Shown: piece by piece, positions 1 to 64,000 of the stretch
Position numbering within the stretch: the stretch's first letter is position 1
Layout of the letters: every line of letters starts with the position of its first letter
NCBI RefSeq assembly: GCF_965363235.1
Contig: NC_134846.1
Location: 61,927,121-61,991,120, forward strand
Source of the DNA: Mytilus galloprovincialis
Taxonomy: Eukaryota; Mollusca; Bivalvia; Mytilida; Mytilidae
Direction of reading: 5' to 3'
DNA length: 64,000 nucleotides
Translations under genes and position numbers: made by a program
Notes under the pieces: generated by a model
What the model was told of the DNA's origin: nothing
What the model saw: the letters and a program-made list of their open reading frames with translations, nothing else
Database searches by the model: none

Positions 1-1736
1 ACAATAATCTAGAGAAAATTAAAACGTTTTTGGGTGATTTTTGGGTAAGCATAGTCATAGACTCAAATTTATTCAGATTTAATTGTTTCATTTAAAGGGA
101 TTATATATTTTTGTCCATAAATAAAGTTATTGAAAGTATGAGTATGTCCTCCATGTTAAGGAGATGACTTAGTAAATAATGCTGACCATGTTATTTATTG
201 TATGAATGACTTGCAAGGTTTAGATGAACATGATGAATGAGGATGTAATAAATTTATATTATGGTTCATTACCAAATATTCAATCATAATTTGAAATATA
301 TGTATACATGAACATGAACATGAACATGAAATTCTATTTGATTCTATAAGCACTATATAAGCAAATTTGAGAATTTTGTTGATCATATGTTGATAAGGTA
401 CCCTTGTTATATTTATTTTAAGTCTTAAATGAAAAGTATTTGCGTGCATGTTTACCATGTTAAAACTGTGTACATGTAATTCTATTTATTCATATTGATT
501 TTCAAAAGTACATGTAACACTAGAAACAATATAACTTTCACCTGCATATATTGGAACTGTTCATTTGGTTTTGTAAGTCTTTTTAATTTGAGATGATCAT
601 GATATAGCTATACATTGTATCTAGAGATCATGTTTTTTTTCAAAATCCATCTGGTTTTACCATGATTCCTATACATTTTTTTTTTTTTAATTTCTCCTGA
701 ACCAAACCCTCTAATTTTACAAGCCCTCCCTTTTTCCAGAGCTTTTCATTCTTTTCATTTGAAAACCTATAGCTGTTACATGTAGATGAACTGTTATATA
801 GGTAAATTTGAATGACTTTTCCCCAATAAATCTTGAGAAAAAAAAATACTTAATTTGACTTATGTACATTTGTAAGTCACAAAAATTTCAATGTAAATGT
901 ATAACAAATTTATATATTTTTTTGTAAGATTCTGCATGAATTCTATATGTAAGCTGTAGCACCCTTCTGTATTGTTAAAAATGTTTATTTCATTAAAATC
1001 AGTTTTATAAAATGATATCTGTTGATTTATCAAGGTGACTTAATTAAAAGGCATACATGTACAAATGTAGTTAAATTAAAAATACATGTACATGTAAGTA
1101 TCTGTTTTACATGAATATGGTTGAATGACAGAGCCCTACATCAATGTTACAGAAGTAACTTGTCTATTGATAAATTTTGGTTCTTTTTTTTAAACAACAT
1201 CTTCAAACAGCATTTGTACAGGTCAAACAAAGGCATACAGAATCATGACATAATTTTTTGGATGATTACAATAGTGTCTCGTGTCTGCATTCTTTTTTTT
1301 TTTTTGCTTACATGGTTAAATGCTACAATATCTGTTTAGTTTGTTATTTGATGAAATAAAGGTTTTTTTACATTGTCAAGTCTTCACATTGACTGAACAT
1401 ATACATATTATTTTCAAAGCTTTAAATCACTTTATTAATGCTTTGAAATTTGAGCCATAATTGTACTTAAACAAGGTATTACAACTGAAGTTTACAGAAC
1501 ATATTACATTTTAATATGTATATCTAAAATTTTACTGAAATTTTATTTGTTTTATAATCTTGTGAGTGGCATTGTCACCTTAGAAGCACATATAAACTTC
1601 TGTTTTTGTTTAGGATTGAAATTTGGCCTCTTTCCTTTCTATTCAAAATTAAGACTTTTATCTTATACAGTAATTTGATATTAAAATAAATATTGGGTAA
1701 TCTTTTTATGTAGAGAACAATTAGGAAGTAAATATA

Positions 1737-1932
1737 TTGTATTTTAAGCTCCGACCGCATCAACTGGTAATTTGATGGTTGCAAATTAAGTTAATGGCAA
1801 GGCGACCGCATCAACTGGTGATTTGATGGTTGCAAATTAAGTTTACTTGGCAAGGTGTTAGTAGAGCATGTAAATGGGTATTTGCGACCATCAAATCATC
1901 AATTAATGCCTTCAGAGCTTAAAATACAATAT
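1737..1932. repeat. Local inverted plus tandem repeat
   Basis: A block of about 50 bases at 1737-1787, containing 'GCATCAACTGGTAATTTGAT', recurs directly at about 1802-1845 and in inverted orientation at about 1876-1932. The outer arms also share 'GTATTTTAAGCTC'. It could be a small foldback element or a rearranged MITE. No coding role is suggested. Confidence 0.6.
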
Positions 1933-4304
1933 TGTTATTTTCATTCCAATGAAACTGACAGAAAACAACGTCAAATCAAACATTTGAAATTTGCCATACA
2001 TCTTCTGCACTTGTGCATACATTTTCATAGCATCAATTGCGAAATTAACACCATGAAAATTGGCAATCTTATGATATCCTTTAAAAATGAACGTTACAAA
2101 CAATGTTGCATTAGAATTAACATTTATCAATTGCTGCACGTGATTATAGAAGTACATTTACGGTGTATTCCATTTGTACATCTACATGTATCATGCTACA
2201 CTGCAATTTCAAAGTAATAGGTATGACATAATAATTAGCTAATAAAAATTATTGATTCAAATTTGTTGCCTTTCTTTTGATAAACAAATGATAAAAATCT
2301 CTCATAATTTTTACCCAATGTCTTGGACCACCACCTATGGTGGTATTGTGGCGGTTAATTTCAGTTTATATGGTTTTGGTTTAATCACTCAACGTGATTT
2401 CTTTAAGATCAAACTTTTTTTTTGCTACAGTAATAAGCCTTTAGCCATGTTTACATTATATGATATAACTTCAGACAGTGTTATCTGTAATCACTTACAC
2501 CTTAATTACAGTATATAACATTGGTAGGGTTAAAAACATAAATATATATTTAATTTAAATGAAGAATTAAGCATAAAAACATACTTAAAAGGAAAGTAGA
2601 GTTAATGACAGCAATTAGTTTGATATAAGAAGATATTGGCACCACATATTAAATGGTTTTTGGTTATTAAACATGTTAAATGGCTTCATAGATGACACAT
2701 TTTAATCATGTTTATATTTTGTAGTCATGGTTGTAATCTTAGTATAAGGGTACAACTGAATCATTTAAGATAATTTTTATACTAGATTAATGTGAGTTGA
2801 TATGACCATGCCATTATTAAATACAAAGCCGAGACAAAATACTAACTCTAGTAGTTACATTTTTTCAGCCTAGTTCATTATTTAGATACCAAATCAAGGT
2901 TTGAATATGTTGTGTAATTCATTTATTAATTCACATTCTGCATGTAAAAATGAGAAAAATACATTTTCACATATGCATGATTGTAAAATTATCTAAGTTT
3001 GTAGATTGATTATGATAAAAGGAGAACTTTTGCACCAATATAAATTATCTGGAATATATTATTGAATCCTTGTGGTCCTTTTTTGTCATTCATTGAGAAG
3101 TTTGACATATTTATTTACAAGATTTTCCCTAATCTCTGCATCCATTCATGATCAGTTTCCCATTAGTCTGTCCTGTACCAGGATAATGTGTTTGTTAAGG
3201 TAATTGTACTATTTTACCATTTGAAAAAAAAACATCACTAAAAAAAGGAAACTGAGAAATACAAATTTTACTGATGACATTACATGCATTACATTTCTGT
3301 ACTCTGAAAGTTGTGTTTTTTCAAAACAAACGTATGTAAAAAAAGTTTCTGATAGTGAGATTTTACATAAATTAAGATCTCTGGCTAATTAAAGCAGTTA
3401 TTAGTATGCTGATGTAGTCTTCATAATATATGTATATTATATTTATAGCTCGAAGCTGAAAAAAAGTTTTAGTTAGATTCTATTGGCTTGAAGACATAAT
3501 TTTTACAGGCTTCACAGTAATTTTATATGTCTGGGCTATTTGGCCTGTGGTTGAGTGCAAAGACTGCTGATGTTGCACATTTTGAAAGATCCACTGTCAG
3601 TGTTTTGGTTTTCGTCAGTACATGTATATCAAAGTCTGAAGTTAAATATTGTTTTTATGTCAATGTGAATCATTGTTATGATGTCCAAATTATAACCCTG
3701 ATTGCTTTTTGTTATGTCTTATGTGATTAACGTCCAGGGGAAAATGTCCAGCTGGCTCAAATATTTTTTTAGAACCAGGGCATAAGACTGGACTACATGT
3801 AACACTATTATACCATGGTATAATGCCACTTTGCAGCATTTTAAGCCTGACAGTGACATAATGACTAAACCTGTGACTATTTTACTAACTAGTATAAAAG
3901 TCCCAGACTAAACTGACCCCAACATTACTTTGAATATATTATATGTTACATTGTGCTTTAAATTTGTCATTAAGAAAGGCTGATTTATTTTGCCGAATCT
4001 TAAGGTCATTTGTATTAAATTTAATTACATATTATGCATTGTTAGTTTAATCTTATTATTAAACATGTTAAAGTCCCTTGCAACTTTTTCTCTATTTTGT
4101 ATAGAAGAATTAAATTCTAAACCATGAGCTTACACTCTATTGATTCGTCTATGGGAAGGTTATATTTTCAGTATTTTTTACTTTGTCTACTTATTATTTT
4201 ATTATAAATTTTCATAACAGAGTTGAAATACAATTAGGCAGTTCCATTTATAACTGAGAAATGAATGCAAGGGCAAATATCATAGGCTGATCAAGGGAAT
4301 CCTT

Positions 4305-4322
4305 GGGGGGGGGGGGGGGGGG
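4305..4322 (+). repeat. 18-base poly-G run
   Basis: Eighteen consecutive G residues are followed shortly by C-rich sequence ('CACCCCCCTCTCCCC'). This is a simple repeat, prone to slippage and to sequencing error. The adjacent C run could pair with it. Confidence 0.9.
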
Positions 4323-4741
4323 TGTCACCCCCCTCTCCCCTACCCTGTCACCTTTTGTGGGAAAAGTTGATTATGAACATGACTTGTGCGGGCCCCCCTT
4401 TTGAAAAGTTTTGGATATGCCACTGAATATTTTGGTTTCTTTAATGCTAGTTTTCACATGAGCAACATAACTCCTTAGATATATTCATTGCTCTGCCTTT
4501 CTGTTTTATCCAATCTCAATCTATAGTTGAAACCAGATTTATCGTAACCTAAAAATTAGGAAGTTAGTGTACATCATATACTGTATATTTTTTTAAATGA
4601 GAATTTTAATTATTGATTTTGAAGTTGGTATTCCATTAAGAGATTAAACATAAATATGTATTTAGTAAATTCTCGGGGGAATTTTCTAATTTGCTTTGTT
4701 GAAGGTGTTAAGCAACCAAAATTAAATGGAAATGGAAGACA

Positions 4742-4870
4742 GAAACAGCTATTCCATCAATATGAAAATAAGAAGATGTGGTATGATTGTCAATGAGTTA
4801 ACTCTCCACAAGAGATGAAATGCACCAGACATTAACAACTATAGGTCACCGTACGACCTTCAACAATGAG
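4742..4870 (+). repeat. Dispersed mussel repeat, GATGTGG module
   Basis: The block begins near 'AAGAAGATGTGGTATGATTG' and runs through 'CAACTATAGGTCACCGTACG'. The same module recurs at 11357-11450 and 29040-29220 on this strand. It recurs in reverse complement at 7275-7487, 22640-22842, 23512-23700 and, decayed, near 53590-53780. I see no tRNA-like A and B boxes and no clear terminal inverted repeats, so its class is unknown. Confidence 0.75.
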
Positions 4871-5811
4871 TAAAATGTATATTACCTAATATTTCAAGAG
4901 ATTTTTGCCATATGAATATCCAATATTTGTTTCTTCTATCCAAGTTTGTATTTATTTATAAGATTAACTTTTCAAGTACAGGTCAAACAAATCAATAATG
5001 AAAAAACCTATTATAAATGAAATTTCAAAAGTTTTCATGTGAAATGTCTATACTACTGAAGGAAAGACATGCATCTAACAGTGTGGGGCCTTTTTTATTG
5101 AAATTCTTCATTGAATTAAATGTTCAAACCTTAAAATTCCTCCTACTTAATAGTCATTTGAACTGTTTAATTTGTAGGGCCGAATTTTATATTTGAATTG
5201 AACTTTCCGTTTTTAAATTCAAAATGAAAGTTTATATTGGCAGGTGTTTGTTATCTTAGTATTTGCATATTGATGTTTCACAATACTATTTTGAATTAAA
5301 CTTTAATAATCTTTAAGGTAGTGCCTGTTGACGCAGTACTCATGTTGATAAATCTTACTGTAATAGTTTTATAGACTTGTATTCTGTCAGATTTGATTAA
5401 AATTTTCTATTGTTAAAAATTAAACTTCCAAATCTTTTAACTGAATTGCCCTCATTGTATATATATATTGCTTCATATTTGATCAGTACATTATATTATT
5501 TTACTCAACAGAGAAAAAGCTTAATACATTGTTTAATTTTGAAATTGAATATATGTATGAATTGATTTTTTGGCTGAAATTAAATTGATTCACATCAAAG
5601 AAAATTTTAACTCTGTATTTCTATTTACTCAATAAAGTATTTGTTAACTGGTTATACATTATTAACTTTATGGTCAAATAAGTGCTGACATTTGAATTGT
5701 TTAATATCAAATTTGATATAAGATGTAATTGTAATGATGTTGCTATATAAAATCTCGTCACACGAATTTGGTTGTCAATGATATTGAAATCATCCCTCTC
5801 TTTCCATTGTG

Positions 5812-5990
5812 GTAAGGTAGTTTTTGATGAAGTTGAGGTCCAATCAACTTGAAACTTAGTATACATGTTCCCTATGATATGATCTTTCTAATTTTAATGC
5901 CAAAATAAGAGATTTTTACCCCAGTTTCACGATCAACTGAACATAAGAAAGGATAATGCGGATGGGGCATCTGTGTACTATGAACACATT
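5812..5990 (-). repeat. Dispersed repeat shared with 29425-29695
   Basis: The reverse complement of this stretch matches 29425-29695. Shared elements include 'ATCATATCATAGGGAACA', the 'AAGTTTCAAGTTGATTGGAC' block and a GGGGCAT module. The two copies lie in opposite orientation 23 kb apart. It is a multi-copy repeat of unknown class. Confidence 0.7.
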
Positions 5991-7274
5991 CTTGTTAACC
6001 CCAATTTTACAACTGACTGAAAATAGAAAGGTGATACTATAGTGAGAAACCAGTCAAGTTTTAAGGTTTATTTTTTGTTTAGGTAAATTATTATGAAAAT
6101 ATTATCACAACAATTTAACACAAACACAAATAAATGTATGAGATCTCAAGAATTTTAAAATTTTGTCTGAGAAAAATGTGCTGAAAATTTAAAATCAACT
6201 TGGACAGTTAATTAATATATTAATTGATGATATCATTGTTAATTAATCCTAACTTTCTGTCCTGTAAAGAGGATGTAACATCCAATCTTTAACGCCCTCA
6301 TTAATATTATAAAGCCGATGATTAAATGCCTTTCATACTATGACATTGCTTTATGTTTAAAGAATGCTCTTCTTCAAACATGAATTATGATTTTATATAT
6401 CATATTTTTACAATGATTTAATCTATAGTCATAAGCTTGTCAGATATTAGTTTTTGGTAGACTAAATGGATTATTATCTTTTTAATACCTAATCCAAGAT
6501 TAAAAGATTTCTACCGAATAAATTGACTCGCAGCCATGTATTTGGGAACCTTTGTACTGTTAATTTAGCTCCTTTATCAACATATCGGCACGAATGGTCT
6601 AGAATTGTTGGATACTCACAAAACCTCTTCACAACAGCATTGTTCACAATTCATCAAAGATTATTCATAAAACTGTCTTATATAATTCTCACATTGCTGC
6701 GTCACATGCATTGTCATTTTATACAAAGATAATTTGATAAATTGAAATAAATTGATATTAAATCTTATATTTACCACTCCAGTTAATGTATTGTAATTGA
6801 AATCTGTTTTATATGCTGTTGAGATTATAGACAATCGGCACTACATGTACTCTTATAATTTATTATAGTTAATGTCTTCAAGTTTTTATACTCTGTCATT
6901 ATCGCATTAAGTTTTAGTCTCACTTATACTTTTTCATGTGTCATTGTACTTACTGACTTCAAAGTGATAAAAGTCAGAACAATGTGAGAACTTACAATTT
7001 TTGTCTTGCTGCAGCTAAAAAGCAAAGTATATTACATTAATTAATTATTTGCTAATGTCAGCAGAATTATAGTCTAAGGGTCAATTGTGAATAGAGCTAC
7101 CAAGTCAAGGTCAAAATTTTACCTAATACATGTACATATGTATGATGTTATTTGAGCATTCAAATTGTTTGTAGAACTTCAGTCATTCTGTTGCAACTTT
7201 TAAGAATACAGAAGTCAGAATCCTGATGTTCAGTAGTTGTTGCTTGTTGATGTGGTTTATAAGTGTTTTTATTT

Positions 7275-7487
7275 TTCATTTATTATATATATTAGACTGT
7301 GAATTTTCGTTTTTTGAATGGTTTTATACTTGTCATTTTTGGGGCCCTTTATAGCTAGGTGTTTTCGGTATGAGCCAATGCTCCTTGTTGAAGGCTGTTC
7401 TTTGATCTATAATAGTTTTTCTTTTTCAAATTGTAACTTGGATGTAGAGTTGTCTCATTGGCACTCATACCACATCTTCTCATGTAT
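7275..7487 (-). repeat. Dispersed mussel repeat, GATGTGG module (reverse)
   Basis: On the minus strand this reads as the GATGTGG module, preserved through 'TGAGACAACTCT' and the 'GGGCCC' block. It is longer than the copy at 4742-4870 and close to the copies at 22640-22842 and 23512-23700. Confidence 0.75.
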
Positions 7488-7939
7488 ATCTATATAATGT
7501 GTGTTTGTATGTAACTACAAGATGCCATAGTACTGCTCTGTTTATAGACATAATTGTTTCTAATTTACAAAACAAAGCAATCAGTATGTTAAGTTAATAG
7601 TTTTAGATACTGTCTTTCCACATGTGAGATCACAAAACTCTTTTTAAACACCTCTTTGATCACTAATTAAAGGAAGGCAATAAAAGATGATTAAATTGAT
7701 TTCCACTTAAAAACCACTTTAGGTTTAATTGGTTAACAACAGTTTATAACATGTTATAATGGAATATTTGATTGTTCAAACACTTGCTTTACTTTAATTA
7801 TTTGCATGTAGAACTCAGTATTATAAGAGGAATCGATTATGTTGAGGGTTTTATATAAACTCTTATATATCAATAGATCTCTACATTAGATTACCAGGTA
7901 TTTCTATCTATATAGAAAAATCAAACTCAGTTTTTAGCT

Positions 7940-9745
7940 CAAAGGGCCAAGTGAGCTTTTCTCATCACTTGGCGTCCGGCGGCGTCCGGCGTCCGGCGTC
8001 GTCCGGCGTCCGTCGTCGTTAACTTTTACAAAAATCTTCTCCTCTGAAACTACTGGACCAAATTAAACCAAACTTGGCTACAATCTTCATTCAGGTATCT
8101 AGTTTAAAAATTGTGTCCAGTGACCCGCCCAACCAACCAAGATGGCCGCCATGGCTAAAAATAGAACATAGGGGTAAAATACAGTTTTTGGCTTATAACT
8201 CAAAAACCAAAGCATTTAGAGCAAATCTGACATGGGGTAAAATTGTTTATCAGGTCAAGATCTATCTGCCCTGAAATTTTGAGATGAATCGGACAACCCG
8301 TTGATAGGTTGCTGCCCCTGAATTGGTAATTTTAAGGAAATGTTGCTGTTTTTGGTTATTATCTTGAATATTATTATAGATAGAGATAAACTGTAAACAG
8401 CAAAAATGTTCAGCAAAGTAAGATCTACAAATAAGTCAACATGACCAAAATGGTCTGTTGACCCCTTTAGGAGTTATTGCCCTTTATAGTCAATTTTTAA
8501 CCATTTTTCGTAAATCTTAGTTATCTTTTACAAAAATCTTCTCCTCTAAAACTACTGGACCAAATTAAACCAAACTTGGCTACAATCTTCATTCAGGTAT
8601 CTAGTTTAAAAATTGTGTCCGGTGACCCGGCCAACCAACCAAGATGGCTGCCATGGCTAAAAATAGAACATAGGGTTAAAATGCAGTTTTTGGCTTATCA
8701 CTCAAAAACCAAAGCATTTAGAGCAAATCTGACATGTGGTAAAATTGTTTATCAGGTCAAGATCTATCTGCCCTGAAATTTTGAGATGAATTGGACAACC
8801 CGTTGATAGGTTGCTGCCCCTGAATTGGTAATTTTTAGGAAATTTTGCTGTTTTTGGTTATTATCTTGAATATTATTATAGATAGAGATAAACTGTAAAC
8901 AGCAAAAATGTTCAGCAAAGTAAGATCTACAAAAAAATAAGTCAACATGACCGAAATGGTCAGTTGACCCCTTTAGGAGTTATTACCCTTTATAGTCAAT
9001 TTTAACCATTTTTCTTAAATCTTAGTAATCTATTACAAAAATCTCCTCTGAAACTAATGGGCCAAATTAAACCAAACTTGGCCACAATCATCATTCGGGT
9101 ATCTAGTTTAAAAATTGTGTCCGGTGACCTGGCAACCAACCAAGATGGCCGCCATGGCTAAAAATAGAACATAGGGATGAAATGCAGTTTTTGGCTTATC
9201 ACTCAAAAACCAAAGCATTTAGAGCAAATCTGACATGTGGTAAAATTGTTTATCAGGTCAAGATCTATCTGCAACAACAAAAGAGAGTTTTTAACGACCT
9301 CAGCTGGCTATACAACCCTTGCACAATCAACTGAATTTTGCAGAAATCATTAATAGGATAGATTGCCCTTATATGATAATTTTTTATTATCTTTTTGGTT
9401 TTTTTGGCAAAGGGGGAGCGAGGGGGGGGGGGTTGCGCAACAACAAAACAACTTCACAACTTTCTCATTACTTTGCATTTCTCGTTAGATAGATTTTACA
9501 AAATTCTCCCCTGAAACAACTGTCAAATTTAAACAAACTTGGTTTAAATTACCACTAGGATATCCAGGGACCACTGTGTATGATGACCCTGCCTGCCCAC
9601 ATGGCTGAAATAAAACATAGGTTTCAAATGCACTTTTTAGTATTATATCTCTGAAACTAAACGACAATACAACAGTTGCATTTATCATGCATCAATTGTA
9701 AATAAAAATATCAGGTGAGCGACACAGGGTCCTTGTACCCTCTAG
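7940..9745 (+). repeat. Bivalve interspersed repeat with ~502-bp tandem units
   Basis: A GGCGTCCGGC-rich leader (7970-8017) is followed by direct repeats starting at 8029, 8531 and 9036, giving periods of 502 and 505 bases. The third unit is truncated near 9276 and a diverged fourth starts near 9490. Units one and two encode nearly identical 66-residue frames (8074-8274 and 8576-8776). The changes look neutral and the frames are repeat-derived, so I do not call genes. The right end is 'CAGGTGAGCGACACAGGGTC', a module I recall from many bivalve genomes. The whole block sits just upstream of the first visible FBXW10 exon. Confidence 0.85.
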
Positions 9746-10216
9746 TTTTCTTCTACTAAATCAAATGATAATAAAATACCCTTTAGTTCCACAAACTTTG
9801 TATAATTCCAATTAACACTTGGTTATGTAGGACATTTTTTCCTTAAAGTCATAATGTTTTTTTTACAATTAAAATTTCTGCGGTAATCACATTTTACTTT
9901 CTTGGGTTTAGGATAAGACCTATAAAACAAGTTGTCATTTAAAAAAAAATGTCTGCCTTTATTGTATACTTCTCGTAGGAATAATTATTTTTTCTTAGAT
10001 ATGAAATGTAACGCAACATTTCTGGTATTTCATAAAAGGGGACATTTTTTTTATGGTAACAAACTAACCCTATATATATGTCCAAAAAATCTGTAGTATA
10101 AATCCTCACAACCAGCATTCATTGGCAGAATATTTTTATGTATATATTTGATTACTCTTCATTCAAGTATTATATTATAATAATATTAAAATCATTTCTA
10201 ATCCTTATTTTTGCAG

Positions 10217-10665
10217 ATGACGACCATCTTGAATCTTCCTCCATTTGTGAGACAGAATATTCATATAAAACAGATGATCATCCTGAACTGGATATGCTTA
10301 TTAGTTTATCACCAGAATATGGTTCTCCAACAAGAGACCCAATTACTGGTAAAAAGATCAGACAAGCAACAAGACCTCAGATATTAGATCCCCATGATTT
10401 TCATGATGAGACTAGCCTGTCATCACTGGACCCTGCCCTTATGGTCATTCCTTCTTCAGCCAAGGCCCATTCTGGTGTGTCCCACTTTAAGGACTTCATT
10501 AGATATCTACCAGTCCATCTTGCCAAATATATCCTTCGACTTCTGGATGAGGCTTCTTTGCATGCTGCTAAGGATGTCAGTACCAAGTGGCAGGTGCTTG
10601 TTTCAGAGGTCAAGGTTGAACTGGAGTTGAACAAGAAGTTGATGGAAGAAGTTATGCTCATGCAG
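10217..10665 (+). CDS. FBXW10: FBXW10-like exon with F-box
   Basis: The acceptor 'TTATTTTTGCAG' precedes it and the donor is GTAAAT. The exon begins with the last two bases of a split codon and encodes 149 full residues. The first 90 are acidic and Ser/Pro-rich. They are followed by the F-box helices 'FKDFIRYLPVHLAKYILRLL' and an amphipathic linker rich in Glu and Lys. An in-frame ATG upstream at 10138 lies in intron sequence before the acceptor and is not a credible start. Confidence 0.9.
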
Positions 10666-13600
10666 GTAAATTGCAAAATGAAGATGAAAGTACATGTAAA
10701 TGTTACAAAAAAGTGTTTTTATTGACCTCAGTACAGTGAGCCAAACTATTTTTGTCCCAAACTATTTTTGTCCAAGCTTTGAATTTGGATTATCTGTGTG
10801 TTAACAGTTTTGATCAAGCTAGAAAGTATTAATAAGAAAGATAATCTGTTACATAACTGCTCTTCATCATTTTAGGGGTATATTTATGTGCTATGGACAT
10901 TTAATCTTGTTTCTACAATGTTATAATAGAATACTCAAAGAGATTATGCAAATAGTTATGATAGTTAAGAACTTAAAGATTTCTTTATAAAATTGAAAAT
11001 ATATGAAGCATTATGGTGATTTTGACAAAATTCTAGGGATTTGGAGTAGGGGCAGTTGTTGATAGTGAAAGTTGGAAGGTGAGAATAAAGGGATGTTGGT
11101 TAATAGGGATAGGAGTACAGATTTAGTTATTTAGAATTTTAATTTCAATTGGAAATAGTTTTCTTTATTATTATTTCCTTCTTCTAATAGTAGAATCAGT
11201 AAAGCATGAATTTTCAGAAATTGATAAAAATAGGTCAGAATTACTTTATAAAGGTATAGGGAATAGGATTTTTTTTAGACTTAGTTCATAATGTTATTCC
11301 TTTATTACTCATAATATGATTAATTTGATTGTCCCATACAGGTAGGTGAGTTTATTATGAAAATAAGAAGATGTGAGTGATATGATTGCCAATGAGACAA
11401 TTTTCCACCATAGACCAAAATGATATAGATGTTAGCAACTAATGATTGTATAGGTGTTGGCTATGTTAGATTTTTGGGTTTTTTACTTATTTATAGTGGT
11501 GCTTGGAAATTCAGTGTTGCATGCATAAAAAAATTTGTTAGCATTATTTAAAAAAATTGTTTCTATACCTTCTGAAATTGTAATCATATGTTTATATTTC
11601 TTAAGTTATGTTATCAAGGCATTATCAGATGATATTATTTGAATTAAATAGTTTGATTTGCATATATTAAAATTAAGATAGACTAAGGAATGATTTTACT
11701 AGTTTCACTGTGTTGCAAATTGTTTTCATATACATTAACTAAGACATTTTATTATTCCTAGGGTGCCTCTGCTCAAGGTGTTAATCATGAATATGCAAAG
11801 GATATTGATGTACTGGTTCCTAATCTGTATCCCGGTACAAGGGAAGTAATCAAAACAAATGGTGAAGTAACCTACCATCCTGACTATAAGACAATGATGA
11901 CCTTTGAGACAGGTTACAGTGGTATATCTGTACGGAACGCTATCATTGAAGAAAGGAATGTATTCTGTGGATCTTACTATGTACAGATTATGTTAAAATT
12001 GTAAGTTTGTATTGAATATCTTAAATCTGTTGAAGAATGAATAATGTCTTTGATTAAAAGCAATAATTTGTTAATATTTTATTTTTTTATTTTTTTTTTA
12101 AATATTACCTAGAATGCATTGGATTCTGATATGGACAAATTCTTTCAGAAAATTTATGTGTTTCTTTTTTCTCTCTCCAGAGATGATGGTCATCGAGTGT
12201 TCCATACAGATGGAGGAAATTTAATCGTTACTGGATCTAAAGATAGAAAGCTTAGATTTATTGAAATGGAAAACAGAGCAGAATTAGATCTTAAGATATC
12301 AGGGCATGCTGGCAGTATAAAATGTGTACATCTTAATGAAGAAGAAAATTATGTACTTAGTGGGAGCTATGATACAAGTATACGGTATGTTATTATTTAT
12401 TTATTCATTGAAGTCAGGGATCTATGCTTTAGTTGATAATATTGTTTGAATGATAGACAGTCCTATAAACAACTAAAGAGTTGTCTAGTATTTAACACTG
12501 CGGTAATTATTCAAGATTTGTTTGAATGATAGACAGTCCTATAAACAACTAAAGAGTTGTCTAGTATTTAACACTGCGGTAATTATTCAAGAATTTATTT
12601 AGATTATTGAAATTTAGTCATGTTGTCTTTATTTATTTAACTATCAGTTGGTGGGTAGAAAAACAAAGTTTAAGGTTTGTTGTTTAAAAAACATTTTTTT
12701 TTATTGACTATCACAAAAGATCTGGAATCAAATTTAAGAATTGCAAACGAATTGCAGTTTTGATAAATTTTAAGATGATTGTAATGATACAGGTTAAGAA
12801 CATTCAAGATGAATGAATGAAACAAGACAGAAAATAGTTTTGCCAGTTTTTAAATATTGATTTTATGCTTTTAGCAAGCATTTTAGCAAGAAGTTGTTTT
12901 GATTCATGAACGTATTTTTTTTTAGATTGTATTCAGTTGTTAGCTCAAATTGTTCATAGCATGATATATCAAATAGTTCATTTAACAAACAGATAGAACA
13001 GAAATAGTAAACATTTTAATTTTAATTTTGAATGCTGAACATTTCAAATTCTCAAAAACACTTTTGATTACCAAATGTTATTTGTAATTCTCTAATAAGG
13101 CCAATTTTTATAACAGGAAATGGAGCACTAAAGATGGGAAATGTCAGAAGATATTCCGTGGACATAGAGATACAGTGTTGTGTATTGAAGTTGTAGAAAA
13201 CCTTCTGTGTTCAGGTTCTAAAGATGGTGCTTGTAAAAGTAAGTTTTAATTTAATTTTGATAGAGATTTATTTATTGAGTTTTAATTAGTTTAAACTAGG
13301 CAACCTCATGGATGTGTTGGGTATTCTTTTCTTCATTATTAAGAAAAACAGTTGTAGAGATAAAATTTAACTAACTGGCATAAATATTTCCATGTGAAAA
13401 TGATAAGAAATGGCAATATTAGCTTTTGTAATGTTGTTGAGGTTCTGTGACATGTCTCTTTGAAACGTACCAGACATTTCGTTTTGTTTGTTTCCATTGT
13501 TACTTCATCCAGTCTGATTTGAACACTGGATTCATCATCTGCAAAGATCTGTCAATGCTCTGTTTAACCTTCTGCTTGACAACCTTTGTGAGAACTATCA

Positions 13601-16600
13601 GGTTTTGTTCAAAATTTAGAAGGAAACAATTTCAATGGTTGACCTGATAGTTTGATTTGAGGGTTGTGAGAACATTACAAGCAAGCCATGTAGATGGATC
13701 TACTAGTATATATTTCAACAAGGTTTTGCAGCATTTAATCTGAAGTTTTCCTATTAAAGATAATTGTCACTTCCATGTACCAATCTAAATTTTTGTCTAC
13801 AACAAAAATAATTTCAATTTACGTAAGAAGGATCAAGTTTTTGTAAACTTTTATAAATGATTTTACATGGAAAACCAATATAGATTTAAACCCATGTATA
13901 CTAAAGCTGTATAATAGTGTACTTAAAAGTTGATAGAAAACCAGTAGTTAATTGCTATCAAGCTCAGTGCATTAGGTGTGCAAACAACTCATCATAATAA
14001 AAAAAAGAGAATTCTATTAATTTCACTGAAGATTAAGTCTCAATTAGAATAAGAATTAATCCCTATATGCAAAAACACATATTCATGTTCAAAGTTTATT
14101 TATTTTTGAAAATGAGAGTTTTAAAGTCAATACTTGAAATAAAAGAAAATCAATACCATGTAAGATATCACTTCTTAACTACTCTTTTTAACTAAAACAT
14201 TTCCAGGAGATAAAAGGATAACAAATAGTTCTTCAGAATGTCAGTTAAGATTTGAATCAATCAAGTCTGTTTACTTTGTTAAGGAACCGTTGTGAAGAGT
14301 TGGTCTATCAGAATGACTATCCATTACTTTTTCTCAACATAAACTTGAGAACCAATTACTCAGATAACTTTTTATATGACCAATACATATGGCACTTTCA
14401 TGTTTGCAAATATTGTTGTTACCAATGTATAAATTTATCATATAATGTTTTCATGAGGTCTTTCTTAATATCATGAAAAAGCTATATGATTTTAAAATAT
14501 AAGTAAATGATTGAATATACATAAATATCTGAAGTCTGTGTATAGTAAGTAGGTGACTGGTGTCAGATTTGTTATCAAAATACATCGTATATCTATTCGT
14601 GAAAAAGTACAAATTATCTGTGTGCAGTAGGTTTAAATGAGAGAGATTCGTTTGATGTTGACGGCATTAGATGATAAAATCTGATTATTGCTGTGATTTA
14701 TTTGGTTACTTTTTCTTGAACTCTTTAAAATTATAAGATGATGACATGAAGGTCCTCTATTAAAATTACATACGCATATGTAGGAAATGGCCAATATCTA
14801 CCATTCCCCACATCATGTAGTACTGAAGCTTATTATTATCAAACAAGGGATTCAAGGCATATTAAATTTTATACATATGCATCAGTTTAATATCGACCAT
14901 GCCAAGTTTTAAGAAGGTTTAAGATCTGTTGTCAACATTTAATAGTAGTTATTCCCCTTTAACTTTGAAAGAAAAATACAAAAGTTTCCAATTATGGAAG
15001 ACATTTTAACAATGATCTGTCTTAATTCATTGTTCCTTTGTACAGAGTCCATTGTCTTAAAAAAGAATCTTTTTCTCCATTCAGTAAGTATTTGTAATTT
15101 AATATTTCAGTATGGAATATGCAGACAGGGAAATGTATATCCAATTTGAAACATCGTAGTCCAGTATCAGCTTGTGCTATGTCAGAGGAGATGGTTATTA
15201 CAGGGTGTGAAGATGGTTTAGTCAAGGTCTGGGATCTTAAATCAGCAGAACTTATCAAGGTTTGAATTATTAGGATTATCTTTTATATTAAGAATGAAGG
15301 GTATTTTTTTTTGTGAATGAGACATATTCAATCCCAATAGCAAAATAGGCATTTTTAATGGGAACACAGGTCCTTTTCTATCTTCAATAGTAATACCTGG
15401 TGGTATTGAACCAGTCTAAATACATTGATTTATCTTTTTTAACTGTTGTGGACAGTATTGGAGGTAATCAAACAAAAAAGGCAGAATAGTATTATTTTAA
15501 AAAGTTAAATAGTCAGATGACAGGAACATGTAAAATTGATAAACTTCGTACAATTAAAAATACATGTTTTAAACTGAACATAGTGAAGTTAAACAGCCAG
15601 TATTTATGAATTATATTACCTTTTTTTTTCTCAGATTTTGAAAGGCCATGATGATCAGATAACAGCCATCAAGTTTGATCGTTGGCATATAATCACAGGA
15701 AGTAAAGATAGCTATGCCCATGTGTACAGTACACAGGGAAACCACGAAAGGATTCTTAATGCCCTCAAACATCCTCAGTACGTATAAAAAGTCAAAAACC
15801 TATCACATTGAAGAAATACAAATCATAAGTAAAAGTTCTTTTGATACTTGATTAGATTTAGATTTGTGTAAATGTAGTAAAAAGTTGTTTTTAAATCACA
15901 CCTTGAATTGTTAATATTTGAAAAAATCTTGAAATTGACATCATTTTGATGGCGTACATATTGTCAGGTCTTAAAAAAGAAATGAACAATTCTAAATTAA
16001 TGCATAAAAGAATATGACAATAATATGATTTTGTAAATTTTTGTTGCATTATGTGATTTTATTATAGTATGAATTTTAACAACTATATCAACTTCAGTTT
16101 TCAACAAAATAATGTAAATTTGATCACTATTTAATAATGTATACTTGAAAATAATGTAAATGTGATCACAATTTCAAGAATGTATGGATGAAAATAATGT
16201 AAATGTTATCACTATTTAATAAAAAATGAAATAATGTGAACGTGGTCACTTTTAAATTATGTATATATATAGAAATAATGTAATCCTGATTATTGCAGTT
16301 GATTTGAAAGCCAAAGGGAGATAAGTCAATTTATTTTCATTTAAAAGAAATTCAACAGATATATATATATATATATGTAATTTACTGTCTAGAAATTACT
16401 TTTGATTCGACTCTTTCCTTAATAAAATATAATTGTGTTTACTTCCAGGGCAGTACTTTGCTTAGCTTTTATGTACCTTCGAGTAATAACTGGAAGTAAA
16501 GATGGCCGACTTAGAATATGGAACATGGTGACTGGACAATGTTGTCGTATTATGAGAGGGAACAGTCAGAGTGATCCAATCAGAAGTATTGTTGCTATAG

Positions 16601-19290
16601 GAGATAGGTAATGACAATAAAATTGACTTAATGTAAAAAATGCTTTATTTTTAATATAATAAATATACACACATGTCTTATTTGGATACACACTGATAAA
16701 TATTTCAGAAACTGTGAATGTTGTTTATTATTGCATGGGTAAATTTTAATCTAAAGTTATTTATTTTTGACGTAAAATTAAAGAAATAAACCATATCAGA
16801 ATTATTCATGATAAGCTTATAAGGATGATTTATACAAAAAAAAAAAATAACCAGAATATGTATTAATAAAAAAATATCATATCACAGCTGAAATAGTTTG
16901 GTAAGAATTTACTGCAGTCAGTGATTAAACACTGATTTCTTTCAGTTTTTTTGTTTTGCATTTTTCAACAGTATAGAATAAGATCTCATTGGAAAGGAGA
17001 AAAAATAAAATGTAATTTTTTGTTAAAGTCATAAGAAACCTCAAATTAAAAAAAATAATGCATATGTTTTTTTTTTAACTCAATGGATAGTTTTCATTAT
17101 AAAACTTATGTACATATATTTTTTTCTGAAGAAAATTCTTTAATTTGTTCATATTTAGAAGAAGTTAACTTTATTTTAATTGCTTCCTTCCATGAAGCAA
17201 TTCCTCAACATATTTTCCGTATGCAAAGTGACCTCAGTGTGACCCATCTCATAAAAAACAGGTGATCGCAATACGCATGGATGTCCTTAAAATAATTTAC
17301 TATCTGATTGTTCATGTTAAACACGTTCTCAATATCCATGCTTTTTGTTGATTGTTGAAAAACCGGTGACAATCGATAAACTTCGGCTTCAAAACACGAA
17401 TTTTAATTACCTGCCATATCTTCACAACAACACTGACCGATTGAAAAAAAATTGACGATTATACGAAATTTATGCGAAAAAAATGATCAATCCTGCACAG
17501 AGGACTAAGTTTATGATGTTTGTATGCATTGGTACAAGAATTGGAATAACATTATTTTTCACCGGTCGCTCGTTTATTATGACTTAAATGATTTATATCA
17601 TAAAAGATAGAAACTAATCTGTTTTTGAACATAATATTTTTAAACTTTCTTTTATTTTAGAATAACCTTAAACACAGACAAGAATTTATTGGTGCTAAGT
17701 TTTGACCCTCCTAACTGGGATTACACTTTAGAATCTGACAAAGTGCCTTCTTTAGTACCATATAGCTCATATTCTGATGCTCCTATGCGTCATAGGGAGT
17801 ATTCATATATACGTGCCTGTAGAATGCAAAAAGCTGGCGCAACAAACACAAAAATTCTCCAGCGTGGTCATGCCAAAGCCTCATCAGACTATATATATGA
17901 AGGTTTCCCACAAACTCGATTCAGAGCTCCACAACTGCCACATAGTGCCAAAAGTCTTAGTAAACGTAGTATGCATAGTGCTAAAATGATTCAAACACAG
18001 CAATATGCTGAATCTGGGTATGAAAGTGGAACTACACCAATAAGGATGGAATCCAGAATGACAAGTTCTGTCCTGTCGTCTAAAAAATCTGTCCATTCAG
18101 CACCTCTTCATCCTCCTTTCCCTAAAACTAGACCCAAGTCAGAATACAGTGTTGTTATAGCAACAGACAAACATGATACTGATGAAGATGAGGAAGATGA
18201 GATTGAGCCTCATCCATCAATGATAAGGAGGCGTGTGTCATGGGCATTCGATAAACCTCTGATTCCTAAGTCTAAGGATGTGTCGTTATCAGAAACAAAA
18301 GCAATTCTCAGGTCACAAATAAGAATGAAAGCTGAAAGTATTGTTCCACCAGATTTTATATATTTAACTGTCAATGCAATACAAAGTTCAATGCAACCAT
18401 CTGAACTCTCTGCCAACACCAACAAAAATATTAGAGATTTAAGTTTAAGATTGAAAGAATTGAAGAAACGGCCATCTTCATCACCAAGTAAAATTGATCC
18501 TAGATCTAAGGTTCCAGTGGAAGAAATGGGACTAGAAAGACTAATGCCTAAAACTGAAGAGATTGATACAAAAAGTGTTTCTGAGTTCTCAGAAGCAAAG
18601 TCACATAAGTCTAAAAAGAGTAAAGAAGGTGTAGCATTGCATGGTCCTGATAAAGAAGTTTATGCCACACAATGTGATGTCATACCTACAAAGGTCAAGG
18701 TCAGGACAAGTCTCCATCAGAAAACTACAAAAAAGACTGTACCAAATGGAAGGGTTATTAGACCTGTGTCTGCCTCAGCTTCCCGTCGACATCCTCCTCC
18801 TGAGGAAGAGAAAGGTCGACCTATCACAGCACCATCCCTAAGACGTCCAGGCACATGTTTTTCTGTGCCATCAACTATAAGTCCAGCAATGCCTGGAGCA
18901 TCCCCTCCTAAGAGGCATGACCACATCTCGTCTACAGCTTATGAAACAAACATTGTCCCAATGTGTATGTATCCTCCAGACATGAAAGAAAAACTTGCTC
19001 AATTATTGCAAGAAAAGCGAAAGGCTTTAGGTCATGAAATTCTAAGAACACGTAGTGAATCCAGTTTAGGTGGAAGAGTAGGACAATTTAGTGATCCTTT
19101 AAGGAGTCATGTTAAATTTGAACTTAGGACTTATGAACAAGAAAAAGGTTTTGTGGACTCAATAGAAAAAAGTAATCTTGAGAAACGTAAAAAAGAAGAA
19201 GGTGAACTCGAAAGAAAAAGAAAAGCAGCATGGCTAGCTAGAGCAAAATCAAGTACTAGTATTAAAGAAAGGCCAAAGACTGTTTCATAA
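10217..19290 (+). CDS. FBXW10: FBXW10-like F-box/WD40 protein (5' end missing), 8 exons
   Basis: The exons are 10217-10665, 11762-12000, 12181-12384, 13117-13238, 15111-15259, 15635-15777, 16449-16607 and 17661-19290. All have AG/GT borders and the phases join without a break to give 1,030 visible residues. An F-box lies at about residues 91-130 ('DFIRYLPVHLAKYILRLLD'), and seven WD40 blades fill about 229-510. A long polar, Ser/Lys/Pro-rich tail follows. The order and the blocks 'IEERNVFCG', 'GHAGS' and 'LSGSYD.SIR' match human FBXW10 as I recall it. F-box/WD40 proteins usually act as substrate receptors of SCF ubiquitin ligases: the F-box binds SKP1 and the propeller binds the target. The target here is unknown. 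The first visible exon starts in the middle of a codon, so at least one upstream exon exists that I could not find. Confidence 0.9.
11762..12000 (+). CDS. FBXW10: FBXW10-like exon, F-box to propeller linker
   Basis: It is phase 0 at the start and leaves two bases at the donor GTAAGT. It encodes 79 residues that include 'NHEYAKDIDVLVP' and 'IEERNVFCGSYYV', both diagnostic of the FBXW10 linker. It supplies the outer strand that closes the propeller. Confidence 0.9.
12181..12384 (+). CDS. FBXW10: FBXW10-like exon, WD blades 1-2
   Basis: The acceptor 'CTCTCTCCAG' follows a strong pyrimidine tract and the donor is GTATGT. The exon encodes 'VTGSKDRKLRF' (blade 1), then 'GHAGS' and 'LSGSYDTSIR' (blade 2). 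The GH and SGS.D signatures of WD repeats are present. Confidence 0.92.
12442..12593 (+). repeat. Exact 76-bp tandem duplication in an intron
   Basis: Two copies (12442-12517 and 12518-12593) are identical at 75 of 76 positions. Each contains the small hairpin ACAACT-AAAG-AGTTGT. The duplication starts about 57 bases after a splice donor. Its near-perfect identity means it is young or polymorphic. Confidence 0.95.
13117..13238 (+). CDS. FBXW10: FBXW10-like exon, end of blade 2 and blade 3
   Basis: Acceptor 'TTATAACAG', donor GTAAGT, 122 bases. The split codons on both sides resolve to Arg and Ile. It encodes 'KWSTKDGKC', then 'FRGHRDT' and 'CSGSKDGACK', a canonical WD blade. Confidence 0.9.
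15111..15259 (+). CDS. FBXW10: FBXW10-like exon, end of blade 3 and blade 4
   Basis: Acceptor 'AATATTTCAG', donor GTTTGA (a weaker donor), 149 bases. It encodes 'WNMQTGKC', 'LKHRSPV' and 'GCEDGLVKVWDL', completing blade 3 and forming blade 4 with its W-D dipeptide. The 1.9-kb intron before it holds no other feature I recognise. Confidence 0.9.
15635..15777 (+). CDS. FBXW10: FBXW10-like exon, blade 5
   Basis: A strong polypyrimidine tract with acceptor TCAG and donor GTACGT, 143 bases. It encodes 'LKGHDDQITAIKFD' and 'ITGSKDSYAHVY', one complete blade in which the usual W-D end is replaced by V-Y. Confidence 0.9.
16106..16290 (+). repeat. Intronic minisatellite, ~42-bp period
   Basis: Four to five imperfect units begin with 'AAATAATGTAAAT' at 16106, 16148, 16191, about 16229 and about 16273. 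The first four contain a TGATCAC-like core (TGATCAC, TGATCAC, TTATCAC, TGGTCAC). They lie in the intron before blade 6. The last unit is decayed and borders an AT dinucleotide run. Confidence 0.8.
16449..16607 (+). CDS. FBXW10: FBXW10-like exon, blade 6 and start of blade 7
   Basis: Acceptor 'TTACTTCCAG', donor GTAATG, 159 bases. It encodes 'VITGSKDGRLRIWNM', then 'GNSQSDPIRSI', which opens the last blade. The SDP segment corresponds to the GDP segment of human FBXW10. Confidence 0.9.
17661..19290 (+). CDS. FBXW10: FBXW10-like last coding exon, blade 7 and long tail
   Basis: The acceptor 'TTTTATTTTAG' opens a 1,630-base exon ending in TAA. It closes blade 7 ('LLVLSFDPPNWDY') and then encodes about 520 polar residues without obvious folds. 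The tail contains an acidic run (DTDEDEEDEIE), a conserved-looking patch 'RRRVSWAFDKPL', many Ser/Lys/Pro stretches, and a basic, probably helical end rich in Lys, Glu and Arg. Frame TTG at 17689 lies inside the exon and is not a start. The tail is probably disordered and may hold docking motifs or phosphosites. Confidence 0.92.
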
Positions 19291-20460
19291 TTTAATCAAG
19301 CTGTTTGAATGGTTCTGTATCATGAAAAAATGGCAAATTAAAAAGCAAAAATAATGTTTATGAATGTGTAACAGTTTATTTATTTAGTCATGCTTTATTA
19401 GTAAGTAAGTTTCTATTGAAGTGAGAGTAAATGCATCAGTATTTGCACAATTCTGATTTTCACAGAATTAATATTGTTGATTTTCAACAGAGTTCTTAGA
19501 TTGATTTCGTTAGATTTTATACAGTTAGCAATGAGGATAAGAATCAATAACCTTTGACCAGGCAGATAATTCAACACATTGTTGAGATTTACCAAACATA
19601 ACAGTAAAGATTTCATCACCAAAACAAACAAAAAAACAGGATCCTCCCCCAAAAATCGGTTTCTGTTTATCCAACACGATTTTGACAATTTCATTAAATG
19701 AATTCAGTGGTTTAGAGCCTTGTAAAGGAAGACTTGAAAATAAATGGTAACAGACACTGTTAAATATTTTGCACATACTAATTTAGCTCAGAATTGTTAT
19801 ATGTTGCAAAGGAATAAGTGTTTATTTATACATTATTTAAGATTTATTTAGAGTAAGTGGATTCGTACTAAGTTCCTATAATTTTTCAAAACATTGTTGA
19901 AATCTTGTTATCAGAATAAATTATTATTCTTGAGTTTAAAAAATGTAAAGATGGAATTCTACCTTTTATTTTATTTTTGTAATTTCAGTGAACTTTTTAT
20001 GAATAAATTGGTTTACTGATTGTCTGCTCAGAATTCTCTTAAGGCATTGTTCTATTGAAGTGTAACACTTCATAAGTGTGTCCAGAGTGTGTTGGTTGCT
20101 AGTAGATATTAAGCAGACAACAATCATTTAGTCTCGTTAAGCTATTTTTTGCTTGTTAATGCAGTGTTAAGTGATTTCACTGTAACACACTTTTAATTTT
20201 AAGTATTGTTTCATTTTTGTTTAAACATGGATGTTTGTTACCTTCAAAATTATTGTCAAACTTTCGAGACTGTACGATGATTGCATAATGTGCCCAAATG
20301 TGATATGTATATTTGTTATGCTTATTTGCTCATTTTTTATATATATGTTGTGCAATTTATAAAACAGTTATTTGAGGGAGTAAGAATTTTTTACATGTAC
20401 TTTGTATAGTGCTATACAATTCTTTATCCAATATAGGTCAAATAAAAGTAATAGATGTTT
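19291..20460 (+). other. 3' UTR and flank of the FBXW10-like gene
   Basis: The sequence after the stop is AT-rich and non-coding. Candidate polyadenylation hexamers AATAAA occur at 19915-19920 and 20002-20007, and a further one near 20440. Without transcripts the true cleavage site cannot be chosen. Confidence 0.45.
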
Positions 20461-22107
20461 ATTGACAGACATTGCAGCAATTTGCATATGCTTGATTTGA
20501 ATGTATTATATTCCAATGAAAACTGATACAAAACTTGGTGCCTTAAACTACAAGGATTTTTATGATTTATTTCACACATCTAAATTCCTTTTTAACATTT
20601 GCAGCAACTTTTATTGAAATGAGTTTGTCTCAAAGTAATCAGTTTAGTTTTAAATCATAACTAAAGGATTCTTGGAGTAGGAACTGAAATTTTATTAGTG
20701 CATGTGTGTAGTTTCAGATACGATTATAAACTTATGAAGGATTTTGGAGACAAAATTCATTGACACTTGCCTGTCTGGTATTTTATCAATTATCTAAAAT
20801 GTTTTTGATTGGGCATAGCAATGGTGCTACACTTATATGCTTGTCAAGTCAATAATATTTAAATAGCCTTCTTAGTGTCATTTAAATGATTTTTAACATC
20901 CTATCCTAAGAATTACATATGCATGGAAAAAAATCATTTCCTTTACCGATCTTTGTTTGTACAGTAATAAAACAGATTTTTTCCCCATTATTTTTACATG
21001 CACTGAAATTTCTGCACTGCTTTCCTGCTTCATTGATAAATACATCTGTTCAAACATGATAAACCTAGGAAGTGCTTATTTTGAGTGACAACTAAAAAGT
21101 CAGTTTATCATGCTTGCTAAACTTTTAGATTCCTTCTTAACTGAAGATGTGTTTTCAGTGAAAAGACTTGACCATAAATTTATTTATAAGATTACTAGAT
21201 TTACTAGATTTCACACACATATTGTTAATGTCCTGTCATTTTACTTAGATACAAGAGCTACTAGATATTTTAATAATGTTCTGTTGAAAATATTTTAAAA
21301 TATATATGCTTTAAGGAAAGGATTTACATAAGAATCAGTTGAGTAACTTTTGCTGTAGTTATATAAATTTGAAATTATCCATCTATTTATTATAAAGATT
21401 TACTTGGTTATATCATGCTTTGTTCCTTCATTTTGGGTAAATGATTGGTATATGTTTTAATGAAATGAATTTGTTGTATTGGGCGCTCAGTGCTGACATA
21501 TTGTCATTGTTGTTAATTCATTGTGGTTGACTCCAGTTGTTACAACACCCTATGGATTAAGATCCATGATGTCATGATTATTTCATAACTGTTTTTTTTT
21601 TTAAATAGCCACAAAAGCAGTCAAATTAATTTATATATGAATGAAAAGCACATTTTCATTGATTGATAGTTTAAAGATTTCAGGAAAACATGGTTTATAT
21701 AGTACCCTTCAAATAAGTTATTGAAATATTTATTGGAATGAATTATTAAAATATTATAAATGTTAACCAGAACCATCAAGATTTTAGGGAGCAAAACTTA
21801 TTTAATTGAAAATTATAAGATCTGCATTTCCATTTTCTAGGGAGGTACATGTATGTAGTAACCTGTAACAACAATGAGTTATAACAACATATTCTGTGAT
21901 TACTTTTGTGCCTTCAGGAACAATTGTTATTTTCTTGCTTATGTATTTGAACTTCTGTGATAGAATTATTTTTTTAATTATACTCTACATTTTAAACTGT
22001 GTTGTTCATTTATATTCATCAACCCATATCAATCTAATAGTTTTAGGACAATGAAAGAATTTTAAGAAAGAATCTAGTGTTGGAAAAAAGTAAAACTAAA
22101 AAAATAC

Positions 22108-22330
22108 TCTGAGGAAAGTTCAATAAAAAAAGAATTTTGCTAAACAAATTTTAAAATTACAAGCTCAAACACATCAAACGAATGGATAACAACCATCATA
22201 TTCCTGTCTTGGTACAGATATTTTTTTGTGTGGAAAATGGTGGATTAAACCTGGTTTTTTAGCTAAACCTCTCTCTTGTATGACAGTTGCACAAAATTCC
22301 ATTATATTGACATGATGTGTGAACAAAACA
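22108..22330 (+). repeat. Dispersed repeat, 'ATCAAACGAATGG' module
   Basis: It is marked by 'AAGCTCAAACACATCAAACG' followed by a block ending near 'TGGATTAAACCTGGTTTT'. The same module occurs at 23318-23480 (short), 25110-25262 and 46862-47100 on this strand. It occurs inverted at 41565-41648, 52592-52745 and 57315-57445. Its class is unknown. Confidence 0.75.
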
Positions 22331-23820
22331 GACATAGCAGGTAAAAATGTCAAAAATAGGGGTATAGCAACATGGAAGAAAACATATTGGATGATATATA
22401 CATGGTTTGAGTGCTTTAAATTAGTTTTAACCTCACCAGATATACATAAAACTGTCCCAAATAAAATAAAAGAAAGAAACTAGGGTTGGAAAGTAGAAAA
22501 ATACATTATGTATGATATACTCTTGGGCTCTTGCAAACATGACTGATCCCGCAACATTCTATAAGTGCATTTCCCTAGTCAGTTACCACTTATTCAGTGC
22601 TGGTCCTTTGTAGCTGTACATTTTATAGTTTATTGTCTATTCTTTTGCATGTAAATCAGAATGTTTTTTTCGTTTGAAATGTTTTACATTTGTCATATCA
22701 GGACCTTTAATGGCGTGTTATGAGATTTAGGATTTGCATGATGTTGAAGGCTGAACTGTTACCTGTAGTTGCCAACTTCTACATCATTTGGTCTCTGACT
22801 GAGAGTTGTCTCATTGGAATTCATGCCACATCTTCAAATATTGATTACGGAATGAGTAATTAAAGTTAGTTTTAATCTCACCATATGTACGCTGACCCAC
22901 CAAAGAATCTTATCAGCATTTGTCCTCGGTTATATGTTGATGTTTTTGTCCGTGAGAGAGTTTTTTGTAAGTACTTGGATCTTTAGTAACATTAGTCGAA
23001 ATTATTCCCAGTTTGAATAGACTTGTGTCGATTTAGAGCAATACATATTTTACAGATGCTTGTCTATTATAAAGATGACAGTATGTTGATCTATAGATGT
23101 CATTTTGTGCTGTTAACGTAATATGGTTTGTAATTGAGGTAAACTCCCACATCTTCCAATAACTATAAATGGAAAAATGCTATTATTTGGGTTTTTTTGG
23201 TACCATGTCCATACTGTGACAACAAATCCATCAGTTGATGTAGTGTGTTTTCCTTTTTAGCTAGGGAACTTGTATTTTCAGTTTTTCAATAACTTGAATT
23301 GGTACTTCAAAGAGGCAAAGGATACCAAAAATGAAAAAAAATAATTACCGAACTCAAAGCATGATTCGAAATGCAAATTCCCTAAGCAAATGGCAAAATC
23401 AAAAGCTCAAACTCATCAAATGAATGGATAACATATTTTGTTGGATCAAACTCACAAATTGAAAAATAAATTGACAACGCCATGGCATAAAAAGAAACAG
23501 ACATTTTTTATATAGATTAGACCGTTGGTTTTCCCGTTTGAATGGTTTTACACTTGTAATTTTTGGGCCCTTTATAGCTTGTTGTTCGGTGTGAGCCCAG
23601 GCTCCGTGTTGAAGGCGGTACCTTGACCTATAATGGTTTACTTTTATAAATTGTTATTTGGATGGAGAGTTGTCTCATTGACACTCATACCACATCTTAC
23701 TATACCTATATACAATCAACGGTGCAAAATGCAACACAGAAAACCAAAGACTGAGGAACACAAACCCCCACAAAAAACTAGGGGTGATCTCAGGTGCTCT
23801 GGAAGGGAAAGTAGGTCATA

Positions 23821-24047
23821 AATAAAGGCAACAGTAGTATACCGATGTTCAAAACTCCGGGTCACAAACCAAAACCGAGTGAAACGCATTAAATATAAGA
23901 GAATGACGACACAACATTAAAATGTAACACACACAGAAACGAACTAAACATTAGACAAAGTCCGACGAGAATAACAAATATAACATGAAAACTAAATACA
24001 TGAATTTGAGATAGAAAAGTACCGTGACACGTCTTATAATCACAACG
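23821..24047 (+). repeat. Inverted-pair repeat, left copy
   Basis: This ~230-bp block (from 'AATAAAGGCAACAGTAGTAT' to 'CCGTGACACGTCTTATAAT') is the reverse complement of 27545-27801. The two copies flank the last three exons of MFSD13A-like copy A, 3.5 kb apart. A short third copy starts at 52985. Confidence 0.8.
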
Positions 24048-24468
24048 TTAAAATGTAACACACACAGAAACAAACTATAACATAAAATTTGTTATATGCA
24101 TTAGGATCAGCACAGTTGTAATTCAAAACTAGAATTTTATTACAAATTTCTGCAGTTGTATGAAAGACAGCTAGTTCATGAAATAGATGGAACAATTTTG
24201 TTATCTTGTACTCGTGTCCATCACCCAACATTTAGGCAATCCCAAGGCAGATGGTTATGGATGAAGTACTTTAAACATGTCTTGATTTATTTTATTTATA
24301 AACAAAAAATATTTTAATATACAATCAAACATATCTGCAAACCTTTGAAAAGAACAAGTCTGTTTTCATAACATTATTGCATTTATTGTCTATGTGCACA
24401 CTCTTCGTATTTGAAACAATAAAGAGTATCTCTGAACACATGAATAAGTTCAGATAATATACACAACT

Positions 24469-24736
24469 TTACAGTTTAATTTCGTCTTTATTTGACCTAA
24501 CACGGTAAAATGACCATGAAGTAAACTGGATAATTCCAACAATAATTGGATACCAACAAATTAACGTAAACATAACCTGTTTCAGTTCTGGTGTAGCTAC
24601 GTTTGCGTTTGTCTTATCTTTAAGTTCGTTATATCCATATGAATTCAATATTGAAACGGCAAACATTGGTGACAATGAAAAAGCTGGCTTAGTTATCAAT
24701 GCATTAGTGCCGAATACCATTGATGATATGGGATGC
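24469..24736 (-). CDS. MFSD13A: MFSD13A-like copy A, exon 4 with stop
   Basis: Acceptor 'TATTTTGCAG', then 'HPISSMVFGTNALITKPAF', the motif 'SILNSYGYNEL', a last hydrophobic helix 'IIVGIIQFTSWSF' and a short polar tail ending at TAA (24469-24471). Confidence 0.9.
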
Positions 24737-27700
24737 CTGCAAAATATATGCACACAGTAATGACAGTGCCCGATATTTAAGAATAAACAACAGATGTTTA
24801 TAGTCAACCGACAAAAAAAGTAACTAGAAGTTGCTCTATGTAACTGCGACTTCTTTTGTATGATATATAGTACATTCATTAAGTGGATGGCTCTTTTATT
24901 CTAGGACTATTCATTATATATGAATTAACCCAATTACATGTATTCTGGTCACGTATTAATTTTTCTTTAATATAACTATATATAACTAAAGTCTAAGTGG
25001 ACTCTTCCTTTTTATGAACAGTGGGTAACACATTTTTGGTTTTTCCCCAAGAGTTGTTTCGTGCCATTGATCAACAAAATGAGGTTCACTTTAATGGGTG
25101 GTATTTCATTTATATGAAGAAAAAAGTTAAATCACAAAAATACTGAACTCCGAGGAAAATTCAAAACCGACAGTCCCTAATCAAATGGCAAAATCAAAAG
25201 CTCAAACACATCAAACGAATGGACAACACTTGTCATATTCCTGACTTAGAACAGGCATTTGCTTATGTCGAAAACAAGACTACTGACTGTAATATATTAT
25301 TCTATTTCCTAAATGATAAAATTTCACTTCATCTGAACTTAAATGACAACTATTGCTATCTGAGAAGCAGACGAGTCAAATGAAGCAAATGTAAGGTTAT
25401 TTTGTACTTAACTTTTGAAAATCTGTTTTTTTCCTATTAACATAGTCTATGTAACCATGTGTATATATGAATATGATTATACATACTTTCTCATATACTT
25501 TCTTTTGTTTTCATCGGCTATGTCTGCGAGTGGCATATTAAAAAGACCAAAGGTAGCACCTGATGCACAGCTTAAACATAAAATAGTTAAAATCATATAT
25601 ATAAGCATTAAACTCTACTATAATATGTTGGAGTGTTTTGGTTAAATTAAAAAAAATATGCATCTTTTTACCGGTCCAACGATTTACAGAAAAGAGCGAC
25701 GATTTACAGAAAAGAACCGAAAAGAACCGAAAAGGACCAAAAAGAACCGAAAAGGACCGAAAAGAACCGAAAAGAGGATGCATATATATTTATTAAATAA
25801 AGTTAAAACCATGTATATATACACGGATTTTTTTTTATATTGTTAACAATTCTTCGTAATAATAAAATGGAATGCATAATTCAAAATTTAGATTGTGCAT
25901 TTATAGGGATTATGTGAATTTACAAAAGAGAAACAATATAACTTGTTTTTTTTTAGTAATATTTTTTTAATATATGTATTTAATTATCATTTATTTTTCA
26001 TCAAGGATTTTAATCTTATTATTTAAATATTTGTTTTTATAGATATAAGAAGGTGTGACAACTCACAATCAAAGTCATAATTTGTACAAGTAAACCAATT
26101 ATAGGTCAAAATAAAAATGAAAACGAGAAACAAGAAACACAAACCACATCAACAAACGACAACCATGCACTAAACATCAGGTTCCTAAATTAGGACAGGT
26201 GCAAATATAAATGCAGCAGGTTTAAACGTTTTAATTAGCATATTACATGTTTTTAATAATACGCAGTAAAAAAAAAATGAAAAGCAAATATTATCGTACT
26301 ACAAAAGTTTTTCCTTACATTTAAAAAAAAAATATATTTCGTTTGTTTATATTTAAGATGTCAGCATATTGCCCGGTGGCATTGGGTATGGTAATATAAA
26401 AAATATACATGTCAGCATCACCATTTCCTCTCGGATGTTAAATGTCAAATATACATTTTGTTGCACGTGATTTAATCACGATAATCGTCACTTTGTCACT
26501 TCTTGTTCCCAAGTATTTACATCTGGCAGATCTGGGGAATAAACTTCAACTGTCTTAAGGTCTTTAATGTATTTATTAGCTGCATCGTCATATGCAAGAA
26601 CCATATCACAATCTTTATTTTGAAGATATTTCGTTAAACAATTCAAGTAGGACAGAACAAATTGCGTTACAAACAAAGCAACAATAAACTCTTTATTATC
26701 TAGGGGTCGCTTTATTACCAACGATTACAAAAAAAAATCGATATCCTTTTCGGTTCTTTTCGGTCCTTTTCGGTCCTTTTCGGTTCTTTTCTGTAAATCG
26801 TCGCTCTTTTCTGTAAGTCGTCGAACCCTCTTTTTACCGTTGAATTTGAAAACCTAAAGTATTAAATTTACAACATAATAGTCTTGGTTACTATTTAATT
26901 TGTCCAAAAATATACTACCTAAAAGACCATTTTGAATCAAATATATCTAATGACATCGTATTGAGGTATCAAGAGAGCTTTCTGTACTGAAATGTCCATA
27001 TTTCTTTACATTTATCAATTAAATTTACACTTTTTGTGAAAGGTTCAAGAAATTCAGGACCATATGCACATCTCATGCCTTCTGTTCTTCTTGCCATGAC
27101 GAAGTTTAAAAGCCAAGACTTAGGTTGTTGTTTCCGGTCGTGGCATTAACTATCTGATAATGTTTGTGATTATGTCAGTTTAAAGGGGGAACATGTTGAT
27201 AAGTCATTTATATTTGTTATGTAGTTATATAAGCATTAGTACATCTAGTTTCTATGGATTTGTTAGAGCCGTCATCTCATTCATGGCCTACTGACTTTGA
27301 AAGATTTTCATAGTCATAGTTTATATGCCAAACATTGTGATAACGTCAGTAAAGAGGAGAATACTAATCATAAGTCAATTATTTATTGGCATATCTTATT
27401 TGGCTATCAATTTTAAGTATTTTTGTCATATAGCTCTTCAACGGTTTCGGTACTTATACATCCTCGGATTTCAAATGTTTGGCTTTGAGCGTTCCTGATG
27501 AAGGTAAATCCAGAAAAGCGCTTGTGTTTCCGTTGTGTCGTTTGTTTACTATAAGACGTGTCACGGTACTTATCTATCCCAAATTCATGTATTTGGTTTT
27601 GATGTTATATTTGTTATTCTCATAGGATTTTGTCTAATGCTTAGTCCGTTTCTGTGTGTGTGTGTGTTACATTTTAATGTTGTGTCGTTGTTCTCCTCTT

Positions 27701-30700
27701 ATATTTAATGCGTTTCCCTCAGTTTTAGTTTGTTACCCCGATTTTGTTTTTTGTCCATGGATTTATGAGTTTTGAACAGTGGTATACTACCGTTGCCTTT
27801 ATTTCGGACGCATTGAAATTATAAAACGTGTTGTTTTCAATTTTTTATTCCAATAATTTCAAGGATATCATTTGGACATCATTTCAGTGATGGTTCTTTA
27901 AAATTGAAAGTTTTGCATATTTACATGTTATATAATTCTGCCTTTTTAAATTTTACGTTTTCATTATACATTTACTATCCAAATTATAAACAGGCGATGC
28001 ATATCTCTGTGTCACAGTTCCCTATAACTTTTTTTGTTCATGGATTTTTTAAAATAAATCCAATGTATTTTATTCTCATTCTTTTTTCTATTGTTTGTTT
28101 ACATGAACGCGATTACTTACCTATCCATTAGAAGGAACAGCATCAAACACCATGGATGATTGTGACCAATGCAAAACATAACCAACCCAGCCAACACAGT
28201 ATACGCATAACTACATCTTATCACCTTGAAGTAGGAATAGGTCCGAAGTAATGGTGCTCCCATAATCACAATTACCTGAAAACATTAGTAAATATTTTTT
28301 CTTGCTACTTATATTTTTTTTTTTCATAAAGAAATGTTCTTTTACTTGGAAGATTTGGTATTGTCATATCAATAACAAAACTCCTAGTCTTTTTATAATA
28401 ATTTTTCATAATTGTGCGCTGTGGACTGTTTTAAGCATCTTTGACCAGACGTTTACGAAAATAACTGTCGAAATACTTCACTCCAGTGTTATGTGTAATT
28501 GAACGAATGATAGATTTTCTGTTAAAAAAAAAGGTGATATTTAAATAGTCAATCAGAATTCACAAAAAAAAACTAGGAAAGATGGACAATGTCAATGTTA
28601 AAAGAAGGCGAATAGACCGATGTCCCTCTAAACAGCACAGCACTTATCAAAACGAACCAGTCATATAACTATATCCTTATGTATAGTAACTAATAAAAGA
28701 GAGAAAGGAGATATCAAAGGGACATTCCAATGCAAATTCGAAAACAAACTGACAATGCCTTGGCAGAACACAAAAATGCCATGTTCCTGACGTGGTAGCT
28801 GTTGGTAAGTCCAACTTGACATACCAAAACATGAGGTAGGGAGATTAATATATAGCGCATAGAACTTAATAAATAACAAATCAAATAGGCAAATCCCTCA
28901 CTAACTACTAGTATTGTGAATGAGGTAAACAAAAAAGTACAGAACTCTTTTTTTCATATCTGTCATATATAACAACAGAAATGCTTAGACAGATTGAAGA
29001 AATAAACATCCCGATATACATTTATTTAAACTATATAAAAAAGAAGATGTGGCATGATTGCCAATGAGACAACTCTCCACAAGAGATCAAAATGACACAG
29101 AAATTAACAACTATAGGTCACCGTAAGGCCTTCAACAATGAACAAAGCCCATACCGCATAGTCAGCTATAAAAGGCCCCTAAATGACAATGTAAAACAAT
29201 TCAAACGAGAAAACTAACGTCCTTATTTATATATAAAAAAATGAACGAATAACAAATATGTAACACATAAACAAACGACAACCACTGAATTACAGACTCC
29301 TGACTTGGGACAGGCACATACATACATAATGTGGCCGGGTCAAACATGTTAGCGGGACCCAAACCCTCCCCTAACCTGGGACAGTGGTATAACAGTTCGA
29401 CACAAGAATGTGTCCCAAGTACACGGATGCCCCACTCGCACTATCGTTTTCTATGTTCAGTGGACCGTGAAATTGGGATAAAAACTCTAATTTGGCATTA
29501 AAATTAGAAAGATCATATCATAGGGAACACGTGTACTAAGTTTCAAGTTGATTGGACTTCAACTTCATCAAAAATTACCTTGACCAAAAACTTTAACCTG
29601 AAGCGGGACGAACGAACGGACGGACGGACGGACGGACGAACGGACCCACAGACCAGAAAACATAATGCCCCTCTTCTATCGTAGGTGGGGCATAATAAGA
29701 ACGAATTATAACAATCAGTTGAAAAAGGCTTAACTCGTCAGATGAACAAAAATACAAGTGGACGTGGCACTCACAAAGAAGGAGACATACGAAATGTAGC
29801 ACATCGAGTGAGTATATGATGATTTTATGATCTAGTAAGCTCTGAACCAAGATCCTGCTACTCAGAAAATATTCCAAGATATGACGAAATATTGCTTAAA
29901 GAAACGGAATAGAAATATGTTTAGAGTATCATGAATTAAATTAAGAAAGGAAATGGGGAATGTGTCAAAGCGACAACAACCCGACCATAGAGCAGACAAC
30001 AGTCGAAGGCCACCAATGGGTCTTCAATGTAGCGAGACACTCCCGCACCCGTAGGAGTCCTTCAGCTGGCCCCTTAAAAAATATGTATACTAGTTCAATG
30101 ATAATGGACGTCATACTAAACTCCGAATTATACACAAGAAACTAAAATTAAAAATCATACAAGACTAACAAAGGTCAGAGGCTCCTGACTTGGGGCAGGC
30201 GCAAAATTGCGGCGGGGTTAAACATGTTTATGAGATTTCAACCCTCCCCGTGAAATCAGTTTAAACCACATCAAAGTATATAGCCCTGAATACCTGTCTG
30301 AGTAAAAAGCTGGATCAATCACCTATAACAGTTGTCATTTGAAAAGGTCTGAAAAATTGTAAATTAACTGATGTGAATCCCAGTAACATTATACTAGGAC
30401 TCCAAATAAGGCTTGCGATTTGTGCAAAACGATTAAATAATGAGCACATAGCGAGACACATAAAATTAATCATGGTATCCCAAAGAATTAGGGAGACAAT
30501 CAAATACAGCTAGCGAGACAATCAAATACAGCCAACATCATAATGCTCTCTTCTCTTCGAAACCATGGTATCAGAAAAGAAAACGTAAAGAACAGTCCAC
30601 AATACAAAATGTATTATCAACTGGATTTTGGTAAATTTCAGATTTGAAATGTCTGGTATACTAGTAAAGGCAAACAATAGATCGTTTAAAGCATTCAAAA

Positions 30701-33700
30701 TAAAATATGACACTTGGGCCACCTGAAACAAATATTTTTCGATTTTATAAATATTGAGAAATACTTTGACGTAATAGAAGTCAAAAGCTGAGCTGATCAA
30801 CCCGAAAGCTACATTAGCTGAACATTAAGATAATATTCATTCTCTCCTGACTAACTTTCATATGTGTATCAATCTTATGAAATACGCTATATTGCAATGA
30901 AAAAGTTTACCACATTCGTTACCTGACATCAATTGATAACACAAATTAACTGTTATTGTCACGTGTCACGGATATTTACCCATTTTGATTAAAAAACTCA
31001 ATTTGTACTTTTGGATAAAACAGTATCCGGTATCTAGCTATAAATACTATGTACCTTTAAAGACCCTAGAGGGATTTTGCTATTTAGTATTACTTTTTTT
31101 TTTTTGGTCGTATAGCTCTTCAACTCTTTTGGATCTTATACATCATTAGCGTTTAAATATTTGACATTGAGCGTTTCTAATGAAGGTATATCGCGCATGA
31201 TCATATGACTGTTGATTAATCAAAATCAAAAAACAACTGTTTTGTTATGTCTTTCTATATCTCATGTCCATTTTTGGATTCGAGCGTCATTGATGTGTCT
31301 TTTGAAGACGAAATGCGCTTAATAGGTTATCTTTACTACAGTGCTGTACGCGTGTATTGTAATTTTACATGGTTATCTATGATGAGTATTTGTATACTTT
31401 TAAAAAAGTGTTTTACTTCACTTTTACAGTACATTTTACTATCAATGGTTCACATCTCCATTTTGTGTTTGTGTTGCCTACCATTCACCCAGTAATTATT
31501 TCATCTGCGTTCTTATCATTCAAATGTCACATTTTAACTCTAAATCTTTATTTTGTAAATTTTGTAATTGGCTAGGATTGCAACTCCTTCTGATAAACGA
31601 CGAAGTTACATGTAAGTGTTCAAACAAGCAAAATGTTTTATGTATTATATCTGTTAGTATTTTGCTAAGAATTCGGCTGTTTTAGGTTACAAAAGGCACA
31701 AGTGACATTGAAAATGAAATGGGCATCAACTTTTATCTAACCCTTGTGTAGCATCGCCACCTGATATAGGTACCACTGAAGCAAAGAAACAATGATAGCC
31801 TAAAAGGGTATATTCTAATAATTTACCGCTATTCGCCGTACAGTTTAACCGCTTTGTTTTTATGAAGTTCTCTGTCGAATACAGTCTTATTCTAAGTATG
31901 CCGCTGTTCAATAAACATTAATCGATTTAACTAAAAAATATCCGAGTCACCAGTTTTTTTCAAGTTTGAACACGTCATATTTTTCATACCATCCTACATG
32001 TATCTGATTCTGACGATTTGAAGAGAGAGAGAGAGATGACCGCTTATGTAAAATTCGAGGGACCAGTCTTAAAATGAAGCAGGGGGACGCCGTGTCTGTT
32101 GTGTCTGTAATTTAATATAGTTTCTTTTTATAATGGAGGATAAGATATTACGCCACAGCAGTGTTCATCACAATATTGATCTGTTGATCAGTTATATACC
32201 GTATTTGTTGAGTATGGTGAGTTCATATTCCAACAGACAATCAGTATGTCATTAAGTTCTTATAGTGATGACGTTACGCACGATATTGCGTCCCAATTAG
32301 TAACGTCAAAATTTGACGTTTTACGTCGGTAATCGAGTATACTTTGTTCGTTTTGTTTGTTATCATTTTTGATCGATATGGATACTTCAAAGTCTTGAAT
32401 ATGTATGAAATATTTCCTACTGGTAGTTACTCAAGCAAAAATAAAAAATACAAAATAGGTATTTGGTTGAGAAAATAGTGCCTATAGTATCTTATATAAT
32501 GCGTTGGTCACCCGTTTAAATTTAAGAAGAGAGGGAAGGGAGGAAGCAATTCATGTTGCTTAAATAATATAGTTTTTTTGTTTTGTGCTTTTATCTTTTA
32601 TCTTTTTTTAAATGTTGTTGATTTTTTGTGTTTTTTTTAGGGGGGGGGTGTGATGATAAGTGAAAGGATTTTAATGAAAAAGACTTCTATTGTTTACAAC
32701 GGAGTAATTAAATCAAGAAAGAGAATGATTTCGTGAAAAAAATAATTATATTCATCTGATATGTTTACAAGCTTTGTATAATATCGAGGTGTAACTCCTC
32801 AGGTACAACAATTTTACTGCCTCCTTCAATTTCAACACAAATGAACCGTATTGCAGATGAATAGCAAATCGTAGTTCTACGCTTCACAAGTTTGAAAATA
32901 AACGGTTGATCTTTTATCCTCTCGTAATATAGCCCTTTCACAACTTTAGAATCTTGGTTAAATGAACAACCCCAGTCATCTGAAATATTTTACCTATTTA
33001 TTGACAAATTACCATATGTTTTTTTTTTTATTATTTTAGATAATTATCTATTTTCTATTTGATTATAACTACTATTATATATTACAGTTCTTATCGTGGT
33101 TTCTATGAGTCTATCTATTTTCGAAATTTGTGATTTGGTTATTTTGTTTTGTCCTCTGATCTTAAAACATGAAATCGAACCGTACTTGTTATTTAAAAAC
33201 AATGAAATTAATATCGTTCATATATCATATGATAATACGAACTGCTTTCAATTTCGATGGTCAAGGAGGGTATTGGCCTAATGAGTTCATATAAAGTGAT
33301 AAAAAGCCTGCGGCGATTTTAAGATATTAAGCTCGTGGCGAGATTTGTTCGACTCCGATCCTAATCGACAGTTATTGCAAATATTTTAACTTAAGGTCGC
33401 CTGATGTCCGGCTTCTCCTACCTATGATGAGAGGTCAATAAAATACAACAAATGCCGTTTATACATGTACATGATGTAGTGGTGTTTAACACCAAAACAA
33501 AGAACAAACTTTTAGAAATAACTTGAAAATACATATATGTATAGTGTCCCGAATCGAAAACGTTCAAAACGTAAGAAAATTGTTCAGTGGACAAACTTGC
33601 AAGACATTTGATTTGTTAAAAACGAAGTCATTTCGACTTAACAGCTTATCAAAAAGTATGTTATCGTATTGTGGGGTGAAAGCACAATTACGCAAAAGCA

Positions 33701-36700
33701 CTATTTTGTATGCTATACAAATAGAATATTTAATATAATGACGTTGAAACTGACAGTGTTTTGGTAAAAAGCGGCGAAATTCGACATTGGACAATCTTGC
33801 AAGACATTTTCCCGAAGCCAATGCGTTTTTATTTGTGGTGCGAGTGCTGTAAAATTCCGGATTTGAAATGGTCTATCTAAGCACTTTTGTAGGAATAATT
33901 TATGAAAACAAAATTTTATATCATCTGATATTTTAAAAAGCGATAACTTTTGATAACTTACCATTTTCCAAAACCTGACCATGGCGAGGATTATTCATTT
34001 TTGAAAAAATCAGCTTTGACCGTTCCATCAACACAAAAAAACAGCAATGACATAATAAATTATATATGACGTTTATCATTCTTGCGAATTTTCGCGGATT
34101 TTAAACTCTTTTTTAGACCACAAAAATTCCCGAAAAAGTTATTTTGCGAATAATTTGTTACGTCTGACACGCATATTTTTGACGTTTTGGCAACATTTGT
34201 ATCATTATTTGAAACTATTATGAAAAGTTAAAGATTTTTTTTTATATTTTTGGAAACAGTAATACCTGCCTAATCTATGGATATAAATTTCATAAAGCTG
34301 AACTATTTAGATTTCATAGAAGAGCTATTTATCAAATTGCTCTGTCGCATTTCAATGCATTGACGCAATAACGTGCTTAACGTCGCACCTATACATGACG
34401 ACATGTATCTGTTTTAGTGTGAAGCAGAATTCACACAAAATGTTCAAAGACAATAAGAAAAATCAGCTTCCAAATTTTCAAGATTATTAATAATGTCCAT
34501 CCCTGAATAACCCACATTTCAGTGTGCGCATATATATCATATATCCCAATTAACTAGAGACTATGGATACTAACGAAGCTAGAAATGCGTCCTTATATGT
34601 TAATCTTTTCCTGCATATTGACACAGGTTGGCTTCAAACTTGAATCATCCAAACACGCGATAATTTTATCTTCCTAATTGTCAATTTTCAATTTCTCATC
34701 AGTAGGCTCGCATACCATCTACCCAATCGTATGACGTTTACTTATCTCAAATAAACAAGTTTCTTTCGTGTATGTTCATACTTTAAGTATGTCCTTTCAA
34801 ATGATGTGCTCCTTACACCAAAACAATTGGTTGGCCAAAACAATGAGTCTGTATCTTAACTCACTTGCAACTTTTTTTGCGCTGTCTTTAGATACAAGAA
34901 TATGTGCCTGATCTATGACTTGAACGAATGTTTCCTATACTTGATTTTTTTTACATAGTATGGCCATTAAGGTATGTATGTCAGGAAACGTCTATCCGTT
35001 TAACGCGACCGGTTATGCTCTTTTTGTGGGGTTCATACGATTATCTCAGTTTGTGTTTGTTACCTTGAAATGCAACATATCAATCAAATTAAGATAAGAA
35101 CATCGACAATCTACCGTTGCCTCTTTTGGAGAACTTGCATGACGTTACAACATATACACATACTACTTGATTGATTGCTGTTAGATTAACCAACGTGACA
35201 AAGTTCGCGTGCCTTTTCAACACGCGATTTCTTTCCACTTACAAAATAAGGTTGACTATAAGATACATTTCAATTTGAATCACATCTGAATATTAAGTAA
35301 CAGAATATTACGTTCATAAACTCAAAATGGAGTTGGGACAACCTTTATGCCCGCGTCACACTGTCCCGATTTTTATATACGATGGACACCCGAATGCGAA
35401 AATTGTAAGTTCGTACGAAGTTGGTCCCGATCTCGTTAAAATACCAAAAAGTGACCGAAGCAAGTACGATGAATGACGAAGTCTATACGATGGTGCCGAA
35501 ATTATATACGATAGCAAAAGATGGACATACGAAGGTTAACCAAAGACGGGTATTTAAGCTTCGTATCTCAGCCGAAGCCTACACGATGGATCACGAAGGC
35601 TACACGATGGATTACGAAGGCTACACGATGGATTACGATGATGGCGCGATGGCCATACGATGTCTAAAAGATACGAACAGAATTTCGACAATATATCGTT
35701 TCTTTACAAGTCTGCCATGCATGGCGGGAAATCGATCTTTTTGTCTAATTCTTATAAAACTTAGTTTATTATCCCCTCGCCTACTACATTTAAGTTGCGT
35801 GTAGATAAAATTGTTATGGACACTCTAAAACCAAAATGCTCAAAACTTGGTATGGTGTTACTCGTTAAGAATATCTTAAGCGCTATTGACTTTAAAGTTC
35901 AAAGGTCAAGGTCACAGTGACAGTTCTAATACAAGGCAATATCACCCTTGTGGACACTCTAAAACCAATATGCTTAAAAAGATTTTAACCACATTTGGTA
36001 AATTGTTCCTCCTTGTAATGATCTGACATTTTTTACGTTCAAGGCCAAAGGTCAAGGTCATGCAGATGGACTTGTTTTGTCTCCTTGAAATAGCATAATA
36101 CACAGGAAATTGGTTGCTCATTTTTTTACCTGCTGGTTCTAAAGACAATATTAAAGGTATTTCCAGTTACTGAATGTTTTGGTTGATTTCTAAAAAAAAT
36201 AGTTTATGTATCAAATATGCATATTCAGTTTACCACTTTCTGCATGTGTCATATACAAATATAGTGTCCATATTTGTCCCCGATATGTTACATACGAGGG
36301 GATGCCACGCTCGGCATTGCCTTGTTTGAACTGTAAAATGTGTGCACTAGTCTGAATAATCACCCATAATTATGCCCATGTTTACTGATCTATCTTAAAG
36401 GTAAGGTAATGGGTTCGTTGATCCCTTTTATTAAAAAAGAGCTCTTTCCAGGAGAATATCATAATAATATAGACAAAAGGAAGAATGTGGGGAAAGCAAC
36501 AAATGCGGCAAAATATGACATATAGAAAACAAAATGGTTATGAAGTAAACATTCGTGTGACAACAACTCAGACGATACATAAAAAAATCAGAATAATGAA
36601 GAAAAAGTTGGTTTCCCTATATACGTGTACCTGCAGTGTTGGTGTACGAGGCGCGTTTATGATTTTCATTATGTTACTTGATATGAAAAATTGACAAAAA

Positions 36701-38352
36701 ATAATATTTTACTTGTAAAAGTAAATCCTGAGCCTGTAATAGCTGCTCTTCTTGTTCCATTTGAATTAATAGAAACAACGCTGTCGCCTTTCTTGTTCTC
36801 ATAGAATCATATGATATTAGCTCCATGTTTTGTGAACTTCTTTCTTAACTGTCGTATTAGACTGACCAGTGCATATCGCGCATGGCACTTTAAATGTATT
36901 TTAGCGCGAAAATTAACTTACATTGAGCTGGATTTATTGCCGTCGTAGTTCCATCTTGTCGCCGTCGTACTTTTATTCGATGGCAACACGACAGGATTAC
37001 GAGGTCTTCACGAAGTCGTGTTGCCATCATAAGACCTTCGGGTATCTTCGGGATTCATTCGTGTAGACATCGTAATGTCAAAACTGCCCGATGGAAACGA
37101 TGGAAACACGAATGCAATACGATGAGCAAAGATGCATTCCCGGTGACATTACGATAGTGAGGATGGTGATACGAACTCAATACGAACCCTCAACATCGGA
37201 CGCACCTTCGGGGATTTTTTAACATATTAAAAAATTTAGAACCCTTCCCGAAGTTGTCCCCGAAGGCTAGAAAAAGTGGCCGATGGTTCTACGATGGTTA
37301 AAGATGGCACTACGAATAGCCCGATCTGGATACGATCAGTCCCGATTTTGAAAATTTCCATTATCGTATTGCCATCGGCGAAAAAATCGGGACAGTGTGA
37401 CGCGGGCATTACATATTCTATCTTAAAATCTGAAATTTCTGATTTCTAGTAAAATAGTATAGGTAAGACATGAACCTGTTATACGTACTGTTGAAAGTAT
37501 TCCTATTGCACCATAGAAGGTCTTTCGAATGCTTGAAGAAATAACTTCATCAGATATAAGTTGGTCACATACTATAACCATAAAGCCTGATAGAAATGCC
37601 TTATGCAATCCATGAAAAAAGTTAGTAATTACAAACGCTATAAAGTTCCGGTCTGATAAAATCTGACAAGTCTGTTTCCAAAAAGATTCGTTCATATTTT
37701 TCTCATGAGAAATGTCTGCATCTTCTCTCTTCATTTTCTTCAAATCATACTTTGTATAAGCATGAAGTCCAGAATACAAGAAAAGCAACCAAGAGCAAAA
37801 AGCAATGAGAACAGTTGTCATTTGAAAAGCTCTGAAATAATGTAAATTATCTGATGTGAATTCCAGTAACATGATACTAGGACTCCCAATAATGCTTGCG
37901 ATTTGTGCATAACGAGTGAGAGCTATTCTATCTTCCGGTTCCTGCGATAACTCTGTAAAAAGTGCACACATAGCAAGACCCATAAAGGTAAACATAGTAT
38001 CCCAAAGAAAGAGGGAGGCAATTAAATGCAGGCCAATAATCGTATTGCTGTCTCCCCATGGAATCCATGGTACCAGAAAAGAAAGAGCAAACAATGGTCC
38101 ACAATAAAGAATGCTTTCTCGTCTGGTTTTGGTAAATTTCCAATTTGTACTGTCTTGGATATAGGCAAACAATGGGTCGTTTATTGCATTCCAAATTAGA
38201 TATGATACTTGAGCGACCTGAAACCAATATTCTTCGATATGGTATATATTTAGAAACACTTTGACGTAATAGAAGTTAAAAGCTGAGCTGATTAATCGGA
38301 AGCCCACAGCGGCAGCACAATAAGACAATATTCCTTCCCGACTTACTGTCAT
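24469..38352 (-). CDS. MFSD13A: MFSD13A/TMEM180-like membrane protein, copy A (4 exons)
   Basis: The exons, in transcript order, are 37489-38352, 28121-28275, 25487-25570 and 24469-24736. The introns are 9.2, 2.5 and 0.75 kb, the splice sites are canonical and the joined frame is 456 residues. The protein is strongly hydrophobic. It carries 'FYYVKVF' (28-34), 'NAINDPLF' (55-62) and a basic 'KTRRES' loop, and near the C-terminus 'SSMVFGTNALITKPA'. These match human MFSD13A (TMEM180), whose corresponding blocks are 'NSLNDPLFGW' and 'LLFGMVALVTKP'. It is a major facilitator superfamily relative expected in a membrane, and its substrate is unknown. It is shorter than the human 517 aa. The start aligns with MTV of copy B. 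A decayed copy of exon 1 lies in intron 1. Confidence 0.87.
25487..25570 (-). CDS. MFSD13A: MFSD13A-like copy A, exon 3
   Basis: 84 bases, acceptor 'TATGTTTAAG', donor GTATGT. It encodes 'CASGATFGLFNMPLADIADE', equivalent to the human segment with 'TDLVDED'. Length and phase are identical in the three copies. Confidence 0.87.
25674..26828. mobile_element. TIR DNA transposon with G/A-rich subterminal repeats
   Basis: Inverted arms of about 100 bases (25674-25775 and 26740-26828) share 'ACGATTTACAGAAAAGAGCG', followed by several 'ACCGAAAAG' and 'GACCGAAAAG' units. Both sides are flanked by the 11-base direct repeat TCTTTTTACCG (25663-25673 and 26829-26839), a good candidate target-site duplication. 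The minus-strand frame 26488-26721 ('FVLSYLNCLTKYLQNKDCDM') resembles the region before the catalytic part of hAT-like or ZMYM1-like transposases as I recall them. An 11-base duplication is longer than the 8 expected for hAT. The element is non-autonomous and lies in intron 2 of MFSD13A-like copy A. Confidence 0.7.
26488..26721 (-). pseudogene. hAT-like transposase fragment
   Basis: A 77-residue frame inside the TIR element, with 'FIVALFVTQFVLSYLNCLTK', 'DCDMVLAYDDA' and 'LPDVNTWEQEV'. The pattern of a hydrophobic helix, an L.Q.KD/C.D core and an acidic helix is reminiscent of hAT-family proteins upstream of the dimerisation domain. It is far too short to be active. The family assignment is tentative. 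Confidence 0.4.
27420..27545 (+). repeat. Retrozyme-like solo copy, second subfamily
   Basis: It contains 'GAGCGTTCCTGATGAAGGTA' followed by a GAAA box ('CCAGAAAAGCGC'), in the order of a hammerhead core (CTGATGA, short stem, GAAA). The stem II pairing is weak. A more decayed relative lies at 31110-31200. It directly abuts the repeat at 27545-27801. Confidence 0.5.
27545..27801 (-). repeat. Inverted-pair repeat, right copy
   Basis: Reverse complement of 23821-24047, with matches through 'GTGTGTTACATTTTAATGTT' and 'GTGGTATACTACCGTTGCC'. It has a (GT)n expansion near 27655. Similar but clearly diverged, so the pair is old. Confidence 0.8.
28121..28275 (-). CDS. MFSD13A: MFSD13A-like copy A, exon 2
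   Basis: 155 bases with acceptor 'ATGTTTTCAG' and donor GTAAGT. It encodes 'LLRTYSYFKVIR' and 'GHNHPWCLMLFLLM', and aligns residue for residue with exon 2 of copies B and C. It leaves two bases for the next exon, the same phase in all three. Confidence 0.88.
29040..29400 (+). repeat. Dispersed mussel repeat, long GATGTGG copy
   Basis: The fullest copy of the GATGTGG module here, running through 'CATACCGCATAGTCAGCTAT' and on into a second module with 'CTCCTGACTTGGGACAGGC'. The second module also recurs at 26140-26240 and 30175-30260, so composite arrangements are common. No open frame of note. Confidence 0.75.
29425..29695 (+). repeat. Dispersed repeat with (GGAC)n tail
   Basis: Forward copy of the repeat at 5812-5990. 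It contains a GGAC/GAAC tetranucleotide array (29605-29646) and ends in 'GTAGGTGGGGCATAA'. The opposite-strand frame over it (29593-29877) is repeat-derived. Confidence 0.75.
30316..30861 (-). pseudogene. Decayed MFSD13A-like exon 1 copy
   Basis: It aligns on the minus strand with residues 1 to about 185 of copy A exon 1. The shared start context is at 30859-30861, followed by 'FYYVKVFLNIYKIE', 'QVAQVSYFI', 'NALNDLLF', 'LILWDTM' and 'FRPFQMTTV'. The frame is broken between 'FTKI' and 'LILWDTM' by small deletions, the NDPLF motif is changed to NDLLF, and homology stops near 30320 before the exon's 3' third. It sits in intron 1 of copy A in the same orientation and is closer to copy A than to B or C. 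Confidence 0.88.
32269..32330. promoter_or_regulatory. Cluster of CRE-like TGACGT half-sites
   Basis: Four ACGTC/TGACG cores fall in about 60 bases: TGACGTTA (32269), TAACGTCA (32301), TGACGTTT (32314) and TACGTC (32322). The middle pair forms a near-palindrome. Such cores bind CREB/ATF factors in animals. The site is inside intron 1 of copy A and far from any start, so function is speculative. Confidence 0.2.
35348..37408. mobile_element. 2.06-kb TIR element with TTA target duplication
   Basis: The ends are 27-base perfect inverted repeats beginning 'TGCCCGCGTCACACTGTCCC'. TTA is duplicated at 35345-35347 and 37409-37411. The 3-base TTA duplication is typical of PIF/Harbinger elements. Both subterminal regions (about 35385-35670 and 36955-37380) are dense in TACGATGG and TACGAAG motifs, which could be transposase-binding repeats. 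No transposase frame remains, so it is non-autonomous. A different repeat (about 35765-36320) occupies its centre. It lies in intron 1 of copy A, 80 bases from the end of exon 1. Confidence 0.85.
35765..36320 (+). repeat. Repeat nested in the TTA element
   Basis: Bounded by 'TTATCCCCTCGCC' on the left and the inverted 'CGAGGGGATGCCACGCTCGG' on the right. It contains two copies of 'TGGACACTCTAAAACCAA' (35819 and 35952) and 'GTTCAAAGGTCAAGGTCA'. These modules are unlike the flanking TACGATGG sequence, so I read it as a later insertion. Its class is unknown. Confidence 0.6.
37489..38352 (-). CDS. MFSD13A: MFSD13A-like copy A, exon 1
   Basis: 288 codons from ATG (38350-38352) to donor GTACGT. 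It encodes the N-terminal transmembrane half with 'WIPWGDS' between helices and the acidic/basic loop 'KKMKREDADISHEKN' before the second half. A frame read past the donor adds 21 unrelated residues and is intronic. Confidence 0.9.
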
Positions 38353-38916
38353 GGCTATATTATTCCTATGATATTGCTACAACGGGATGAAATTATTCAT
38401 CGTATCCGCATACTGTAATCTACCAATATTACGACGTATAAAAGTGCGTTACCTGTTTTATGCACTATTGCACAAAATAGCATCCGGTATGTATATATAT
38501 ATTTATAAGCCGTTTAATGATATAAATCGTAGACAGGTTGCTAGAATTCGACATCGAAACAAAAATATAACCATTGATTTACCATAATGATATCATAATG
38601 GCTAGAAATGTGAAATAATCATTGCAGATAATGGTAATATCCAAATGATATTTATAAAATCATATATTTATATATTTTCGAGTTGAGAACTAGTCCTGGG
38701 CTGGTATTTGTTTTGTCGACATTCAGGCTCGCCCCTTTTGAAGTTTATGCAATTCACTCAGTGTGTGTTTGTAACATTGGTTTACCTTCTTCGACTGGTA
38801 AGATATGAACATCGGTAATATACTGTTGCCTAAATTTATGTTTTTACCAGTTGCTATTCCACTGACAAATACAAGTCGAATAATGAACTGTTATAACCTT
38901 CCACGCATATGCCTGT

Positions 38917-39074
38917 CAGGGATGGATCCAGCCATTAAAATAAAGGGGGTTCTAACCCAGGACAAAAAAAAAGAGGGAGTTTCCAACTACAACATGTCCC
39001 CATTCAAATGCATTGATCGTAAAAAAAAAGTGGGTTCCAACCCCCGGACCCCCACCCTCCTGGATCCGCCACTG
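38917..39074. mobile_element. MITE, CAGKGGCGGATCCAG type
   Basis: The imperfect terminal inverted repeats are CAGGGATGGATCCAG and CTGGATCCGCCACTG, flanked by CCTGT on both sides (38912-38916 and 39075-39079) as a likely 5-base target duplication. The interior has 'GTTCTAACCCAGGAC', an A-rich run and 'CAACCCCCGGACCCCC'. A second copy lies at 63799-63951. Confidence 0.75.
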
Positions 39075-39235
39075 CCTGTTCAAAAGAAGGAACCTTATCT
39101 GTTGTTATCTCAAGTCGTATTTTAAAGATTTCCGTTATCATTGGAATGAGGTGCAGGTGATAGATCTTTGATAGTCTTGGTTGTAAGTATCCAAAACTTT
39201 TCTAGACCCGGAAGATTTAGTATTTCACATCATGG

Positions 39236-39480
39236 AAATAAACTCATCATAGATACCAGGATTAAATTTTGTATATATGCCAGACGCGCATTTCGTCTAC
39301 AAAAGGCTCATCAGTGACGCTCGAATCAAAACAAGGCCAAATAAACTACGAAGTTGAAGAGCATTGAGAACCAAAATTCCTAAAAGTTTTGCCAAATTTA
39401 GCTAAGGTAATCTATTGCTGAGGTAGAAAAGCCTTAGTATTTCAAAAATTCTAAATTTTGTTAACAGTTAATTTGTAAAT
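39236..39480 (-). repeat. Retrozyme-like solo repeat (minus)
   Basis: Monomer of the family seen in tandem at 60.8-62.7 kb, recognised by 'GATTACCTTAGCTAAATTTG', 'CAATGCTCTTCAAC' and the hammerhead core at 39277-39320. It ends in 'CCTGGTATCTATGATGAG'. Its subfamily differs from the array by the sequence before the ribozyme. Confidence 0.8.
39277..39320 (-). ncRNA. Hammerhead ribozyme motif, solo copy
   Basis: The minus strand reads GCGTCA, CTGATGA, a stem II hairpin, GAAA, ATGC/GCGT, C, then TGGCAT. Core boxes are intact. Stem II has one mismatch (GCCT against AGAC), and the last pair of stem I is lost. Stem III is short and loopless, as in dimer-type motifs. Probably weak or inactive alone. 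Confidence 0.65.
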
Positions 39481-39504
39481 ATAAGCATATCAATGAGGGG
39501 GGAT

Positions 39505-39690
39505 AGGACCTTTATCGGGACTCCGGGATCGGGTGTTTTTAAGCTCGGGATTTCGGGATTGACCCTTTCGGGATCCGGGAATCCTTTTTTTCGGATTTCG
39601 GGATGTCGGGATTTGCTTTATTTAAATTCGGGACCTCGGGATTTCGTTTTTTCAAGTCCGGGATTTCGGGATCAAGACCCCTGCTATCCC
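39505..39690 (+). repeat. CGGGAT minisatellite
   Basis: A degenerate short repeat of CGGGAT or CGGGACTC in units separated by T-rich spacers, about 15-25 bases per unit. It produces long frames on both strands (39493-39738 and 39539-39763) that are repeat artefacts. It is strikingly GC-richer than its surroundings. Confidence 0.75.
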
Positions 39691-40844
39691 CCCTCATCAA
39701 TGATAATTCATGTTGGTTTGTTAAATGTTGAACTCTAGATGTCTTACTGACATGTACCGACACTATATCTCCTTATTCTCATATTTGACATTTAATCTGC
39801 TAACATTGTCCGAGTTGACATTCGAATGAACAACTTACAAAAAGTTCTCTGGTTACCTTATAATCAATGTATTCTGTTCTGAAATAAAAATTCCTTCGAT
39901 AAAAATTGTCGGACAAAGAAAGCAAGAGGTGGAAGAAACAAAGGGGATATTCGAAACACAAAGGTCGAGACAATGATATGGCAAAAATGGAAAGATGATT
40001 AATAGGCAAACAATTTCACAAAAAACTACAGAGCAACATGAACCCAACCAAAAAACCCGGAAGGGTCATCTGACATATCTCCACTAGTGACACAGTAATC
40101 GTCTCTCTTGAGCATACTTTTCATGAAAAATTTAAAACAAAGTAACTGCGAGTTGAACAATCTGACCTACTTGACATAAAAATGACGTATTTATCGACGA
40201 TCACATCATTCGGTATATTATGGAAAAAACATTATAATGAAAGAAATAAACCAACTAACATATCAAAATCATACTTCCACGCCAAAGCAACATCCACCCC
40301 AACTTAACCCCATCCCACCCAACCCCATCTTTACAAAATAAAACCAAACAGATACTAATATTTAAGAATAAAACACTCAACGAAGATTAACAAAGGCTAA
40401 AATAGCTCATTCTAATTGTACGGTCTTTCCTTATATAAACAAAGCTGTAATCTAAAAGAGGGGCGAAAGATACCAGAGGGACAGTCAAATTCATAGATCA
40501 AAAATAAACTGACAACGCCATGGTTTAAGTATTCCAATAAAGAACATGGGACAGGGCGCACCTGATTGAATAAAAATTGCAACGTAACGTGTATCTTTGA
40601 CAACATCGGAGATCAAAATGGATGTTTGTGTTGGTGTTCCATGTTCGGAAATTTTAAAAAATAAAATCATTTTACAGTAAGTTTAATTGTACTTCATTTT
40701 GTAATCGTGAAACGATTTTAACACTGTTTTGGCTTGATCAACTCAAAATGGCTGCCTTCTGAACACGTTTCATAGGTTCGCTTCTAATTGTAAAATTTAT
40801 AAACTCCTCAATTAAAATCGAAATAATTCAATCATACCATGTTC

Positions 40845-41085
40845 TATGAAAGAGGATGAAAGATACCAAAGGGACAGTCAAACTCATAAATCGAAAATAA
40901 ACTGACAACGCCATGGCTAAAAATGAAAAAGACAAACAGACAAACAATAGTACACATGACACAACATAGAAAACTAAAGAATAAATAACACGAACCCCAC
41001 CAAAAACTAGGAGTGATCTCAGGTGCTCCGGAAGGGTAAGCAGATCCTGCTCCACAGGTGGCATCCGTCGTGTTGCTTATGTGAT
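40845..41085 (+). repeat. Dispersed repeat, 'CTGACAACGCCATGG' module
   Basis: Runs from 'GAAAGATACCAAAGGGACAG' to 'GCAGATCCTGCTCCACAGGT'. Inverted copy at 44540-44763; partial copies at 28685-28760 and 40442-40545. The 41 kb and 44.6 kb copies flank the last three exons of MFSD13A-like copy B in inverted orientation. Confidence 0.8.
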
Positions 41086-41147
41086 AACAAATCCGGTAAA
41101 TAGTATAATTCGGTAGGTCATATTCATGAAAGGGAATGGGACTGTAG

Positions 41148-41572
41148 TTACGACGTAAGGAACATATCCGATATCATTTGTGAAACGGTTATTCCATAAC
41201 GGTCAACCAACTCGTGATGGCGTCCGTAAAATTTACGAAGGGATGATTTCAACTTCACCATTTGGAACTCTTGGTTTAATAGCTGCCTTGTGAGCAGCAA
41301 CCATCTATCAAGAAAATCATGATAGGAAATGCAAGCACGGGAATATCGTATCAATTGGGAGATATATACCCCGTATGCAGGTGCTGCTGGAATGTTGCTA
41401 CTTAGAAATGGAAAGTTCATAATTGGAAAGCTGAAATCATCTATTTTGTAGTAAAGTTTTGTTTTCAACCGACCCTCATTGTCAATTTCTAGATGTAAGT
41501 CAAGATATGAGGCCGACTTAACTGTATCTTTAGTATCCTTTATCTCTAGTTCGATGGGATAGATGACAGTTG
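41148..41572 (-). pseudogene. Reverse-transcriptase C-terminal fragment
   Basis: The minus strand encodes 'SASYLDLHLEIDNEGRL', 'NFPFLSSNIPAAPAYGVYIS' and 'KLKSSLRKFYGRHHELVDRY'. I recall these blocks as the C-terminal region of a very common bivalve retroelement reverse transcriptase. The class (non-LTR or Penelope-like) is not settled by this fragment. It is a truncated fossil bounded by unrelated repeat modules, about 100 bases upstream (plus-strand sense) of the MFSD13A-like copy B region. Confidence 0.6.
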
Positions 41573-41771
41573 TTATCCATTCGTTTGATGTGTTTGAGCT
41601 TTTGATTTTGGCATTTGATTAGGGAGTTCAGTATTTTTGTGATTTTACTTTTTTCTTTGCCCATTTATACAAGGGTAGGTATCATATGTGTCAACATTTG
41701 TACACCTCGCTTATATTATGCTTATTACTGATGTTAAAAATGAGCATAGAGCATGGTATGAAATAATTATC

Positions 41772-41822
41772 AAATAGTTATCAAAGGTACCAGGATTATA
41801 ATTTAGTATGCCAGACGCGCCA
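41772..41822 (-). repeat. Retrozyme-like 3' fragment
   Basis: The minus strand reads 'GGCGCGTCTGGCATACTAAA' then 'TTATAATCCTGGTACCTTTG', the sequence after the ribozyme in the tandem array. It is truncated just inside the hammerhead, so the core is missing. Confidence 0.7.
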
Positions 41823-41877
41823 AATAATACACAGATTTGACACTTCTTACAGCTAAAGTTTTTTGAACACAGACAAA

Positions 41878-42142
41878 CTAAGTCTCAATTAGAATAGTAT
41901 TTTCTGATTTACATGGGATTTTAAAAAAGGACCATGATACAAATTGTATCGATCCAATAATTATTGGATAACAGCACACTAACATAAACATCGCATGTTT
42001 AAGTTCAAGTGAAGATTCTGTCCCTTTCAGCTGACTATATCCATATATGTCTAATATAGCTGCTACGAACATTGGAGACAAGGAAATCGCCGGTCTTCCT
42101 ATCAATGAACTGGTTCCAAATACCATGGAAGATAAAGGTCTT
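41878..42142 (-). CDS. MFSD13A: MFSD13A-like copy B, exon 4 with stop
   Basis: Acceptor 'TTATGTTTCAG', then 'RPLSSMVFGTSSLIGRPAIS', 'AAILDIYGYSQL', the last helix 'IIIGSIQFVSWSF' and TAG. Confidence 0.9.
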
Positions 42143-45100
42143 CTGAAACATAAAGATAAGTTTTTAACATAAGCAAATTGGAAGATAAAGCAAAAGTTGG
42201 TAAAAAAATGAACACACACAAATAAGTCAGTTTAAGGTTCGTAAAGGGTAATCAATAATAACCATGCACTAATATTAGTTAGCTAGACATATCAAAAGTT
42301 ATATTGCAGAGCTTTGATTATTTTTGTTCAAATTTCTAAAATGTAAAGACTCGGAAAGACTTAGATTGACAAACTGTATAGATGCCTGTTTATTGTTAAA
42401 TCTGTTTGTTTTTGTTGCTGTCTCCTTCACGTATATCCCTTTTATTGTATGTATTTCGTATCTGTATGTATTACAGAAAAGGTCTTCACTTGGGCAACAC
42501 CAATCGACTCATTCAATGTTTTTTTTTTAATTTACTATATTTATCGTTGTTTTTTTTTAATATCTGGGAAAGTGAGGTTGTCAATGCAGTAGCTGATTAA
42601 AGGGACATACGATATCAAATTCATTTCCACCAAATCGACACAAACTCGGTAATTTGATTGATGACATAAAAATATTTATCAAAATTTCAAAATTTTGCAT
42701 GAATTACAAAAGAAATAATAACAATGCATGAAATCGACTAGATAAAATATTAACGTTTTGTTTTGTTTTGGAATTGTGGATCTTCTATGCTCTTCAACTT
42801 TGTATTGTTTGGCTTTATAACTATTTTGATATGAGCGTCACTGATGAGTCTTATGTAGACGAAACGCGTGTCTGGCGTACTGAATTATAATCCTGATACT
42901 TTTGATAACTATTTGTCTAAATTGTCCCCCGAGATAACCTTAGAACACTACTGATTGTCCTGTGACCAGGTATGAACCAGGTATGAACATAGATATGATT
43001 TTTTTTTGCAGACAGACAAGCAAGTACAAAAATATAACTTATATATTTTTGAAAAAGCAAAATAAAAATCAAATGGATACAAGAACGAGATAATCGTCAG
43101 TACATCTTGTATAATTTGTAGGAACTTGAATTATGTATTAGGAATAATAATAAAATTAATAGTAACAAGGGTGACCAAATACTAATTTTGAGTATTTGAT
43201 GAGTATTTTGTGCCAATCTGAAATCCTGATTGACTGTCACCATGAATGGATATCGTGAAATTTCGGCATGTTAGAAAACATGAATCAAACCAAGCTATTA
43301 TTATCCGCATCAATTTATGTCCACACTTGTAAAAATAGTAAAAATATCAAAAGTTCTTTATATTATGATATGTATTGCTTCACGGTTGTTTTCTCCTATG
43401 TTTTATCTTGCTGTTAGGTGTGTTTGGCGCAAATCTATCGAGTGAAGTATTTAAATATATTATTACATATTTTATGTCTGTCTTGTTTTTGGATTCTTTT
43501 CCTTTTTCTTTCATTCTTCTGTTGTACCAATGTTTGACTAGTTCGTTTCTTTCTTTTCTTTACTTTTGAATATTTTTTTGTTTTGTTATAGTCGTACATA
43601 GGTACTATATTTCTATGAAGAAGAATTAATTTAAGTAGTGATAACTTTTGTCATAATATATTATGTATTGTAAATCAAAATACATATTGATACAGAAAAA
43701 CTTGAAATACTTACTCTCGTTTATATTTAGTTTTGTTGATATCAGCTAGATCTGCTTGTGCCATACCAAAGAAAGCGTAAACAACACTTATCGCACAGCT
43801 AAAAGAAAAATAAATATGTAGCAAATAATATTCATATCTCGGAGTCTTTCAAACCCCTATGATCATACATTGGACACTTTATGTTTAATGTTTTTTGAAA
43901 TATTTCTACTGTTTTATAGGTTAATATTTGTGAGTTTATACTTTAAATGGTCTCTTTGTTGTTCGTTCTTTTGATATTTAGATGAAAATGTATAGACGTA
44001 ACAAATAAAAGGATGAATAAACTTCCAACACTACATAAATATTTTTACCTATCAAGCATCAGGAATATGATTAGGCACCAAGTATGCTCTTGTCCAATAT
44101 ATAGCATAATAAATCCTGCTAGTACCATGGATCCATAGACTGATTGTACCACTTTGTAGTAAGAGTATCTCGTCGCAAACGACGCTCCAAATACCACACA
44201 TATCTATGGCAAAGAATAGCTTTATTGGAGAAAACCTTCTATGTATAAATATACACAATTAATGAGTTATAATAATCTAAGAGAATTATGTAATTTGGGT
44301 AAATTTATATTTCGTGCACAAAAATTAAGATCTCTAACGTGATGTAATATGTTTCACACATTACCTTCTGCTATCTATGTATACTTTGTATACTTTGTGT
44401 GGTTTATATGTTGTATACCTATAGTTGTTATGACTTTGGTAAATAAAGATATAGTTATTGTTCAATAATAACAAAAATAAAAAACGATACCACGCTCGTT
44501 TCATATACTTTTAAGACTCTTCAGTGGTGCTCAAATAATAACCACAAATGGAGCAGGATCTGCTTACCCTTCCGGATCACTTGAGATCACTCCCAGTTTT
44601 TGGTGGGGTTCTTGTTGCTTAGTCTTTAGTTTACTATGTTGTGTCTTATGTACTATTATTTGTCTGTTTGTCTTTTTATTTTTAGCCATGACGTTGTCGG
44701 TTTATTTTCTATCTATGAGTTTGACGCTCCCTCTGGTATCTTTCGTCCCTCTTTCATAAAACAGTAAGAAGGTCATATTAATCAACGCATCATAGAATTA
44801 CATATACTGTCATATAGCTTCTTGAACATGTATGATCATTCATTGAGTAACTTGTCATTTTATTCATAATATTACATTCACTTGTCTCAATTACAAATGC
44901 CAAAATCATACAGCTTGTCGCCGACACATCAAACCCCCAATATTCAACTTACTGCAGATATTAAAGGGATTCCACCATAAAAAATCTTTCTGGCATCTTT
45001 CGGAAACACATCATCTGGAATTAAGTGATCACAAACTATGGCGATGAAATTATTTACAAAATATTTATGAAAAACGTGAAAGAAGAAGGTGACAGCAAAA

Positions 45101-45843
45101 GCAATAAAGTTAGCATCTGATAAATACTGGCAAACTTGGGTGCAATAAGATTCATTTCCTTCTGAAATATTTTCACTAATTTCATTACCTTGATCTACAT
45201 GTATGTCTGAATTAGTCCTTTTAATTGTATTCGGGTCATAAGGACTAGAAATATTAATTCCTGCGTAAAGAAATAATAAACCGGAACACACTGCTATCAG
45301 TAATGTCGTTATTTGAAAGGTTTTAAAGTTGCTAAGACTGTCCGATGTAAACTCTAGTAATAAAACCGTTGGCGTGCCTAATATACACGCAGTATGGTAA
45401 TATTTCGTCAGTAGTATTCTGTCCTCTGTTTTGTCAGAAAGTTCTACAAACAATGCAGACATAGTAAGTGACATAAATGTACATACTGTGTCCCAAGAAA
45501 CGAGACTTACAATTAGATGTAGTCCTACAACCCATGAATTATCTCCCCATGGTAACCATGGTATAATGAATGTTGTTACTAATATAGGCCCACAATATAA
45601 AATACTTTCTCGTCTTGTTTTTGTAATTCTCAATCTTTTGCTATCTAGAATATAACCAAATAAAGGATCGTTTATGACATTCCATGTTAGGTATACTAGT
45701 TGTGCCATCTGAAACCAATATGCCTCGATGTGATATAGATTCATGAACACTTTGACATAATAGAAACTGTAGGCTGTGCTAACCATCCGGAATGCTATTC
45801 CAGAAGCACAATAAGCTATGAGTCTATGTTTGTTGACTGTCAT
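41878..45843 (-). CDS. MFSD13A: MFSD13A/TMEM180-like membrane protein, copy B (4 exons)
   Basis: The exons, in transcript order, are 44953-45843, 44049-44203, 43715-43798 and 41878-42142. All have canonical splice sites and together give a 464-residue frame with no stop. The introns are only 749, 250 and 1,572 bases, so this is the most compact copy. It shows 'FYYVKVF', 'NVINDPLFGYIL', 'KTRRES', 'WLPWGDNSW' and 'SSMVFGTSSLIGRPA'. Compared with A it has a longer, more acidic central loop (about residues 205-235, Asp/Asn/Glu-rich). The role is as for copy A, a predicted polytopic MFS-type membrane protein of unknown substrate. The intact frame and tidy structure suggest it is functional. Confidence 0.9.
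42780..42912 (+). repeat. Retrozyme-like solo repeat (plus)
   Basis: Close to the array subfamily: 'GGCTTTATAACTATTTTGAT', then the hammerhead core, then 'TTATAATCCTGATACTTTTG'. It faces the inverted 3' fragment at 41772-41822, 1 kb away. Confidence 0.8.
42835..42878 (+). ncRNA. Hammerhead ribozyme motif, solo copy
   Basis: GCGTCA, CTGATGA, stem II GTCT-TATGT-AGAC, GAAA, ACGC/GTGT stem III, cleavage base C at 42872, then TGGCGT closing stem I. All core bases fit the type I consensus. Stem III has one G-U wobble. Confidence 0.75.
43715..43798 (-). CDS. MFSD13A: MFSD13A-like copy B, exon 3
   Basis: 84 bases, acceptor 'TTTTCTTTTAG', donor GTAAGT. It encodes 'FFGMAQADLADINKTKYKR'. It is the most diverged of the three exon 3 copies at its start (CAISVVYA against CASGATF). 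Confidence 0.87.
44049..44203 (-). CDS. MFSD13A: MFSD13A-like copy B, exon 2
   Basis: 155 bases, acceptor 'CTTTGCCATAG', donor GTAAAA. It encodes 'FATRYSYYKVVQ' and 'GQEHTWCLIIFLML', two hydrophobic segments around a conserved Trp-Cys. Confidence 0.88.
44540..44763 (-). repeat. Dispersed repeat, 'CTGACAACGCCATGG' module (reverse)
   Basis: Inverted relative of 40845-41085, matching from the 'GCAGGATCTGCTTACCCTTC' end to 'GAAAGAGGGACGAAAGATAC' on the opposite strand. It lies in the region between exons 1 and 2 of copy B, inside its 749-base intron 1. Confidence 0.8.
44953..45843 (-). CDS. MFSD13A: MFSD13A-like copy B, exon 1
   Basis: 297 codons from the MTV start. An in-frame ATG 36 bases upstream (45877-45879) is poor because a good acceptor (TTTTCTTTTAG) lies between, at 45852-45853, so the real exon begins with an 8-base leader and an upstream non-coding exon exists. 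Donor is GTAAGT. Confidence 0.9.
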
Positions 45844-46279
45844 TTGTGAACCTAAAAGAAAATCAGTAAAATTATCCATAGATGTAATGTAGCATGTGCT
45901 TTGTTTATACTAGTAATCCTCACTCTCATTTCTCGTTTTTAAAACAGTACACTCTAAATAGATTTCCAGCACATTATCTAAACAAATGATTTAAGGTCAA
46001 GTATCAGTAAATAGGCTATGTCACATAATTTTGCATACAACTCTGTATGAATGGATGGATGGACTTCAAATGAAAATCTAAAACATAATGCATTTATCTA
46101 ATTTATCCTTTGAAAAATTACTGATCGAATTTTTACAAAATGGGTGAATATTTGTATAGAAAGCACATAAATCGGCGAAAAACTTTCTAAAATTTGTCTT
46201 AAAATCGTTAAATCTCTAAGTCTACTCCATGTTGTTGATACATAAATTTCCGTTTTAACGATAAAAAAAATAAAGATAG

Positions 46280-46467
46280 GGTCACCGACTTCGTTTTTAC
46301 GGTAAACATCTTTCAAAATCTGTTTAAGGTGAAAAAAAATCAATAAAACGTCGAAATATTCGTAACGTCATCGCGTTGCAGTCCGTAAAACGTTGATTTT
46401 TTTTTACGTTTTTCACCACAAAAAAGTTAACAATTTGATCACTAGACAAAAAACGAAGTCGGTGACC
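46280..46467. mobile_element. 188-bp MITE, GGTCACCGACTTCG ends
   Basis: The terminal inverted repeats are 'GGTCACCGACTTCGTTTTT' on the left and its complement on the right, perfect for 19 bases. The interior is AT-rich with a poly-T/poly-A structure and 'AACGTCATCGCG'. No clear target duplication is seen, so the superfamily is open. Confidence 0.75.
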
Positions 46468-46861
46468 ATATGAGAAAAATGCATGAAATATTACCAACCA
46501 AAATATCTGATTCCTGCATAATATGCAAGTCAATAAGAAAAAGTTAGATCTGATTTATAAATTAGAATTCATCAATAACTCTCTCGATTTATATTTTGTT
46601 TTATCTTGTCACATATATGACAGCTGCATGAAAATAAAGAGAATATAAAGAAAATAGGCATATGTAAAAGAGACACATACTGTATAAAGATCAACAACAT
46701 ACTATATCAAGGCCAAGAACAAACTATATAATGTTCAACAACATACATCATCAATATTAGTACTAATGTTTCAACTCAATCTATATATGTCACAGTGGAT
46801 TTATATAATTAGAGATATGCAGAATCACTGATTTTCAAGGATTTTGCAACAAACCAATGAC

Positions 46862-47100
46862 AAAAGTAAAATCAAAAAGATACTCAACTCCGAGGGAAAT
46901 TGAAAACGGAAAGTTCATAATCAAAACGGCAATATTAAAAGCTAAAACACATCGAACGAATGGACAACAACTGTCATATTCTTGACTTGGACAGACATTT
47001 TCTTCTGTAGAAAATGGTGGATTAAACTTGGTTTTATAGCTAGCTAAACCTCTCACTTGTATGACAGTCGCATAAAATTCCATAATATTGATAACGATAT
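46862..47100 (+). repeat. Dispersed repeat, 'ATCGAACGAATGG' module
   Basis: It matches 22108-22330 through 'AACTCCGAGGGAAATT', 'AATGGTGGATTAAACTTGG' and 'CACTTGTATGACAGTCGCAT'. It is the best preserved partner of that copy and in the same orientation. Confidence 0.75.
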
Positions 47101-47782
47101 GTGAACAAACATTGTAGATTAAAATGTAAAAAAAGGGGTACAGCAGACAACATTGTGAAAGTATATAAATAACTATAAAAACAAACAAAAAAATATGTAA
47201 AAACATTTACCATGGCACAATAACACAATGACGGGATGTATAAAGATCAACGTCATATGAAACAAAGAAAAACAAAAAGGCATATAGACCACAGCATATT
47301 AGCAAAAATGAAAGACAAGAATACAGAAATTATCATAGAACAATAACACAATGCGGGATGTATAAGAACAGAGCCATGTCAAATGTAAAAAAAAGTAACA
47401 CAAATAGGCATATAGACAAAGAATATTCGCAAAATTTGAAGACAAAAATGCAAAAATTATGATAAAATAATAACACAATACGGGATGTAGAAGTACAGAA
47501 AATGACCAGTGATTTGTACATAATCATTTACCATTTTAAGAATTATTTCCTTAAAATGATTTCATAGATTATCAATAATATACATTTAAGGATTCTTCGT
47601 TTAATAAAAAAAAAAATCAAATACAAACAAATAAATCGTATGTATTACAAAAAGTATCCTTTTCTGGTTTAAGTGGTAATTTTTCATACCTTGCCCATTC
47701 ATCAAATCTCATTTAAGTGAGCAGTTTTTTCCTGTGATATTCTATTTAACTGTAAAGAACCACATTAACTGATAACATGTCA

Positions 47783-47989
47783 AACAAACTCATCATAGAT
47801 ACCAGGACTAAATTTTGTATATACGCCAGACGCGCGTTTCGTCTACAAAAGACTCATCAGTGACGCTCAAATCCAAAAAAGTTTTAAAAGGCCAAATAAT
47901 GTACGAAGTTGAAGAGCATTGAGGACCAAAATTCCTAAATGTTTTGCCAAATCCAGCTAAGGTAATCTATGCCTGAAGTATAAAAGCCT
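47783..47989 (-). repeat. Retrozyme-like solo repeat (minus)
   Basis: A full monomer with 'GATTACCTTAGCTGGATTTG', 'CAATGCTCTTCAACTTCGTA', an intact hammerhead core and the 3' part 'CCTGGTATCTATGATGAG'. It abuts, in opposite orientation, another family member at 47990 that hosts the nested insertions. Confidence 0.85.
47823..47866 (-). ncRNA. Hammerhead ribozyme motif, intact solo copy
   Basis: The minus strand reads GCGTCA, CTGATGA, GTCT-TTTGT-AGAC, GAAA, ACGC/GCGT, C, TGGCGT. Every core base and all stem I, II and III pairs are present, including six stem I pairs (two are G-U). Stem III is a loopless palindrome, so cleavage would need a dimer or a tandem transcript. Confidence 0.8.
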
Positions 47990-48217
47990 TAAATCATTCT
48001 CAACATTAAGGTTTTCCTCCATCATACAAAGATAGCATTATCCAGATTTTGCAACATTTGATTTTCGATCCTCTTCATATTTGGTTTTTGGTTTGTGATT
48101 CCAACCGTTTTAATTTGAAGGTCATTGAAAGGTCTTATATATTTTTTGTACACATACTTTACAATTTTACTTAGACAAACAAGTGAATAATATATATAAA
48201 CCTTATATTTGTAAATA

Positions 48218-51200
48218 TAGTCCATCAGCTAGTTTTCAAAAGCGCTCTAGTTAAGGAGTTTGTGTTACACCCCAGGGTACCGCGATTTTTTTTGATAGAA
48301 TTCAACTTCATTATCTTATTGATAAAATACAAGGTGTTAGACTAAAAAAAAAGTGTCCAAAAGAAGTTTGAAAACGTCCCTTGCAATGGTCCCCTCATTT
48401 AGCTAACACGACTAAGTAATTTTGGTTTAAAATTTTTAATATAAAGCGATTTAAAAAAATTAAAGTATAGGTATAAACAGCTAAAACAGATATAAAACTA
48501 TCCTCTTTAATGTAACACTGAAGATTTTTTGTTTAAAAAAAATGTTTATTTACATTACAAACAATCTGATTTTTTGGGTTAAAATTAATGCATATTTTCT
48601 CATTTCATAAAGAAATTCGTAATACAATTACCCGTATTCGTGAATAAAACTTTAGAATAGACCAGTATGCAATGTTTAAACTATTTGCAGTATTTTTATA
48701 TCGTCTAAGATATGAATTATTCAATAAAACATATGTACGTGCAAATACTCGTAAAATACCGGAAATCATCACATTACCGTCTTCGATTCAGTCGACAATA
48801 TATTCATACCTGAGTGCACACATCAGCACTTCAAGCTTATCAATTTGCAACTGAAAACACACATTAAATTGCCGATTATGTTGTTTTTGTGAGACAAATT
48901 ATTTTATAAAGTAAATGTATAACAAAAAATTTTATGAAAAAATGACAAATTAAGGTTAAATTTTTGCGTTCTGAAAGGGTGCACTCTATCAAACTCAATA
49001 AAGGTGTGCTTGTTTACGTTTTGTGTTTTAGCTATGTGGTGATTGAATTAAGATTGTTAAGTCATTCAATCGACAAACATTGCTTTGAACGAAGGTCTAA
49101 TAGTCAGTTGGGGAATTTGTTCAGACTTTTTACTTTCTTTGGCACAAAAATATGTCGATTTGACATACCATCTGGTTACTATTTATTTGCTTTTCGTAAT
49201 GTATACATTGTTCCTCATTTGATAGTGTTTTTTTCTCATTTTCTTTCCCTCTTACTTGGATTTATTGCTTCACTATTCAATGAATTTAGTCTTGTTTAAT
49301 AAATTTTGCACATATTGTCAACTGATTTTGTTACTTTGTTTGCATTCAGTTTTTTGCATATCACCTTTAAAACTATTTCCGATACATGTCAGTCTATTTG
49401 CTTCATATGCAAAATCTGCCAAATACCCTTCCTGATGCGCATCAATATCTTTCATCTAGTTGTGTTTTGTGTTCAGAGAAGCTCTCATGGATTTTCTAGA
49501 TCTCCAGTTGACCAAATAATCGAGTAACAATTGAACAGAGATACAAAAACAAGAGGGGCATTGTTGGTTTCAGTTTAAATAAAAGTTTTGTTAATTGTTG
49601 GTTGTTGAATGCACATGAAAGAGCTTCAATATCATCAAAATGTCGAGATTTAGCAGGAATAGTTAAGCCTGAAACATCCACACAACAAGAACTTGGCAAA
49701 ACTCAAATGAAGCGAGATAAAACTGACGTTTTGAAATTGGTTCAAATACTGCAAAGCTGGACAAATCCATTTGAGACATCTGAGCAGTTATCAGGCTTGT
49801 CGTCGGGTACTGTTGCTTCTTCTGATTTCTGTGCGACCTTCTGAACGCCGCGTATGAAAGGGGAAAGTTGGCATCAGACAATTTCATCAGTGGACAGCTT
49901 GTTCAAAAGTCAATCGACATTTTCTAACCAATCAAAGGACAATCATTGCTTACATTTTCAACAAAGGAAATAAACGGTAAGCAGTTAATGGCTGATAAGG
50001 ACAATAACACATTGAAAGCAGATAGAAATATTTTTGGTCGCCTGCTTGTAATTGCCCAGACAAGACAGTTGGATACGCGAGAGGTCCTCCAGTTTGAATT
50101 AGGTCCTCTTCCATGGTCTCTTGCAAACGTTGATGGTACACCTGTAAAGACAAATAAATCTGTCCTGGCTGGTCTTTTAGAAAAGGGCGTTGAACAAATG
50201 CAAGCTATTCCTGAGGAAAGCATGTGGATATTTGATGGCATGGCAGTCATTCAATCCATCACAAGGATACCAAGTACTTTTTCTGATTTGGCAAATGTTG
50301 TTTTTGAAACCATCCTTTCAGTTTCAAAAAGAGCTCCCCGCATTGATTTTGTCACTGGTCAGTATCCCACATTATCCATAAAAAAATTAAAACGGGATCG
50401 CAGGTCCTTGGGAGGGCAAATCATAACAATAATTTCGAGACCATCACAATCGTGTCCTCGGCAATGGAAGAACTTTGTGTCAGTTGGTAGAAACAAAGTT
50501 GCTCTATTTGAATTCTTTGTGTCAGAATTGAGTAAACAATCCTATAGATTTACACTTGAAGGAATTGATTTATTTGTATCACATGGAAGTATGTGCCACA
50601 AAATGTCTGTTGAAAATGAAATTGTGACAAGTGTAAAATGCACTGAGCTTTAAAGCAAACAGGAAAAAGCCGACACAAAATTTGGTGAGAATGTTTGTAG
50701 AGCACTGCCAGGATTTCACGCTTTTAATGGTTGTGTTTCAGTTAGTGCTTTGTCCGGTAAAGGAAAAAGCAAAGCATTCGGCGTTTTGACACGTTCTGTG
50801 GAGTTTTCAGAAGGTCTATCCGGTCTTGGTGAAACTTTTTAAGAGATAGGCGAAGAACTGTCAAAAACACTCGAGAGGTTTTTGTGTGCTATATATGGCT
50901 ACGAGAATAATAACATCAATGAATTAAAATTCAGTTTTTTTTTGCAATGCAAAAAACATTCATTGTCATTTATTTCTCCCAACAAAAGATGCAATGTTAA
51001 AGCACATCAAACGAACCAACTTTCAGGCAAAGATTTGGAAATCTGCTCTTCAACACAACACGGTTCCATCGCCAAACAACCATGGTTGGATTGTTAAGAA
51101 CGATTTGATCAGCATCCATTGGCTAGACAAACCGCCAGCATTCTTCGATGCTATATTGATACTGATAAGCTGTTCATGAAAAACTGGTTGTGCCACCAAA

Positions 51201-52025
51201 AGATGTTCATGTGTTCGACAAGGTTTATCCTGGACAGATGGCTGCAAATGTACGAATGCTTGTAGCAACAAGAATAATCAAATCGTTGATATGGCTGACG
51301 ATGACGACGAAGATGATGAAGATGATGGTGATAAAAATTCGGTAGATGGCGTTGACGAAATTGAAGATGATTGATCATTCTATGGATTGACCTTCTTCAT
51401 GACCTTAACATGTGGTGATTCTGTTGTTAAAAGAACTTTAATATAGATCTTGAAACCCTCACAGTTCTTTTATTTTTTTAGTACTATGTGTGTTTTTTAA
51501 TGACTGTGATGTGCATTGCTTATGTTTGTGTTTGTTATTGATTCCATGTTTTTTTCCCTATCTTACCTTTGAATTTTGTTCAACTGCCTTTAGTTACTTG
51601 ATGCTCTATGTTTCAATGTAAAAAATATGCCTTTTTTTATTCAAGAAAACTAGTATGTATGCTTTGTTTCATTCAAAATCGTGGAGTTTAGATATAACCC
51701 TCCCCCCTTTTTTGTGGTCTTATACGATTTAAAAATTATGTAAAAATTAGCCTCCGTATTAATAAGATATGATTTGTTCAATTTAATCAGAGAAAAAGTA
51801 CCAAATACTTGGTTGTTTTTTCTTTTTTCTGTATAAATGTGTTAAACAAAATTTTTTATATACTCTTAAATAAGACCCCTTGTAACCCCTTTTGGACACT
51901 TTTTCAAAAGTCTAACACCTCTTAAAATATTCTTCAGACATTACTCTTTAGATTTATGCAAAAAAATTGCGGTACCCTGGGGTGTAACACAGAACTGACA
52001 TTTTACCTTACCAGCTGATGGACTA
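48218..52025 (+). mobile_element. 3.8-kb DNA transposon, long TIRs, possibly Academ-like
   Basis: The ends are inverted: TAGTCCATCAGCT at the tips, then 'GTGTTACACCCCAGGGTACC', then 'GGTGTTAGACT' and 'AGTGTCCAAAAG', so the TIRs are about 190 bases with gaps. ATA flanks both tips (48215-48217 and 52026-52028), and removing the element plus one ATA restores the LINE frame, which fixes the boundaries. It encodes remains of a large protein at 49602-51376. A 3-base duplication and a recalled link of this protein family to an XPG-like nuclease would fit Academ, but that is tentative. Confidence 0.8.
49602..51376 (+). pseudogene. Degraded transposon protein with CXC domain
   Basis: The longest open piece is 49946-50653 (235 residues), with 'MWIFDGMAVIQSI' and 'LEGIDLFVSHGSMCHKM'. 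Upstream 'ERASISSKCRDLAGIVKP' and downstream 'NVCRALPGFHAFNGC', 'SGKGKSKAFGVL' and 'HGWIVKNDLISIHWL' belong to the same protein in other frames. A cysteine-rich end follows (C..C.KTGC..KRCSC, then GCKCTNAC), resembling the CXC domain of tesmin/TSO1 proteins. An Asp/Glu-rich tail ends it. I recall many invertebrate proteins with this order that also have a nuclease-like block with DTDV between 'EEADTR' and 'RALPGMHAFTGC'. Here 'QEKADTKFGENVCRAL' shows that block deleted. There are several stops and at least two frameshifts. Confidence 0.65.
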
Positions 52026-52591
52026 ATACCGTATGTGTGCACATAACTTGAATATAGAGACAGGAAGATATTATAATATCGACAGGAAAGATAGATTATG
52101 TATTTATTGTAATACAAGTTCCATTGAAGACGAATTTCATTTTTTATTGGAATGTAATAAATATGCTGACATTAGGGAAAAATATATCAAACAATATTAT
52201 TGGAGACACCCCTCTACTTATAAATTGATACAATTTTTATCTGTACAGAATATTAAAGAACTGAACAATCTTGGTAAATACTTAAAATTAGCGGAGAAAC
52301 TACGCTGCTAACTTTTAATAATTTTATGAATTTCATACTCTGCGTTATACTTGAAATTGTATGGTATACGAGAATTTTAATGTATTTCAATGTAGTTAAC
52401 ATTTTATTATTATATGTCTGATTATTTAATATGGTGCATGTATAATTAATTTGTCAAAAATTTAATGTATATCCTATAAGCTGTACTTGCTTTTGGAATA
52501 AAGTATTATTATTATTATTATATAGAGGAAACGTGCGTCTGGCGTGCTAAATTCTAAACCTGGTATATTTGATGAGTTGTTGGCTACATAT

Positions 52592-52745
52592 AGAAATGCC
52601 TGTACCAAGTCAGGAATCTGATAATTCTTTTCCATTCGTTTGGTGCATTGAGGCTTTTTATTTTGCCATTTGATAAAAGATTTTCTGATTTAAATTTTCC
52701 TTGGAGTTCATTAGGTTTGGTGTTTTACTTTCTTCATTAAAGAAC
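52592..52745 (-). repeat. Dispersed repeat, 'ATCAAACGAATGG' module (reverse)
   Basis: The minus strand shares 'TCAGATTCCTGACTTGGTAC' and 'TGGAAAAGAATTATC' with the 57315-57445 copy, with 'CCAAAGGAATG' variants. It is a shorter, decayed form of the 22108 module. Confidence 0.6.
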
Positions 52746-54239
52746 TGAAAAGGATAATGCCTGGCTTTGAAACATGACATTTTGTTCAGATAATAAACTA
52801 AGATTTTATTCGAAATTTCTTGTTGACCTATTGGCACCTTCATATGTTTCTTATCTCTTCAATGCACAGTTAAACACGCGTTTATTTTTTCCATTGCATA
52901 ATGGACGTTTTGAATTTCCTTTTGGAGGTCGGTTTTTTTTATGTTATTTGACTTTTTTACAGGGACAGTCAGATCTGCTTCATATGTAAATAAAGGCAAC
53001 AGTATTATACCACTGTTCGAAACTCATAAATCGATAGAAAAAAAACAAATCCGGGTTACAAACTAAAATTGAGTCTTTTTTCTTGTAATGGACGCTGATA
53101 TCAAACTCATAACACGACACATTGATTCGATTTAACAAAAGTGTATGGTAATTGATACGATATGACGGGACATAGTTTATCTATCAGTGTTAAAAGGTTA
53201 ACTGCAAAACTACCCCAGTATGGTTATCATCATGATCGGTCTTAGACCGAGTTATTGATCATCACAATTGGTTTATATTTACAAATATCAGAAAAATCAA
53301 TCTATGTTTTTGTATTTGATGTGATTTCTGTTCTGTTATAACCTCCCTAATGTACGAATATACATCTTATGTGTTAAATAATCATTTCCTATTTGATATG
53401 ATTTAAAATATCAACCCCACTTTCATGGTTTGCTCTTATGTTGAGTAGTCTCAACACTGTTCCAGGTTCGGGATGGTTTAGCGCACACTTAGCACCACCT
53501 CATTCTATTATTAGTCTGTCCCATGTCTGAAGTATGTTATTCAGTAGTTGGTAATAGACTGGCATGTATGATTTTCGTTTATTATTTTAAGCCTTTTACA
53601 GGCCGTTGGTTGTTTTAAATTGTTTTACATTTTGCCATACCAGAGGAATTCATAGCTTACTATAGAATAGATGTGTTCTGTCCATACTGTTGAAGACCAT
53701 ACGATGTGAACTATAATTGTTTAACTCATCGTCAGTGTGTCTTTAGCGGGTGGTTGTCTTGTTGGTAATCAAAGCACATCTTATTGTTATATTCCTCATG
53801 AGTCATTTATAATATAACTACCTACCATTGTCACTTTTTTTTAAATCATTATAACCACCAGTAATAATGATGAGTATGTTTTTCTTACTATTATAAGACA
53901 ATGGCTTTAGCAATTTTTAGTAATCTTATATCGTTTGTAAATTTCTAATTCAAACAACTTTAAATTTAGAAACTATTGTGAGGTTTATATTAATGCGAAT
54001 AATGTGACTTGGTGACGTTACCGCAACGATAAGAACTCGCATTAGGATATCTGAAACACGTCTATGAAATCACAATAATTTTCTAGCATTTTTGTCCATT
54101 CTTTAAATATCGCAAAAACAAACACACACAATTATTTCTGACTTAAAAGTAAATTATAAGCCTGATATTTTTGACAAGTGTTTACAAGTACAACAACAAA
54201 TCGATGTGATAGACAACGTCCTAGGGGCTGTCACTTGAT
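52746..54239. other. Gene-free stretch, nothing recognised
   Basis: Apart from a short copy of the 23821 repeat at about 52985-53075 and a decayed GATGTGG module near 53590-53780, I see only AT-rich sequence with no frame or signal worth calling. Confidence 0.55.
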
Positions 54240-54309
54240 AAGTGCTTGTTTTTAAAAATTCCAACAGGGAACACATACTTTACATTATTGTAGTATTTAA
54301 TCAATTTTT

Positions 54310-54526
54310 CAGACGTTTCGGCCTTGGCCTTCTTCAGTTTCTTTATTTTTCTTCTGAACTACATGGCAGACATTTTTTTCTCTTTCAAACATTAAGATGT
54401 TATAGATTATCATTAAGATGTTGTATCTATAACAGCTTAATGATTGAAAAATAAAAATGTCTGCCATGTAGTTCAGAAGAAAAATAAAGAAACTGAAGAA
54501 GGCCAATGGCCGAAAAGTCTTAAAAA
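54310..54526. repeat. Foldback element with ~70-base arms
   Basis: Left arm 54310-54377 and right arm about 54453-54526 are nearly perfect inverted copies. Both contain 'CTTCTTCAGTTTCTTTATTT', 'CTTCTGAACTACATGGCAGA' and 'TTTCGGCC'. The 75-base centre contains two copies of CATTAAGATGTT. As RNA it would form a long hairpin. No target duplication identified. Confidence 0.8.
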
Positions 54527-54599
54527 TTGCCAAGCTGTCAACTCTGCAAACAAATAGCATTGGCGCAATCATATCTGGTTAATATACTGTTCATAAAAT

Positions 54600-54795
54600 G
54601 TTAAAAACTTTCTCCACATTAAGGTTTGCTTCCCCATTACAAAGATAGCATTACCCAGAATTTGTAACATTTGATGCTCAATGCTCATCATATTTGAATT
54701 TTATTTTTCAACTGTTTTAATATAAAGGCGAATGAAGCGCTTTATGTAGAAAAAACGGGCGTCTGCGTTAACAATTATAAACCTGTTATCTTTGA
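54600..54795 (+). repeat. Retrozyme-like solo copy, decayed
   Basis: It shares 'CCATTACAAAGATAGCATTA' and 'CATTTGATG.TCAATGCTCATC' with the split copy at 47990. The ribozyme region is reduced to 'TTTATGTAGAAAAAACGGGC' and the CTGATGA box has become 'CGAATGAAG'. Confidence 0.65.
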
Positions 54796-55414
54796 AAAGG
54801 TTTTTCTTCTTCCCTCAGTGTATACATGTGTGTAACTCAGAAGGGTCACAAGTTTACGGTTGCCTGGCTTTTTTTTATACATTTAAGTGACAGATGAAGA
54901 AAGAAATTCTACAAACCTATATAGTTGAAAGATCAGGCATGAATACTTCCACACTAAATCTTATTTCGACATCATATTATTTTAATTCAGGTAAGTTGTA
55001 ACCTTGGGATCATATCCGTGTAAATACAAATACAAGTGCATTGGCTTGTATCCTGGTTTATTGGAGATATGCACATTAATCATTAATTTAATGTTGACGT
55101 GTGTATCGTTACAGATGAATGAACTAACTTTAAATTGTTTAATAAAAAAATGAACCAAATTATAAACCATGACGCCGTATCCTCGAGTGTCACAGTAATG
55201 AATTTTAGTCCACTATCGTCTTAGCCATTCGACATCTTTTTTATACTTCACAAACCTGGAATCGATTAAACACTATTTTCTGTTTCGTATGTTTTTGCCG
55301 GTTTGTTAGCCTTTTGCAATTTACTCGAGACACCTTCCTTCCACTTTCCTAGTCAAAACTTATTATTGAAGACCTATATGTCTACTATTTGAGAAATTAT
55401 CGCCTCCCAAAGGT

Positions 55415-55585
55415 AACTTTTAGGAATTTTTGGTCGTCAATGCTCTTCAACTTCGAACTTTATTTGGCCTTTTCAACTGTTTTTTTTTATTCGAGCGTCT
55501 TTTGTAGACGAAACGCGCGTCTGGCGCAAATGCTAAATTTCAATCCTGACATTACCCTGGCATCTATGATAAGTTTAGTTTAATG
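55415..55585 (+). repeat. Retrozyme-like solo copy lacking the CTGATGA box
   Basis: It matches the 39236 and 47783 copies, with 'CAATGCTCTTCAACTTCGAA', 'ACGAAACGCGCGTCTGGCGC' and 'CCTGGCATCTATGATAAG'. A deletion removed ACTGATGAGTC between GAGCGTC and TTTTGTAGAC, so it cannot fold as a hammerhead. Confidence 0.8.
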
Positions 55586-55688
55586 TGCGCCAAGGAAAAT
55601 GTTGATTTTACAAAGATCAGTAACTTTGGAAAAGAATGAAAACAAGGAAACGAAATATGACAGATATTTATAAGACATTTATTTGTAC

Positions 55689-55754
55689 TGTTTTCTGTTT
55701 AATATCAAAGAATATTTGTACTGTTTTCTGTTTAATATCAAAGAAAGACCAGGC
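55689..55754 (-). repeat. 33-base coding tandem duplication
   Basis: Two adjacent copies of a unit containing 'TTTGTACTGTTTTCTGTTTA' and 'ATATCAAAGAA' duplicate 11 residues (FFDIKQKTVQI) at the C-terminus of copy C. The copies are identical or nearly so and keep the frame. Absent from A and B. Confidence 0.85.
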
Positions 55755-55877
55755 AATGAGTTGCACTAATCCTATAGCTATTGGATACAGACATATAAGC
55801 AGGAACATGGCATGTTTCAGTTCATGTGAAGCTTCTACTGTGTTGTTTTTTAATTCACTATATCCGTAATGATTTAA

Positions 55878-56261
55878 GTGCCAGTCTTTGTAAGAATCAG
55901 GCAATTTAGGTAAAAATTAAAACATGATTAGAAAAAACCCACCGAGCTTATCATGCTATTTAATACTAACCATCATCCTGAGTTAAAAAGTATTAGTCTT
56001 TCGTTTGTGTTTGTCTGGTAATATCAAATAACTTGGTTAGAAAATTGGTTAGAATGATAGCAAATTACAGAGTTATCTCCCCTTATTTGTTAATTTCTAG
56101 TGCATTTCAACCAAATTGTATCTTCTATTACCAGAACAGAAAATGGAAATGAATGTTATTTTTGTGCATAACTACATATTATAAACTGAAATTAATGTCA
56201 AATAGGGTGGGTTTTTTTGGTCATGTTTTCACCACTGCCTGATTCTTAGGCAGACTGGCAC
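55878..56261. mobile_element. 384-bp MITE with TTAA target duplication
   Basis: The ends are inverted repeats starting 'GTGCCAGTCT', then 'TAAGAATCAGGCA' and later 'AAAAACCCACC'. TTAA is present on both sides (55874-55877 and 56262-56265). Removing the MITE and one TTAA rejoins the copy C codons exactly, 'VSIL' to 'NHYGYSE', as in copies A and B. A TTAA duplication is typical of piggyBac and Kolobok families. No transposase is encoded. Confidence 0.9.
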
Positions 56262-57586
56262 TTAATATTGAGACAGTAACCATTGGTGACAATGACAAGG
56301 CTGGTTTTGACAATAATGCACTTATTCCAAATACAGTGGATGACATAGGTTGTCTGAAAAATAAGAAAAAAGTTATAATGGATTTTTGTCTACTTAATTC
56401 ATGTTTCAGAGGGAAAATGCACGATTTTGTATATTCTATTTTGTTTACAAATTATTTGAGTAGGCCTACTGTACAAAGTTTAATATACTATTAAAGAAAT
56501 ATTCACCAACAAGAAGAATTACTAAACGTCACAGGAATAAATAAAAAAATCTTTTGTTAGTTCTACCTTCTTTACCAATAAGTCTGTACTGTACATTACT
56601 TGACCAAATGTTGAAATTGTTTCAAAAAGAGTAAAACGTAGATTTCAATTAAGAAACTACCAAATATTTGAGAGAGAAAAATGATGACGCAGACTCGATT
56701 GCCGAAATAGGGTTGAAGCTTTGAGTTTTTAAAGAAATGTTAGACGATTATTACTGTAATAATTTGAACAGAAACTATCAAAAATATGCTACATCTAAAC
56801 CAAACCTCCAAATAAAATACCAAAAAAAAAATCAAATAAGATATTAAAGACATAAAACAATTAATGATGTGTATGACTTTAGGATTTATGAATGCAGCGG
56901 AGCTATACATGTTTTTGATCGCTCAATACACCCTAGACCTGGCAGAATGGTATTTATGGGTTTTATACAGCACAAACATAATAACAAACTGTAAAAATCA
57001 GTTCCAAATAGGGTAAATCAATAGATCAGTATAAAGCAATAAATACAGCTTACATAAAAGCAATAGAAATAAGCACCGATGTCACAGTTACCGAAAGCTA
57101 GTTCAAAGCCAAAGACACGAAGAAAGAGGTTCTTGAATTTTGAGAGGAACAATAAGATACATAGAACGAACATTGCCATCGATAATTTTAAAAGGCTTAC
57201 ATTGAAGTTACAGACGACTAAACGGGTAATAGTATAATAATACTATGCAAAGCGTATTGTAGATGCTCCCACTTTCTAAAATCTGATCCACGCTATATCA
57301 GCCGCTGTATTTCCTATGCCTGTACCAAGTCAGGAATATGACTTTTTTCACTCGTTCCGTTGGTTTATAGCGTTTGATTTCGTCAAATCTAAGGACTTAT
57401 CCTTTTTTTAATTTACCTTGGAGTTTTTTACACTCTTTTTTGAAGTGGATTGTTATGATAATATAACACAATAAATTGTTCATATACTTTTTCTATTGTA
57501 CAAGTTACAATGAAAACAATATTCAAATCACATAATGTCAGATGCCACCAGCCATAAATAATTAATATATTTTATGTTACACTTAC

Positions 57587-57670
57587 TTCCTATTGTATTT
57601 GCTTTTGTTATCATCTGCAATATCAGCTAGAGGCATGTTGAATAGTGAAAATGTAGCGCCAGATGCACAG
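57587..57670 (-). pseudogene. MFSD13A-like copy C, exon 3
   Basis: 84 bases, acceptor 'TTATTTTTAG', donor GTAAGT. It encodes 'CASGATFSLFNMPLADIADD', nearly identical to copy A, so A and C are the closer pair here. Confidence 0.85.
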
Positions 57671-58776
57671 CTAAAAATAACATAATTTATCTCAAAAATA
57701 CATTCAAGCGGTCACATAAAATATTTAAGTCTACAATTTATTTTAGAAAATAATGTCGTTTAAAAGAGCAGGAACAGTTTGTATATAAAAATAGCAAACT
57801 GGTTCAAAAGTTTGTAGAAAACGCTTGTCAAATCAATACCCATAAAGATATACATTCAAAATCTTATAGTGTTTTGATATTTATATTTGTCACTTGTCAT
57901 GTCAAATATAATTGCTTAACACAAATGTTGGACAGATTTTAAAATGAGTTGAAATTATAGTAATCGTGACGTAAGAAAAAGAGTTGTCGTGAAGACGAAT
58001 TAGCCCTTTATATCAATATTTTATTATTGCAGAAATATGGTTTATATGATAATGGAAACCACTGAACTGCACTTTACAGTTCTTCTTTACATCTTTATTA
58101 TGTTAAGTTCGGACAAGTGAGATTGAACACCATGTTCTTTTGAGAGTCATATTAGTTTACCTATCAAATAATCCATATCAGAACAGTTAAAAAAAATAGT
58201 AAAGACTACATGTATATAAGGTTGTGCTTAATTTTTGTCATGGTTGATTTTGATTGCGGCACAGCATTTCCCAGTACTTTTTGGAGACTTATCATAGCGT
58301 TACAGGTCTGCTGATCAACATTATGGAAAGCCATTCCATTGATTCGTCCTTTTTGGTCTCCTTTGGATCGGTGGCTTATTTGAGGATAAGGCTTATAACA
58401 TAAGTGAAATTTTATTTAAACAACAGCTTAGACGACAAATTATCTACCGTGCTTTAATACAAAAATGTCCTTTTCGAGTTCAACACGACATAAAAGGATT
58501 TTCAATTTGCACATGAAAAAAAACCGTTTCTATTTGGTGCACTGAACTATTTAATATTTTGGCTACCCAAACTTTATTCTTGTATGCACCTGATAGATGA
58601 TATAACAAACATGTGTAATTTGAATCTCAGATAAGCCATAATAGTGTGCGTGTGTCCTTTGTAACCTTTGTAACGCTCTCAACATTTGGTGTGTCCTATT
58701 ACATGTCCTCCGCAATTTACTCCTTTATTCAAAATTCATGAAAGGATAAAAGAAATGAAACAAAATTATAGCATAC

Positions 58777-58931
58777 TTATCAGCTAACAGGAATACCATC
58801 AGGCACCAGGGATGATCTTGTCCTATATGCAGCATTACAAATCCCGCAAAAACGATATATACAAATGCAGACCTGATCACATAATAGTAGGAATATCTGG
58901 AGACAAATGTTGTTACTAGGATTATTACAAA
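58777..58931 (-). pseudogene. MFSD13A-like copy C, exon 2
   Basis: 155 bases, acceptor 'TCTTTTCCAG', donor GTATGC. It encodes 'VSRYSYYYVIRS' and 'GQDHPWCLMVFLLA'. It is open and well conserved. Confidence 0.85.
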
Positions 58932-59142
58932 CTGGAAAAGAAAGTCACGTATGTAATTACATCTGATTAATTCATTAATTATTTTGAATACATTGATTGG
59001 TTGATTGATTGATGGTTTGATATATTGATTGATTGGCCGATTGATTGATATTTGACTTTGGCACCACAACGATGAAATATAACTTTGTCATTTATGATTA
59101 TAGAAACCTTATGTATTAAAGAGTATACAATTAAAAACCTAC

Positions 59143-60009
59143 AGTTGACATTAATGAAATTCCACCATAAAACAACTTTCGAACACCAAGTGGCACATCA
59201 TCTTCTGAGATCAACTGGTCACAAACAATTGCAATGAAGCTATTTAGAAACGTTTTGTGGAATGCATGACAAAAATTTGATACGATAAATGCTATGAAAT
59301 TCCTGTCATAGAAAAGCTGACATACTTGATTCGTGTACGTTTCCTTGTTAACATTTACACGCGAGTTCTTTGAAAGTTCGTATTTTTCTAATTTCTTAAC
59401 ATCATATTCCGTATGAGCATTAAGTCCTGAGTAGTAAAATAAACTGCAAGCACACACTGCAACACACACGGACGTTATCTGGAAGGCTTTAAAATTGTGT
59501 AAACTGTCTGAGGTAAATTCTAATAACATAACGCTTGGACCACCAAGTATACTAGCCATTTGTGCATATCGAGTTAACTTTATTCTATCTTCGGTATCCC
59601 GAGAAATTTCAGTGAATAATGAAGATACAGCTAATCCTATGAATGTAAACATTGTATCCCAAAGAAAAAAAGTTATAATCAAATGTAGACCAACAAGCCA
59701 TGAACTGTCTCCCCATGGAAACCAAGGCACGATAAATGAGAAGGCAAACAGAGGACCACAATACAGTATGCTTTCCCGCCTTGTTCTTGAGATTTTAAGC
59801 TATGATCCATCTTGTATATAAGCAAACAACGGATTACTGATAGACGTCCAGATCATATGAAAGGTTTGAGCGATCTGGAACCAAGTTTCTTCAATGTGAT
59901 AGTGGTTTATAAAAACTTTGACATAATAAAAGTTGAATGCAGATGCAATCATGTGAAAAGCTACACCAGCTGCACAATAAGCTAATATTTCCTGCTTTCT
60001 TAAAACCAT
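59143..60009 (-). pseudogene. MFSD13A-like copy C, exon 1
   Basis: 289 codons from the ATG at 60007-60009, aligned with MTV of A and B. A good acceptor (TTTTATTTCAG) at 60064-60065 marks the exon's 5' edge, with 54 bases of leader. One in-frame TAG at codon 70. It retains 'FYYVKVF', 'WFPWGDSSW' and 'FLWDTMFTF'. Confidence 0.87.
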
Positions 60010-60065
60010 GATCCATAGTCTACGTAGATACTGTGTGTTACAAAGTTCTTTTTTCACAGAAGTCT

Positions 60066-60842
60066 GAAATAAAAAAAAAGATTGTGCTTTGATAACAATA
60101 TGTGTTGATGCCTTTCACAAATTAATAATTCAGCTCATGGATACGTCAGCAGCCAAAGACTTTCTTTAAAAGTTTGATGCTATACGCGAAAACGTACTAT
60201 CTGAACGAAGATTCTTATGCTTTTTAAACTCGAGCGAATAAGATTAACATTAGCAGCTCAACACCACCTTCATAACGAAAAATTGTACAAATTTGTCTTA
60301 CCGCGATACTCATAAGGCAAACCTGCAAGAAGGTTCAGATGATATTGCAGACTTTAAAATAACATTATACATTTGGTGTAAACTTTAAAAAAAGTAAAAA
60401 TTCGATGGTATCATGAATTGGTAATAAACTCAGAGTCGAATTCAGGAAGATTGGATTAAGGCTCCGAACGGTACTAGCTTTCTTAGTTTATTGACCTGAC
60501 TTTGCCTGGATACCGATCTGTTTACAAACGCCGCGGGGAAACATGTCAGCAATTTTATATTCTATACATTGACAAGATATAAAGTGTTTGATAACAAACG
60601 TGAAAAGCGAAATTCGGCGAAGATGATTACTTTGCCTGCATGTATAATAAGCGCAAATCTACGTCTGAACAATAAAACCTTCAAAATGTTAACCTTGCAT
60701 TCACACTTTTCCATATGGGAACATAAGCATACCTAACTTCAAATGTTTCATTCTTTTGCCGTTTTCGAGATAAGCATAACGCCACACGCATGTTTTAGAT
60801 AGAGTTTTTCCTTTAAGCCAAAAGTCACACTGTTACGTTTTA
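60066..60842. other. Upstream region of copy C, no gene seen
   Basis: The stretch should hold the first non-coding exon and promoter of copy C, but I see no clear TATA box or donor that I can defend. It is AT-rich and unrepeated. Confidence 0.4.
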
Positions 60843-60970
60843 TTATGTAGACGAAACGCGCGTCTAGCGCACTAAATTATAATCCTGGTACCTTTCATAA
60901 CTATTTACACCACTGGGTCGATGCCACTGCTGGTGGACGTTTCGTCCCCGAGGGTATCACCAGCCCAGTA

Positions 60971-60990
60971 GTCAACACTTCGGTGTTGAC
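60971..60990 (+). ncRNA. UUCG-capped hairpin in array unit 1
   Basis: GTCAACAC-TTCG-GTGTTGAC: eight perfect pairs capped by a cUUCGg tetraloop, one of the most stable RNA hairpins. Also perfect at 61674-61693, 62028-62047 and 62378-62397; degenerate in the second unit (about 61320). Confidence 0.75.
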
Positions 60991-61177
60991 ATGAATATTC
61001 ATAACGTGGTCATTTTATTAAATTTCCTTTACAAAACTGAAATTTTCGAAAAATTAAGGATTTTCTTATCCCAGGTATAGATTACCTTAGCCGTATTTGG
61101 CACCAATTTTTAGAATTCTGGATACTCAATGCTCCTCAACCTTGTACTTGTTTGGCTTTATAAATATTTTGATATGA

Positions 61178-61221
61178 GCGTCACTGATGAGTCTTATGTA
61201 GACGAAACGCGCGTCTGGCGT
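61178..61221 (+). ncRNA. Hammerhead ribozyme motif, array unit 2
   Basis: Stem I is GCGTCA with TGGCGT (six pairs), core CTGATGA, stem II GTCT-TATGT-AGAC, core GAAA, stem III ACGC/GCGT without loop, predicted cleavage after C 61215. All conserved bases present. Confidence 0.82.
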
Positions 61222-61529
61222 ACTAAATTATAATCCTGGTACCTTTGATAACTATTTACATCACTGGGTCGATGCCACTGCTGGTGGACGCTTCGTCCCC
61301 GAGGGTATCACCAGCCAGTAGTCAACACTTCTGTGTCGACATGAATATTAATAATGTGGTCATTTTATTAAATTTCCTGTTTACAAAACTGAAATTGTCG
61401 AAAAACTAAGGATTTTCTTATTCTAGGTATAGATTACCTTAGCTGTATTTGGCACCACTTTTTGAAATTCTTGATACTCAATGCTCTTCAACTGTGTACT
61501 TGTTGGGCTTTATAAATATTTTGATATGA

Positions 61530-61573
61530 GCGTCACTGATGAGTCTTATGTAGACGAAACGCGCGTCTGGCGT
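61530..61573 (+). ncRNA. Hammerhead ribozyme motif, array unit 3
   Basis: Identical in sequence to the unit 2 motif, with a complete core and all three stems. Predicted cleavage after C 61567. Confidence 0.82.
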
Positions 61574-61883
61574 ACTAAATTATAATCCTGGTACCTTAGA
61601 TAACTATTTACATCACTGGGTCGATGCCACTGCTGGTGCACGTTTCGTCCCCGAGGGTATCACCAGCCCAGTAGTCAACACTTCGGTGTTGACATGAATA
61701 TTAATAATGTGGTCATTTTTATTAAATTTCCTGTTTACAAAACTGAAATGTTCGAAAAACTAAGGATTTTCTTATCCCAGGTATAGATTACCTTAGCCGT
61801 ATTTGGCACCACTTTTTGGAATTCTGGACACTCAATGCTCTTAAACTTTGTACTTGTTTGGCTTTATAAATATTTTGATATGA

Positions 61884-61927
61884 GCATCACTGATGAGTCT
61901 TATGTAGACGAAACGCGCGTCTCGCGT
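61884..61927 (+). ncRNA. Hammerhead ribozyme motif, array unit 4
   Basis: Core CTGATGA and GAAA intact, but stem I is changed (GCATCA with TCGCGT), which loses at least one pair next to the cleavage site. Probably weakened. Confidence 0.7.
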
Positions 61928-62233
61928 ACTAAATTATAATCCGGGTACCTTAGATAACTATTTACATCACTGGGTCGATGCCACTGCTGGTGCACGTTTC
62001 GTCCCCGAGGGTATCACCAGCCCATTAGTCAACACTTCGGTGTTGACATGAATATTCATAACGTGGTCATTTTATTAAATTTCCTTTACAAAACTGAAAT
62101 TTTCGAAAAATAAGGATTTTCTTATCCCAGGTATAGATTACCTTAGCCGTCTTTGGCACCACTTTTTAGAATTCTGGATACTCAATGCTCCTCAACCTTG
62201 TACTTGTTTGGCTTTATAAATATTTTGATATGA

Positions 62234-62277
62234 GCGTCACTGATGAGTCTTATGTAGACGACACGCGCGTCTGGCGT
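62234..62277 (+). ncRNA. Hammerhead motif with mutated core, array unit 5
   Basis: Stems are intact, but the GAAA box reads GACA, changing A14 of the standard numbering. This conserved base is needed for activity in known hammerheads, so this copy should be inactive. Confidence 0.75.
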
Positions 62278-62587
62278 ACTAAATTATAATCCTGGTACCT
62301 TAGATAACTATTTACATCACTGGGTCGATGCCACTGCTGGTGCATGTTTCGTCCCCGAGGGTATCACCAGCCCAGTAGTCAACACTTCGGTGTTGACATG
62401 AATATTAATAATGTGGTCATTTTTATTAAATTTCCTGTTTACAAAACTGAAATGTTCGAAAAACTAAGGATTTTCTTATCCCAGGTATAGATTACCTTAG
62501 CCGTATTTGGCACCACTTTTTGGAATTCTGGATACTCAATGCTCTTAACCTTTGTACTTGTTTGGCTTTATAAATATTTTGATATGA

Positions 62588-62631
62588 GCGTCACTGATGA
62601 GTCTTATGTAGACGACACGCGCGTCTGGCGT
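62588..62631 (+). ncRNA. Hammerhead motif with mutated core, array unit 6
   Basis: Carries the same GACA change as unit 5 with intact stems. The shared change suggests units 5 and 6 arose from one duplicated unit. Confidence 0.75.
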
Positions 62632-62668
62632 ACTAAATTATAATCCTGGTACCTTTGATAACTATTTA

Positions 62669-63798
62669 TTCCGTTTTAAGGTCAAGTAACAGTAAATGAA
62701 CGTCGTCTAGCGGATTCCGCGAAATGTTGCGACGTTTTGTACGAGTTACGTCGCTTAGACAAGATTTAACAATGTTGCAACCGGCAACTTTTCGACAGGA
62801 CAACGCCGGCAAATTTAATGAGAGTATGTAACTTCTAGGAGAATTAAATTAATTACTAAAATTGAAGTATTTACGGGATTTTTAAAAAGAATATGAAAAA
62901 AGTCATGAAGACGATCTATAAAATGAAAATCGTGAACTTGGCTAGCGCCAAGGACAGACGTGGGGTGGTAAAGCTTAGATATCTCGGCGATCAGTGTGAA
63001 AACTGTAGCTAACCACTATTTCTACATAATTTTGATGAGGAAAACAGTGCTATCTCGAAAGTATGCTATGTAGTATGTCAAAACTGTCCCTACAGAAACT
63101 CGGCCTACATTCACTGGGGAAAGACATCTTGTAGCAGAAAATAAGAATTATTACTATTAAACTTAGTCTTGTTAAGATATCCCCTATTTTAAAAATTACA
63201 ACACCAGTCGAAACAAGAAAGAATATTTTCAAATTTAAGAAATGGAAGTCACATAAAATTCTCAGCTGCGTCAGTCAGTTTTGAAACAAATGACACAATG
63301 GTTTTATATTTACATTAACCTTCTTCACGGTTGCAACAATCATTTAAAATGTATAAATCATAAGTTTTTAGACTATAACAAATAAATAATAAATACAAAT
63401 GATGTTTCACAATTATTCAGATCTATTGCTACATTTTGTTTTCTAACGTTTTTGTAATGCTGCTTTCTTTCACGTCCGTAATTTTGTGGAAAATTGCGAT
63501 CCTAAAATTAGAACAAAAATCTTTATAAAGATGCATGTATTAATAGTGTAGGCCTATGGTTTGAAGAGTATGGTATAATCTCTTAATAAAAGAACATTCA
63601 GTGGATCCTTAAAATAATTTTCTTGTGTTAATTCGTATGGTTGTCGCCTCAAAGGAAATTGCTAAACATACGGTAAAAATAAGCATTTGTACAGATGGAC
63701 TTCGACAAGAGTCAAAATGTCCAGTCATGTCTCAGACTGTGTGCGTTTGTTTGTGTTTGTGGTTTTTATTGGTTTTTTTTTAATCAAAGTAAAGTGGG
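62669..63798. other. Right-end stretch, no gene seen
   Basis: AT-rich, no recognisable frame, repeat or RNA. The 60-residue frame at 63050-63232 has no motif and is likely noise. Confidence 0.5.
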
Positions 63799-63951
63799 CA
63801 GGGGCGTATCCAGCCGTTTCTAAATGTGGAGGTCCCAACCCAGGATAAAAAAGGGATGTTCCAATTATATGTTCCAATTAAAACTTGTGCATTAATCGTT
63901 AAAAAAAATAAGAGTTACAACCCCCGGAACCGCCTTCTGGATCCGCCACTG
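63799..63951. mobile_element. MITE, CAGKGGCGGATCCAG type, second copy
   Basis: Ends are CAGGGGCGTATCCAG and CTGGATCCGCCACTG. The interior matches 38917-39074: 'CCCAACCCAGGATAAAAAAG', 'GTGCATTAATCGTTAAAAAA', 'CAACCCCCGGA'. No target duplication is visible, so its flanks have changed. Confidence 0.75.
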
Positions 63952-64000
63952 ATATGATTACATGACTTACAAAATACGGGATGGGGTGAACACTTTCATA

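Follow-up and report, generated by a model that had tools for sequence, protein, structure and literature searches.

Copies of the retrozyme in the genome of Mytilus galloprovincialis are, on balance, probably made by a reverse transcriptase that starts at one internal site on an RNA whose ribozyme junction is sealed, and that carries on for anything between part of a lap and several laps. This reading draws on where the copies end and where they begin. The array at the centre of the analysis occupies positions 60843-62668 of a window of 64,000 nucleotides, which is the whole stretch of DNA that was analysed. It is best explained as a copy of the non-autonomous mussel retrozyme. The genome searched for its relatives measures 1.38 Gb, and the window is on its contig C9. 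A decapeptide repeated in mussel adhesive protein hits an open frame of 770 aa in this genome, with 100% identity across 60 residues, as expected of a Mytilus-type genome. Positions within a repeat are numbered from the cleavage site, such that q1 is the first base after the hammerhead cut.

The array, its hammerheads and its family

The array lies on the plus strand, as do all of its parts. It is truncated at its 5' end, where it starts at q333, in loop II. This start is followed by five complete units and a 43-nt 3' tail. Measured from cleavage site to cleavage site, unit 1 (60865-61215) is 351 bp long, unit 2 (61216-61567) 352 bp, unit 3 (61568-61921) 354 bp, unit 4 (61922-62271) 350 bp and unit 5 (62272-62625) 354 bp. 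The tail (62626-62668) comprises q1-43 after the last cleavage site, and it stops where copies of the family recurrently have their 3' end. The heptamer CGTTTTA is found directly before the array start (60836-60842) and again 3 nt past the tail (62672-62678), and these form a candidate left and right target-site duplication.

An earlier note on this DNA, made from its letters, had described a tandem array with five hammerheads. This is borne out. Tandem Repeats Finder, run on the window, returns exactly 60843-62668, with a period of 354, 5.2 copies and 94% matches; the units are 350-354 bp long, and there are five matches to the Rfam model Hammerhead_1. The note had also proposed a check with the Rfam type I covariance model, and here the outcome is divided: all five matches are found in a search by E-value (25.3-33.0 bits, E 7.7e-6 to 0.0026), but none reaches the gathering score of 34, all five being slightly below it. 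Among the Hammerhead_1 matches listed elsewhere in the genome, 29 of 37 do score above 34.

Two of the five motifs are intact and three are mutated. The hammerheads at 61178-61221 and 61530-61573 have an intact core (33.0 bits each). The one at 61884-61929 has a mismatched stem I (25.3 bits), and those at 62234-62277 and 62588-62631 have GACA where GAAA is expected (26.8 bits each), a change that is private to this array. CTGATGA is absent from the hammerhead of the 5'-most repeat because that repeat begins inside loop II.

Stem III of the array hammerheads is the self-complementary sequence ACGCGCGU. Folded as a hairpin this stem is computed at +1.7 kcal/mol, whereas a stem made of two strands gains 13.3. 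The native fold of the monomer comes to −6.7 kcal/mol, versus −10.0 for its best fold. For two hammerhead strands, the best fold is the double hammerhead, at −31.5 kcal/mol. The thermodynamics thus agree with the suggestion that dimers fold more favourably. The companion suggestion, that a monomer functions poorly, is unproven, and for the published repeat of M. galloprovincialis a cleavage rate of about 0.1 per minute is reported, as a monomer (PMC7229834, consulted in part). Folding of the whole unit is ordinary (z −1.68), with 7 of 100 shuffles equally stable.

The units are low in GC, at 38-40% (38.7%). No protein-coding frame was found in the array, where the longest stop-free run is 60 aa; a frame with reverse transcriptase (RT) and GIY-YIG, as in a Penelope-like element (PLE), is absent, as no frame exceeds those 60 aa. 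On reading the units, no plant layout of LTR, PBS and PPT is visible. Together with a type I hammerhead in each unit, albeit at scores below gathering, the low GC and the missing frame are what is expected of a metazoan non-LTR retrozyme. Such elements also come as tandem units of roughly 150-450 bp in many dispersed copies; here the units are 350-354 bp, and 16,200 strict motifs are present in the genome.

This number comes from a strict search pattern for the hammerhead, in which 25 bases are fixed and loop II is free; it matches exactly 7,990 + 8,210 = 16,200 times genome-wide, and its reversed control matches 0 times. The hammerhead family is present in the genome beyond chance. The 100 strict motifs that were listed, all on contig C1 and below 9.7 Mb, form 80 clusters, of which 66 hold a single motif, 10 hold two, 3 hold three and 1 holds five.

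Retrozymes of this mussel have been described before. Cervera and de la Pena (2020) report about 5000 hammerheads in two families for the non-LTR retrozyme of M. galloprovincialis, with repeats of 350-390 bp, and also an abundant circular RNA (PMC7229834). As far as the consulted part of that paper goes, the likeness extends to type I hammerheads, the repeat length of about 350-390 bp, a construct named DRtz_Mg353, the presence of two ribozyme families that are related, low GC and tandem copies, which supports the earlier note in calling the family probably known. The array fits the published retrozyme by these features, as opposed to by comparison with cloned sequence. The counts differ, with some 5000 hammerheads published versus 16,200 from the strict pattern alone in the present assembly.

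The same consulted part describes hammerhead satellites of axolotl and newt, which share tandem units (theirs of 330-350 bp) and a palindromic stem III that favours a dimeric ribozyme (PMC7229834). The amphibian ribozymes are reported to depend on dimers, whereas the mussel repeat is reported to cleave as a monomer, and the likeness drawn here is one of description. Plant LTR retrozymes, going by the portion of PMC7761336 consulted, are similarly non-autonomous and make circular RNA processed by hammerheads. They differ in having type III hammerheads, LTRs, a PBS, a PPT and 4-bp duplications.

The window contains other copies. A separate family-1 copy runs from q247 to tail position q42 (42766-42914, plus strand), and a further one at 41772-41820 (minus strand) is nearly tail-only, consisting of the last 7 nt before the cut plus the tail to q42. 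Two separate family-2 copies are at 47782-47991 and 39233-39496, both on the minus strand. Further retrozyme pieces are found at 31271-31318, 52518-52573, 54742-54798 and 55415-55548.

The surroundings of some copies are worth recording. On the minus strand of the window, three frames (37423-38376, 44944-45909 and 59131-59799) match the transporter family MFS_2 (PF13347) and probably belong to related genes in tandem; the third of them has the array some 1 kb upstream. On C1, copies at 2395892, 2402107 and 2408320 (L059-L061) are spaced some 6.2 kb apart and have identical boundaries, which probably reflects the tandem duplication of a larger segment that held a single insertion.

Where copies end and where they start

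Boundaries were mapped in 55 distinct arrays, taken from the best hammerhead matches, the best unit matches and the first 30 strict motifs on C1; L042 provided no usable cluster. For family 1, the 3' end is at q39-47 in 44 of 52 arrays, with a peak at q41. It is at q20-34 in another 5, and at q79, q177 and q192 in the last 3. Some counts below use a table of 49 arrays, which omits L051, L063 and L064 (other subfamilies) as well as the long-ended family-1 arrays L014, L020 and L033. The latter three are restored in the 44 of 52.

The same end is seen genome-wide. A count of exact tails (q20-40) in which q44-47 all depart from the unit gives 1,853, versus 8 for an internal control 21-mer, a comparison that is somewhat overstated since the 21-mer totals are not normalised and tails are expected to outnumber internal sites through 5' truncation. 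In 100 listed junctions, the base of the unit is retained in 88% at q41, in 49% at q42 and in 36% at q43. This drop means that most copies end at q41 or q42.

Family 2, whose loop II usually reads TTTTGTA, stops at the homologous TATGATGAGTTTATT; judged by eye, this holds for 19 of the 20 loci that can be assessed. This set had 23 loci, of which L093, L095 and L099 run on into a further unit and are not assessable; in the 20 that are left, L107 ends early.

No poly(A) follows the 3' end: the share of A is 34.5% in the 3' flanks and 34.3% in the 5' flanks. Target-site duplications, which in metazoan non-LTR retrozymes are longer than 4 bp when present, are weak here. A repeat of at least 6 bp is found in 7 of 49 arrays, versus 4.6% of shuffled pairings (one-sided p 0.007).

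The 5' ends of the mapped arrays are scattered over the entire unit. Genome-wide, there are 719 places where the tail (q20-35) is present and q1-4 are all mismatched. Within the 100 listed of these 719, the breaks of the exact match, traced backwards from q20, cover all positions down to q5, to which point mutations contribute. Judging by these breaks, copies of only about 25 nt likely exist. The places could also have belonged to some other element carrying the tail without a hammerhead; this idea was dropped, as the first 100 of the 719 mostly look, by eye, like truncated or mutated retrozymes. At C1:126978826-126978988, four tail fragments with identical upstream letters follow one another at a spacing of 32 bp, and a piece of tail has seemingly been captured there by a short tandem repeat.

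There is no excess of 5' ends at the cleavage site. Exact starts genome-wide number 23 at q1 (the cut), 42 at the control position q6 and 12 at q346, where it should be borne in mind that such counts are rough, because the patterns differ slightly in length and in mutable CpG content. Two of 49 arrays (L028 and L067) had suggested a preferential start at the hammerhead cut, and the genome-wide counts go against this. Similarly, a cluster of 5' ends within the hammerhead (q333-q354 plus q1, 11 of 49 arrays) is not claimed, given that the sample was partly chosen for full units and that the exact-start counts lend it no support.

Retrozyme copies do run across the hammerhead cut. On a self-cleaved linear monomer, synthesis that began at q41 would run off at q1. 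Since copies cross the cut and do not peak at it, the template would have been read as sealed at the ribozyme junction, be it as a circle or as an uncleaved multimer. Self-cleaved linear monomers are, from these boundaries, unlikely as the main template, and the copier appears to start at q41.

Shared variants within arrays

In the array at 60843-62668, the ribozymes that end units 4 and 5 have the change from GAAA to GACA in common, and none of 57 complete units sampled at other loci has it. Further private variants are common to units 1 and 4, to units 3 and 5, and (early in the unit) to units 3, 4 and 5; these too are absent from the 57 units elsewhere. Such sharing points to a local exchange of segments inside the array.

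The earlier note had seen units 4-6 as decaying and units 2 and 3 as possible active donors. To call units 4-6 decaying misreads the history, since GACA and other private variants are shared between units. It had also recommended the locus for dating and for tracking source copies. With segments apparently exchanged within the array, dating unit by unit and inferring source copies are both unsafe, and the mix of intact and mutated units makes for a poor clock.

A second long array, L033:833-2831, has units of 312, 355, 355, 312, 311 and 354 bp. No other sampled complete unit is as short as its deletion units. The way these 311-312 bp units are interleaved with units of 354-355 bp points to exchange within long arrays after insertion.

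Variants were also compared between arrays. The sample was 62 complete units, with one family-2 unit left out, and 21 sites at which the minor variant is present in at least 5 units and at least 4 arrays. Within arrays, 218 of 311 comparisons find a minor subfamily variant in both units, and between arrays 1,613 of 13,218 do so (70% versus 12%); the 48 intra-array pairs are not independent, 15 of them being from L033 and 10 from the array at 60843-62668. Arrays mostly look like one haplotype, as is expected of several laps on one template; duplication after insertion predicts the same. Near 1119-1153 of L025 (in reverse-complement coordinates) there is a junction where about 25 bp of tail is duplicated, as if the copier had stuttered or two insertions abut.

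Candidate copiers and templates

The following series of steps could have produced such copies. A tandem transcript would be cut by its own hammerheads and sealed into circles, or would escape cutting and persist as a multimer. Target DNA would probably prime a reverse transcriptase, which would set off from one internal site some 41 nt beyond the cut of the hammerhead. From there it would read back through the sealed hammerhead. Depending on whether it stops within the first lap or only after several, the result would be a tail-only, a single-hammerhead or a tandem insertion. Long arrays, such as the one at 60843-62668, may then swap units locally in a satellite-like way.

By analogy, a Penelope-like enzyme is the likeliest copier when that question is taken alone, at a confidence that stays somewhat below even. 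The complete proposal, in which an enzyme of Penelope type copies a sealed circular RNA from one fixed internal site, over a fraction of a lap to many laps, is more tentative. The analogy is with hammerhead PLEs. According to the consulted portions of PMC11167929, a purified Anolis PLE begins to copy its RNA at an internal position, and a tail of 30-40 bp is present on the copies in the genome. The elements described there and the retrozyme share a hammerhead followed by a tail of tens of nt, and tandem copies; the internal start is one that, for the retrozyme, we infer.

PLEs are common in the mussel genome, with at least 147 GIY-YIG matches among the 150 scored of 1,001 candidates. In two that were retrieved over a longer stretch, frames of 905 and 741 aa contain RT and GIY-YIG; for the 741-aa frame the RT match scores 28.1 bits, just below the cut-off of 29.6. 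A minimal hammerhead of one of two kinds comes after the frame in 10 of the 22 PLE loci that were read. A pattern for the minimal hammerhead of PLEs, which ends in GAAAGCGCTA, has 211 exact matches genome-wide. PLE ends bounded by (TA)n are found about 70 nt past the cut for the first kind and about 58 nt past it for the second, where 10 of 24 tails show this by eye.

There are also differences. PLEs encode the RT and GIY-YIG that the retrozyme lacks. The PLEs of this genome adjoin (TA)n, and no preference for (TA)n is seen at retrozyme ends. They are also often in head-to-head pairs, whereas an inverted relative is within 500 bp of the 5' end in only 3 of 55 retrozyme arrays. In four comparisons, the retrozyme tail has no significant similarity to the tails of two PLE families, as 124 to 929 of 1000 shuffles score as high. 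A TATGATG motif that was spotted by eye in both PLE and retrozyme tails is not significant either, the best comparison being equalled by 124 of 1000 shuffles. No homology to the retrozyme was found inside a PLE in the 22 PLE loci fetched; a piece that is next to a PLE in L070 turned out to be a separate family-2 insertion, outside the PLE.

The PLE pairs have a layout of their own. In the genome list, copies are often inverted head to head with their 3' ends facing out, and some lie within tens of bp of each other. In the five pairs read that are of the second kind (L121 and L123-L126), one arm terminates at (TA)n and the other seems to run on into PLE body. Such a layout would fit priming on both DNA strands.

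LINE hallmarks include a fixed 3' end and variable 5' truncation. The retrozyme shows both, so a LINE-type enzyme that recognises the tail might make these fixed-start copies, as in SINE-LINE pairs, and the lack of a significant match between PLE tails and the retrozyme tail favours it as well. We regard this as rather unlikely. The 3' end of the retrozyme has neither poly(A) nor a simple-repeat tail, and the first 100 of the 719 tail places with q1-4 mismatched do not, by eye, reveal a second element with a recurrent different upstream part.

It is less likely still that the template is a linear RNA that was terminated or processed at q41, which would make an internal start unnecessary. The fixed 3' end, taken by itself, fits the end of an RNA just as well. 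But at that site the unit lacks both a TTTT run and a poly(A) signature, and every multi-unit array continues past q41, so that an end there would need read-through inside arrays.

That these copies are ordinary satellite DNA, spread by unequal crossing-over and DNA-level transposition without any reverse transcription, is highly improbable despite the local unit exchange in the array at 60843-62668 and in L033, as spread at the DNA level predicts random breaks on both sides where the dispersed copies have one 3' end and varied 5' ends, and 66 of the 80 clusters in the listed sample hold a single strict hammerhead.

In the literature searched, supplements aside, the fixed 3' end, the absent peak at the cut and the tail-only copies are undescribed for metazoan retrozymes; no priority is claimed. 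Fixed 3' ends, truncated 5' ends and exchange of units are not among what the consulted part of PMC7229834 describes. In the published model, both the enzyme that copies metazoan retrozymes and the form of the RNA that it copies are left open. A fixed 3' end, copies that go straight across the ribozyme junction and arrays of one haplotype are concrete constraints on that copier. If the proposal of an enzyme of Penelope type on a sealed circle is true, the mussel genome would preserve thousands of traces left by rolling-circle, target-primed reverse transcription on a circle made by ribozymes.
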